Positions 1-38,092 of a stretch of DNA of 38,092 nt are shown here, one piece after another; position 1 is the first letter of the stretch; each line of letters starts with the position of its first letter. The stretch spans positions 1-38,092 of IMG/VR virus record IMGVR_UViG_3300009184_000092. One strand, 5' to 3'. The notes under the pieces are model-generated. The model did no database searches. It worked only from the letters and a program-made list of their open reading frames with translations, and was not told where the DNA came from. The DNA comes from a virus. Position numbers and translations under genes: made by a program.

Positions 1-64
1 GCACAAAATAATAAAAAGTTCTTATCAGTCAATTTTTCATTCATTAATTATTCTTTTGTAATTA

Positions 65-1270
65 TCAGTAACCTATCGCAACAAAATAGACATTGTTAGT
101 TGTTGTAGTGGATCCCGAATATACATTTGCTGTTGTTGTATTAGAAGCAAATACATAAGGAGTGTTAGCACCAACATATATATTGCTTGCTGGAGTAACC
201 GTTAAGGAAACAAGAGCTGTAGAAAATGCACTAGAAAATGTAATTTGACTTACTGTGTTACAAACTAGTTTACCCCAGTTCATTTTCATACCGTTTGGTA
301 AATATGTATAACCATTGGCAGAAATAGTAGATGTACCAAGGTTTAATGTATTTGAAGTAACAGTAAGATTAGCAGCACTATTAACAGTCACCGCACTTGT
401 ATTAACTGTTAATACTCTATTAGTAGCAGTAGTACCACCAGCGTGAAACACTATATCTTTAACAGTTGCAGTACCAATTACTAATTGGCTATTAGCTGAA
501 TAAAGATAAGCATCACCAGCGCCAGAAATACCATATGTGGCATTAGAATAATTCGAGCTATTGATGCCTAAATCTACATATCCGAAAGAGTCATTGCCGT
601 TATCAGCTGTTATAACTAAATCACCAGAAGCTTGTGTACCGGAATTAGCATTTTGAATTACAATTTGCTGATATGTATTTGCAGAAGAATCAATTTGAAT
701 GAGAGCAAGATTACCGAAATCGTATCCGCTAGCTGTGCCAATTTGTAATTTATTTGGAATATATGTGCTGTTGCCAAATAAAGTTACAACACCAGTATTT
801 GATGCATAAACAGCAGAAAGAACATTTCCGCCATTATAAACTTCAACACCTACGCCACCAGGACCAGCATAAACCCATGAAGTTCCATTAGTAAAACTAT
901 CTGAAACAGATACATTTGGGTTATACATAATTCGAGAGTAAGTGTTGGATATAATATTAACAGTATATCCAGGTTGACCTCTTACAATAACACCACTACT
1001 ATTTGATGAAATGGCATTGTTTGTGAAAAATATATTACCAGTGCCAACACTATTTAAGAAACCAGTAGCATTAACGGAAAGATTGTTACCAACCTTAACC
1101 GTACCTGCTACTGTTGTATTTGCATAAGCGATACTTGAAACTAAATTGCTGACAGCAATAGTTCTTGTAGAAGGCGAGCCAGCAGGATCTCGGAGGATTA
1201 ATACCCTATCTGTGCTCGCAGCATTCGTTGCTACAGGAAGTTCTGATAACTTCTTACTGTTGTCAGCCAT
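65..1270 (-). CDS. Virion structural protein, beta-rich, SELP-type N-terminus
   Basis: This 401-residue protein is rich in Asn, Thr, Ser and Gly, with the low-charge beta-strand composition of phage fibre or decoration proteins. It opens with a KLSELPVAT segment followed by a TDRVLILRDPAG stretch, an N-terminal arrangement I associate with tail-fibre and virion proteins of T4-like phages. The middle and C-terminal parts contain many short strands separated by N/T/G turns. There is no signal peptide and no enzymatic motif. A short gap with an AAAGGGG ribosome site separates it from the next structural gene upstream, so the two are probably co-transcribed late. A fibre or head-decoration role is inferred from composition and context only. 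Confidence 0.6.
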   Translation of the reverse strand: MADNSKKLSELPVATNAASTDRVLILRDPAGSPSTRTIAVSNLVSSIAYANTTVAGTVKVGNNLSVNATGFLNSVGTGNIFFTNNAISSNSSGVIVRGQPGYTVNIISNTYSRIMYNPNVSVSDSFTNGTSWVYAGPGGVGVEVYNGGNVLSAVYASNTGVVTLFGNSTYIPNKLQIGTASGYDFGNLALIQIDSSANTYQQIVIQNANSGTQASGDLVITADNGNDSFGYVDLGINSSNYSNATYGISGAGDAYLYSANSQLVIGTATVKDIVFHAGGTTATNRVLTVNTSAVTVNSAANLTVTSNTLNLGTSTISANGYTYLPNGMKMNWGKLVCNTVSQITFSSAFSTALVSLTVTPASNIYVGANTPYVFASNTTTANVYSGSTTTTNNVYFVAIGY

Positions 1271-1285
1271 TACACGACCCCTTTA

Positions 1286-2290
1286 TCAAGAGTCGTGTAG
1301 TACGTTATCGTCAGATCCGTCTGGAACTAGAGCAGCTGTACCATAAGCAGCAGTCTGAGCGCCGAGTGAACCCATAGCTACAAGCGTTTCCATCTGAACA
1401 CGACCAGCGCGACCGCCAGTACCTTCAGTACGGAGAACCCAACCAGCGTGAGCAGCACCTTGACGTTTAGCGCCAGTTAAAATCAATACGCCAGTAGCAG
1501 TGTCGCCCTGAATAGTATGAGTTTCGCCAGAAGCAGTAGTACGAGCATCAGTGATGTTAATGTTAGCACCGCCAGCTGTTGCCGAAAGAGCAATAGTTGT
1601 AGTGTTTGCAAACGACACGTAGTAGTATGTATTACCAGTAAGTGGGGCGATTGCTGTATTGCCAGCTGGAACGCCGTAGTAAAGACGATCACCAACCTGC
1701 CACTTAGAGTTAGCAGTTGCAACAACAATAGTTTCAGTTGTGTTACTGAAACCAGTTGAGTTAGCAGTGATATTGATTGCACCAGGAGCAGCAACAGTCA
1801 ATGTTGGGTTAGCGCCAGTGATTCCAGTGATTGAAACATTCGAAGTGAAAGCAGTAACACGACCAGCGTTAGTACCAGTAGTACCAACAGTTGAGTTGGC
1901 AGCTGAAACATTTGAAACGCCGTTAGCAAAAGTAAGAGTTACAACAGCGTTTGCGCCATAACCAGTACCGCCAGATGTTACACGATAAAGACCATTTGAC
2001 GAACCAGTCGTTAACCCCATTTCAGTAGTGTCAACGCCATAAACGCCAACAGCCACTCCTGGGATGTATGCACTGATTGTAGTATTTTCGAACATACCAA
2101 CGTCAACGTTTGCACGCGAACCAGCTGATGTGTTTCCGTAGTGAGCGTTTGCAGCATCAACACGAACTGATGTGTTGCCACCACCAGCCTTTACAAGTGC
2201 GTAAGTGCCGATTGGTGCGCCGTTTGATGATTCTACAGTAGTAGTGCTATTAGCAGTTACTGACTGATCGTTTCTACCCCATTGTGCCAT
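1286..2290 (-). CDS. Virion structural protein (MAQWGRND-type)
   Basis: The product has 334 residues and is dominated by Ala, Thr, Asn, Gly and Val, with almost no lysine. Its MAQWGRNDQSV start resembles small structural proteins of T4-like marine phages that begin M-A-x-W-G. The body alternates short beta strands with G/N/T turns, including a YRVTSGGTGYGANAVVTLTF segment like those of repetitive phage surface proteins. The start is supported by an AGGAGG site about eight bases upstream, and a perfect TATAAATA late box lies further upstream, so it probably heads a late transcript that also covers the gene ending at 65. The precise virion location is unknown. Confidence 0.6.
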   Translation of the reverse strand: MAQWGRNDQSVTANSTTTVESSNGAPIGTYALVKAGGGNTSVRVDAANAHYGNTSAGSRANVDVGMFENTTISAYIPGVAVGVYGVDTTEMGLTTGSSNGLYRVTSGGTGYGANAVVTLTFANGVSNVSAANSTVGTTGTNAGRVTAFTSNVSITGITGANPTLTVAAPGAINITANSTGFSNTTETIVVATANSKWQVGDRLYYGVPAGNTAIAPLTGNTYYYVSFANTTTIALSATAGGANINITDARTTASGETHTIQGDTATGVLILTGAKRQGAAHAGWVLRTEGTGGRAGRVQMETLVAMGSLGAQTAAYGTAALVPDGSDDNVLHDS

Positions 2291-2318
2291 TTTTGTAATC
2301 CTCCTAGAGATTTTTTAA

Positions 2319-2326
2319 TATTTATA
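2319..2326 (-). promoter_or_regulatory. T4-type late promoter box TATAAATA
   Basis: The minus strand reads an exact TATAAATA here, the consensus for T4 late promoters used by the gp55/gp33/gp45-programmed polymerase. It lies about 30 bases upstream of the start of the 334-residue structural gene and directly after the stop of the preceding gene, which is a good position for a late start site. Confidence 0.6.
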
Positions 2327-2560
2327 TTATTCTGAATCTATCGCTACCATATCAACAAGGTAAGGCGATTTTTTATTATAAAGTTTTTCTAATTTCTCGT
2401 CCTGAACCCTATGATAAAAATCAACCTTATCTTCTTTTTCGATATTTTTAGAAGGTATTGGTGCAGAAACGCTTCGACTCAAAGGAACTCTGTTGACTAT
2501 TGGCGAAGGAGACTGAATCTCCTCCGACTTAATAATCATATTCGTAACGAATAAAGGCAT
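2327..2560 (-). CDS. Small hypothetical late protein, 77 residues
   Basis: This 77-residue, soluble, charged protein has a Ser/Pro-rich first half (SPSPIVNRVPLSRSVSAP) and a Lys/Glu/Asp-rich second half with a likely helix around EKEDKVDFYHRVQDEKLEKLY. Its start overlaps the stop of the 546-residue gene upstream in a TAATG junction, which implies translational coupling. I do not recognise the family. Context suggests a minor virion or assembly component. Confidence 0.5.
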   Translation of the reverse strand: MPLFVTNMIIKSEEIQSPSPIVNRVPLSRSVSAPIPSKNIEKEDKVDFYHRVQDEKLEKLYNKKSPYLVDMVAIDSE

Positions 2561-4200
2561 TACTTCATTGATCCTAATGAAATTCCAGTTTTTCTAACTG
2601 GCTCTTCATTGCCGAAATGTTTTCCTAAGAAATTAGAATATTTCTTTTCCTTATCAGCTGGCTTTTCTGTATTGTGATAGTCATCGTAGAAGCTGTGAAG
2701 TTCTGAACGATGGATCTGCTTAGTTACAGGAGCTTCTGGCTTTGAATTAGGATTAGTGATAGTTTTGAAACCACGTTCGTTTTCTTTATTATCACGAATT
2801 TGATCAAGAACGTGAGGAATACCCTTATCGGATTCATCAGTTCCTGCATCAGCACCAGCTACTCTTTTACCTGACAGGTCAGTAGCCTTTTTCTTATAGG
2901 AACCACGCTTAGTACCAGCCTTAACACCACGCTGTGCCATCTCGTACATGTATTCATCAGTTAGATCAGCAGAGTCAACAGTATCACCGATACCACGTTC
3001 TTTACCCTTTTGATCTTTACGAGCGATTACAGCTTCGAAGTGAGCAAGTTCAGTTTCAGAGAAAGAAACTTCTTCTTTCATACTATCAGGACGCTTAGGA
3101 GGAAGCGGAACCTTATCTTCTGGTTTCTTTTCTTCTGGCTTAGGTTTGAACTCGATATCAGTTGGCTTTTTAGTTCCATCTGGTCTTGGAGCAGCGAAAT
3201 CTGGATCTGATGAAGAAGCTTCGTCCATCTTTCCAGCTTTCTTAGCAGCTTTGAAACGCGAACCCCAAACTTCATCTTTTGATGATTCGATCTTACCGTC
3301 GCCGTCATAATCTTTATCAGCCTTTTTGGCTTCTTCCATCTTTTCGCCACGAAGCATTTTAAAGTCTTGCGAATCTAACTTGCCGTTTTGGTTCTTATCG
3401 AGTTTGTGCTGATCGCCTTTTAATTTCTTAGCGGCTTCAAACATATTAGAAGCGCCCGAAGTTTGGAGATTTAAGAAAGAGTTGATAAGTGTTGATTCTG
3501 ACATTTTTTTCTTCTTTGCTGGACCTGATTCTTTTTCTACGGCATCTGGATTTGAATAAGTTCCGCCAGCTACTCTGGCTCTAAATGCTTCTCTATCAGC
3601 TTCAGACGCTCTAGTTTCTGGCGGTTGAGCTGCTCTACCTTGGAAACGAGCACGATCTTCTGGAGTGGCTACAGTTTCTGGTGGTTGTGTAAATCTCTCG
3701 CGTTGAGCAGGAGCTGGTGTTTCTGAACGATTACCCAAAATAGCATCAGCATTTGGTAAACGTCTTTCTGAACCGTAATCTTGAGCTGGGGAACGAATAG
3801 CTGCAGCATTCGGTAAAGGTTTTTCGCTGCCATAGTCCTGAGCTGGTGACTTTTGCTGAGGAGTTTGAGCTTTTGGTGCAGCAGGTTTAGGCGCAACTGG
3901 CTTTGGTGCAGCAGGAGCTGGTGCTGCTGGCTTGCTGCCGAAAATATTAAATTCGTTTGAAATAGGCTTACCGCCTTGCGCACGGTTTCTTTCAGCTTCT
4001 TTATTCCAATACGAAGCTGCTGAATCGTCGTCGTTTCTTGCTGACGATTGAGCTGGAGCGGGAGCAGCGGGAGCGGCAGGTCTAGGAGCTGCAGGACGTG
4101 GGCGAGCACCAACAGGGGGAACTGGAGCTACAGCAACTGCTTCTGAAATTACTTTTTTGTAAACTTTAGAAATCGCATCTCTAATAGATTTATCGGTCAT
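2560..4200 (-). CDS. Modular virion protein with EF-hands and ESGPxKKK module
   Basis: This 546-residue protein is strongly modular. Residues 1-21 form a helix ending VISEA, like the T4 internal-protein targeting peptide that ends FIAEA. An Ala/Pro linker follows (about 23-115), then a tandem duplication of SPAQDYGSE...LPNA units (118-155) and two copies of a PPET...DR.xF..R unit (173-210). The motif DAVEKESGPAKKKK sits at 219-232. A canonical EF-hand calcium loop D-x-N-x-N-G-x-L-D-x-x-D occupies 268-279 and a near-canonical one starts at 297. The C-terminal 200 residues are charged. It is probably a head core, internal or neck-associated protein that may bind calcium. It is coupled to its downstream neighbour by a one-base overlap. 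Confidence 0.6.
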   Translation of the reverse strand: MTDKSIRDAISKVYKKVISEAVAVAPVPPVGARPRPAAPRPAAPAAPAPAQSSARNDDDSAASYWNKEAERNRAQGGKPISNEFNIFGSKPAAPAPAAPKPVAPKPAAPKAQTPQQKSPAQDYGSEKPLPNAAAIRSPAQDYGSERRLPNADAILGNRSETPAPAQRERFTQPPETVATPEDRARFQGRAAQPPETRASEADREAFRARVAGGTYSNPDAVEKESGPAKKKKMSESTLINSFLNLQTSGASNMFEAAKKLKGDQHKLDKNQNGKLDSQDFKMLRGEKMEEAKKADKDYDGDGKIESSKDEVWGSRFKAAKKAGKMDEASSSDPDFAAPRPDGTKKPTDIEFKPKPEEKKPEDKVPLPPKRPDSMKEEVSFSETELAHFEAVIARKDQKGKERGIGDTVDSADLTDEYMYEMAQRGVKAGTKRGSYKKKATDLSGKRVAGADAGTDESDKGIPHVLDQIRDNKENERGFKTITNPNSKPEAPVTKQIHRSELHSFYDDYHNTEKPADKEKKYSNFLGKHFGNEEPVRKTGISLGSMK

Positions 4201-4217
4201 TGTGGTATCCCTTAGAA

Positions 4218-6722
4218 TTAAGTTTCATTATCGTATTTATGGTTTAGCTTTGGTTCAAAATCCACCATAGGATTAGCACCGTTTTCTTTTTCTTCTTTTT
4301 TCTTTTTGAAAATAGATTTAATTAGTGCTACTTTTTTTTCTTCATCAATAATTTTAGTTTTCACAGAACCAGTTCTACCAAGAGTTGACTTTGAACTCTT
4401 TGGTCCAGGGGAATTAGGACGAGCAACGTATTCAATTTCCTTACGTTTTTCTGAACTGTCTTTATCTTCTTTGAAGCTTCTATGCATATCTGCACGTCCT
4501 AAGTGTAATTTTGGTTGAACGAAATGAGTCCAGTGATATGGATTCGTATCGTAATTAAATCTGCTACCAAAACTAGGCAAAGGTATAGGAATGGGAGTTT
4601 TACCTGGACGTGTTTTACCAACAGGTTCTTTTATAGCAGATTTAACAGGCAACGCCTTTGGTTCAGTTTTTGGCTCTGTCTTTGGTTCAGTTTTTGGCTC
4701 TGTCTTTGGTTCAGTTTTTGGCTCTGTCTTTGGCTCTGTCTTTGGTTCAGTTTTTGGTTCAGTTTTTGGCTCTGTCTTTGGCTTTTCAACTGGCTTTGGT
4801 GTAGGAACTTCATCTGGTATTTTTGGAGTATCTGGTTTAGGAATCTTGTATGGTTCGAAATCTGGTTTTTTACCAGGAGGTAAGACGTTTGGATTCGCAG
4901 GAGTTGGTGGCTTATAATTTGGAGGAGTCTTATAAGGCAAATCTGGAATTGTAGGTCTAGGAGCATCAGGTGGCAATACTGGCCCTCCTGGCTTAAACGG
5001 TTCTTCAAAAGGTTTAGCAGGTTCTGGTTTATCTGGTATTTTTATAGGTTCTTCCGGAGTTTTAACTGGCTCTGGAGTTTTAACTGGTGGCTCGATAACA
5101 GGTGGTGCAGGAGATTTTCCACGCTTTAAAAAATCTTCTATATCTTTTACTATTGTACCGCCCATTTTTTCTATAGCTTCAGCACGTCCACTTTTTTCTT
5201 CTAATTTTTGTTTTCTAACTAATAATATAGTTTCCTTAAGAGATTTTTTCTTAGGTCCAGATTCTTTTTCAATGGCATCTTGATTTGTATAACCAGATGA
5301 TTGAGAAGCTGGAGGTGTAGTTCTTTTTTTGAACTCTTCTCTGTCATTTTCAGTAGCTCTAGTTTCATCTGGTTGCTTAGAAGGTTCTTTATCTGGACTT
5401 TCTGGTTTTACGATATTTTTTGCTACGCTTGCACCAGTTGCAACAATTCCTATTTTTTTTGGTAAAGATGCTGCAGCGTCTAAAGTAGCTGCAGTATATT
5501 GCCCCTTTTCAGCATGTCCATATGCATCAGAAGCAAAACGAGTCGCGGCAACGGGTGGAATAGCATAAGACCCTAAATCAGCAACAGTTGCAGCGCCTTT
5601 CATTCTAGCTTCTGTATTTTCTGGTGTTGCGTTTTGTAAACTTCTTTTAACTGAAGAAGGAACCATTCTTTGTTGTTCTGGTGTAAGTTTAGCGAAGTTT
5701 TCTTTTTTCTGTGCTAAGTTACTAGCAACTTCAGAAGAAGAAGGTAAAGGAGTGTTGAAAAAGTCTCTTACGCCTTTAGCTGCTTTACTAATAGGTTCTT
5801 TTACAGAATTGGGAATAGCTTTTGCTATAGGATCAGCAACAGTTGCGATCGCTTTATCTGTTTTATCAGATATTGTACCCAATCCAGCGCCTATTGCAGA
5901 ACCAGCACCTATTAATTTTGCATTATCTTTTATAGTTTTTGAAATGCTCGTATCTTTAAATTCGTTTAGAGTATCTTCAGTAATTTTACCCTGAAGTGTC
6001 GCACTTGATTTTTCTTTAGCAAATTTTCTCTGATTAGAAACTCTTTCAGATGATCTCTCGTGACCAGGACCAATTTTAGGAACGAAATTTGATCTAAGCG
6101 AATCAAACTGACCGCCCTTGAACTTATCGCCAACGATACCAATAGTTTCCATAACTTCTTCAGTATGTTCTTTTAGCTTCTTTGTATCGCGCGAGTCCAT
6201 GTAATCAGCAACTGTATCTAGATAATCAGCGCCTTTTGTAATTTTTGACTGTACCCAAGCTTCGAGCTCACCTTCGCCATCAAGGCTGGCAATTAAACGT
6301 TTCGCCGCATCAATAGCTGTACGAAGTTCGTTACGAGCCATTTCATACTCATAGTCTTCTCTAACTACATTTTTCTTTTTGTAGTTTTGTTCTCTAACAG
6401 TATTTCTTATAGTATGTTCTAAGTTTATCTTTTTTTTCTTAGGACCGCTTTCGTATTCTGGTCCACGAGGTTCGGTGCTAGTATTTTTAGCAAGAGTGTT
6501 TACAACGTTACCTAATGTTTGTTTATTTTGATCATCAGCTGCTCTACGTTCCGTTCCTGCAGGAGCAGGACGATTTAGATGAACATTCTTAGGAGCAGAA
6601 TCAGTACTTGCGTTTCTGTCCGAAAGAATGTTAGCCATAGATGAAAGACGGTGAGTGTCTTGTGATGCTTCGGCTATTACTTTTTTTATAGAGTTTTCTA
6701 AGCTGATAAACTTTTTTGTCAT
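4218..6722 (-). CDS. Large modular virion protein with (TEPK)10 repeat
   Basis: I start this 834-residue protein at the ATG that overlaps the stop of the Dps-like gene (ATGA), not at an upstream in-frame ATG inside that gene. The first 19 residues end in KKVIAEA, resembling the T4 capsid-targeting peptide with its I-x-E cleavage site. ESGPKKKK follows near residue 91. A helical segment near 135-180 contains LEAWVQSKITKGADYLDTV, a phrase I associate with virion proteins of T4-like cyanophages. After a Gly/Ala segment comes a second module, ETRATENDREEF...NQDAIEKESGPKKK, then a long Pro/Lys/Glu linker with ten perfect TEPK repeats, and a basic tail. It reads as an extended, mostly disordered scaffold or internal head protein. 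No enzymatic motif is visible. Confidence 0.6.
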   Translation of the reverse strand: MTKKFISLENSIKKVIAEASQDTHRLSSMANILSDRNASTDSAPKNVHLNRPAPAGTERRAADDQNKQTLGNVVNTLAKNTSTEPRGPEYESGPKKKKINLEHTIRNTVREQNYKKKNVVREDYEYEMARNELRTAIDAAKRLIASLDGEGELEAWVQSKITKGADYLDTVADYMDSRDTKKLKEHTEEVMETIGIVGDKFKGGQFDSLRSNFVPKIGPGHERSSERVSNQRKFAKEKSSATLQGKITEDTLNEFKDTSISKTIKDNAKLIGAGSAIGAGLGTISDKTDKAIATVADPIAKAIPNSVKEPISKAAKGVRDFFNTPLPSSSEVASNLAQKKENFAKLTPEQQRMVPSSVKRSLQNATPENTEARMKGAATVADLGSYAIPPVAATRFASDAYGHAEKGQYTAATLDAAASLPKKIGIVATGASVAKNIVKPESPDKEPSKQPDETRATENDREEFKKRTTPPASQSSGYTNQDAIEKESGPKKKSLKETILLVRKQKLEEKSGRAEAIEKMGGTIVKDIEDFLKRGKSPAPPVIEPPVKTPEPVKTPEEPIKIPDKPEPAKPFEEPFKPGGPVLPPDAPRPTIPDLPYKTPPNYKPPTPANPNVLPPGKKPDFEPYKIPKPDTPKIPDEVPTPKPVEKPKTEPKTEPKTEPKTEPKTEPKTEPKTEPKTEPKTEPKTEPKALPVKSAIKEPVGKTRPGKTPIPIPLPSFGSRFNYDTNPYHWTHFVQPKLHLGRADMHRSFKEDKDSSEKRKEIEYVARPNSPGPKSSKSTLGRTGSVKTKIIDEEKKVALIKSIFKKKKEEKENGANPMVDFEPKLNHKYDNET
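4234..4241 (-). promoter_or_regulatory. Possible variant late box CATAAATA
   Basis: The minus strand reads CATAAATA, one mismatch from the T4 late consensus, about 35 bases upstream of the 546-residue gene and inside the 3' end of the previous one. The first-position change makes this weaker than the exact boxes elsewhere in the window. Confidence 0.3.
4657..4776. repeat. Ten tandem 12-base repeats encoding TEPK
   Basis: Ten head-to-tail 12-base units alternate between two synonymous forms (on the plus strand TTTGGTTCAGTT and TTTGGCTCTGTC), each encoding one TEPK step on the minus strand. The two forms are arranged irregularly, with doubled copies near the end, as expected from repeat expansion by slippage or recombination. 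The array produces long spurious open frames on the other strand. Confidence 0.95.
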
Positions 6723-7150
6723 TTGGTTAATGCCCTTAGCATCCATCCATGCTTTTCATGGATATCGATTCTGTCTTGAAGGAAGTTAGCAAAACCAACT
6801 TTCTTTTCTTTTTCTGCAGCCTGAAAAGCAGCAGTTAAAGAGGCGATAACCTTTTGATTATCAGCCTCTAGTTTGTTTAGCATATTAATCGCAGTTGGAA
6901 TTTTAGTCTCGTCTTCAATAGTAGCAAGTTCTTTATAACGAGAAAAAGAACCAGGAACATATGAATCGAGCGTACGAATGTGTTCGGCAATAGCATCAAC
7001 TGCTCCCCAAACTTCATTGTACAAACCATCAAGGAACGAGTGATACTGGGCAAAGTTCGGACCTTCGATATTCCAGTGGAAATTGTGAGTCTTAAGATAA
7101 AACGCGAATGTATCCGCGAGTGCTACCTTTGCTGTATCTGCTAATGCCAT
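6719..7150 (-). CDS. Dps-like ferritin-family protein
   Basis: This 143-residue protein belongs to the Dps/ferritin-like group, which oxidises iron with peroxide and can bind DNA in starved cells. The helix-turn phrase THNFHWNIEGPNFAQYH is the Dps signature. The ferroxidase ligands keep family spacing: His25, His37, Asp52 and Glu56 (H-x11-H-x14-D-x3-E, as in E. coli Dps). It is slightly shorter than cellular Dps and lacks the lysine-rich N-terminal DNA-binding tail. It lies within the late virion block and its stop overlaps the start of the 834-residue gene (ATGA). It could be a virion component or protect DNA during infection. Confidence 0.85.
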   Translation of the reverse strand: MALADTAKVALADTFAFYLKTHNFHWNIEGPNFAQYHSFLDGLYNEVWGAVDAIAEHIRTLDSYVPGSFSRYKELATIEDETKIPTAINMLNKLEADNQKVIASLTAAFQAAEKEKKVGFANFLQDRIDIHEKHGWMLRALTK

Positions 7151-7151
7151 T

Positions 7152-7379
7152 TTACTGAGCCTTTTTCTTTCTACCGCGAGTTTTCTTAACTACTTCGACA
7201 ACGTCTGAAACGTCGACCTTGCCGTCTTTGTTTACGTCAGCAACCTTAGTTACTTCTGCCTTTGCTTCGGCGATAACTTCATTAACAGCTTCTTCTGCTG
7301 TTTCTTTTTTGGTCACCATCTTATAAAGAGCATAACCAACGCCGCCGATAATTACTAATCCGATAATTGTCTCAATCAT
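7152..7379 (-). CDS. Small membrane protein with dockerin/EF-hand calcium motif
   Basis: This 75-residue protein has one N-terminal transmembrane segment (about residues 2-20, IETIIGLVIIGGVGYALYKM), an acidic helix, and then DVNKDGKVDVSDVVEVV. That last stretch matches the calcium loop of a dockerin type I or EF-hand repeat (D-x-N-x-D-G-x-V-D-x-x-D). It ends with a basic RGRKKK tail. It sits one base from the Dps-like gene. The domain order suggests a membrane-anchored protein with a calcium-dependent binding face. Its role is unknown. Confidence 0.6.
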   Translation of the reverse strand: MIETIIGLVIIGGVGYALYKMVTKKETAEEAVNEVIAEAKAEVTKVADVNKDGKVDVSDVVEVVKKTRGRKKKAQ

Positions 7380-7397
7380 TTCATTTCTCCTTTAGTT

Positions 7398-8615
7398 TCA
7401 CTCTTCATCGCCACCGCTTGAGTTTCCGCTTTTTCCTGGTGGGTGCTTTTCTATCTTACCGCTTGCCATTCTAATGGACATCATTGGTGTAGGAACTGAT
7501 GTTCTTTTGCCAGTAGAACCGAGTGGTACAGATAATTCGTTTATTGTTTCTTCACAATGCCACTTGCGTAACGCTTTATTTATTCTTGAATCGGGGTCGC
7601 GAGCTGTTTTAGCCGAAGTCAAACGTTTCTTCATACCGCCCATACGAGCACAGAATGACTTGCGACGATTAGCTGCCTTTGATCCAGGCTTTAGTTTTGA
7701 TGGTTCCGTTGTAACAGCAGTTTTTAACTTGCTACCTGGATTCTCGCGGCGGTATGCGTCTACACCAGCCTGAGTCATTCCACCATTTTTATTTTTATAT
7801 TTTGAATCCGACCAATCTTCTTTAACTACAGCTTTTGATGTTTTAGTTGCAGGTGCTGTAGTTTTAGTTCTTGGGGTGATCATATTTGCTGAATCAAAAG
7901 TTCTCTTTTCGGAAGCTTCCCCAGTTGAAACTTTTGGTTCTCTGCTCTTAATATCAGCTTGAGTTTTAGCTTCGGTTGAAGTTTTTAAAAGAGCATCTAT
8001 CTTTTTGTTTCTTTCATCGTCATCTTCATTCAAAGCTTCTTTAACAACCTTTTTAATTGTTTGTAAAGAGCTCTTTTGTTTATGAGCTAATTTTTGGCCA
8101 GGAGTTTCGTCAGCATATACTTTAGAAGCAGAATAAGTTCCATCGAATCTAGAAGCTGGATCGTTTGGATTTTTTGATTGCTTTTCAAAAGTTTCGAATG
8201 ATTCGTTTTGAGAAGCCTTAAGAGCTTCTGGTGTCGGTGCACCTTTTTCTCCTGGCTTGCGCATACGTTCGCCAGACCCACGGGCAATACGTCTACGCTT
8301 TGCCCAAATGTTATCCCACAAGCCTCTTTTGCCTTCTTCGATCATAAGATCCTCGTCCAAGTCTGCTGCGAAACCGCCAGCGATAAATGAGTTGACACGA
8401 TCAAACGCGAATTGATCAGCAGTTTGACCGAATGATTCGTTCCAAATAGAATACCCACGGCGATATACTTCTTCGAGAATATCGGTCGATATACCTGATT
8501 TTTGTGATTTTTTGTATAGGGAGAGTTTTTGTTCGTTAGTGAGAACTACGACAGATCCTGCAGTTTGCTCTGCAAAAACTAGCTGAGGACCGAAAGATTT
8601 AAATTTCTTTACCAT
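7398..8615 (-). CDS. Virion-associated protein with DUF6321-like C-terminal region
   Basis: The product has 405 residues. The N-terminal 90 residues contain LTNEQKLSLYKKSQKSGI and a Y-R-R-G-x-x-I-W segment, an arrangement I recall from T4-like phage structural genes. The middle is charged, with a helix SLQTIKKVVKEALNE that resembles the N-terminal helices of the two modular proteins downstream. The C-terminal third has GGMTQAGVDAYRRENPGSKLK, then RRKSFCARMGGM and a terminal KALRKWHC. I recognise this as the DUF6321-type phage domain of unknown function. A perfect late box lies about 70 bases upstream. The family call is from memory and not database-checked. Confidence 0.6.
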   Translation of the reverse strand: MVKKFKSFGPQLVFAEQTAGSVVVLTNEQKLSLYKKSQKSGISTDILEEVYRRGYSIWNESFGQTADQFAFDRVNSFIAGGFAADLDEDLMIEEGKRGLWDNIWAKRRRIARGSGERMRKPGEKGAPTPEALKASQNESFETFEKQSKNPNDPASRFDGTYSASKVYADETPGQKLAHKQKSSLQTIKKVVKEALNEDDDERNKKIDALLKTSTEAKTQADIKSREPKVSTGEASEKRTFDSANMITPRTKTTAPATKTSKAVVKEDWSDSKYKNKNGGMTQAGVDAYRRENPGSKLKTAVTTEPSKLKPGSKAANRRKSFCARMGGMKKRLTSAKTARDPDSRINKALRKWHCEETINELSVPLGSTGKRTSVPTPMMSIRMASGKIEKHPPGKSGNSSGGDEE

Positions 8616-8685
8616 TGGAGTTTCCCTTTAGGCTTATCCAAGAACAATTAGCAGGTCTGCCGTAGCCTTACTGCACTAACAAACC

Positions 8686-8693
8686 TATTTATA
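8686..8693 (-). promoter_or_regulatory. T4-type late promoter box TATAAATA
   Basis: An exact TATAAATA on the minus strand lies in the 94-base space between the 214-residue structural gene and the 405-residue gene. It would give a late transcript with a leader of about 60 bases for the 405-residue gene, the calcium-motif protein, Dps and the modular proteins. Confidence 0.6.
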
Positions 8694-8709
8694 AAATACT
8701 ATTGTTTAA

Positions 8710-9354
8710 TTATGCTAATTCTTTAACATCGAAGGCAAACCATATATCCAGTTTGGTGGCGTTATCTACTCGTCGCATGCAAAGTGTGAGCATGTTTCTA
8801 CCGCCTCCACCAATAAGATTTGCTATACCACCATCGCCACCAGTGTTCTTACCAATGATAATACCGCTATGTCGCAAATATGTGCCGCCAGGAACTGTAA
8901 ATGTGTTGCCCTGATTACTTGAGTATTGATCCTGATACACACGATATTGACTATGCACACCAAATGTGGTCCAAGAAGGTATGGCAGCTCCAGAAATGGT
9001 CAACGGACCTTCATACCACTCGTAGATAATGGTGCTTGAAGCAGCATTGTTATTACCAATTTCATATTCGATAATCTGAATTATATCTGTGGCACTCGCG
9101 CTACCATTTTGAAAACTTATAACTGGACGCATGGTGTTATCCATAGTCCATCCACGGTTGGCGTTTGTAGAGTGATTGTTAAACGAATATTTGTCCCCAG
9201 CAGCTTCTCCTGATATTGATGTCAGTGTTCCTGTTACTGGAAAAGGATTAGCTGTAGTAACAATATCGCCATTCTTGTTAGCGATCATGTGAACATCGTG
9301 TAGGACTCTGCGTCCGTCGACGTATGTTTGTGAGTCTTTATTAAACTGTGCCAT
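8710..9354 (-). CDS. Virion structural protein, beta-rich
   Basis: This 214-residue protein is rich in Gly, Ser, Thr, Asn and aromatics. It starts MAQFNKDSQTYVDGRRVLHDV and ends in a compact beta domain with NLIGGGGRNMLTLCMRRV. The composition is that of tail-fibre or head-decoration proteins and no catalytic motif is seen. It follows the 373-residue structural gene by three bases and lies directly upstream of the late box at 8686-8693, so it closes a translationally linked structural set. Confidence 0.55.
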   Translation of the reverse strand: MAQFNKDSQTYVDGRRVLHDVHMIANKNGDIVTTANPFPVTGTLTSISGEAAGDKYSFNNHSTNANRGWTMDNTMRPVISFQNGSASATDIIQIIEYEIGNNNAASSTIIYEWYEGPLTISGAAIPSWTTFGVHSQYRVYQDQYSSNQGNTFTVPGGTYLRHSGIIIGKNTGGDGGIANLIGGGGRNMLTLCMRRVDNATKLDIWFAFDVKELA

Positions 9355-9357
9355 ATC

Positions 9358-10479
9358 TTACGCCTTTGGTAGGACTAATATCTGGAACTCGGTTCCAATA
9401 CGACTGGACTCGACCAGAGCATACGCACGAATCTCAATATCTGATTTTTCTGTAATACGCAATGGTGTTCTAAAGTTGTGGTCAAATGAACCAGAAATAA
9501 ACTTGAAACTTTTCTGTAGCGTCCAAGTGTTACCATAGGGATGAAACCACAATGAACTGGTAATTTCATCGTTGTGTCCACTGTTACCGTTGATACTCAA
9601 TACAAATGCTTCATAGCCACGTGGCACAGTATAGATACAGTTTTGTCCACGACCCCAAGGAGCAACAAATAGGCTCAACAAAGTTCCACTGCTACTACCA
9701 TATCTAACTTCCAAGTCATGGTCGTGCGGTAGACTATTGGTATTGTTACCCGACAAATATAGTCTATTGATTCTATAAAAGTTTTGAGAGGTGCTTACTG
9801 CGATGGCAGTATTAGTCGGGTGTAAGGTTACAGTTTCTTCAATGATATCATAGTTACTGTCTAATCCATTAATGGTTATGCTTTTGCCTTGTATCTTGGC
9901 ATCGTTGGCAACAGATTTGATGTAGAGTTTGTCACCTGTGCCTGTGTAGGTGTTCCATGGATATAGTCCAGTACCTTCCCAAACCGTGGACATAGTAGCA
10001 GGAGTTGTGCCTAGTGTTTCTGTAGCACCACTTTTGTCAATCAAGAAAGCATTCAGCACATCGGATTCTGTTATAGGTTTACCACGAGCATAAGATATCA
10101 ATGCTTCATCGTTGATAACACGAGTTGGTAAACCTACTGTATCGCTAACGGCTAATCCATTCTTAGTTATTTGCATTGAGATTGGATTAGATAAGCTGAT
10201 AGACGATCCGTTGCTGTTATAGATTGCAACATTACCGCTAACTGGCATATAAGGTACAGTAAGAATACCACTATTACCAACTTCAGTTATATGATTATGA
10301 ACTGGATTTTCTGGTGTACTGTTTACTTGAACAATATCAAGAATATTAACATTACCAGAAATATTAATAGTAGAATTACCTATATCAACAGGCAAACGAG
10401 TATTGGCAGCAATGGCAACACCATTACTATTAAAGATATTAACATTACCAGAAATTGTATTGCTAAAAAGATAAGTCAT
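9358..10479 (-). CDS. Virion structural protein with repeated SGNVNI strands
   Basis: I start this 373-residue protein at the ATG that overlaps the TGA of the preceding gene (ATGA). The N-terminal 110 residues repeat an (I/V)SGNVxIxNSNG strand-turn unit at least three times (near residues 9, 40 and 80), typical of trimeric fibre stalks. The remainder is a beta-rich domain with aromatic and Gly-rich turns. A tail fibre, baseplate-wedge or decoration role is plausible. It is coupled to the coiled-coil protein upstream, which suggests that the two are parts of one appendage. Confidence 0.55.
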   Translation of the reverse strand: MTYLFSNTISGNVNIFNSNGVAIAANTRLPVDIGNSTINISGNVNILDIVQVNSTPENPVHNHITEVGNSGILTVPYMPVSGNVAIYNSNGSSISLSNPISMQITKNGLAVSDTVGLPTRVINDEALISYARGKPITESDVLNAFLIDKSGATETLGTTPATMSTVWEGTGLYPWNTYTGTGDKLYIKSVANDAKIQGKSITINGLDSNYDIIEETVTLHPTNTAIAVSTSQNFYRINRLYLSGNNTNSLPHDHDLEVRYGSSSGTLLSLFVAPWGRGQNCIYTVPRGYEAFVLSINGNSGHNDEITSSLWFHPYGNTWTLQKSFKFISGSFDHNFRTPLRITEKSDIEIRAYALVESSRIGTEFQILVLPKA

Positions 10480-11321
10480 ATAATTCTCCAACTTCCGTTG
10501 TTATATATCATTTGAATGCCACCGTTATTTTCTGCTAAAATGAACCCACCTGAATCGCTGTCAACCAAACCTTGAACAGTAATAGGGTTTTGAGAACAGT
10601 TACCAACTTCATCTTTAACTACAATTACTCTACCATTTTTAGCAATAGCTGGTAGAGTAATTGTAATTGGCGTAACACCAGCGCCGATATAATAATCTTT
10701 GTGTGTAAATGTATAATTTTCGTAAACTGTTTTGGCTGGGTGGTCTAAATTGACAACATCACCAGCACCACCACCACCAAGTTGCGAATGGCGCTGTGCA
10801 AAACGGTGAAAATCAGCAATTGACTTACGGATAATGTCTAGTTCTTTTTGAACACTAGGAGGTAGTTTATCAGCAACGTCTTGAATGTCGCCATCTTGCT
10901 GGCTAGTTTTAGAAAGAGCAATAACGGACTTTGTTACAATATCGTTTTTGGCTATTTCTGGTTCTGGTTGACGACCGATTTCGGCGATTAACTCTGGTTG
11001 CTCTAGTAGTTGCTCTTCTACAATTTCTATAATTGGTTCTGGTTCGGCAAATACTCCCTCAACCACTGGCTCGGGTTCGTGTTTTAAAATTGGTTCTGGT
11101 TCTGCTATTTTATTTAATGTTTTGTTTAAGTTTTCAAGTAACTGTTTTTCTTTAGCTTTTTTATTTTCTATTTCTTCAAGAACATTTTCAACGCCAAGAC
11201 CCTTGGCGAAGCTCTTCAGCATCTTTTCTTCTTTGACTTTTTTCTCTTTTATGTCAACTAAAACATTTTCAACGCCAAGAGACTTAGCCAAATTTTCCAA
11301 AAATTGGTTTTCATTTATCAT
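10476..11321 (-). CDS. Fibre-like protein: duplicated coiled coil plus beta tip
   Basis: The 281-residue product begins with an internal duplication: two copies of a unit of about 30 residues, (L/F)AK.LGVENVL.(D/E)I..KK.KE(E/K)..L, followed by a third partial copy. These form a probable coiled coil. A Glu/Pro linker with repeated EPEP follows. After a Gly-rich hinge (QLGGGGAGD), the C-terminal 80 residues form a beta domain with YIGAGVTPITITLPA, a phrase I associate with fibre tips of T4-like phages. The architecture is that of a trimeric fibre or whisker. It overlaps both neighbours by four bases. Confidence 0.55.
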   Translation of the reverse strand: MINENQFLENLAKSLGVENVLVDIKEKKVKEEKMLKSFAKGLGVENVLEEIENKKAKEKQLLENLNKTLNKIAEPEPILKHEPEPVVEGVFAEPEPIIEIVEEQLLEQPELIAEIGRQPEPEIAKNDIVTKSVIALSKTSQQDGDIQDVADKLPPSVQKELDIIRKSIADFHRFAQRHSQLGGGGAGDVVNLDHPAKTVYENYTFTHKDYYIGAGVTPITITLPAIAKNGRVIVVKDEVGNCSQNPITVQGLVDSDSGGFILAENNGGIQMIYNNGSWRII

Positions 11322-13447
11322 TTTTTAGCTTTTAAATCTTTTGAAGGATCAAACGCTTTAAACCCAATTTTTTCATGAGTTTTTGGCGAAGTACTTTTAT
11401 TTATCATACCCTTCAATACATTATCTCTTGTATCAGCATCAGAAGTACTAGCCTCAACGTAATTAGCAATATGATTGTCGTTTGGTGCTGGGTTGCCCGT
11501 ATTGAAACCAAGACCGCCAACTGAACCAGTAGTGTTTTCTTTAATTGTTTTCTTTTTCTTTAATGGACCACTTTCTTGTGGAGCGCCACTAGCAGAAAGA
11601 GAAGCAGCCGATGGAGCATTACCTTCGTTAGGAACATAAGCTTCTTCTTTAATACTCATTCCTTTTACGACATCTCTCATCATGTCGTCTTTATGTTTTT
11701 CTGACATAGCAGCAGAAGAGCCTGAATGGAAAGTATTTCTATCGCCTGACTTAGCAGCTTTACGCATCATAGTTCCAGAAACGCCCTCTACACCTTCAGC
11801 ATCTGGGTCTCTATCGCCAGCCGAATGAACGTTAATACTATCGAAATTATAGTATCCGTGCTTGCTTTCTTTTCCGTTATAATTGTTTAATAACTTTTCA
11901 AACTGTCCAACTCTATCTTGACCGACAACAAGATGTAAGTTTTTAACACCTTGATTGTGCAAACTAACTGCATGATGTAATAGGCTCGGTGCTTCTTCAG
12001 AAGAAGTTTGTACATTTGCATTAGGAAATGCATTGCGAGCATGCTTTAGCTTTTGAGTTGGTGATAATGGATTTTTAGAAGGATCTTGCGAGTGAGATAA
12101 AACTACGCTGTGCGAACCGCCAGTGTCTTTAGCAATATCTAAAACTTTGTCAACAACCTTTGCGTGGCCAGCAGTTGGCGGATTAGCACGCATGAAAGTT
12201 GTAACGTGGTTTGGCATAATAGCTTCTAATAGATAACCTTCAGTTACTGGCTGCTTTTGAAAACGACCAGCGCCTAATAGGTTTTGTCTTGAAAACTCAT
12301 TACGGTCAACAAACTTAGACATGTTACCGTTTTTATCAACAGCAACTGCACCTTCTGGTCCAGTAGCTTCACCATTAATACTATGACCGAACTCGCTGTT
12401 CTTTGCCATAACACCAGTTAAGATATTTTTAGCCTGTTGAAGATGACCGTGAATTTCTAAAGCTCTTTTGAAATGGTTTTGATTTTCACTAATATGTTTC
12501 ATTAGGTCAGCATGAGCAGCCATTTTTCTATCTTTAGCTGCCTGAGTTTTTACCTTATCAATGTCTTTTTGACTCTTAGTTGTAAGATGGTCCATATAAC
12601 CCTGTACGGATGGCTGACCACTTTTACGAACCATATCATTAACGTGAGTTTCTAAAGATACACCATGATCTTGAAGAGCATCCATTCCTTCTGGTTTCAT
12701 TTTGGCATATGCTTGTTTCGCATTTCCCATATGATTTAAATAAGCACGTTGCTCTTCATGGGTATAATTAGAAGGATTGACTTTAATCGTTGGGTCAATG
12801 TTATGAACGTCTGGGTGATTATCGAACTTTTCTCTTTGCTTGTTTGAAAGAGGACCAGCCGACATAGAACTTAAATCGCTACCACCGCCATATTGTGTAT
12901 GAACAACAACGCCCATTTCAGAGTTCTTAATTGCCTTACCCTGTGGGCTATCTTGTGGCGTAGAATATGTAATAGCGTTTGGCGTAAAATTATACTGCCC
13001 TTTTTTCTTTTCGATATCTGGCTTAGTATACATCATATCGCCCTGATACACGCCACCGTTCTTTGGCATAATCTTAGGGAGGTGTTGAAGAGCAGCAGTT
13101 AGCTTTTCAGCTAGACCAGGAGAGTGGCCATGATTTGCCTGAATATCTTCTGGTGTGAAATTGATCTTTGGGTTCTTATTGAACGCCGACTTAGAGGCAA
13201 CAAAAAACTGGCCAGTTTTTGGATGAGTACCGAAAACGATTGATGGAGCGCCGTCATACTTTGTTGAAACGTGAGTCGAATTATTTTTACCGAGAAGAGT
13301 ATTATGAACGTCTTCAAGATGTTGAGCAGCTAAACCAACGCCTTCATGACCGCCATGAATTACTCTATCTTCAACGTGTGTGAGATGTGTTAATGGTTTG
13401 CCCTGTGGCTCTTCTTGTTCGGTTAAGTAATTTTTGAAATTTATCAT
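11318..13447 (-). CDS. DUF6267-like / ligase-like protein fused to TxGH nucleotidyltransferase
   Basis: The protein has 709 residues. Residues 1-11 (MINFKNYLTEQ) resemble a T4 capsid-targeting peptide. The N-terminal domain has STKYDGAPSIVFG (61-73), YQGDMMY (134-140), MGVVVHTQY (178-186) and an EGAVAV...SKFVDR stretch near 365-382. These resemble motifs I, III, IV and V of the ATP-dependent DNA/RNA ligase superfamily, with Lys63 as the possible nucleotidyl acceptor. I know this region as a T4-like phage family (DUF6267). A second domain from about 411 has TAGH (425-428) and SGTMMR (557-562), the HxGH and (I/S)S-T-x-x-R signatures of nucleotidyltransferases such as NMN adenylyltransferase. 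ESGPLKKKK follows at 625. Substrates are unknown. Confidence 0.6.
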   Translation of the reverse strand: MINFKNYLTEQEEPQGKPLTHLTHVEDRVIHGGHEGVGLAAQHLEDVHNTLLGKNNSTHVSTKYDGAPSIVFGTHPKTGQFFVASKSAFNKNPKINFTPEDIQANHGHSPGLAEKLTAALQHLPKIMPKNGGVYQGDMMYTKPDIEKKKGQYNFTPNAITYSTPQDSPQGKAIKNSEMGVVVHTQYGGGSDLSSMSAGPLSNKQREKFDNHPDVHNIDPTIKVNPSNYTHEEQRAYLNHMGNAKQAYAKMKPEGMDALQDHGVSLETHVNDMVRKSGQPSVQGYMDHLTTKSQKDIDKVKTQAAKDRKMAAHADLMKHISENQNHFKRALEIHGHLQQAKNILTGVMAKNSEFGHSINGEATGPEGAVAVDKNGNMSKFVDRNEFSRQNLLGAGRFQKQPVTEGYLLEAIMPNHVTTFMRANPPTAGHAKVVDKVLDIAKDTGGSHSVVLSHSQDPSKNPLSPTQKLKHARNAFPNANVQTSSEEAPSLLHHAVSLHNQGVKNLHLVVGQDRVGQFEKLLNNYNGKESKHGYYNFDSINVHSAGDRDPDAEGVEGVSGTMMRKAAKSGDRNTFHSGSSAAMSEKHKDDMMRDVVKGMSIKEEAYVPNEGNAPSAASLSASGAPQESGPLKKKKTIKENTTGSVGGLGFNTGNPAPNDNHIANYVEASTSDADTRDNVLKGMINKSTSPKTHEKIGFKAFDPSKDLKAKK

Positions 13448-14718
13448 TATTGCGACTCGTCATCTGAGTGGAACTTTTGACCGAACAATTCGTTCGAAGA
13501 TTTAATACCTGATCTATTTACACCAGGAGCAGAACGTTTATTCCAATTTGGAGCTTCGGCTCTTACAGGAGCTGGAGCTTGAACAGGTGCAGGGGCTGAG
13601 GCTGGGGCTGGCTCTGGGGCTGCTCTTTGAACAGGAGCAGCAGCAACATTAGGATTAGCTTCCATACTAGCACGAACTGATTTATTCGATTCTGAGTTTA
13701 GCTTAACAGCGCCTCTTGCCGAACCAGTTGGGCGTCCTCCGGAATATACAGGAGTGCTCCAAACGGACATTTTTTTACCATGATCTTTATGGCTAGGGTT
13801 GTTATAATAACCGTGAACTGTTACTGAACCACTTTTATCTTCTGGGTCTACATGTAAACCAGAAAATTGATTTAAGTAATCATTAACGTGTTGATCGATT
13901 GGATGAACGTGATGAGTTGCCGTTCCGTCTGGGTTCAGGATTGTATGGGCAACTGTTGTTGGCAAATGAGTCGGAGCGTTTACAGTGCCTTTTACTAAAT
14001 TTCTCAATTCAGCATCTGATCTTTTTGATAGACCGTTTCTAACGTCAGCCGCTATGTTTTTATTTCTTTCTTCGGCAGACTGTCTAACTCTTTCAGCGTT
14101 TTCTCTTTCGTGAGGCTGATCGGAATCTCTTAGTTCTTTATACTTAGCATGACCTTTTGCGCTTGATGATAATCCAAAAGATTTAACTACTGCAGAATGT
14201 TTTTCTTGATGATGCTGTAATGATTTCCCAGCCATCTGCTCGAAATTTTCTATACCTGGATTAAAATAGTTTGGCTTATCGGACGAACCAAATTTTGCGC
14301 TGATCGCATGTTGTCTATTAACGATAAGGTCGGCTTTTGAATTAGGATCGTTAACGTTAGTTTCTTTTTCGTGATCGGAAGGCTGTGAAGTCCAAACGAC
14401 TCTTGGTGATTGACCTTCTAATCCATAATGTTGAGTGAGTTTACCTGCCATATCTTTTGCATGGTTATTTAAAAGTTGATATCCAGCGCTATTCTCGCCT
14501 TCGTCACCAAAAGTTTTTTTAACAAGAGCATCATGAATTTCTTCTGGAGTTTTACCTTCAACTCTATGATGTTCCATATGTTTATCGTCGCCACGCATAT
14601 GTTTGCCGACTAGCAGTTCATATAATTTACCAGCAGAGTCAGCTCCAGCGCCTGTGCCGAAATCTAAAGCATGGGCTTTCTTTTTAGCTTCTTCTAAATA
14701 TTCACCGAACTTAAACAT
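13447..14718 (-). CDS. Capsid-targeted protein, possible PD-(D/E)xK-like nuclease
   Basis: This 423-residue protein starts MFKFGEYLEEAKKK, a targeting-peptide-like sequence with an L-x-E site. The N-terminal half contains AGKLYELLVGKHM, then SKADLIVNRQHAISAKFGSS. This matches the core of PD-(D/E)xK nucleases (Asp on one strand, then x-x-K about a dozen residues later), but the usual acidic residue is replaced by Ser, so activity is uncertain. The C-terminal third is an Ala/Pro linker ending in a basic, then acidic, tail. It overlaps the HAD phosphatase gene by eight bases and is followed directly by the ligase-like fusion protein, which suggests that the three act together. Confidence 0.5.
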   Translation of the reverse strand: MFKFGEYLEEAKKKAHALDFGTGAGADSAGKLYELLVGKHMRGDDKHMEHHRVEGKTPEEIHDALVKKTFGDEGENSAGYQLLNNHAKDMAGKLTQHYGLEGQSPRVVWTSQPSDHEKETNVNDPNSKADLIVNRQHAISAKFGSSDKPNYFNPGIENFEQMAGKSLQHHQEKHSAVVKSFGLSSSAKGHAKYKELRDSDQPHERENAERVRQSAEERNKNIAADVRNGLSKRSDAELRNLVKGTVNAPTHLPTTVAHTILNPDGTATHHVHPIDQHVNDYLNQFSGLHVDPEDKSGSVTVHGYYNNPSHKDHGKKMSVWSTPVYSGGRPTGSARGAVKLNSESNKSVRASMEANPNVAAAPVQRAAPEPAPASAPAPVQAPAPVRAEAPNWNKRSAPGVNRSGIKSSNELFGQKFHSDDESQ

Positions 14719-15370
14719 TCTTTTTTTCCTTTGGAATAACGGACGTAGTGGTAATATTTACATTACCAGTTTCAGGATCATGTACGACATGATGCGCATG
14801 AAACGCTGTCTCTTTATTTTTACTATTTAATTTTAAAAACTTATCTAAGTTACCAGGATGATCGTCATAAAGGTGAACTTTATCATAACCGTGTTGGTCT
14901 ATCAAACCCTGAATAACTTCTGCTTTTGCGTCAGCAGCTTTTTTGCCTTCTATATTTCCTGCACGATGAACGTGAATCTTATCAATATCAATCCCATACT
15001 TTTTCATGTGGTGCGCGAATCTAGGCTGATCGTCTAAATCAGAACGAGCAGTTACAATCGCAGCCTTACCACCATTATTATGTATGGCTTTTAATTTGGC
15101 GATCATTTTACGAATAGGATGAGCTGATTTGGTGAATACATCAGAGCTCTTAAATTCACTATAATCGTAACGATGATCAGGAGGAAGCTGATGGGAATTA
15201 TACTCTTGGTTCGATAAGGAACGAACTCTATTACCATAAGGATCTAAAACATGAACTCTTAGTTTGTTATTATCGTGAGCGAATAAAGTTTCATCCATGT
15301 CAAAAGCATGGAGAGTTTTAGAATCTGGTTTAGATTCATTTTCAACGATAAATTGGCTAAATTTGATCAT
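14711..15370 (-). CDS. HAD-superfamily phosphatase with capsid-targeting-like N-terminus
   Basis: This is a 219-residue HAD phosphatase. I chose the ATG with the AGGGA site six bases upstream over an upstream ATG that would place the start before any ribosome site. Motif I is FDMDETLF (nucleophile Asp24, acid Asp26), motif II is IVTAR (Thr107), Lys143/144 are candidates for motif III, and motif IV is LYDDHPGN (Asp169/Asp170). The layout is like that of polynucleotide 3'-phosphatase domains. The first residues, MIKFSQFIVENE, resemble the T4 internal-protein leader with an I-x-E site. A late box and terminator lie directly upstream, so it heads the late block that continues into the nuclease-like and ligase-like genes. 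Confidence 0.75.
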   Translation of the reverse strand: MIKFSQFIVENESKPDSKTLHAFDMDETLFAHDNNKLRVHVLDPYGNRVRSLSNQEYNSHQLPPDHRYDYSEFKSSDVFTKSAHPIRKMIAKLKAIHNNGGKAAIVTARSDLDDQPRFAHHMKKYGIDIDKIHVHRAGNIEGKKAADAKAEVIQGLIDQHGYDKVHLYDDHPGNLDKFLKLNSKNKETAFHAHHVVHDPETGNVNITTTSVIPKEKKNV

Positions 15371-15393
15371 ATCAATCCCTGGAAGTTTTATTA

Positions 15394-15401
15394 TATTTAT
15401 A
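15394..15401 (-). promoter_or_regulatory. T4-type late promoter box TATAAATA
   Basis: An exact TATAAATA on the minus strand lies about 24 bases upstream of the HAD phosphatase start, directly after the T-rich tail of the terminator at 15410-15435. The terminator and the late box together form a clear transcript boundary. Confidence 0.65.
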
Positions 15402-15409
15402 AAATGCAA

Positions 15410-15435
15410 AAGGCGAGCCTTTTCAGACTCGCCTT
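15410..15435 (-). terminator. Intrinsic terminator, minus strand
   Basis: AAGGCGAG at 15410-15417 pairs perfectly with CTCGCCTT at 15428-15435 (8 bp, 10-base loop). Read on the minus strand, the stem is followed by TTTTGCATTTT. It would end transcripts from 15.5 kb and insulate the HAD gene. Confidence 0.75.
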
Positions 15436-15444
15436 AAACAAATG

Positions 15445-15543
15445 CGAAATATGGTTGGGCGGAACCCCACCGAATGCTCCCAACTATTCCTAGACCCTTC
15501 TCAGTCTCGTGCCTCATACGCATATAGCGTAAAACATATTTCG
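15445..15543 (-). ncRNA. Candidate structured late small RNA
   Basis: These 99 bases are closed by a perfect 9-bp stem (CGAAATATG at 15445-15453 with CATATTTCG at 15535-15543). Inside are three arms: TACGC/GCGTA with a 5-base loop (15517-15531), AGAC/GTCT (15492-15507), and GTTGGG/CCCAAC (15454-15459 with 15479-15484) that carries an inner CGG/CCG pair. On the minus strand, an exact late box ends about seven bases before the closing stem and an intrinsic terminator starts nine bases after it, so the whole unit looks like a discrete RNA of about 140 bases. The arm order recalls a tRNA, but there is no T-loop, anticodon arm or CCA. I do not recognise the family. Confidence 0.5.
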
Positions 15544-15544
15544 A

Positions 15545-15745
15545 TCATTTATTTATATTAGAAGTCACACTTTTTAAAATAAAAGTTGGAGAAAAACCAT
15601 CAAAACCACCACCTAAATTCAAATGTCGCATGAATTCTTTAGCGTCCTTATGGTCCTTAAAGGTTTTGATGATTTGATTAGTGGTTGTTTCCACTACATT
15701 ATAGATAGAACAATTCTTTTCGCCTTGTACTGTCTTATAATTCAT
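15545..15745 (-). CDS. Small hypothetical protein, 66 residues
   Basis: This soluble 66-residue protein reads as an alternating beta/helix fold: CSIYNVVETTTNQIIKTF (strands), then KDAKEFMRHLNLGGGFDGF (helix and Gly turn). The pattern is common in small phage proteins that modify a target by strand addition, but I do not recognise it. It lies directly downstream of the small membrane protein gene in the replication transcript. Confidence 0.5.
   Translation of the reverse strand: MNYKTVQGEKNCSIYNVVETTTNQIIKTFKDHKDAKEFMRHLNLGGGFDGFSPTFILKSVTSNINK
15550..15557 (-). promoter_or_regulatory. T4-type late promoter box TATAAATA
   Basis: An exact TATAAATA on the minus strand overlaps the last codons of the 66-residue gene. 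The predicted start falls at or just before the closing stem of the candidate small RNA, and no protein gene starts between this box and the terminator at 15410-15435. Confidence 0.6.
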
Positions 15746-15934
15746 TTATTTACTCCAATCGCGATTGTACATATAAACAATCCCAAGAACTGCTAGAAAC
15801 AATACAGAGTTGATTACCCCGATATGCATAATATCTTTTGGTGATAGAGCAGGAGCATCAAAGAACCAAAGAACTAGCCCCATAACGGCAAGGGTAGAAC
15901 TAAAATCAATAATATTTTTAATTATAGCGGTCAT
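15746..15934 (-). CDS. Small two-helix membrane protein
   Basis: I start this 62-residue protein at the ATG overlapping the TGA of the small coiled-coil gene (ATGA). It has two hydrophobic segments, roughly FSSTLAVMGLVLWFF and IGVINSVLFLAVLGIVYMY, separated by a short polar hairpin with ALSPKDIMH, and it ends in NRDWSK. The topology is that of a small inner-membrane hairpin protein. It has no holin-like context, since the lysis genes lie 6 kb away, and its function is unknown. Confidence 0.55.
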   Translation of the reverse strand: MTAIIKNIIDFSSTLAVMGLVLWFFDAPALSPKDIMHIGVINSVLFLAVLGIVYMYNRDWSK

Positions 15935-16089
15935 TTGTCCAAACCATCCATTCTCCACTGAATAGCCCGAAGCGACTCAACAAGAATTTCAACCTCCTGC
16001 TTGAGCTTTTCGTTTTCTTGTTTAAGTTCGGAAACTGTAGCGATTAACATGTTAACGAACACATCTGTCATATCTTCTGTATTATCCAT
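15931..16089 (-). CDS. Small coiled-coil protein, 52 residues
   Basis: A reading frame of 52 codons starts at an ATG overlapping the helicase stop (TAATG) and ends at a TGA overlapping the next start. It encodes an acidic N-terminus, MDNTEDMTDVF, and then a heptad-like helix, TVSELKQENEKLKQEVEILVESL. The double overlap and the clear coiled coil support it as a real gene. It may dimerise or tether a partner; the function is unknown. Confidence 0.6.
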   Translation of the reverse strand: MDNTEDMTDVFVNMLIATVSELKQENEKLKQEVEILVESLRAIQWRMDGLDK

Positions 16090-17495
16090 TACTTGAACCC
16101 CTCAAATTTACTACGATCAAACTTAGACTTTGGTCGGCTACGTTCATAATCCTCTTCGCCAAACTTAGTGTTATCCATTACTGGTTTATCTTCAGAAAGA
16201 GTTTGGGCTGATTGCTCTACATCGTAAAGCCGCATCTTGCCGCGATCCACGCCAACGATAAACCTAGAATTAACCCCAGGATCACCATATCGATTCTTAA
16301 GCTGCTTAACCATAATCTGATTGAGGTCTGCCATCTCTTCGGATTGTTTGATGAGTGCAAACATAAAATCAGCTGTGGCTGGGAGTCCAAAGGATTCTGA
16401 TGTATCTTCCAATCCCACGTCGCTGTTCGAATATCCACTTCGAGTTGTTTGAGTAGCCGAGACGATAGGAACATTGAATTCAACTGCCAACCCTCGTAGT
16501 TCTTCTGCGATTGCTTTGATAAGGGTATAAGAATTGACGTTGGCTCCATTTTTAATCCTCGATGACATACAGATGTTCAGATAATCAATGTAGATGATAT
16601 CTGGAACGAAGTTACGTTTAATTTTAAGTTCATTCAATAGATGACGGAAGTTAGCGCTACCAGCACAGGCGGTAGGGTATTCTTTTACGATCAGCTTGCC
16701 TGTAGTTTTACCCTTAACGCGAGCGATCTTTTTATCATAAACGTCTTTTGGCAAAACCTTCAAGTCATCAATCGTAACGTCAAGAAGGTTCGCATCAATA
16801 CGTTCGGCAATACGTTCTTCTGCCATTTCAAGAGTAATGTAGAGAACATTAAAACCTTTAGTAAGGTTAGATGCCGCACAGTGACACATGAACATAGACT
16901 TACCAACACCAGTTCCAGCAAGAGCGATATTCAGCGTTTTCTTTGGTAGCCCACCCTGAGTAATCGAATTAAAGTAATCGATATCAAACGGGATACGGCT
17001 CTCTTTAGTGTGATAGAACTCATATCGGCTATCTGCATCTTCAAGGAAGTCGTGACCGATATGAGTGTCAAACGAAACAGCAAGAGCATCCGAGAGAATC
17101 TGAGGGATAGCTCCCTTCGCATTTTTACCAGTTTTATCATCTAGGATTTGAATAGATGACATGATCGCATTATAAACTGCTTTTTCCTGACAGAACTTTT
17201 CTGTTTGATCGAGCAACCAATCTAGCTTAGTGTCTGGTTCATAATTAAGGGTCTCAATGATATCTTTTGCTCTTTTGAACGCATCTTCATTGAGACCGTC
17301 TTTATTAGATAGATCGATAGCCAATGCTTCCTTGGAGGGAAAACTATTATATTGATCTACGTACTCAGAAATAAGTTTGAAAACAATTTTCTCTTGATAA
17401 TCCTGAAAATACTCTTCCTTTAAGAAAGGAATTACTTTCCGACCATACTCTTCATTATTGACCAAATGCGCGAGAATAGTGTTTTCAATAGCCAT
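16089..17495 (-). CDS. 41: Replicative DNA helicase, gp41/DnaB type
   Basis: This 468-residue hexameric helicase unwinds the lagging-strand template at the phage fork. The N-terminal 140 residues are helical, as in T4 gp41. The RecA-like motor domain has a perfect Walker A, AGTGVGKS (193-200), a Walker B DIIYIDYLN (299-307), an SATQTTR switch segment near 345 and a DRGKMRLY segment near the C-terminus. The length is close to T4 gp41 (about 475). An upstream GGAG supports the start. It lies 96 bases after UvsX, with the polymerase gene further upstream on the same strand, a T4-type arrangement. Confidence 0.93.
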   Translation of the reverse strand: MAIENTILAHLVNNEEYGRKVIPFLKEEYFQDYQEKIVFKLISEYVDQYNSFPSKEALAIDLSNKDGLNEDAFKRAKDIIETLNYEPDTKLDWLLDQTEKFCQEKAVYNAIMSSIQILDDKTGKNAKGAIPQILSDALAVSFDTHIGHDFLEDADSRYEFYHTKESRIPFDIDYFNSITQGGLPKKTLNIALAGTGVGKSMFMCHCAASNLTKGFNVLYITLEMAEERIAERIDANLLDVTIDDLKVLPKDVYDKKIARVKGKTTGKLIVKEYPTACAGSANFRHLLNELKIKRNFVPDIIYIDYLNICMSSRIKNGANVNSYTLIKAIAEELRGLAVEFNVPIVSATQTTRSGYSNSDVGLEDTSESFGLPATADFMFALIKQSEEMADLNQIMVKQLKNRYGDPGVNSRFIVGVDRGKMRLYDVEQSAQTLSEDKPVMDNTKFGEEDYERSRPKSKFDRSKFEGFK

Positions 17496-17591
17496 TTTCG
17501 ATCTTTCTCCATCACGTTCTTAAAATATACTTCTTCAGTCTCGACCATCGTTACTTTCAATGGTCGAGTTGTATAGTCGTACTTCGAATTA

Positions 17592-18647
17592 CTAGGCTGT
17601 TTCATCATCTTCGTTCGACTCTTCCATGATTTGTCCAACAGCCATCTTATACTTCGATTCAATAAACTTAGAGAAATCGGTAGTTTGGAACATCTTCATC
17701 CAAAAATCTTTATTATCGACAATGTCACCAGCACGCATGTTTGGCTGTTTGACTTCACCAGTTTCCTTGTCAACTACGGCATACCAGCCAACTTTAGGTT
17801 TAACAATATAACCACCATCCAAGGCGACATCAAGCAACCCAGACCAGCGATTAATACCACCTTCAAACGAGACAGTGATCGGAATCTTTGATTTTTCTTT
17901 AACATAACGAGACTTTTCAACATTGATAACAAAGTGATACCCCTGAATTTCACCGCCGTCCTTATCCTGCTGGCGACCAAGAATCCAAATATTGTCCGAG
18001 CCATAGTACGAACCAGTGCCACCGCCGACGATATCTTTCGGGAACATTCCAATTTCCTTATAGGTGTGATTGATCACAACCATAGGAATATCCTTGAGCG
18101 AAAGATGCGGAGTAATCATACGGAAGAGAGACTTCATCTGCTTCGCGCGAGTCATATCCGCAACAGACTTCTGTTCAAGAGCGTCTTCAACTTCCTTCTT
18201 TGAAGCAAGATTACCGATAGAGTCAACAACGATCATAACATGATCATCACGCCCAAGATCCTTGAGCTGAGTCATAATATCAAACTTCAACTCTTCAACG
18301 TCAGTGATAGGAGTATGAACAACTTGATCGAAAGGAATGCCAAAAGTTTGGAAGTATGACTGAGGAGTACCAAACTCAGAGTCATAAAAAAGAATGATAC
18401 CGTCTTTATACTTCTTTAGGAATGAAGAGGCGAGGAGAAGAGCAAAGCCAGTCTTAAAGTGTTTCGATGGACCAGCCAACATTGTCAGTCCAGGAGTAAT
18501 ACCCCCATCAACAGAACCAGAAAGAGCAACGTTGATCATAGGAACTGAAGTAGGAATCATATCCTTCTTCGTAAAGATCTTCGAGTCAATAAGGCTCGCA
18601 GTAAGGTCAATCGTGCTGTTCTTAATAAGTTTATCTTTAAGCGACAT
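17592..18647 (-). CDS. uvsX: UvsX/RecA-type recombinase
   Basis: This 351-residue strand-exchange protein forms filaments on single-stranded DNA for recombination-dependent replication and repair. The Walker A motif is GPSKHFKT (59-66), characteristic of UvsX rather than bacterial RecA (GPESSGKT). LFYDSEFGTP follows at about 86-95, then Walker B VMIVVD (137-142), an MTRAKQMKSLFR segment (near 168) and the L2-type GGGTGSYYGSDNIW region near 208. Compared with T4 UvsX (about 390 residues) it is slightly short. A perfect 17-base-spaced promoter lies directly upstream, with AAGGAG as the ribosome site. Confidence 0.95.
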   Translation of the reverse strand: MSLKDKLIKNSTIDLTASLIDSKIFTKKDMIPTSVPMINVALSGSVDGGITPGLTMLAGPSKHFKTGFALLLASSFLKKYKDGIILFYDSEFGTPQSYFQTFGIPFDQVVHTPITDVEELKFDIMTQLKDLGRDDHVMIVVDSIGNLASKKEVEDALEQKSVADMTRAKQMKSLFRMITPHLSLKDIPMVVINHTYKEIGMFPKDIVGGGTGSYYGSDNIWILGRQQDKDGGEIQGYHFVINVEKSRYVKEKSKIPITVSFEGGINRWSGLLDVALDGGYIVKPKVGWYAVVDKETGEVKQPNMRAGDIVDNKDFWMKMFQTTDFSKFIESKYKMAVGQIMEESNEDDETA

Positions 18648-18673
18648 GTGTTTCTCCTTGTATATGTATTATT

Positions 18674-18702
18674 AGTATACGGTATATGTGTATAAAAGTC
18701 AA
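18674..18702 (-). promoter_or_regulatory. Sigma70-type promoter for uvsX
   Basis: On the minus strand TTGACT (18697-18702) and TATACT (18674-18679) are separated by exactly 17 bases. The -35 contains the TGA stop codon of the preceding 72-residue gene. Confidence 0.8.
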
Positions 18703-18917
18703 CTGTTAATATAATCGTCCATCTTTTTAATAAATGCTTTGATTGTTTTATCTCTGTTTGGCCAGACGATTGTATCTTTCTCTGGATTCTTCATAAGGTT
18801 GTTAAGAAGTGGCATAATCATTTTACGCAATCCTTCGACCTTATCGTTTGTCTGTGCTTTAATTTCTTCTGAGTCGGCGAATGTAAAGCCGAAGTCATCT
18901 TCCTCGTTAAGGTTCAT
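18699..18917 (-). CDS. Small conserved replication-cluster protein, 72 residues
   Basis: I start this 72-residue protein at the ATG overlapping the polymerase TGA (ATGA). It has an acidic N-terminus, NEEDDFGFTF, then a helical region KVEGLRKMIMPLLNNLMKNPEKDTIVWPNR, and ends in a short helix. The LLNNL-x-x-NPEKD-x-I-W-P-N-R phrase is one I recall from small proteins encoded near uvsX in T4-like phages, with no assigned function. Its TGA stop is embedded in the uvsX -35 element. Confidence 0.6.
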   Translation of the reverse strand: MNLNEEDDFGFTFADSEEIKAQTNDKVEGLRKMIMPLLNNLMKNPEKDTIVWPNRDKTIKAFIKKMDDYINS

Positions 18918-21376
18918 CCGAAAAAATCCTCCAATGTTGATTTGTCTTCGATTTGCCAATCTATAATTTCCGTAATCGAACGGAGAGGCTCTAGGAATGC
19001 TTTATCAAACTGCATTTCTCTATTGATATACTTATCAAGATCGAATTCTATAGGAAGCACATCAGGGCTGGCAATGATATTTTCACCGATAGGATTCGGT
19101 TCCATAAGATACGCAAACTTGATCTTATCGCCATCTGAAATAGGTGCTAGGTTCTTAACTTTCTTTTCTTTGATAAGACGATTATAGAGCAGTGCACCAC
19201 GAACATGAATAGGAGTTTTCATTCCATAAATTTGCCCGTGCTTACCAGCATAATCCTTTAGACCTTTTACGCCTCTTGGAAATGCGACATCTTCAAATGG
19301 AAGTGTCATAAACTCTTTTTTGAAATTAAGAACAAACTCCTTAAGTTCTTTTTGATTGCTATTCATAATGATACCGAGAGCCTTCTTAATATTCTCACGG
19401 CAAACATATGGCGTTGAAGAGCGAACTGCTTCGATACCCTGAAGCTTCAACTTTGGTTTATCATACTGAACGCCTTCAACGTTCCACGCATTAAGAATAT
19501 ACATTTTCTTTTTACGCCAGATGCCCTTGTTAGCGATCGTCTCGCGTTTCATTTGCATCTTCTGCTGATAAGCATTCATCATACCAGCAAGCTCGTCATA
19601 ACAAGAATTCAAATAATGCTGGACCTTAGTTTCGCAAAACTGATCAATCAACTTAACAGCTTCAAGTTCGTCGCTACCTTCAGGAATAAGTTTTTCAAAT
19701 GTAACATAGATAGAATCAGTATCCGAAGCAATGACGTAATCAACGCCAGTTGTCTTACAGATCTTATTCATATACTCGTTCATCTTCTTTTCAATCCAGC
19801 GGATCGAGAGCTGACCAGACGTCGTGATGGCTTCTGCGTGATTAAAATTGAACCAGCGGAAGTACTGATTGCCCAACGCACCGTAGGCTGAGTTAAGCTG
19901 GATCTTCTTGGCCATCTGCATATTGTGATATCGCGCGATGAGTTTCTCGTCATCTTTGCTTTTCGTTTTTTCATACCTTTGCTTGGCTTCAAGCATTTTC
20001 TTTTTGTAGATAACACGATCATCATACATCTTCTCCATTAGTGCGGGAAGGAATCCTTGTTTGTCTTTGCGATAGGTGCAACCATTAGCAGCATACGCAA
20101 CCATACCGTCACGATATTCCCAATTACCTTCTAGCAAATAATCAATAGAAGGAAAATCAATTCGTCCAGCAAATGTCTCTGAACTGATGTTATACTGCAT
20201 GATCAAATGCGGATACAGAGAGTTCAAGTCGAATGAAACGACCCACTTACTCAATCCTGGCTTCGGCTCTTTAACATAACCACCAACAAGAGATTCGAAA
20301 TCATTTTGCTTCTTGAACTGCGGAATGACAATATTTTGTTCAAGAAGATAATTGTGAATGATAGTATCCCAAACACGAACAGTCGTGAGGGTATCGTTAT
20401 AGTTTACCTTCGCGTCATACGCAAGAGCCATAACCTGCTCAAGGAACTTCAACTTATCATCAAGACGGTCAACAAGCACACAGTCGTGAATGTTATACTC
20501 GATAAACTTTTGAAAGTTATTCTTATAGAGTTCAAGAAGCGAACCATGCTCTGAATAGTCGATCTTCTTTTTGCCAAGTTCGATTTGCGAAATGAAATCT
20601 AGCTTATAAGATTCCTGATTGCCGAATGTAAACTTACGATAGAGCTGATAGTAGTCAAGAACAGAAAGACCAAGAATGTTATAACTCTGGTTTTCCTTGC
20701 CACGAAACTCTACGTTCTTTTCAGTAAAGATACCCCATGGCGAAAGCTTCTTAACTTCTTTATCGTTGAACAGCAACTTAATTCGATTAATCAAATAAGG
20801 AATGTCAAAGAACTCGATGTTCCATCCCGTAACAATATCGAGGTCAAGAGCTTGCCAACAAGCAAGGAACTTCTGAATGAGCATATACTCATCGTTACAC
20901 TTAATGTAATGAGTATTAGGATCTTCAGTTACAAAGTCGCCGCATCCAAAAACATAATTACGTCCCTTACAACGAATGGTAATCGCTGTAAGTTCTTTAT
21001 CTGCTTTTTGAATATCAGGGAAACCTTCATCGGCAGCACACTCAATATCAAGAGTTCCGATGTTTACTAATTTGGGGTCGTAATCAATATCACCTTTGAA
21101 GTTGTCAAAGATGTATAGATAAGCAAAAGCGGTAAGCCCATAGATATCCATATTAGAAACATTTTCATAACGCTCGATGAAATCTTTTGCGTCACGAATA
21201 GAATCAAATACAATTTTATCTACAGACTTACCGTTTAGAGTGGAATACTTACCACCTTGTTTCTGAACGAAAAGATACGGCTTATATTCGACAACATCTT
21301 TAATACGCAATCCTTTATCAAAACCACGCATATAGACTTTATCGCCACGAACAAATGCATTAGTATAAAAAGCCAT
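18914..21376 (-). CDS. 43: Family B DNA polymerase, gp43 type
   Basis: This is the phage replicative polymerase with 3'-5' proofreading (820 residues). I chose the ATG four bases after a GGAGGGA site over one six codons upstream. Proofreading motifs are intact: Exo I D-x-E in TLDIECA (Asp110, Glu112), Exo II NIEFFD (186-191) and Exo III Y-x3-D in EYNIHD (294-298). Polymerase motif A is SFDLNSLYP (Asp383), motif B is KIQLNSAYG (starting at Lys491) and motif C is SDTDS (552-555). It is about 80 residues shorter than T4 gp43. A 17-base-spaced promoter lies upstream and the stop overlaps the next gene. Confidence 0.96.
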   Translation of the reverse strand: MAFYTNAFVRGDKVYMRGFDKGLRIKDVVEYKPYLFVQKQGGKYSTLNGKSVDKIVFDSIRDAKDFIERYENVSNMDIYGLTAFAYLYIFDNFKGDIDYDPKLVNIGTLDIECAADEGFPDIQKADKELTAITIRCKGRNYVFGCGDFVTEDPNTHYIKCNDEYMLIQKFLACWQALDLDIVTGWNIEFFDIPYLINRIKLLFNDKEVKKLSPWGIFTEKNVEFRGKENQSYNILGLSVLDYYQLYRKFTFGNQESYKLDFISQIELGKKKIDYSEHGSLLELYKNNFQKFIEYNIHDCVLVDRLDDKLKFLEQVMALAYDAKVNYNDTLTTVRVWDTIIHNYLLEQNIVIPQFKKQNDFESLVGGYVKEPKPGLSKWVVSFDLNSLYPHLIMQYNISSETFAGRIDFPSIDYLLEGNWEYRDGMVAYAANGCTYRKDKQGFLPALMEKMYDDRVIYKKKMLEAKQRYEKTKSKDDEKLIARYHNMQMAKKIQLNSAYGALGNQYFRWFNFNHAEAITTSGQLSIRWIEKKMNEYMNKICKTTGVDYVIASDTDSIYVTFEKLIPEGSDELEAVKLIDQFCETKVQHYLNSCYDELAGMMNAYQQKMQMKRETIANKGIWRKKKMYILNAWNVEGVQYDKPKLKLQGIEAVRSSTPYVCRENIKKALGIIMNSNQKELKEFVLNFKKEFMTLPFEDVAFPRGVKGLKDYAGKHGQIYGMKTPIHVRGALLYNRLIKEKKVKNLAPISDGDKIKFAYLMEPNPIGENIIASPDVLPIEFDLDKYINREMQFDKAFLEPLRSITEIIDWQIEDKSTLEDFFG

Positions 21377-21399
21377 AATCCCTCCACGAAACACATTAT

Positions 21400-21428
21400 A
21401 TATTACCTGACTTTCACATCAAAGTCAA
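21400..21428 (-). promoter_or_regulatory. Sigma70-type promoter for the DNA polymerase gene
   Basis: On the minus strand TTGACT (21423-21428) and TAATAT (21400-21405) lie 17 bases apart, just downstream of the holin stop codon, and would start transcription about 20 bases before the polymerase start codon. Confidence 0.75.
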
Positions 21429-21431
21429 GTT

Positions 21432-21920
21432 TTATTTGTTAGCAATCTTTTCCTGTCCGCGAGTATACGAAGTGATACCGAGGATAGCACCGAAAGCAAG
21501 ATGGATAAGACCACCATTGCTGAGGGTAAGAGATTGCCAAGCAACGTATGCCATACTGATGCCAGATGCTTTAAGAATCACTGGCATGAACATTGCGATA
21601 ACTGGAAAAGCTACGAAGTCAACGAAACAGATAAGCATATAGAGCCAACCCATTGCTGGGCGCCAATATGACTTCATCCAATGTTCGTCTTGCTTTGCGT
21701 TTTCCTTTTCCCACTGCTGCTTTTCTAATTCAATCTTAGCAAGCTGTGCTTCTGGCGACAACTGCTGAACGGTTGAACTAGACGATGGACTCGAGAACGA
21801 ACCACTGTAGCTTGTAGGAATAGAAGCAGCTGCACCTTTTGTAGCAGGTGGCAGCATATCCATTGCTGGCTTAGGTGCTTCTGGTTCTGCGTTTGGATCT
21901 GGTGTACCAAATTTAGGCAT
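21432..21920 (-). CDS. Holin, GTA/3TM-type
   Basis: This 162-residue protein probably forms the inner-membrane lesion that triggers lysis. The first 60 residues are Pro/Ser/Ala-rich and soluble. A charged helix (LSPEAQLAKIELEKQQWEKENAKQD) follows, then SYWRPAMGWLYMLICFVDFVAFP..., one long or two adjacent transmembrane segments (about 88-115), and a last hydrophobic stretch near 135-150. The W-R-P-x-x-x-W phrase before the first membrane span is characteristic of the 3TM holin family found in gene-transfer agents and phages of Alphaproteobacteria. It is 10 bases downstream of the endolysin gene. Confidence 0.7.
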   Translation of the reverse strand: MPKFGTPDPNAEPEAPKPAMDMLPPATKGAAASIPTSYSGSFSSPSSSSTVQQLSPEAQLAKIELEKQQWEKENAKQDEHWMKSYWRPAMGWLYMLICFVDFVAFPVIAMFMPVILKASGISMAYVAWQSLTLSNGGLIHLAFGAILGITSYTRGQEKIANK

Positions 21921-21930
21921 CTATAACTCC

Positions 21931-22548
21931 TTATGAAAAAACTTCGAGGGCTGCTTCATAATGATGCTTACGATCTTCAAGACCAATGGTTCCGCCATTA
22001 ATCTTTTTTGTGACCGTTAGAATGTCACCTTGATCTGCCCACTTGTTTAATTCGCGGGAATCCCAAAACCATGCGGCTGACCAAGCTGCACCTTCTTCAG
22101 TGCTCAACCATTCAGTTGCTTCAGCAAAATCCATTTCCATGTCTCTTGCGAATGCTTGATAGTTTGACTTACCTGTAAGCTGAATTAGACCACGACCACA
22201 GTATCTGTAGCCATCACCAGACGCTTCATCACCATTACCCATACGACTAGCGTATACGCGATTGGCAATCTTTTCTGGCTTCTTAGCATAGTCAGCAGGA
22301 TTTACAGTACGAAAGTATTTTGGAAATACTCTCTTAAGTCCATCAGCCGAGTAGTTTAAATTTTCTTTAATTGTTCTTAACCCACCAGACTCATGCCCAA
22401 CTTGAGCAAGAAACATAGCTATACGCTTTGGTGTGTTAATTTCGTAGAAAGCCATTGCTTCATTAAGAGGCTCTACGAATCTTTCAATGATATCTTCAGA
22501 GGTATCTTCAAAGAAATCATTCAATTGGTCAAATGTTACTATTGACAT
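21931..22548 (-). CDS. GH19-type endolysin
   Basis: This 205-residue muramidase/chitinase-fold endolysin should cleave cell-wall glycan at lysis. The glycoside hydrolase 19 signatures are clear: AQVGHESGG with catalytic Glu53, TIKENLNYSADGL with the second conserved Glu62, GRGLIQLTGKSNY (118-130) and INGG (183-186). Its length matches single-domain phage GH19 endolysins. There is no signal peptide or cell-wall-binding domain, so export depends on the holin immediately downstream. A TATAAAT sequence overlaps the start codon and is too close to be its promoter. Confidence 0.9.
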   Translation of the reverse strand: MSIVTFDQLNDFFEDTSEDIIERFVEPLNEAMAFYEINTPKRIAMFLAQVGHESGGLRTIKENLNYSADGLKRVFPKYFRTVNPADYAKKPEKIANRVYASRMGNGDEASGDGYRYCGRGLIQLTGKSNYQAFARDMEMDFAEATEWLSTEEGAAWSAAWFWDSRELNKWADQGDILTVTKKINGGTIGLEDRKHHYEAALEVFS

Positions 22549-22600
22549 TTATATCTCCCATATTATTTTCAAAACATAATATAGAAGAAACTCAACGGTG

Positions 22601-22765
22601 TTATTTAGTTGTTATTGCTTTAGCCGCAATGAAGACGATTTCTTGTCTAGTCAATCCTAGCTTTTGAAGATCTCTATCATTCAAACATTGTAGTTCGTAA
22701 ATTGTATTATAAAATCTAAACGTGTCTCTTACAGCTTCGTATGTTTTTGTGAATAAATGTGCCAT
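22601..22765 (-). CDS. DUF1127-family small protein
   Basis: I start this 54-residue protein at the ATG preceded by AAAGGAAA, 20 codons inside the longest frame. It carries YELQCLNDRDLQKLGLTRQEI, matching the DUF1127 signature (L-x-x-L-x-D-R-x-L-x-D-I-G-L-x-R-x-x-I) common in Alphaproteobacteria. Small bacterial DUF1127 proteins have been linked to RNA binding and phosphate or stress responses. In a phage the gene may have been acquired from a host. It lies directly after the terminator that follows hsp20. Confidence 0.75.
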   Translation of the reverse strand: MAHLFTKTYEAVRDTFRFYNTIYELQCLNDRDLQKLGLTRQEIVFIAAKAITTK

Positions 22766-22795
22766 TTTATTTTCCTTTATATGAAACGCAGAAAA

Positions 22796-22820
22796 AGCTG
22801 GGGGCGAAATTCCCCCAGCT
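22796..22820 (-). terminator. Intrinsic terminator after the Hsp20 gene
   Basis: AGCTGGGGG (22796-22804) and CCCCCAGCT (22812-22820) form a perfect 9-bp stem with a 7-base loop. On the minus strand it is followed by TTTT. It ends the Hsp20 transcript 25 bases after the stop codon. Confidence 0.8.
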
Positions 22821-22844
22821 ATCATAATCTACAGTTCACTTAAA

Positions 22845-23369
22845 TTATTTTGAATCGATCTTTTTAGCTGAAGCTGGGGCAGCTTCTGTAACGTCTTCGA
22901 TATTGATTTTCTTTGGCTTCTTATCTTCTGGGATAATATGTTCAAGCCAAATTTTCAATAGACCATTAACGTACTGAGCATTATTCACAACAACATTATC
23001 AGCAAGGCTGAAAGTACGTTCGAACGGACGATCGGAAATACCCTTGTGAAGGAACTTTTGATCAATACCATCAGTTACAAGCGAGTCAACAGTTGTATGA
23101 CCAGCAATCTTGAGTTTGTTTTCTTCAAGAGTAAGTTCGATATCGTTTTTGCCGAAACCAGCAACAGCCATTTCAATCACATAGACGTTCTCGTCTGTTT
23201 TCTTAAGATTGAATGGTGGATAGCCAGCAGATGCTGCGCTGTTAGCAACGAGGTCCATAGTTTCTTGTACTTTGGCAAGGAACTTATCCGAACCAATGAA
23301 ATACTTATCGAATTTATGAAGATCTGAAAAGGTGTGATCGAACTTATAATTAGTCCAAGGATTTGTCAT
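22845..23369 (-). CDS. hsp20: Small heat-shock protein, Hsp20/alpha-crystallin type
   Basis: This 174-residue holdase chaperone is a gene frequently carried by T4-like phages. The alpha-crystallin domain runs from about residue 55 to 145: NVYVIEMAVAGFGKNDIELTLEENKLKIAG, then RPFERTFSLADNVVVNNAQYVNGLLKIWL, with the conserved A-x-x-x-G-L-L-x-(I/V) element in the form YVNGLLKIWL. The N-terminus (FDHTFSDLHKFDKYFIGSDKF) resembles bacterial IbpA. The C-terminal I-x-I-like KKINIED is present. It has its own strong promoter and terminator and is therefore a monocistronic unit, separately regulated from the lysis genes. Confidence 0.93.
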   Translation of the reverse strand: MTNPWTNYKFDHTFSDLHKFDKYFIGSDKFLAKVQETMDLVANSAASAGYPPFNLKKTDENVYVIEMAVAGFGKNDIELTLEENKLKIAGHTTVDSLVTDGIDQKFLHKGISDRPFERTFSLADNVVVNNAQYVNGLLKIWLEHIIPEDKKPKKINIEDVTEAAPASAKKIDSK

Positions 23370-23429
23370 GTTTATCTCCTATTAAGCAAGATTAAGTTAT
23401 AGTATGGATCCCGAAGCAATCCATAATAT

Positions 23430-23458
23430 TATATAGGTTCTCCACCTATAAAATTCAA
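23430..23458 (-). promoter_or_regulatory. Sigma70-type promoter for the Hsp20 gene
   Basis: On the minus strand TTGAAT (23453-23458) is followed after 17 bases by TATATA (23430-23435), with a TATAAT two bases further on. The leader of about 55 bases contains an AGGAG site. No sigma32-like element is evident. Confidence 0.65.
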
Positions 23459-23462
23459 GGGG

Positions 23463-23669
23463 TCAGTGTAATTTTTTTTGATGTGTTTCTTTTGCTATGA
23501 CCATCAACTGCATCGTTGATTGGTTTAACAAATACAATGGCGTCATGCCAGCTTCGTGAAATTCTTTTCCAGTTTCTAGAAGCCTTTTGAAGTTGTTGTT
23601 CTCGTCGTCTTTACAACATTCTGCTGCTTCTTTAATTATATCTTCTGGTATTTGAACAACTGGTACCAT
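23463..23669 (-). CDS. Small hypothetical protein, 68-69 residues
   Basis: I start at the ATG two bases after the upstream stop; a GTG start four codons earlier is also possible. The sequence is helical, with EDIIKEAAECCKDDENNNFKRLLETGKEF and then PLYLLNQSTMQLMVIAKETH. A Cys-Cys pair lies near residue 14. There is no known motif. It follows the 194-residue gene and ends just before the Hsp20 promoter. Confidence 0.5.
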   Translation of the reverse strand: MVPVVQIPEDIIKEAAECCKDDENNNFKRLLETGKEFHEAGMTPLYLLNQSTMQLMVIAKETHQKKLH

Positions 23670-23671
23670 TA

Positions 23672-24256
23672 TTAATCCCACAATGCTCGATAATACTTAC
23701 CAAAGAGACGCAACCCGTTTGCAATACGCTTTTGATATTGCTCGCTGCGAACGAGATCCCATCCATCCTTTTCAGAATAAAACATCATATCATCGCCGTG
23801 TGCAAGTTGATCGAATGTCCAGATCATTTCGTCCATGATCCAATTATAGCGATCAAGAGCACGAGTATCATTACCGCCATAATCTGTTACCTCGCCTTTA
23901 CCAATTTGTGGTGCGTCTTCTGGGTCTGAGCTGAAGTAGCCGTGATTAGCTGCTTTCAGCTGAACAAGCATAGGATGAACGATCAAAGAGAGTGTGTGAT
24001 CCATCGACCAAGTATCATATGGATCAATTTGAACTTTTACCTTGCGTGTTCTAAACTTATCAATCCATTCACACAGATTTAGAACCCATGTAGTAGAGAG
24101 CCAGTCACCGAGCTTGTCTGCTGCTCTGTAATCCCAACGATTATAGATTGCAGGTTCATCTGCAAATACACCACGACGTTCAACCCAGAAAAAGATAGCA
24201 TCAGCAATTTGGTAGGGTCCAATCCAATCGCGGTAAGGTCCAATGTTTATTTTCAT
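23672..24256 (-). CDS. Conserved phage protein ending RLFGKYYRALWD
   Basis: This 194-residue acidic, Trp-rich protein opens MKINIGPYRDWIGPYQIADAIFFW, has RTRKVKVQIDPYDTWSMDHTLSLIVHPML in the middle, and ends GLRLFGKYYRALWD. I recognise these three blocks as a family that recurs in many large myoviruses without a known function. The Asp/His-rich middle (DPYDTWSMDHT) could bind metal, but no catalytic signature is established. It is divergent from the spanin gene across about 30 bases. Confidence 0.7.
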   Translation of the reverse strand: MKINIGPYRDWIGPYQIADAIFFWVERRGVFADEPAIYNRWDYRAADKLGDWLSTTWVLNLCEWIDKFRTRKVKVQIDPYDTWSMDHTLSLIVHPMLVQLKAANHGYFSSDPEDAPQIGKGEVTDYGGNDTRALDRYNWIMDEMIWTFDQLAHGDDMMFYSEKDGWDLVRSEQYQKRIANGLRLFGKYYRALWD

Positions 24257-24287
24257 TACTAAATAATCCTATCTAATGGAGGTTATC

Positions 24288-24632
24288 ATGGGTCGTATTC
24301 AATTATATATCATCGGTGGAATATTCCTATTCGGAGCTCTTACCGCATTCTATTATAACTGGCGTAAAGGTATCGAGCGCGAAGCTCTACTAGAATATAA
24401 TCAGGCACAACTCGAGCAAAACGAAAAAGATCAACAAGCTATGAAAGAAAAGCTTGCTGCCATGGCTAAGAGACAGGCAGAGATAGAAGCCGAAAACGCT
24501 GCCGATAAAAAAGCATTCAAAGGCAAGATGGAAGAAATCAACACTGTAATCGAATCAAAAGAAACTGTTGATAGACCAGCCTCTGACGTTTTGAAGAAAA
24601 CAGTAGCTAAATTAAAGGATGCTCCGAAATGA
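24288..24632 (+). CDS. Inner-membrane spanin subunit (Rz-like)
   Basis: I start this 114-residue protein at the second of two in-frame ATGs, because GGAGG lies five bases before it and overlaps the first. It has one N-terminal signal-anchor (YIIGGIFLFGALTAFYYNW), then a long charged periplasmic coiled coil (EQNEKDQQAMKEKLAAMAKRQAEIEAENAADKK), as in Rz-type i-spanins. With the lipoprotein encoded next it would bridge inner and outer membranes and disrupt the outer membrane at lysis. The pair is the only plus-strand unit within the left 27 kb. Confidence 0.8.
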   Translation: MGRIQLYIIGGIFLFGALTAFYYNWRKGIEREALLEYNQAQLEQNEKDQQAMKEKLAAMAKRQAEIEAENAADKKAFKGKMEEINTVIESKETVDRPASDVLKKTVAKLKDAPK

Positions 24633-24928
24633 AAATACTTATTGTTGTAGTTGCTATGCTCGGATTGACCGCATGCGCATCAAAACCACGACAGGTGATA
24701 ACGAAGACGGAGATTCAGGTGTACGTACCAGACCGCTCGTTGTTCTACTGTCAAAACGTAAGGCGATTCCCGAACCCTGATACGTTGACTGATGCGCAAG
24801 TCGCAAAGCTGCTTGTTGAGCTTCATTCAAAGAATACAGAGTGCCAAAAGAACGTGAACTCATTATATAAAACTCTTGATGAAGCTAAGAAGAAAGCTGA
24901 CGAAGGTAAAGTAGAAGAGAAAAAGTAA
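24629..24928 (+). CDS. Outer-membrane spanin lipoprotein (Rz1-like)
   Basis: The 99-residue product begins MKILIVVVAMLGLTACASKP, a lipoprotein signal peptide with lipobox LTAC and Cys16 as the lipidated residue. The mature part is short, with QVYVPDRSLFYCQ and a charged helical tail, as in o-spanins. Its start overlaps the i-spanin stop by four bases (ATGA), which is the separated rather than embedded Rz/Rz1 arrangement. Its stop lies inside a palindrome shared with the convergent gene. Confidence 0.8.
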   Translation: MKILIVVVAMLGLTACASKPRQVITKTEIQVYVPDRSLFYCQNVRRFPNPDTLTDAQVAKLLVELHSKNTECQKNVNSLYKTLDEAKKKADEGKVEEKK

Positions 24929-24938
24929 TTACTTTTTC
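24919..24938. terminator. Perfect 20-base palindrome between convergent genes
   Basis: GAAAAAGTAATTACTTTTTC is a perfect palindrome whose A and T tracts suit termination on either strand. It contains both stop codons of the convergent genes (24926-24928 plus, 24929-24931 minus), so both proteins end in KK. The stem is AT-rich and therefore a weak hairpin. Confidence 0.5.
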
Positions 24939-25126
24939 AATAGCTCATAAGGCATACGCTCGAGAATAGTCGTAAGATAAATCACGAGCTTTTCTTTTTC
25001 TAGCTTCTCTTCCCACTTTGGGTATGCTTGCTTTAATCCAAATTTATGCATATTTTCTGGATTATAGGCAGAATTTTCAACATACAATTTGATGGTTTCA
25101 TTAGCATAGTCAAGAGCTGTTTTCAT
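24929..25126 (-). CDS. Small hypothetical protein, 65 residues
   Basis: This helical, basic 65-residue protein reads MKTALDYANETIKLYVEN, then HKFGLKQAYPKWEEKLEKEKLVIYLTTILERM. The start ATG overlaps the preceding stop (TGATG), linking it to three further small genes upstream. No family was recognised. The conserved-looking W-E-E-K-L-E-K-E-K-L segment may be a protein-binding helix. Confidence 0.5.
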   Translation of the reverse strand: MKTALDYANETIKLYVENSAYNPENMHKFGLKQAYPKWEEKLEKEKLVIYLTTILERMPYELLKK

Positions 25127-25308
25127 CACTTTTTCTCTACCTTTTGCTGATCATCATACGCTTTATTGGCTTCAACGAACGCTGCTACAAAGTCTTCATC
25201 TTGTAAACTGAAGTTTTCTAGTGGCAGTGTAAGTGGTAGCTCAAACGTGATCAACATCACAGGCTTAAAATCTGCATTCATCCGAACGGTTTTATCTAAG
25301 ATTCTCAT
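25126..25308 (-). CDS. Small hypothetical protein, 60 residues
   Basis: This 60-residue protein has an N-terminal strand region (RILDKTVRMNADFKPVMLITFELPLTL), then an acidic helix (LQDEDFVAAFVEANKAYDDQQKVEKK). It is joined to both neighbours by one-base TGATG overlaps. The beta-then-helix layout is that of a small soluble early protein. I do not recognise it. Confidence 0.5.
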   Translation of the reverse strand: MRILDKTVRMNADFKPVMLITFELPLTLPLENFSLQDEDFVAAFVEANKAYDDQQKVEKK

Positions 25309-25568
25309 CACTTAACTCCAAAGTGTTCGCGCAAATCTTTATTGATATAATCTGCTATATTCGAACGATGGATTATATCATCTTCAATAATGAAGGTATT
25401 CCACTTAGAAACTCTATTCATACATTCTTTAATGATGTGTTCGGCAAACTCCTCAAGCACACCATTGAGCTCATATCCCTCGATATACGGAGAATAGAGA
25501 CCATCATCCTTATCGTATTTCTTAAATCCAGCTTTGATTGCAAGTTCATGAATTAGCTCTTCGTTCAT
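25308..25568 (-). CDS. Small hypothetical protein, 86 residues
   Basis: This acidic, helical 86-residue protein contains NEELIHELAIKAGFKKYDKDDGLYSPYIEGYELNGVLEEFAEHIIKEC. The L-x-E-F-A-x-x-I-(I/V)-x-E-C phrase and the D-G-x-Y-(S/T)-P turn recall a frequent family of small phage proteins of unknown role. It is linked by TGATG overlaps on both sides. Confidence 0.55.
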   Translation of the reverse strand: MNEELIHELAIKAGFKKYDKDDGLYSPYIEGYELNGVLEEFAEHIIKECMNRVSKWNTFIIEDDIIHRSNIADYINKDLREHFGVK

Positions 25569-25753
25569 CACTTCACCGTCTTATGAAAGAAAACCAAACA
25601 AGCAGCACCGATACCAACTTCCCATGACTGATATGCCATAGAGATAAGAACAGCGCCAGCGACGAGAGCGATGATATTCAGCGCTCCTTTAATTATAACA
25701 ACGACCATTTGTTCTTTTGCGTATTGTTCTAACAATGTAGGACCATAATTCAT
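25568..25753 (-). CDS. Small membrane protein, 61 residues
   Basis: I start at the second in-frame ATG because GGAG lies seven bases before it and inside the first start. A soluble N-terminal helix (NYGPTLLEQYAKEQM) precedes a hydrophobic region, VVVIIKGALNIIALVAGAVLISMAYQSW, and a second stretch, VGIGAACLVFF, so there are one or two membrane spans. It is the first gene of a four-gene overlapping chain just downstream of the tRNA. Confidence 0.55.
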   Translation of the reverse strand: MNYGPTLLEQYAKEQMVVVIIKGALNIIALVAGAVLISMAYQSWEVGIGAACLVFFHKTVK

Positions 25754-25772
25754 CACGATCTCCATAATATAG

Positions 25773-25846
25773 TGGCTGGGGGACCTGGATTCGAACCAAG
25801 ATTGACCGAGTCAAAGTCGGTAGTTCTACCATTGAACTATCCCCCA
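25773..25846 (-). tRNA. tRNA-Gln (anticodon UUG)
   Basis: This 74-base tRNA on the minus strand has acceptor TGGGGGA/TCCCCCA, D arm GTTC/GAAC, anticodon arm ACCGA/TCGGT with TTG in the loop (complement of 25812-25814), T arm CTTGG/CCAGG with loop TTCGAAT, and encoded CCA. All stems pair, with one G-T wobble in the T stem. It reads CAA (and CAG by wobble), and lies between two small early genes in the same direction. Confidence 0.95.
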
Positions 25847-25850
25847 ACGA

Positions 25851-26186
25851 TCAGTTGCCGATATACTCTTTACCTTGCTCGGCGTGTTCTTCTGCGATAG
25901 CCATCGCTTCTTCTTCGGTGTAGTTGGTAATGTTTGTTTCGGGATAGTACTGAGAAAATACGTTATCATCATCTGTGACGGTCTTAACGCCATAGACGAT
26001 ACCAACTTTGCGACCAACTTTGATATCAATGTAGATGATCTTCTTGAGCTTTACATACGGAACGTATGTTTCGATATCTTTATACCAAGTTTCGCCTTCG
26101 AAGTGCAACTCTTGCTGAGTTACCTTTTTGCGCACACGTGGTACGTAGAACGTATGACCAATGTCATACTTCGTAACGACGTTCAT
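25851..26186 (-). CDS. Hypothetical protein, 111 residues (YDIGHTFYVPR type)
   Basis: This beta-rich acidic protein has YDIGHTFYVPRVRKKVTQQEL, then GETWYKDIETYVPYVKLKKIIYIDIKVGRKVGIVYGVKT, then a C-terminal helix with TEEEAMAIAEEHAEQ. The D-I-G-(H/Q)-x-F-Y-V-P-R opening is a phrase I recall from phage hypothetical proteins with a small beta-barrel-like domain. It ends four bases before the tRNA, so the two are probably co-transcribed. Function unknown. Confidence 0.55.
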   Translation of the reverse strand: MNVVTKYDIGHTFYVPRVRKKVTQQELHFEGETWYKDIETYVPYVKLKKIIYIDIKVGRKVGIVYGVKTVTDDDNVFSQYYPETNITNYTEEEAMAIAEEHAEQGKEYIGN

Positions 26187-26201
26187 AATGAAACTCTTTT
26201 C

Positions 26202-26501
26202 TTACTGGCAAACTTGCTGAAAAACAGGGCGGCCATAACGATCATAGAACTGGCGACCGTATTGATCTACCATTGGTTCTTCCCAACAGCTACGACGTTG
26301 ATTGTAGTAGTAAGTACCAGCACCAACAACACCAAGACCAATAGCACCAGCAACCCAAGGATTGATACGATGATTGTGATGTTGATGTCTATGATGATGC
26401 TGCTGTTGCGCACCACGTGGGTTGTGCCTACGATTATCCCAAGCAGAAGCGGGACCAACCATTACGACCAACAATGCAGCGGCGACAAGGTACTTTTTCA
26501 T
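26202..26501 (-). CDS. Secreted His-rich protein
   Basis: This 99-residue protein has a clear Sec signal peptide (MKKYLVAAALLVVMVGPASA, cleavage after ASA). The mature protein opens with a His/Gln/Arg-rich stretch holding about ten His within 25 residues, which could bind metal. A Gly-rich hydrophobic segment (GAIGLGVVGAGTYYY) follows, then a short domain with two Cys (RRSCWEEP..., VCQ end) that could form a disulfide. The repeated Y-G-R-x-(F/V)-(Y/F) phrases near the C-terminus are notable. It is expected in the periplasm or envelope, possibly altering the surface during infection. Confidence 0.6.
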   Translation of the reverse strand: MKKYLVAAALLVVMVGPASAWDNRRHNPRGAQQQHHHRHQHHNHRINPWVAGAIGLGVVGAGTYYYNQRRSCWEEPMVDQYGRQFYDRYGRPVFQQVCQ

Positions 26502-26502
26502 T

Positions 26503-26670
26503 TTAGATTCTTTCTATTGCAGGTTTACCAATAAGATATTCTTTACTGGTGTTATATTTATTCTGTATCAAACGAATGTGCCTGATCGCATCCTGCATCG
26601 AATCAAACTTGATCGAGATATCTTTGAGGTAACCATCTTCTTTCTTTACGACGTAGGCAACTTTTACCAT
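26503..26670 (-). CDS. Small hypothetical protein, 55 residues
   Basis: This frame runs from an ATG with GGAG seven bases upstream to TAA one base before the next start. It encodes MVKVAYVVKKEDGYLKDI, a helix with DAIRHIRLIQNKY, and a basic end. It is directly downstream of a perfect promoter (26701-26729), which supports it as a real early gene. I do not recognise it. Confidence 0.6.
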   Translation of the reverse strand: MVKVAYVVKKEDGYLKDISIKFDSMQDAIRHIRLIQNKYNTSKEYLIGKPAIERI

Positions 26671-26700
26671 CTTAGACTCCTCTGACCAACTCTATTATAT

Positions 26701-26729
26701 AGTATACGTCACCAACTATTAAAAGTCAA
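26701..26729 (-). promoter_or_regulatory. Sigma70-type early promoter, minus strand
   Basis: TTGACT (26724-26729) and TATACT (26701-26706) are separated by 17 bases on the minus strand. The -35 contains the TGA stop of the 39-residue gene. It drives the 55-residue gene and those beyond. Confidence 0.8.
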
Positions 26730-26845
26730 TGACCAACATTTTTACCAACTTTCTTACGGTCGTAAGAACCTTTGCCCTTCTTAGAGCGAACAACTCGCGG
26801 ACGATACTTCGGGGAGTGAACGTCCTTCGCGATTACGTTACGCAT
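26726..26845 (-). CDS. Small basic protein, 39 residues
   Basis: A 39-codon frame with AGGAG eight bases before the ATG encodes a very basic peptide: MRNVIAKDVHSPKYRPRVV, then RSKKGKGSYDRKKVGKNVGH. The M-R-N-x-(V/I)-A-(K/R)-D-(V/L)-x-(S/T)-P-K-Y-R phrase resembles a tiny conserved protein of T4-like phages. The charge suggests nucleic-acid or ribosome binding. The stop lies in the -35 of the next promoter. Confidence 0.6.
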   Translation of the reverse strand: MRNVIAKDVHSPKYRPRVVRSKKGKGSYDRKKVGKNVGH

Positions 26846-26847
26846 CT

Positions 26848-27051
26848 TCAGCTCCTCTCAATCTTATCAAGAAACTCGACCAACCAAGCTTCTTCGTTGG
26901 CCAACCGACAGCTAATACCAATCTCAAACTCGTCGTACTGCGGAACTTTGATAGCCAAAGAACGACGAACATCATGGAGTCGCTGATACAACTCAGCAAC
27001 AATTTCTTGCTTCGCGCTTGTCGCGTCAGCAGGGAGGAATTCACCAGTCAT
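26848..27051 (-). CDS. Small hypothetical early protein, 67 residues
   Basis: I start this at the ATG with GGAG eight bases upstream, nine codons inside the longest frame. It is helical and acidic: ATSAKQEIVAELYQRLHDVRRSLAIKVPQYDEFEIGISCRLANEEAWLVEFLDKIERS. It is the first gene after the perfect promoter at 27082-27110 and is followed two bases later by the 39-residue gene. Function unknown. Confidence 0.6.
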   Translation of the reverse strand: MTGEFLPADATSAKQEIVAELYQRLHDVRRSLAIKVPQYDEFEIGISCRLANEEAWLVEFLDKIERS

Positions 27052-27081
27052 CTTTGTTCTCCTGTTCATCGTCAACAATTG

Positions 27082-27110
27082 ATTATACCTACCAACTGTT
27101 CAAAAGTCAA
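27082..27110 (-). promoter_or_regulatory. Consensus sigma70 promoter, minus strand
   Basis: The minus strand has TTGACT (27105-27110), a 17-base spacer and a perfect TATAAT (27082-27087). The -35 directly abuts the TAA stop of the 99-residue gene. Confidence 0.85.
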
Positions 27111-27410
27111 TTACTTATGTCGCTCTTCGCCGAAGAAGTTCTCATATTCTTCGTCGGTCATAAGCTCGTCACAAACAGCGAACAGATCGCCGTCCTGCCA
27201 AAGATACCATTTATTACCGTTGATGACACTATGAGCAAGACCAAGGACTTCGTCCCAAGCTTCCCAATACCACGGATGTTCTGGTCCCTTCTTAAGGATT
27301 TCCATATTCTCTGAGCGAACACCGTCCATATCTTGGCAATACATCGCCCACTGCTGAGGGATATAGATACCCTGCGCATCGGTAATAAGCAGCTCGATAC
27401 CTTTCGACAT
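27111..27410 (-). CDS. Hypothetical early protein, 99 residues
   Basis: I start this at the ATG with CGGAGAAG upstream, ten codons inside the longest frame. The product is acidic and aromatic: MSKGIELLITDAQGIYIPQQWAMYCQ, then KGPEHPWYWEAWDEVLGLAHSVI and a C-terminal DGDLFAVCDELMTDEEYENFFGEE. The Y-I-P-Q-x-(W/F) and P-x-Y-W-(E/D)-x-W-(D/E) phrases are frequent in small phage proteins of unknown function. It is the first minus-strand gene of the divergent control region at 27441-27512. Confidence 0.6.
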   Translation of the reverse strand: MSKGIELLITDAQGIYIPQQWAMYCQDMDGVRSENMEILKKGPEHPWYWEAWDEVLGLAHSVINGNKWYLWQDGDLFAVCDELMTDEEYENFFGEERHK

Positions 27411-27440
27411 AACACTTCTCCGTTTCATCATCATATACAT

Positions 27441-27469
27441 ATATTACCGCCGAACTGTTTTAAAAACAA
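27441..27469 (-). promoter_or_regulatory. Early promoter, minus strand
   Basis: TTGTTTTTAAAA (starting at 27469 on the minus strand) is followed by TAATAT (27441-27446) after 17 bases and then GTATAT. It belongs to the same family as the plus-strand early promoters and stands back to back with the one at 27484. Confidence 0.75.
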
Positions 27470-27483
27470 GTAGAAAAAACTCC

Positions 27484-27512
27484 TTGATTTTAAAAGCCAA
27501 CAGCGGTATGAT
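27484..27512 (+). promoter_or_regulatory. Early promoter, plus strand
   Basis: TTGATT (27484-27489), a 17-base spacer and TATGAT (27507-27512). It is the first of the plus-strand early promoters and drives the 50-residue gene. Confidence 0.75.
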
Positions 27513-27538
27513 TGGTTGTTAAATAAAAGGAGCGTCAA

Positions 27539-27691
27539 ATGGATAAAGAATACATTTTTGAATCGTTCAAGAAACTAGAAACTTCTTGGGATAAGATTGA
27601 ATTTCTTAAGGATCTTCAACGACTTAATCTCTCTTACGACATCAATTACGAGGCGCTTATTGCCGCTTGGGAGCTTAGAGGGGACAAATAG
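27539..27691 (+). CDS. Small hypothetical early protein, 50 residues
   Basis: A 50-codon frame with AAGGAG nine bases upstream encodes MDKEYIFESFKKLETSWDKIEFLKDLQRLNLSYDINYEALIAAWELRGDK in two probable helices (quoted here in parts: FKKLETSWDKIEFLKDL and INYEALIAAWEL). It has its own promoter, and its stop codon is the loop of the terminator that ends the transcript. No family was recognised. Confidence 0.6.
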   Translation: MDKEYIFESFKKLETSWDKIEFLKDLQRLNLSYDINYEALIAAWELRGDK

Positions 27692-27698
27692 TCCCCTC
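27678..27698 (+). terminator. Intrinsic terminator merged with the next promoter
   Basis: GAGGGGAC (27678-27685) and GTCCCCTC (27691-27698) form a perfect 8-bp stem around a 5-base loop. The following CTTGTTTTT supplies the U-tract. The same bases are the -35 of the next promoter (27700). Confidence 0.8.
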
Positions 27699-27699
27699 C

Positions 27700-27728
27700 T
27701 TGTTTTTAAAAGAATAATACGCTATACT
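27700..27728 (+). promoter_or_regulatory. Early promoter
   Basis: TTGTTT (27700-27705), a 17-base spacer and TATACT (27723-27728), followed by GTATAT to form the dyad TATAC-N3-GTATA. Its -35 T-run is the tail of the preceding terminator. Confidence 0.8.
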
Positions 27729-27754
27729 ACGTATATGATGATCAGGAGAACGAA

Positions 27755-27979
27755 ATGACTGTTACGGAACTCGAAGATATTGCTTCTCGCTTGTATGCGA
27801 TCGTTAACGAAGCTACAGAATTTGGTCATAATCGTATTCAGCTTATGATGCTCGTCGAGGAATTCGCAAACGATCTTCAGGATAAAGCCGATACGCTCGC
27901 CGAAGCGATTGCCGAAAGTTGTCGCTCTGGTCCCTACGAAACCGATCTCTGGTACGATACCTCTAAAGAATTATTGTGA
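27755..27979 (+). CDS. Small hypothetical early protein, 74 residues
   Basis: This acidic, all-helical protein contains TELEDIASRLYAIVNEATEFGHNRIQLMMLVEEFANDLQDKADTLAEAIAESC in segments typical of a small helical bundle. GGAG supports the start, eight bases upstream. Its TGA stop is immediately followed by the -35 of the AAA+ gene promoter. I do not recognise it. Confidence 0.6.
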   Translation: MTVTELEDIASRLYAIVNEATEFGHNRIQLMMLVEEFANDLQDKADTLAEAIAESCRSGPYETDLWYDTSKELL

Positions 27980-28008
27980 TTGATTTTAAAAGACGATCGC
28001 GGTATAAT
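27980..28008 (+). promoter_or_regulatory. Early promoter for the AAA+ gene
   Basis: TTGATT (27980-27985), a 17-base spacer and a perfect TATAAT (28003-28008), then ACGTTATA, giving a TATAA-N4-TTATA dyad. Confidence 0.85.
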
Positions 28009-28038
28009 ACGTTATAAATTGAATCGAAGGAGTTTGTT

Positions 28039-28899
28039 ATGCCTAGAGGAATTCCTAAGTCTGGCTTCCGTGCCGCTCGTAATTCTGCTGCCGAACGTAT
28101 GGCTGCTATCAAAGTGATGCAAGAGCCAGAAGTGTCGCGCGAAACCGATGCCGAAGTCGATGCGCGTATCGCCGATCGTTTCGAAATTCTTGACGTTCTT
28201 ACCGAAGCTTGTGTCGTCGGTAATGCTCGTGCTCTTATCGTCTCTGGTCCTGCTGGTCTCGGTAAGTCGTTTACCGTTGAGAAACGTCTCCATGAGTGGG
28301 ACCCGAATGAAGTCAACCACACGATCGTTAAGGGCTACGTTCGTGCGACTGGTCTTGTTAAGTTGCTCTATCAGTACCGCGAAGCAGGTCAGGTTATCGT
28401 TTTCGACGACGCCGACGCGATCTTCTTTGATGACGTCTCTCTTAATCTTCTTAAAGCAGTTTGTGACACGACCGATCGTCGTCGCGTCTCTTGGTTGTCT
28501 GAAGGTGGTTTGATCGACGAAGAAACTGCTGTGCGCATTCCTCGCAGCTTTGACTTCAACGGTACGATTATCTTTATCTCGAACTACGACTTTGATGCTA
28601 TGATCGATCGTGGTCATAAACTGGCTCCGCATCTTCAGGCTCTTGTCTCGCGTAGCCACTACATTGATCTCGCGATGAAAACTCGTCGTGACTATCTGGT
28701 TCGTATCCGTCAGGTCATCAAGCAAGGATTGCTCGATGATCTTTCCTTTGCCGAGCGTAGCGATGTTATCACGTTCATCGAAACTCATTCAGAGAAGCTT
28801 CGCGAACTGTCGCTGCGTATGGCTATTAAACTCGGTTCGTTGCGTAAGCAGGGCGACGACTGGGCTCGTATTGCTAAGATTACCTGCTGTAAGAACTAA
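28039..28899 (+). CDS. AAA+ ATPase
   Basis: This 286-residue protein has one AAA+ module. Walker A is GPAGLGKS (70-77) in ALIVSGPAGLGKSFTV, Walker B is VIVFDDAD (119-126), and a sensor-1 segment TIIFISNYD lies at about 176-184. A C-terminal helical lid region ends in RKQGDDWARIAKITCC. The N-terminal 50 residues are basic and then acidic and may contact a partner. Such stand-alone ATPases are common in T4-like phages without a defined role; remodelling of a host or replication complex is plausible. It is followed by a SWIM zinc-finger gene nine bases later, in the same transcript. Confidence 0.85.
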   Translation: MPRGIPKSGFRAARNSAAERMAAIKVMQEPEVSRETDAEVDARIADRFEILDVLTEACVVGNARALIVSGPAGLGKSFTVEKRLHEWDPNEVNHTIVKGYVRATGLVKLLYQYREAGQVIVFDDADAIFFDDVSLNLLKAVCDTTDRRRVSWLSEGGLIDEETAVRIPRSFDFNGTIIFISNYDFDAMIDRGHKLAPHLQALVSRSHYIDLAMKTRRDYLVRIRQVIKQGLLDDLSFAERSDVITFIETHSEKLRELSLRMAIKLGSLRKQGDDWARIAKITCCKN

Positions 28900-28908
28900 G
28901 AGGTAAGA

Positions 28909-29268
28909 ATGACTCGCCTTCGCATTCGTGTTAAGAACTCTATGTATGAGCGACGCGATCGTTTCGCGTACCCTATCGCTGAGTTCAACGAATATGAGGG
29001 CGAAGTCGCGCCGAAGCCGAAATGGGTGGGCGACGACTCTTTCTGTCTGACTACAGGCGACGCGAACTTTCCCTTCCGTGTTTTGCGTAAGGAAGATATC
29101 GTCTGTGGTTGGCAGATCCCCGTCGCCCATTCTACTAATCTACGCTCTCGTTCTTTTAAAGTCAAGCAGTATGTCGTAACCGAGCAGAACAATCGCTGGT
29201 CCTGTTCGTGTGTTGGCTTTGGCTACCGTAAGAAATGTTCTCATATCGATATCGCTCAGGCTGCTTGA
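28909..29268 (+). CDS. SWIM-type zinc-finger protein
   Basis: The product has 119 residues. The C-terminus carries CSCVGFGYRKKCSHI, a C-x-C-x8-C-x-H array (Cys99, Cys101, Cys110, His112) that fits the SWIM zinc finger used in DNA or protein binding. The N-terminal part is beta-rich and basic. AGAGGTAAG lies seven bases before the start. It directly follows the AAA+ gene, so the pair may work together as a motor and a targeting finger. Its TGA stop lies within the -35 of the next promoter. Confidence 0.7.
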   Translation: MTRLRIRVKNSMYERRDRFAYPIAEFNEYEGEVAPKPKWVGDDSFCLTTGDANFPFRVLRKEDIVCGWQIPVAHSTNLRSRSFKVKQYVVTEQNNRWSCSCVGFGYRKKCSHIDIAQAA

Positions 29269-29293
29269 TTTTAAAAGAAGAATACGCTATACT
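29265..29293 (+). promoter_or_regulatory. Early promoter
   Basis: TTGATT (29265-29270), a 17-base spacer and TATACT (29288-29293), then ACGTATAT. It is nearly identical to the promoter at 27700 and contains the upstream stop codon. Confidence 0.8.
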
Positions 29294-29320
29294 ACGTATA
29301 TGATAATGAGGAGACGGATT

Positions 29321-29536
29321 ATGGCTCGCGAGTTTACGAATCGAATGCTCGAACTGGTCGAAGAAGGAATGTTCGACAAAGACATTCTCATTCTTGATCT
29401 GCTGAATTTCCTGACCGAAGACGAAGTGAAGTGCTTTGTCAAGCGTAACGACTTCTTTGGCTTCGAGCATCTTGGCTTTACGTCTAGCTGGCTCGAGAGC
29501 GAAGACGATAACGCTCTTGAAGAGGAGCTCAACTAA
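29321..29536 (+). CDS. Small acidic early protein, 71 residues
   Basis: I start at the ATG following GAGGAGACGG, well inside the longest open frame. The protein is acidic and helical: REFTNRMLELVEEGMFDKDILILDLLNFLTEDEVKCFVKRNDFFGF, ending EDDNALEEELN. A similar V-x-E-G-M-x-D-x-x-x-L-x-x-x-L-N-F-L-T-E-D-E-V pattern occurs in small phage proteins. First gene of a four-gene overlapping set. Confidence 0.6.
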   Translation: MAREFTNRMLELVEEGMFDKDILILDLLNFLTEDEVKCFVKRNDFFGFEHLGFTSSWLESEDDNALEEELN

Positions 29537-29688
29537 TGAAGAAATACTACTACGAAGTTACTTTCAAAGACGGTCGTCATATCCGTCGCGAATACGTCAG
29601 CAAGAAGATCGCTATGGCAATGTTCGAGGCTATGGGATATGAGATGATTCTATTCAACGTTGACTCTGTCTCTTGGGGAGTGATGTGA
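29536..29688 (+). CDS. Small hypothetical protein, 50 residues
   Basis: The ATG shares its A with the preceding stop (TAATG) and the TGA overlaps the next ATG, so it is translationally coupled on both sides. It encodes MKKYYYEVTFKDGRHIRREYVSKKIAMAMFEAMGYEM and a hydrophobic end, a beta-hairpin-helix layout like small modulators of phage-host interaction. The family is unknown. Confidence 0.6.
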   Translation: MKKYYYEVTFKDGRHIRREYVSKKIAMAMFEAMGYEMILFNVDSVSWGVM

Positions 29689-29885
29689 TGTATCAGATCT
29701 GGGGCAACTACAAGCTCGCATCACAGAATTTGCTCGAGGAGTTCGACTGGCTACCAGAAGCTCGCGACTGGCTTCATCGCTACATTCGCTGGGGCGACTT
29801 CGGTGGCTACGATTATATCTACATCATGGATAAGAAAGAGAATATCTATCAGGCGGTCTACAACGATATCGAGGAGATGGTATGA
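29688..29885 (+). CDS. Small acidic aromatic protein, 65 residues
   Basis: I start at the ATG overlapping the upstream TGA, with GGGGAG seven bases before it. The protein is unusually aromatic (Trp and Tyr about one fifth of residues): YQIWGNYKLASQ, FDWLPEARDWLHRYIRWGDFGGYDYIYIMD. The negative charge and aromatics recall DNA-mimic or inhibitor proteins, but no family is recognised. Confidence 0.6.
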   Translation: MYQIWGNYKLASQNLLEEFDWLPEARDWLHRYIRWGDFGGYDYIYIMDKKENIYQAVYNDIEEMV

Positions 29886-30196
29886 TGTATAATGGCTCAG
29901 TTGAATTCAGCGACTACGATATGGAAAACACGGCGAAGGCTGTGTGGATTATGAATGAGTCGGCGCGAGAGAAGTTCGCGAACTGGCGTGAGTTGGAATC
30001 AGAGATCACTGGCTTCGCCTATCGCTACGCGAACGACCGTGACACTACGTCTATCTCGACTGGTGGCTTTTCGCTCGCATTTACTCGTCGCGACGATCGT
30101 GTCTGGGTTACTCCATCGGTTTCTTCCTTTACGGCTCTCAGCTACACAGAGAATATGAACCGTCGCCTCGATACGATTAGAAGCATGACCGATTAA
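29882..30196 (+). CDS. Hypothetical early protein, 104 residues
   Basis: The start overlaps the previous stop (ATGA); a second ATG follows at once. The protein has an N-terminal helix (ENTAKAVWIMNESAREKFANWRELESEI) and a beta region (TTSISTGGFSLAFTRRDDRVWVTPSVSSFTAL). It closes the four-gene coupled set. The following 17 bases hold the next promoter. Function unknown. Confidence 0.55.
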   Translation: MMYNGSVEFSDYDMENTAKAVWIMNESAREKFANWRELESEITGFAYRYANDRDTTSISTGGFSLAFTRRDDRVWVTPSVSSFTALSYTENMNRRLDTIRSMTD

Positions 30197-30213
30197 TCTT
30201 TTAAAGTCAAGTG

Positions 30214-30242
30214 TTGATTTTAAAACGAAGTCGCGGTATAAT
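30214..30242 (+). promoter_or_regulatory. Early promoter
   Basis: TTGATT (30214-30219), a 17-base spacer and TATAAT (30237-30242), then ACGTTATA, giving the same TATAA-N4-TTATA dyad as at 27980. Confidence 0.85.
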
Positions 30243-30272
30243 ACGTTATAAGATAAGTTGAGGAGAAGAGAT

Positions 30273-30491
30273 ATGACGAATCAAGAGTTGGCTAAGGCGA
30301 TCCGCCATGGTTTGTTCGCCGAGCGCGAGTCGCTCACCGAAGCATTTCAGTATGCGTCTGATGTAATCGGTCGCTGTCATAAGTCAGAGCAGATCGCCGT
30401 AACGACTGCACTCTACGTTGTTTTGAATACGCTCGCGAACGAGATCGAGAAGGCTAGTAGCGATACTATTTTCGCTGCGATTGACCGTTGA
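30273..30491 (+). CDS. Small hypothetical early protein, 72 residues
   Basis: I start at the ATG after AGGAGAAG, five codons inside the longest frame. It is all-helical: TNQELAKAIRHGLFAERESLTEAFQYASDVIGRC, then VTTALYVVLNTLANEIEK. Short helical proteins with alternating acidic and aliphatic faces like this are common in early regions. Its stop is in the -35 of the next promoter. Confidence 0.6.
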   Translation: MTNQELAKAIRHGLFAERESLTEAFQYASDVIGRCHKSEQIAVTTALYVVLNTLANEIEKASSDTIFAAIDR

Positions 30492-30516
30492 TTTTAAAAC
30501 AGATACGTAGTATATT
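30488..30516 (+). promoter_or_regulatory. Early promoter
   Basis: TTGATT (30488-30493), a 17-base spacer and TATATT (30511-30516), then AGGTATAT. The -35 includes the upstream TGA stop. Confidence 0.8.
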
Positions 30517-30547
30517 AGGTATATAAACTGAAGTCAAGGAGCCGACT

Positions 30548-31024
30548 ATGCCTAACTGGTGTTCTAACTCATTCACGGTAAGCCACGAAGACCCAGAGAT
30601 GATCGCTAAGTTCGTTGCTGGCGTTCGCGAGGGTAATTTGTTTGAGACGTTTATTCCTTATGGCGACTGGGATTATAACACTTCGGTCGAGAAGTGGGGC
30701 ACGAAGTGGGATATTTCTTCTGGCGACGCGACGATTGTCGAGGACGGTAAGAGCGCCAGTGGTTGGTTTGATACGGCGTGGTCTCCTGCTATTGCTGCGT
30801 ATGAGCGTCTCGAAGAGCTTGGCTTTGAGTTGGATGTTTTGTATCATGAGCCAGGAATGTGTTTTGCTGGCCAGTATCACAACGGTACTGACGATTGCTA
30901 TGAGTATGACTTCAGCAACGAAGACTGGCGTGACTTCATTGGTAACGATGACGTATTAGAATATCTTGAGCAGGAATATGAGTCTTGGCTTGAGTGGAAC
31001 GAAGAGGAGAACAACAATGCATGA
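30548..31024 (+). CDS. Api92-like protein with ferredoxin-like fold
   Basis: This 158-residue protein begins MPNWCSNSFTVSH, the N-terminal signature of the Api92/YubB family (a ferredoxin-like fold domain of unknown function found in phages and plasmids). Other family landmarks are WGTKWD (near residue 50), SGWFDTAWSPAIAAYERL (72-89) and YHEPGMCFAGQY (99-110). The C-terminus is very acidic. AAGGAG supports the start. The stop overlaps the next start (ATGCATGA). Confidence 0.8.
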   Translation: MPNWCSNSFTVSHEDPEMIAKFVAGVREGNLFETFIPYGDWDYNTSVEKWGTKWDISSGDATIVEDGKSASGWFDTAWSPAIAAYERLEELGFELDVLYHEPGMCFAGQYHNGTDDCYEYDFSNEDWRDFIGNDDVLEYLEQEYESWLEWNEEENNNA

Positions 31025-31220
31025 TTTCTCGAACACGCTCGTCCGCCTCGCCTATCGTTTAGGATTCACATCTATTCAGTTCGGCGATATGAAGTTAGAT
31101 ATGTTCCCTGACAACCCGTATGATTTACACAACGAACCTGATATGTTCAATGCTTGGCAATTAGGTTTCGAAGACGGATACCAAGAAGAGTTCGAACTCT
31201 ATAGACTGATGGAAACATAA
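31017..31220 (+). CDS. Small hypothetical protein, 67 residues
   Basis: I start at the ATG overlapping the end of the Api92-like gene by eight bases, with GAGGAG upstream. It reads DFSNTLVRLAYRLGFTSIQFGDMKLDMFPDNPYDL and then HNEPDMFNAWQLGFEDGYQEEFE. The acidic, aromatic second half resembles the N-A-W-x-x-G-F-x-x-G element of small phage proteins. Function unknown. Confidence 0.6.
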   Translation: MHDFSNTLVRLAYRLGFTSIQFGDMKLDMFPDNPYDLHNEPDMFNAWQLGFEDGYQEEFELYRLMET

Positions 31221-31223
31221 GGA

Positions 31224-31406
31224 ATGTTCTGGTTCATTATACAATCGCTACTCTGTATCGCCTTCGCCTCGGTCGCCCTATACTCTGATATCGCACTAGC
31301 CTCGGCGCTCTACGGATTCTCCTCTGGCATCTGGTTCTCAATGGCATTGAATACTTTCTTCCGTTTACCAACAAAGCTGGCCAAACCCATTGACCAACAA
31401 CGCTGA
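31224..31406 (+). CDS. Small membrane protein, 60 residues
   Basis: This has two adjacent hydrophobic segments (FWFIIQSLLCIAFASVAL and IALASALYGFSSGIWFSMAL) and a short basic tail, TKLAKPIDQQR. TAAGGA immediately precedes the ATG and overlaps the upstream stop. It is probably an inner-membrane hairpin protein of unknown role. Confidence 0.55.
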   Translation: MFWFIIQSLLCIAFASVALYSDIALASALYGFSSGIWFSMALNTFFRLPTKLAKPIDQQR

Positions 31407-31424
31407 CCAACCCTAGTGACCAAC
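31391..31424 (+). repeat. Three 13-base-period direct repeats of TGACCAAC
   Basis: TGACCAAC occurs at 31391-31398, 31404-31411 and 31417-31424, exactly 13 bases apart. The first copy lies in the last codons of the membrane-protein gene. The regular spacing resembles iterons or an operator. Confidence 0.8.
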
Positions 31425-31437
31425 AGTAATCTCCGAT

Positions 31438-31656
31438 ATGGCTACCATTACCAAAACATCAGAACTGACTGGAATAACCAGAACACTACAGATAAAAGCA
31501 TATGATCAAGATGACTTTGATCGTAGACTAATCGCTTGGCGTGATGGTCGCGTACTACTAGAAGAAGCACTGCCTAATGTCTCCGCTGACGCGAGAGAGT
31601 TCATTAAGACAGGGATTACCGCTGAGGAATGGGATAAAGCTACGGGAAAAACCTAA
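31438..31656 (+). CDS. Hypothetical protein, 72 residues
   Basis: The frame encodes MATITKTSELTGITRTLQIKAYDQDDFDRRLIAWRDGRVLLEEALPNVSADAREFIKTGITAEEWDKATGKT in the pattern strand, helix, helix (quoted here in parts: QIKAYDQDDFDRRLIAW and SADAREFIKTGITAEEW). No Shine-Dalgarno site is visible upstream, where the TGACCAAC repeats lie instead, so its start or its translation mechanism is uncertain. The D-A-R-E-F-(I/L)-x-(T/S)-G-I-(T/S)-x-E-E-W phrase is found in small phage proteins. Confidence 0.5.
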   Translation: MATITKTSELTGITRTLQIKAYDQDDFDRRLIAWRDGRVLLEEALPNVSADAREFIKTGITAEEWDKATGKT

Positions 31657-31864
31657 TAGAGTAAGCGGGAAAAACGCTTAGAGTGTGCTGGATTCATTGG
31701 TATTTTCAATGAGTAATTAATCCCGTTTTAGAAATGCCAGCGTTGTTCTTTTCATCTCCGCCAAGATCCTAGAAGCCGAGCCAAGACAGCAGCAGACCAC
31801 GACACGCCCGAGTAGAGCGAGTAGCGAGCAGCAGTTTTCAGGGCGCAAGAGCCAATTATAGCCA

Positions 31865-31893
31865 ATTTTACCCCGATCGCCTTTTAAAAGCAA
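31865..31893 (-). promoter_or_regulatory. Early-type promoter, minus strand
   Basis: On the minus strand TTGCTT (31888-31893), a 17-base spacer beginning TTAAAAGGCGATCG and TAAAAT (31865-31870). It shares the early-promoter spacer motif but faces a stretch without a gene. Confidence 0.5.
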
Positions 31894-31906
31894 CAGCAGA
31901 TTCTCC

Positions 31907-31935
31907 TTGAATTTAAAAGATCGCTGGCATATACT
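31907..31935 (+). promoter_or_regulatory. Early-type promoter, plus strand
   Basis: TTGAAT (31907-31912), a 17-base spacer and TATACT (31930-31935). No start codon with a ribosome site follows for 200 bases, so it may make a leader or a small RNA. Confidence 0.6.
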
Positions 31936-32036
31936 TACGTTAGGAGCAGTAGAGACAAAGCGATCCGAGAAAGATATACTACCCCGAAGTATACTCCATA
32001 ACGAGGTGGCGATCGCCTATTCGCTTTCATAGTTAC

Positions 32037-32065
32037 ATTATACGGTAAAAGCTTTTTAAAGTCAA
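32037..32065 (-). promoter_or_regulatory. Consensus promoter, minus strand
   Basis: TTGACT (32060-32065), a 17-base spacer and TATAAT (32037-32042) on the minus strand, facing the plus-strand promoter at 31907. An ATG six bases after the -10 opens only a 31-codon frame. Confidence 0.65.
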
Positions 32066-32090
32066 GACCAGGATTCACTGTTTTTCGTCC

Positions 32091-32119
32091 TTGATTTTAA
32101 AAGACCGATAGAGTATTCT
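32091..32119 (+). promoter_or_regulatory. Early promoter
   Basis: TTGATT (32091-32096), a 17-base spacer and TATTCT (32114-32119), then AGGTATATAAGGAG, so the start region runs almost directly into the ribosome site. Confidence 0.8.
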
Positions 32120-32139
32120 AGGTATATAAGGAGAACGAT

Positions 32140-32295
32140 ATGACCCGAGCAAACATCATAGAGGCGATAGAGACGAACAAAGAGCGAGCGATCGGTCTCG
32201 GCTTTGATTGGCCGACCGTAGATATTTACTTAGAGCCGACCGACGAGCTTTACGCTTTTCTCTGGGAGATAGAAGATTTTCTAGAGGGCGCTTGA
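32140..32295 (+). CDS. Small acidic early protein, 51 residues
   Basis: A 51-codon frame with AAGGAG seven bases upstream and its own promoter. The protein is acidic: TRANIIEAIETNKERAIGLGF, DWPTVDIYLEPTDELYAF and LWEIEDFLEGA. It has the size and charge of phage anti-host inhibitors, but no family is recognised. Its TGA stop is inside the next promoter's -35. Confidence 0.6.
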   Translation: MTRANIIEAIETNKERAIGLGFDWPTVDIYLEPTDELYAFLWEIEDFLEGA

Positions 32296-32320
32296 TTTTA
32301 AAAGATTCATCGCTTATACT
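32292..32320 (+). promoter_or_regulatory. Early promoter
   Basis: TTGATT (32292-32297), a 17-base spacer and TATACT (32315-32320), then GAGTATAT, a clean TATAC-N3-GTATA dyad. It overlaps the upstream stop codon. Confidence 0.85.
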
Positions 32321-32351
32321 GAGTATATAAGTTGATGAAAAGGAAAATCCT

Positions 32352-32546
32352 ATGAAACTCTCTGCTGTTTATGGTGAAATTGATGACGTCGTTCTTGACG
32401 GCGATTTTACGTTTGAGTCCGCTCGTGCTCTGATTGAATCTTTTGATGATGAGGCGTTTGAGGGCGCTGATATGGTTCTTACTGATGAAAATGGGGTTGA
32501 GTGGTTTTTCTCCGGTGATTCTGATGAGTGGGAAAAAGTGGCTTGA
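32352..32546 (+). CDS. Small very acidic protein, 64 residues
   Basis: This protein has about one acidic residue in three and almost no basic ones: KLSAVYGEIDDVVLDGDFTFESARALIESFDDEAFEGADMVLTDENGVEWFFSGDSDEWEKVA in strand-helix-strand order (quoted in parts: EIDDVVLDGDFTFESAR and LTDENGVEWFF). The charge is that of a DNA mimic or a regulator of a basic protein. AAAAGGAAAA precedes the start; the stop lies in the next -35. Confidence 0.6.
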   Translation: MKLSAVYGEIDDVVLDGDFTFESARALIESFDDEAFEGADMVLTDENGVEWFFSGDSDEWEKVA

Positions 32547-32571
32547 TTTTAAAAAGAACATCGAGTATAGT
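32543..32571 (+). promoter_or_regulatory. Early promoter
   Basis: TTGATT (32543-32548), a 17-base spacer and TATAGT (32566-32571), then AAGTATATAAG. It overlaps the upstream stop codon. Confidence 0.8.
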
Positions 32572-32604
32572 AAGTATATAAGTCAACTGTGAAGGAAATA
32601 TGTA

Positions 32605-33123
32605 ATGGCTACTCAATCTGGTCTCGCATTCTCGCTCTTCGAGGGCAACAAGAACATCACCCACCAGGAATTCGTTAAGAAGTTCCTCGAGCAGTTTCCG
32701 ACCTGCTCGCCCAAGAATGCTGCTCTGTACTGGCAGAACAAAGCTCGTCGTGCCAAGTTCGGTCTGGCTCCGATCGCTCTTCCTGGCGAGTATAAGGATG
32801 CTCGAGCAGCTCCGAAGGCGAAAAAAACGAAGGAAGTCCCTGCCAAGAAGATGCTTAAGGACGTGCTGCCTCCTGCTTTCCGCAAGGCATCGAAGAAGGT
32901 CGAGCCTGACAATCTTGCCGAGATCAAGGCAAAGAATCTGGCTCGCATGAAGGAAGTGTCGGCGAAGACGAAGAAGTACAATCAAGTTGCTCGCTCCGAA
33001 GGTCGCGGTGTTAAGGACTACGATGCTGACGAAGCACGTGCAGAGGTTGCCTCGCTCCTCGCCGATGACTCCTTCAAGGCTCCTAAGTTCCTGTCAAAGG
33101 ACGAGGTCAAGGCTCTAGTTTAA
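32605..33123 (+). CDS. Basic, lysine-rich early protein, 172 residues
   Basis: The N-terminal 65 residues look like a small helical domain: ITHQEFVKKFLEQFPTCSPKNAALYWQNKARRAKFG. A basic Lys/Ala linker follows (APKAKKTKEVPAKKMLKDVLPPAFRKASKKVEP), and then a charged helix and an acidic C-terminal end. Together these suggest nucleic-acid binding. Codon use is more GC-rich than in the neighbouring genes. AAGGAAATATG supports the start, although the spacing is slightly long. Function unknown. Confidence 0.55.
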   Translation: MATQSGLAFSLFEGNKNITHQEFVKKFLEQFPTCSPKNAALYWQNKARRAKFGLAPIALPGEYKDARAAPKAKKTKEVPAKKMLKDVLPPAFRKASKKVEPDNLAEIKAKNLARMKEVSAKTKKYNQVARSEGRGVKDYDADEARAEVASLLADDSFKAPKFLSKDEVKALV

Positions 33124-33145
33124 GCCGAAACCCTTTTAAAGTCAA
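33117..33145 (-). promoter_or_regulatory. Possible antisense promoter
   Basis: On the minus strand TTGACTTTAAAA (-35 at 33140-33145), a 17-base spacer and TAAACT (33117-33122) point back into the 172-residue gene. It has the family spacing but a weaker -10. Confidence 0.35.
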
Positions 33146-33149
33146 GTTT

Positions 33150-33187
33150 GGGTGCGAGTGCTTTCGATGCTGTTCTCGCTTGCACCC
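33150..33187 (+). terminator. Probable hairpin terminator
   Basis: GGGTGCGAG (33150-33158) can pair with CTCG...GCACCC (33175-33187) through a stem with a small bulge. CTTGATTTT, the next promoter's -35 region, follows and serves as a weak U-tract. Confidence 0.4.
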
Positions 33188-33190
33188 CAC

Positions 33191-33219
33191 TTGATTTTAA
33201 AACACGATCGCGGTATGAT
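33191..33219 (+). promoter_or_regulatory. Early promoter
   Basis: TTGATT (33191-33196), a 17-base spacer and TATGAT (33214-33219), then GGGTTATAAG. Confidence 0.8.
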
Positions 33220-33249
33220 GGGTTATAAGTTGATTCGAAAGGAACTGAG

Positions 33250-33492
33250 ATGACTATCACCCAAGCCCAACGCACTGCCCTCCTCGATCTCGATGCCAAG
33301 TATCTCCTGATCGAGCTCGTTGCCCAGTACGAGCAGCTCCTCGATGCGGTCGAGTCCGCTGATCTGGCTCAGGCTGAGATCGCCGAGGGTGAGCTGGACG
33401 ACTTCATGTCCCGCTTCCCGAACATCGCGAACTATGATTCGCATGGGAACTACATCGGCTCCATGTCCAACGAGAACGGTTGGACTCCTTGA
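33250..33492 (+). CDS. Small acidic early protein, 80 residues
   Basis: This is predominantly helical and acidic: TQAQRTALLDLDAKYLLIELVAQYEQLLDAVESADLAQAEIAEGELDDF, then a polar tail with NYDSHGNYIGSM. Codons are GC-rich compared with the left half. AAAGGAAC precedes the start and the stop is in the next -35. I do not recognise the family. Confidence 0.55.
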   Translation: MTITQAQRTALLDLDAKYLLIELVAQYEQLLDAVESADLAQAEIAEGELDDFMSRFPNIANYDSHGNYIGSMSNENGWTP

Positions 33493-33517
33493 TTTTAAAA
33501 GACCGACGAGCTATACT
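33489..33517 (+). promoter_or_regulatory. Early promoter
   Basis: TTGATT (33489-33494), a 17-base spacer and TATACT (33512-33517), then GGGTCTATAG. It contains the upstream TGA. Confidence 0.8.
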
Positions 33518-33543
33518 GGGTCTATAGATTGAAAGGAACGAAC

Positions 33544-33681
33544 ATGAAATACGCTCCCGAGTACTTCGCCGTCCCCCACCCCGACGATCTCGACGTCGAG
33601 ATCTGTGGCTTCGTGATCTACACTGCCAACGGACAATTCTTCGACAACTCTCCCTCCTTCTGCGTGATGATGGTGCTCTAA
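33544..33681 (+). CDS. Small hypothetical protein, 45 residues
   Basis: A 45-codon frame after AAAGGAACGAAC encodes MKYAPEYFAVPHPDDLDVEICGFVIYTANGQFFDNSPSFCVMMVL, a short beta-rich peptide (key parts: DDLDVEICGFVIYT and PSFCVMMVL). Its TAA overlaps the next ATG. It has its own promoter, which also serves the two membrane peptides after it. Confidence 0.5.
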   Translation: MKYAPEYFAVPHPDDLDVEICGFVIYTANGQFFDNSPSFCVMMVL

Positions 33682-33776
33682 TGAAAGACGTAAAGATCGA
33701 ATTCGCTCTCTTCGCAATGACATGGCTCGCTGGCTTCGGCATGGGTCTGACGATCGCTAAGATCCTGACACAATAA
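33681..33776 (+). CDS. Membrane micropeptide, 31 residues
   Basis: A 31-codon frame coupled to the previous gene by a TAATG overlap encodes a charged start (MKDVKIE) and a single transmembrane segment (FALFAMTWLAGFGMGLTIAKIL). The coupling and the clean membrane profile support it, though the length is marginal. Confidence 0.45.
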   Translation: MKDVKIEFALFAMTWLAGFGMGLTIAKILTQ

Positions 33777-33794
33777 TACCCTGGAGACGTTCTA

Positions 33795-33893
33795 ATGTCA
33801 ACATACGAGGGCTTCATTCTCTTCGGTCCCCTGCTGGTGTTCGTGGGGCTGATGGCTGGTCTCTTCGCCCTTATGAATTCTCTAGAGGGGTGA
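33795..33893 (+). CDS. Membrane micropeptide, 32 residues
   Basis: A 32-codon frame with CTGGAGA about ten bases upstream encodes one transmembrane segment (FILFGPLLVFVGLMAGLFALM) with a short polar N-terminus. It is adjacent to the previous micropeptide, so the two may act as a pair. The stop lies at the edge of the C/G-tract block. Confidence 0.45.
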   Translation: MSTYEGFILFGPLLVFVGLMAGLFALMNSLEG

Positions 33894-34050
33894 CCCCCCC
33901 TATGGGGGTGGGGGTATCATAGAATAAGACAGGGTCCCCTCGGTAGGGTGGTGGCGTAGCGGAAAGTTACTTATTAAAAAGACCCCCAAAGATTTCTCTA
34001 GAACCCGCCAAGCCAAAAAACACCCCCATACCCCCACCCCCCTTTTTTTT
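33894..34050 (+). other. C/G-tract block with 14-bp inverted repeat and T8 tract
   Basis: A C7 tract is followed by GGGGGTGGGGGTAT (33904-33917), and its exact complement ATACCCCCACCCCC lies at 34028-34041, followed by eight T (34043-34050). A local ACCCCC/GGGGGT hairpin is also possible. The whole can act as a terminator with a long loop, and the G tracts could form a quadruplex. There is no gene in it. Confidence 0.6.
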
Positions 34051-34135
34051 CCAGTAACGTGAATTCGAAAAATTTTCTCTCTAGAAAAATCGTCTCTAGA
34101 ACTTCTTCAATAAACTATAATAGGAATACCACACA

Positions 34136-34426
34136 ATGTCAAAGTATCGCTTAGAGGTAACGTTTTGGACCCGCTCCTATAATGGGGATGACTGGATCAC
34201 AGGGGAGCACGTCTTTGATTTTGATTCGATTGGAAAGGCTGTCCATAAGGCATGCAATCCCTTCATTGATACTAAGGGTCTTATCGAGTCACGAATTTAT
34301 GATAACGAAGAGAGTCGGCATACTGTCATATGGGCTAAGGACTGGGAAGCGAATAAGATTACAGACTACAGTACATTGCCTGATGTAGACTTTCATAATA
34401 GGGAGTATGATAATGTCAAAAAATAA
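34136..34426 (+). CDS. Hypothetical protein, 96 residues
   Basis: This protein begins SKYRLEVTFWTRSYNGDDWITGEHVFDFDSIGKAVHKA and ends VIWAKDWEANKITDYSTLP, in an alternating beta/alpha pattern like a small ferredoxin-type fold. AGGA about 12 bases upstream is a weak ribosome site; TATAAT at 34116-34121 may be a -10, with no clear -35. It is the first gene after the C/G-tract block. Confidence 0.55.
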   Translation: MSKYRLEVTFWTRSYNGDDWITGEHVFDFDSIGKAVHKACNPFIDTKGLIESRIYDNEESRHTVIWAKDWEANKITDYSTLPDVDFHNREYDNVKK

Positions 34427-34748
34427 GATCCTTCAGAATGCAGCTGCCTGTGCCAAGTGTGGCGATGAAGTATGGTCAGCTACTCGTCATGACTATCGCG
34501 AATGCAAGTGTGGGGCGATTGCTGTTGACGGTGGACTGAATTACATTCGACGGGTTGGTGAAATTACTGCCTTTCTTGATCGTTCTATCTATGCCTCTGA
34601 TAGAGCTACCGAGGATCTTAAGAAGTCAGTAGAGTGGGCGCGAGAAACTGGGCGTAACGACCTCGGCACAGCGTTGGCGGTTATTCGAGTACTGCAGAAG
34701 TATGGCGTGGTTGATACTATTACTTTGGAAAGTAAGTTTGTTGACTAA
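34413..34748 (+). CDS. Zinc-ribbon protein, 111 residues
   Basis: I start at the second ATG, seven bases after GGGAG. Residues near 10-30 hold CAKCGDEVWSATRHDYRECKCG, a C-x2-C...C-x-C zinc-ribbon knuckle pair, then VDGGLNYIRRVG. I recall this C-x-x-C-G...S-x-x-x-H-D-(F/Y)...C-x-C-G-x-(I/V)-x-V-D-G-G-x-x-Y-x-R-R pattern from a widespread phage and bacterial family of unknown function. The C-terminal part is helical. It overlaps the preceding gene by 14 bases. Confidence 0.65.
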   Translation: MSKNKILQNAAACAKCGDEVWSATRHDYRECKCGAIAVDGGLNYIRRVGEITAFLDRSIYASDRATEDLKKSVEWARETGRNDLGTALAVIRVLQKYGVVDTITLESKFVD

Positions 34749-34780
34749 TAGAAAATTTTTTCCGAAACCTCTAAAAAACC

Positions 34781-34809
34781 TTGACTTTTATTGAAACGTT
34801 TAGTATAAT
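34781..34809 (+). promoter_or_regulatory. Consensus early promoter
   Basis: TTGACT (34781-34786), a 17-base spacer and TATAAT (34804-34809). It lacks the TTTTAAAA spacer motif and the GTATAT element of the other early promoters. Confidence 0.85.
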
Positions 34810-34833
34810 CATTAATGCGAGGAGCAACTAATA

Positions 34834-35034
34834 ATGAAACATCGTAAACGACTGCAAGACTCTGAGAATGGCCATATCGTTCTGGTGTACGACAAAACTC
34901 GCCTGATCGAACGCCATGAGTATCCGACCTATGGTAAAGCTACCTGGGGTGTTCTGGCTCTTGAAGAGAAGTACCCGAACCTTACTGTAGAGTATCGTGA
35001 CGTTCGTTCTTTCCGTGAAGACTCCTATGAGTAA
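34834..35034 (+). CDS. Small basic hypothetical protein, 66 residues
   Basis: GAGGAG lies eight bases before the ATG. The sequence is KHRKRLQDSENGHIVLVYDKTRLIERHEYPTYGKATWGVLALEEKYPNLTVEYRDV in strand-rich order (parts: GHIVLVYDKTRLIERHEY and NLTVEYRDVRSF). The stop overlaps the next start. No family was recognised. Confidence 0.55.
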   Translation: MKHRKRLQDSENGHIVLVYDKTRLIERHEYPTYGKATWGVLALEEKYPNLTVEYRDVRSFREDSYE

Positions 35035-35254
35035 TGTAATCGACTTCTTTTCTCGTCGGGAAACTAGTACTCTTAACGATAAGGTCGTAATCGTTCCTCT
35101 TACAAGAGGCGAGTATCTTCAGGTCGCTAAAGATAATCTTTCTACCGACGACTACGTCTATCTTCTCTGTGCTATCTTAGATGTAGAATTCTATGAGAGT
35201 GCCGAAGAACGTCTCCGTAAAGTCGTTGATAGTTATTATACCTTCAAAGAATAA
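35027..35254 (+). CDS. Small hypothetical protein, 75 residues
   Basis: I start at the ATG that overlaps the upstream gene by eight bases (ATGAGTAA). The product opens MSNVIDFFSRRE and continues VVIVPLTRGEYLQVAKDNLSTDDYVYLLCAILDVEFYESAEERLRKVV, mostly helical. The V-I-D-F-x-x-R opening is common among small phage proteins. Function unknown. Confidence 0.55.
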   Translation: MSNVIDFFSRRETSTLNDKVVIVPLTRGEYLQVAKDNLSTDDYVYLLCAILDVEFYESAEERLRKVVDSYYTFKE

Positions 35255-35262
35255 AATAGTAC

Positions 35263-35291
35263 TTGTTTTTAAAATAAAAGTAGCGTATACT
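35263..35291 (+). promoter_or_regulatory. Early promoter
   Basis: TTGTTT (35263-35268), a 17-base spacer and TATACT (35286-35291), then AAGTATAT, forming a TATAC-N3-GTATA dyad. It drives the DUF932 gene. Confidence 0.8.
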
Positions 35292-35346
35292 AAGTATATG
35301 ATAAGTTGAGGGAATGGTCCCTGCTATCGAATCTATAGGTGATATT

Positions 35347-36306
35347 ATGGCTCATGAAATTGAAATGGTGAATGGTAAAGCCCAGATGGCGTATGTCGGG
35401 GAAACTCCTTGGCATGGTTTGGGCGTCTCGGTCCCTGCTGACCTCACTCCTACTCAGATGCTCGATGCAGCTGGTCTTAACTGGACGGTCGAAAAGATCC
35501 CTGCCTATGCTAAGGTCGGTGGTAAGAACGTCGCTGTCGGTCAGTCGGCTCTTGTTCGTTCCTTTGATAACAAGATCCTTGACGTTGTTTCGGATGACTG
35601 GAATCCCGTCCAGAACGAAGAAGCTTTCGACTTCTTCAACGAGTTTGTCGCCGCTGGTGATATGGAAATGCATACCGCTGGCTCGCTCAAGGAAGGCACG
35701 ATCGTTTGGGGTCTTGCGAAGGTCAAGGAATCCTTCGAACTCTTTAAGGGCGACCAGATCGACTCCTATCTTCTCTTCTCGAACTTTCACAAGTATGGTC
35801 ACTCGACCGACGTTCGCTTCACGCCGATCCGTGTTGTTTGCAATAACACGCTGACTCTTTCGCTGAACGGCAAGGTCGAGCGTATGGCTAAGATTTCTCA
35901 TCGTAAGGTTTTCGATCCTTCTGATGTTAAGGATATGCTCGGCATCGCAACTGACAAGCTGCATAAGTATAAGGAAATGGCTCAGTTCCTCGGCTCTAAG
36001 AAGGCTAAGGACGAAGATATCGTCGAGTACTTCTGCCGCATCTTCCCTGTTTCTGGCTCGAGCGAAAACAAACGTAAGGAAATTTCGAAGTCCGCTCAGA
36101 CGGCTCTCGACATCCTTCACACTCAGCCAGGAGCTACCTATGCCGAAGGTACTTGGTGGCAACCCTTCAACGCTGTGACTTACCTGACCGATCACCTTGC
36201 TGGTCGTTCGGCTGACACTCGCCTTGCCTCTGCTTGGTACGGCTATAACAAGGGTGTTAAGACTAAGGCTCTTGAACTCGCTGTTGAAATGGCAGAAGCT
36301 GCCTAA
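35347..36306 (+). CDS. DUF932 phage/plasmid-like protein
   Basis: The product has 319 residues. I prefer the ATG giving MAHEIE, the usual family start, over one 11 codons upstream that also has a GAGGGA site. Landmarks of DUF932 are AYVGETPWHGLGVSV near the N-terminus, VSDDWNPVQNEEAFDFFNEF, KYGHSTDVRFTPIRVVCNNTLTLSL in the middle and TYAEGTWWQPFNAVTYLTDH followed by RLASAWYG near the end. The family is widespread on phages and plasmids and has no settled biochemical role. The length fits. Its stop overlaps the next start (TAATG). Confidence 0.85.
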   Translation: MAHEIEMVNGKAQMAYVGETPWHGLGVSVPADLTPTQMLDAAGLNWTVEKIPAYAKVGGKNVAVGQSALVRSFDNKILDVVSDDWNPVQNEEAFDFFNEFVAAGDMEMHTAGSLKEGTIVWGLAKVKESFELFKGDQIDSYLLFSNFHKYGHSTDVRFTPIRVVCNNTLTLSLNGKVERMAKISHRKVFDPSDVKDMLGIATDKLHKYKEMAQFLGSKKAKDEDIVEYFCRIFPVSGSSENKRKEISKSAQTALDILHTQPGATYAEGTWWQPFNAVTYLTDHLAGRSADTRLASAWYGYNKGVKTKALELAVEMAEAA

Positions 36307-36860
36307 TGATCTCCCAAAAGGATATCGAAAAAGTCCTGACTTCGAAACTGGAATGGATTCGTCTTAGTGACATCTATAACCCAGTTTCGAAGCGAATGGA
36401 AAACCTTGTAAACGAGCACGGCAACTCTGGTGTATATCAGGTTTGTACGACCGCTGATAAGTCCGAAGAGATCCTCTTCGCCAACCTTGGTTATATCGGA
36501 GAAAGTAAATCTATCTTCGGTCGAACCTACTGCTTGAAGATCAACAAGCACAACGCTTGTAATTATATCAAGCATAACAATATTGATATCTCGGATATCT
36601 GGGTCCGTTATTTTTTTACGAGCCCCGAAGACCGTCAGCCCCTAGAACGGTTGATGCACGAAACGATGGAAAAGCAGTATGGCTATCGCTTTAAGTGGCG
36701 AGAAGCTTCTGCAGGAACTGACGGTTCGCTTCTTCGTCTTTACGAAATGATTGACAAGCTCAATAGTCGTGAAGATGCAGAAACTGTTTATCGTTACGTT
36801 CGCGAGCGTTGTGTAGAACTGTATCTAGATAATTTGGATAACAACACAGAAGGTGAATGA
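36306..36860 (+). CDS. GIY-YIG-like protein
   Basis: This 184-residue protein has SGVYQV (41-46), LGYIGES (61-67), a following Arg73 in FGRTY, and acidic residues in PLERLMHETMEKQYG (112-126). This order (GVY, YIG, Arg, Glu) fits the GIY-YIG nuclease fold. The spacing between the first two motifs is about 18 residues, longer than the typical 10 or so, so a divergent or inactive member is possible. No DNA-binding NUMOD repeats are visible. It is coupled to DUF932 by a TAATG overlap, unlike a free-standing homing endonuclease inserted in an intergenic site. Confidence 0.5.
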   Translation: MISQKDIEKVLTSKLEWIRLSDIYNPVSKRMENLVNEHGNSGVYQVCTTADKSEEILFANLGYIGESKSIFGRTYCLKINKHNACNYIKHNNIDISDIWVRYFFTSPEDRQPLERLMHETMEKQYGYRFKWREASAGTDGSLLRLYEMIDKLNSREDAETVYRYVRERCVELYLDNLDNNTEGE

Positions 36861-36863
36861 TAC

Positions 36864-37988
36864 ATGGCTCGTCGTCCTGGACTTATTGCAAAAAAAACAA
36901 AGAAGCCTCGCGTTACTCGTAACGAAGCGTATCTTGTTAATTTGAAGTATCTTGGCGACGAGCCCGTTTTCACCAAGCCTCTTACAGAAGGCGATTATGC
37001 ACGTGCTTTGAATTGGTACAATTATATGTGCGACAATTCAGATGCTCGCGAGTATATCGAAACTTATCTTAAGAATACAAATCGTACAATCGAATATAAG
37101 AAATTTAAAAAGGTTCCTGACGTTTGGATTCCTACAACTGCCGCTTGGGTTTGTAGGATGATGTCGAAGGGCTATAACCTTCCTGATAGCTCGAAACCAT
37201 ATTTTGAAAAGCGTCTTAAAGAAACTCTTTCTAAGGCAAAGGAAGAAGATAAGAGCGTAGAAGTTGATACTCCTAAAGTTTCAATTCAAGATCGTATTAA
37301 AGAGAAAGCCCAAGATATCATCGGCGATATTGAAGAGCTGATCGATAGGGGCGAAACGTTTTCTCTTTATGAATGGCTCAAGGCAAAGGAAGTGCCAGCC
37401 CTATACGCTCCTATGATCGTCAGTAAATATGCTCCGTGGTTGGACGAGCTTATCGAAGCTTTGGAAGGTTCCGACGAACAACTTAAAGAAGCGTATAAGG
37501 GTCTTACAAAGAAACAGCTTCGTGAGCGAGTGGAATTCTTTAGTAAGTTGATTGAAGACTCCGAACGTTATGGTAACGTAGCTAAGAAAACTAGAACTCC
37601 TCGTAAGCCACGTGCAGTTTCCGTTGAAAAGAAGTTGAAGGGTCTTAAGTTCCAAAAAGAAGATAACACCTTCAAGATCGCTTCTGTTAATCCAGAAAAA
37701 ATTATCGGTGCTCAGGAACTTTGGACGTTCAATACAAAGAATAAAGTCCTTACTGTTTTCCGTGCTCTTGATCGTGGCGGTCTTCAGGTAAAGGGTACGA
37801 GTATTATCGGTTACGATGAAAAGAACTCTGTTAGCAAACGAACTGGTCGCAAGCCAGAAGAGTATGTTAAGAGAGTTTCTGATGGCGGTAAGATCGTTCT
37901 TCGTAAACTTATGGACGATCTTAAGAACGAAGCTACTTTCGCTCATCGCATTAACGAGAACACTATCCTACTGAAGATTGTAACTTGA
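36864..37988 (+). CDS. Large basic hypothetical protein, 374 residues
   Basis: This Lys-rich protein starts three bases after the GIY-YIG-like gene. The N-terminal 100 residues (RRPGLIAKKTKKPRVTRNEAY..., ALNWYNYMCDNSDAREYIETYL, VPDVWIPTTAAWVCRMMSKG) look helical and recall conserved proteins of T4-like phages. A central helical region with EWLKAKEVPALYAPMIVSKYAPWLDELIEAL follows, and then a basic, beta-rich C-terminal domain (LWTFNTKNKVLTVFRALDRGGLQVKG, RKPEEYVKRVSDGGKIVLRKLMDDL). Nucleic-acid binding is likely from charge. The TGA stop lies in the tmRNA promoter's -35. Confidence 0.6.
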   Translation: MARRPGLIAKKTKKPRVTRNEAYLVNLKYLGDEPVFTKPLTEGDYARALNWYNYMCDNSDAREYIETYLKNTNRTIEYKKFKKVPDVWIPTTAAWVCRMMSKGYNLPDSSKPYFEKRLKETLSKAKEEDKSVEVDTPKVSIQDRIKEKAQDIIGDIEELIDRGETFSLYEWLKAKEVPALYAPMIVSKYAPWLDELIEALEGSDEQLKEAYKGLTKKQLRERVEFFSKLIEDSERYGNVAKKTRTPRKPRAVSVEKKLKGLKFQKEDNTFKIASVNPEKIIGAQELWTFNTKNKVLTVFRALDRGGLQVKGTSIIGYDEKNSVSKRTGRKPEEYVKRVSDGGKIVLRKLMDDLKNEATFAHRINENTILLKIVT

Positions 37989-38018
37989 CTTTAAAGGTAT
38001 AGTAGGGTATTATAAATA
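37985..38018 (+). promoter_or_regulatory. Dual early/late promoter for the tmRNA piece
   Basis: TTGACT (37985-37990), a 17-base spacer and TATTAT (38008-38013) form a sigma70-type promoter, and an exact T4 late box TATAAATA (38011-38018) overlaps its -10. The predicted start, near 38021, coincides with the expected 5' end of the acceptor piece. The -35 includes the stop codon of the 374-residue gene. Confidence 0.75.
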
Positions 38019-38020
38019 TT

Positions 38021-38092
38021 GTGCTTAGGTCGTTGAGGCGTATGGAATAAACGTTTCGGACGTGGGGGCAGTACCCACCGCCTCCACCATAA
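38021..38092 (+). ncRNA. ssrA: Permuted (two-piece) tmRNA, acceptor piece; gene truncated by window end
   Basis: The RNA ends GTTTCGGAC, a T stem GTGGG/CCCAC (38062-38066 with 38074-38078) with the 7-base loop GGCAGTA, then CGCCTCC, discriminator A and CCA (38087-38089). This is the 3' end of tmRNA. The T at 38083 is U70, half of the G3-U70 pair that alanyl-tRNA synthetase recognises. There is no tag reading frame or 5' tRNA half upstream, because the promoter lies only 50-60 bases before the T arm. The order therefore fits a circularly permuted gene in which the acceptor piece comes first. The coding piece should follow beyond the window. The T loop lacks the standard TTCRA. Confidence 0.75.

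Follow-up and report, generated by a model that had tools for sequence, protein, structure and literature searches.

Acceptor half of a circularly permuted tmRNA gene at the end of a T4-like phage fragment that also encodes an ArfA homologue

The window, a stretch of 38,092 bases that constitutes the whole of the viral fragment IMGVR_UViG_3300009184_000092 (listed as linear in IMG/VR; end repeats absent), ends inside a tmRNA gene, of which it retains the acceptor half. Identification of this end as the acceptor half of a circularly permuted tmRNA gene of the alphaproteobacterial type is well supported by covariance models and by comparison with related loci. In addition, the window encodes a homologue of the alternative ribosome-rescue factor ArfA. 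The explanation preferred here, to which we assign a probability of about 0.9, is that the phage carries its own permuted tmRNA, which would rescue stalled ribosomes and tag their products with the help of host SmpB, and that the ArfA-like protein would serve as a second rescue factor. The window is a fragment of a T4-like phage, as indicated by strong matches to phage families for a DnaB-like helicase, a UvsX-like recombinase, a DNA polymerase, an Hsp20 and an endolysin, and the host is probably an alphaproteobacterium.

A search with cmscan showed that the last 112 bases of the window (nt 37981–38092, plus strand) matched positions 1–122 of the 355 positions of RF01849 (alpha_tmRNA) with 54.2 bits and an E-value of 1.7e-12, the match being cut off at its 3′ side by the contig end; the gathering cutoff of this model is 50 bits, and the Infernal run that the earlier note had proposed as a check was therefore positive. 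The last 65 bases (nt 38028–38092) matched positions 1–66 of the 213 positions of RF04321 (tmRNA_permuted), again as a 3′-truncated match, with a score of 47.0 bits that just equals the cutoff of 47 bits. ARAGORN did not call the acceptor piece, because the gene is truncated. All details that had been listed from the letters alone, namely a tmRNA 3′ end with a T arm, an acceptor strand and U70, together with a promoter at which the piece starts, were present in the sequence (Table 1), and the proposal that a phage carries a permuted tmRNA of the alphaproteobacterial type gained support from both the Rfam matches and the complete genes of relatives. The acceptor half is situated directly behind the upstream gene, leaving no room for a tag frame in front of it, and the complete order of the gene is visible in the relatives.

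Table 1. Features at the tmRNA end of the window and the ArfA gene
Feature	Position (nt)	Strand	Basis or remark
ArfA homologue (alternative ribosome-rescue factor A), 39 aa	26726–26845	-	PF03889, 35.2 bits (cutoff 25.5)
Upstream gene, 374 aa	36864–37988	+	phrog_11903 (E 7.4e-77), a family without assigned function; conserved neighbour used for finding relatives
Sigma-70-like promoter TTGACT-17-TATTAT	37985–38013	+	10 of 12 consensus bases; TTGACT at 37985–37990, 17 nt, TATTAT at 38008–38013
TATAAATA, exact T4-type late promoter motif	38011–38018	+	Sequence; overlaps the -10 box
tmRNA acceptor piece (core), ending in ACCA	38028–38089	+	RF01849 and RF04321; 61/62 identical to the viral copy in L015; mature 5′ end approximate
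CGGAC	38057–38061	+	Read from sequence
T arm, GTGGG / loop GGCAGTA (38067–38073) / CCCAC	38062–38078	+	Sequence; Watson-Crick stem in viral pieces
Acceptor stem 3′ strand CGCCTCC, U70 at 38083	38079–38085	+	Sequence; partner strand GGGGGCG in relatives
ACCA	38086–38089	+	Read from sequence
Spacer start, first 3 nt (TAA), gene cut here	38090–38092	+	TAA is the commonest spacer start (89/251 genes, a count that still took the 39 bacterial loci L191–L229 as viral)

For comparison, viral contigs were scanned with patterns for the acceptor and coding pieces, and bacterial genomes with the acceptor pattern, yielding 231 distinct viral and 110 distinct bacterial genes (the loci L191–L229 being contigs of bacterial genomes). 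The T loop of the window, GGCAGTA, had been regarded in the earlier note as non-standard and in need of explanation; it proved to be the loop of the family itself, GGCRGUA. It was the commonest loop in the viral genes (157/231) and occurred in 28 of the 110 bacterial genes, the remaining bacterial genes having GGCGGTA, but the bacterial set had been fetched with a pattern that permitted these two loops only, and independent support for the loop comes from the alphaproteobacterial consensus of Rfam, GGCgGUA. Two pairs of the T stem that were left open by the search pattern were Watson-Crick pairs in all of the 59 distinct viral pieces (59/59), in eight combinations.

Relatives of the upstream protein were found at 16 viral loci. 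At two of these, L082 and L083, whose proteins share 67% identity with that of the window, a complete permuted tmRNA gene with the tag ANDNNAYEMALAA directly follows the gene, and at five others (L042, L085, L088, L089 and L090) a complete permuted tmRNA gene lies close to the homologue. In L086, an almost identical acceptor piece follows downstream at a distance of a few genes and is likewise cut by the contig end. No tmRNA was present next to the same upstream gene in L084 and L087, and thus the tmRNA is not essential to the group. The relatives possess the partner strand GGGGGCG, with G at position 3 opposite U70, and a coding half with the 5′ acceptor strand and pseudoknots. Within the window, no coding half was found elsewhere by covariance-model search, nor was one found by ARAGORN across a head-to-tail join of the contig ends; a GGGGGCG at nt 22800 was rejected as the partner strand since it sits in an unrelated inverted repeat. 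By analogy with the relatives, the sequence beyond the contig end is predicted to comprise a spacer of about 60–100 nt, a GGGGGCGAAA strand and a tag frame of the ANDN...AA type, and the phage would thus have an intact coding half.

Distant relatives of the phrog_11903 gene occur in phages of Sinorhizobium, Rhizobium, Ochrobactrum and Caulobacter, and also in phages of Stenotrophomonas and Pseudomonas. Rhizobium phage RHph_I1_18 (MN988519.1, nt 15520–15713) has a permuted tmRNA match of 60.1 bits within a tRNA cluster; the record carries no RNA annotation over the match, and the annotation of a nearby tRNA-Ile mentions SsrA. A tRNA-Gln (TTG) gene was located at nt 25773–25846 of the window (minus strand), and tRNA-Gln (TTG) was also observed near the tmRNA in L015, L024, L064, L070 and others. 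A 119-aa protein with a CxC...CxH ending is encoded at nt 28909–29268 (plus strand), and its apparent homologue, as judged by eye, lies directly 3′ of the upstream gene in L086 (nt 7104–7463).

A single sigma-70-like match such as that of the window is weak when taken alone, as 0.8 are expected in shuffled sequences, and weight is given to it because such sites are conserved in the relatives. Sites with at most two mismatches were located upstream of 161 of 217 viral tmRNA genes (16.8 expected), versus 6 of 107 bacterial genes (3.0 expected). The overlapping motif TATAAATA, which we take to be the late-promoter motif of T4, was present upstream of 140 of 217 viral genes, where 3.1 were expected, and of none of the 107 bacterial ones. 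The two putative promoters, one sigma-70-like and the other of the T4-late type, should provide both early and late start sites. In PMC9004378, the T4-type late motif is given as TATAAAT.

The predicted 39-aa ArfA homologue matches the conserved KKGKGSYxRK core of PF03889 and can be aligned to ArfA chains in ribosome structures (E 7.9e-5), but it is shorter than bacterial ArfA. Its gene is 11 kb away from the tmRNA and shares no operon with it. ArfA was found in 6 of 19 related records (5 above the cutoff) and then in 3 of 30 more (2 above the cutoff). A known trait of ArfA is repression of its expression by tmRNA by way of a truncated, non-stop mRNA. The frame in the window ends with a normal stop and contains a perfect 8-nt inverted repeat (nt 26751–26768), but its overall folding did not exceed that of shuffled sequences (z 0.26) and gave no sign of a hairpin through which the tmRNA might control the ArfA mRNA. 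In Ochrobactrum phage OC (L097, nt 5311–5508), an annotated ArfA gene lies three genes after a homologue of the upstream gene of the window, and no permuted tmRNA was found in this phage. A phage-borne ArfA has been described in pelagiphage HTVC027P (gp30; PMC12753301), whereas the copy in the window is accompanied by a phage tmRNA; no literature report of one phage with both was found. As the window encodes an ArfA homologue besides the tmRNA, one phage has two rescue systems and appears to secure ribosome rescue in duplicate, once with tagging and once without it.

A recognisable tag was present in 217 of the 231 distinct viral genes, the nearest relatives of the window included; 209 of these tags start with ANDN and 214 end with LAA, VAA or IAA. 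Several of the genes lacking a recognised tag were truncated or were merely missed by the simple pattern used. A search that detected SmpB in 10 control genomes found none in the window or in 25 related records, among which were several complete genomes of phages; the phage RNA would therefore use the SmpB of its host. Transcription would begin shortly after the 374-aa gene, at the overlapping early-type and T4-late-type promoter, giving a transcript in which the acceptor piece, the spacer and the coding piece follow one another. The acceptor stem, together with a helix formed between the two spacer ends, would keep the two halves joined. Trimming by host RNases may then leave two RNAs paired with each other, which the alanyl-tRNA synthetase of the host would charge by way of the G3-U70 pair. 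With SmpB from the host, the charged RNA would reach ribosomes that stall on broken mRNA in the course of infection and would add a degradation tag of the ANDN...LAA type to the stalled products. Most likely, the supply of phage tmRNA, both early and late, would keep ribosomes free when breakage of mRNA is high, with ArfA as a non-tagging backup. From the acceptor piece alone, two roles had been suggested, namely rescue or retagging at stalled ribosomes and competition with the host tmRNA; plain rescue and tagging appears to be the better of these, while the host-like ANDN...LAA tag, retained by almost all of the phage relatives, makes competition with the host tmRNA, or blocking of it, less likely.

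For phage Melnitz, it has been proposed that the main role of the tmRNA is the tagging and degradation of host proteins, the amino acids of which would flow into phage synthesis (PMC9004378). The endings of the tags, LAA or VAA as in degradation signals, agree with such a role, but the late-type promoter motif suggests expression during the production of phage proteins, and a second rescue factor that adds no tag points to recycling of ribosomes as the aim. Moreover, tmRNA works on stalled ribosomes, and to our knowledge it has no preference for host over phage proteins; degradation of host proteins is thus improbable as the main role. Still less probable is that the RNA is a tag-less decoy which blocks host trans-translation. 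In the tmRNA database paper (PMC11915505), a phage-encoded relative from mycobacteriophage DS6A is cited as a tag-less form that inhibits host tmRNA, and the tag region of the window gene lies beyond the end of the record; however, the relatives of the window gene, unlike the DS6A form, are nearly all tagged with ANDN...LAA/VAA/IAA sequences, the nearest ones included, and the shortage of tags in several of the others is accounted for by truncation or by the simplicity of the pattern. Rescue with tagging thus remains the preferred reading.

With regard to the origin of the gene, the 62-nt acceptor piece differs by one base from its nearest viral copy (L015), no other contig with an exactly identical piece being found, and shares at most 47 of 62 positions with bacterial copies. 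In a quickly built tree that combined 297 genes with the window piece, the position of which rests on 62 columns and lacks strong support, the bacterial label required only 4 changes as compared to a mean of 80.7 after shuffling. Thus, the permuted tmRNA genes of phages appear to form largely their own lineage. Like the Caulobacter-type two-piece tmRNA of alphaproteobacteria (RF01849), they possess the same order of halves, the T loop GGCRGTA, the acceptor stem with U70 and ANDN tags, but they stand apart on the tree and differ in the T4-type late promoter motif, in longer spacers and in a longer spacer helix. That the contig end is mis-assembled host DNA, or a host tmRNA fragment acquired by a temperate phage at its integration site, is the least credible alternative and was rejected. 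In its favour, tmRNA genes frequently serve as sites of integration, shared sequences of this sort are frequent points of assembly breakage, and the contig does break off within the gene. Against it, the piece is much nearer to viral than to bacterial copies, TATAAATA precedes 140 of the 217 viral genes and none of the 107 bacterial ones, the same gene order recurs in independent contigs, and the order-conserved relatives carry the complete gene instead of a 3′ fragment.

Two-piece tmRNA in phages has already been published for Methylophilales phage Melnitz (MZ577095; PMC9004378), which infects OM43, and the window gene is a member of this known class. The two phages share a permuted tmRNA of the alphaproteobacterial type with an early-type promoter, their acceptor pieces are 94% identical over 35 nt, and SmpB was likewise not found in the Melnitz genome. 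A tmRNA of this kind is also carried by another cultured phage, Mesorhizobium phage Cp1R7A-A1. They differ in the genes upstream of the tmRNA, in the link of the Melnitz tmRNA to a glutamine riboswitch reported in PMC9004378, and in ArfA, which was not found in Melnitz. The Melnitz spacer contains an unannotated reading frame, no gene being annotated within the tmRNA in the published record, while the window record stops 3 nt into the spacer.

Spacers of the viral genes were longer than those of the bacterial genes, with a median of 92 nt versus 33 nt and with more than 105 nt in 89 of 231 versus 1 of 110. Among the 47 distinct viral spacers exceeding 150 nt, 41 had a closed ATG frame filling at least 60% of the spacer, versus 1.6 expected in shuffles. 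These nested frames fall into many families. The largest encodes a membrane-type peptide of 38–44 aa (MKNPLV...WSICADITLLAGIIYLVFF), located between the tmRNA halves in L032, L054, L234, L283, L287, L256, L259 and others, with a pN/pS of 0.20 over 19 sequences; for the 38-aa protein, tblastn gave no match in phage isolates. Two other families had a pN/pS of about 0.2, and several of the small proteins encoded in spacers of the relatives thus appear to be under purifying selection, as judged from substitution patterns. The 489-nt spacer of L052 (nt 1784–2272), the acceptor piece of which belongs to the same close group as that of the window (56/62), encodes a 144-aa homing-endonuclease-like protein (phrog_655, E 1.1e-14). 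The spacer of L374 encodes a 62-aa protein 66% identical to the product of the gene just upstream of the Melnitz tmRNA; this small gene precedes the tmRNA in Melnitz (Melnitz-1; L100, nt 2236–2436) and is found inside the spacer in L374 and L335. The nearest relatives of the window, of which the named ones are viral, have spacers of 57–98 nt without genes.

The two ends of the spacer can pair with each other, the helix having a median of 11 bp in viral genes, with at least 9 bp in 183 of 219 (1.5 expected), versus a median of 5 bp in bacterial genes; such a helix would hold the halves together regardless of what the spacer contains. On the tree, the presence or absence of a nested frame changed 33 times among the viral genes, at least 18 of these changes being required by branches with good support. 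The tmRNA database paper (PMC11915505) describes spacers that contain a tRNA-Ala gene or a repeat element, its available text making no mention of protein genes there, and no report of protein genes in the spacers of phage tmRNA was found in the literature.

It is fairly likely that the split tmRNA of phages serves as a nest for small protein genes sharing the tmRNA promoters, and that the lineage of the window pairs this tmRNA with a phage ArfA in a double rescue programme. It is thereby suggested that the spacer which split tmRNA genes discard offers phages a niche for small genes overlooked in annotation, the Melnitz record included. The combination of ArfA with tmRNA and the genes nested in the spacers of the relatives are the findings that most merit further study. 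Ribosome rescue is usually viewed as bacterial housekeeping; with tmRNA and ArfA on one fragment, the dependence of phages on a rescue capacity of their own becomes testable.
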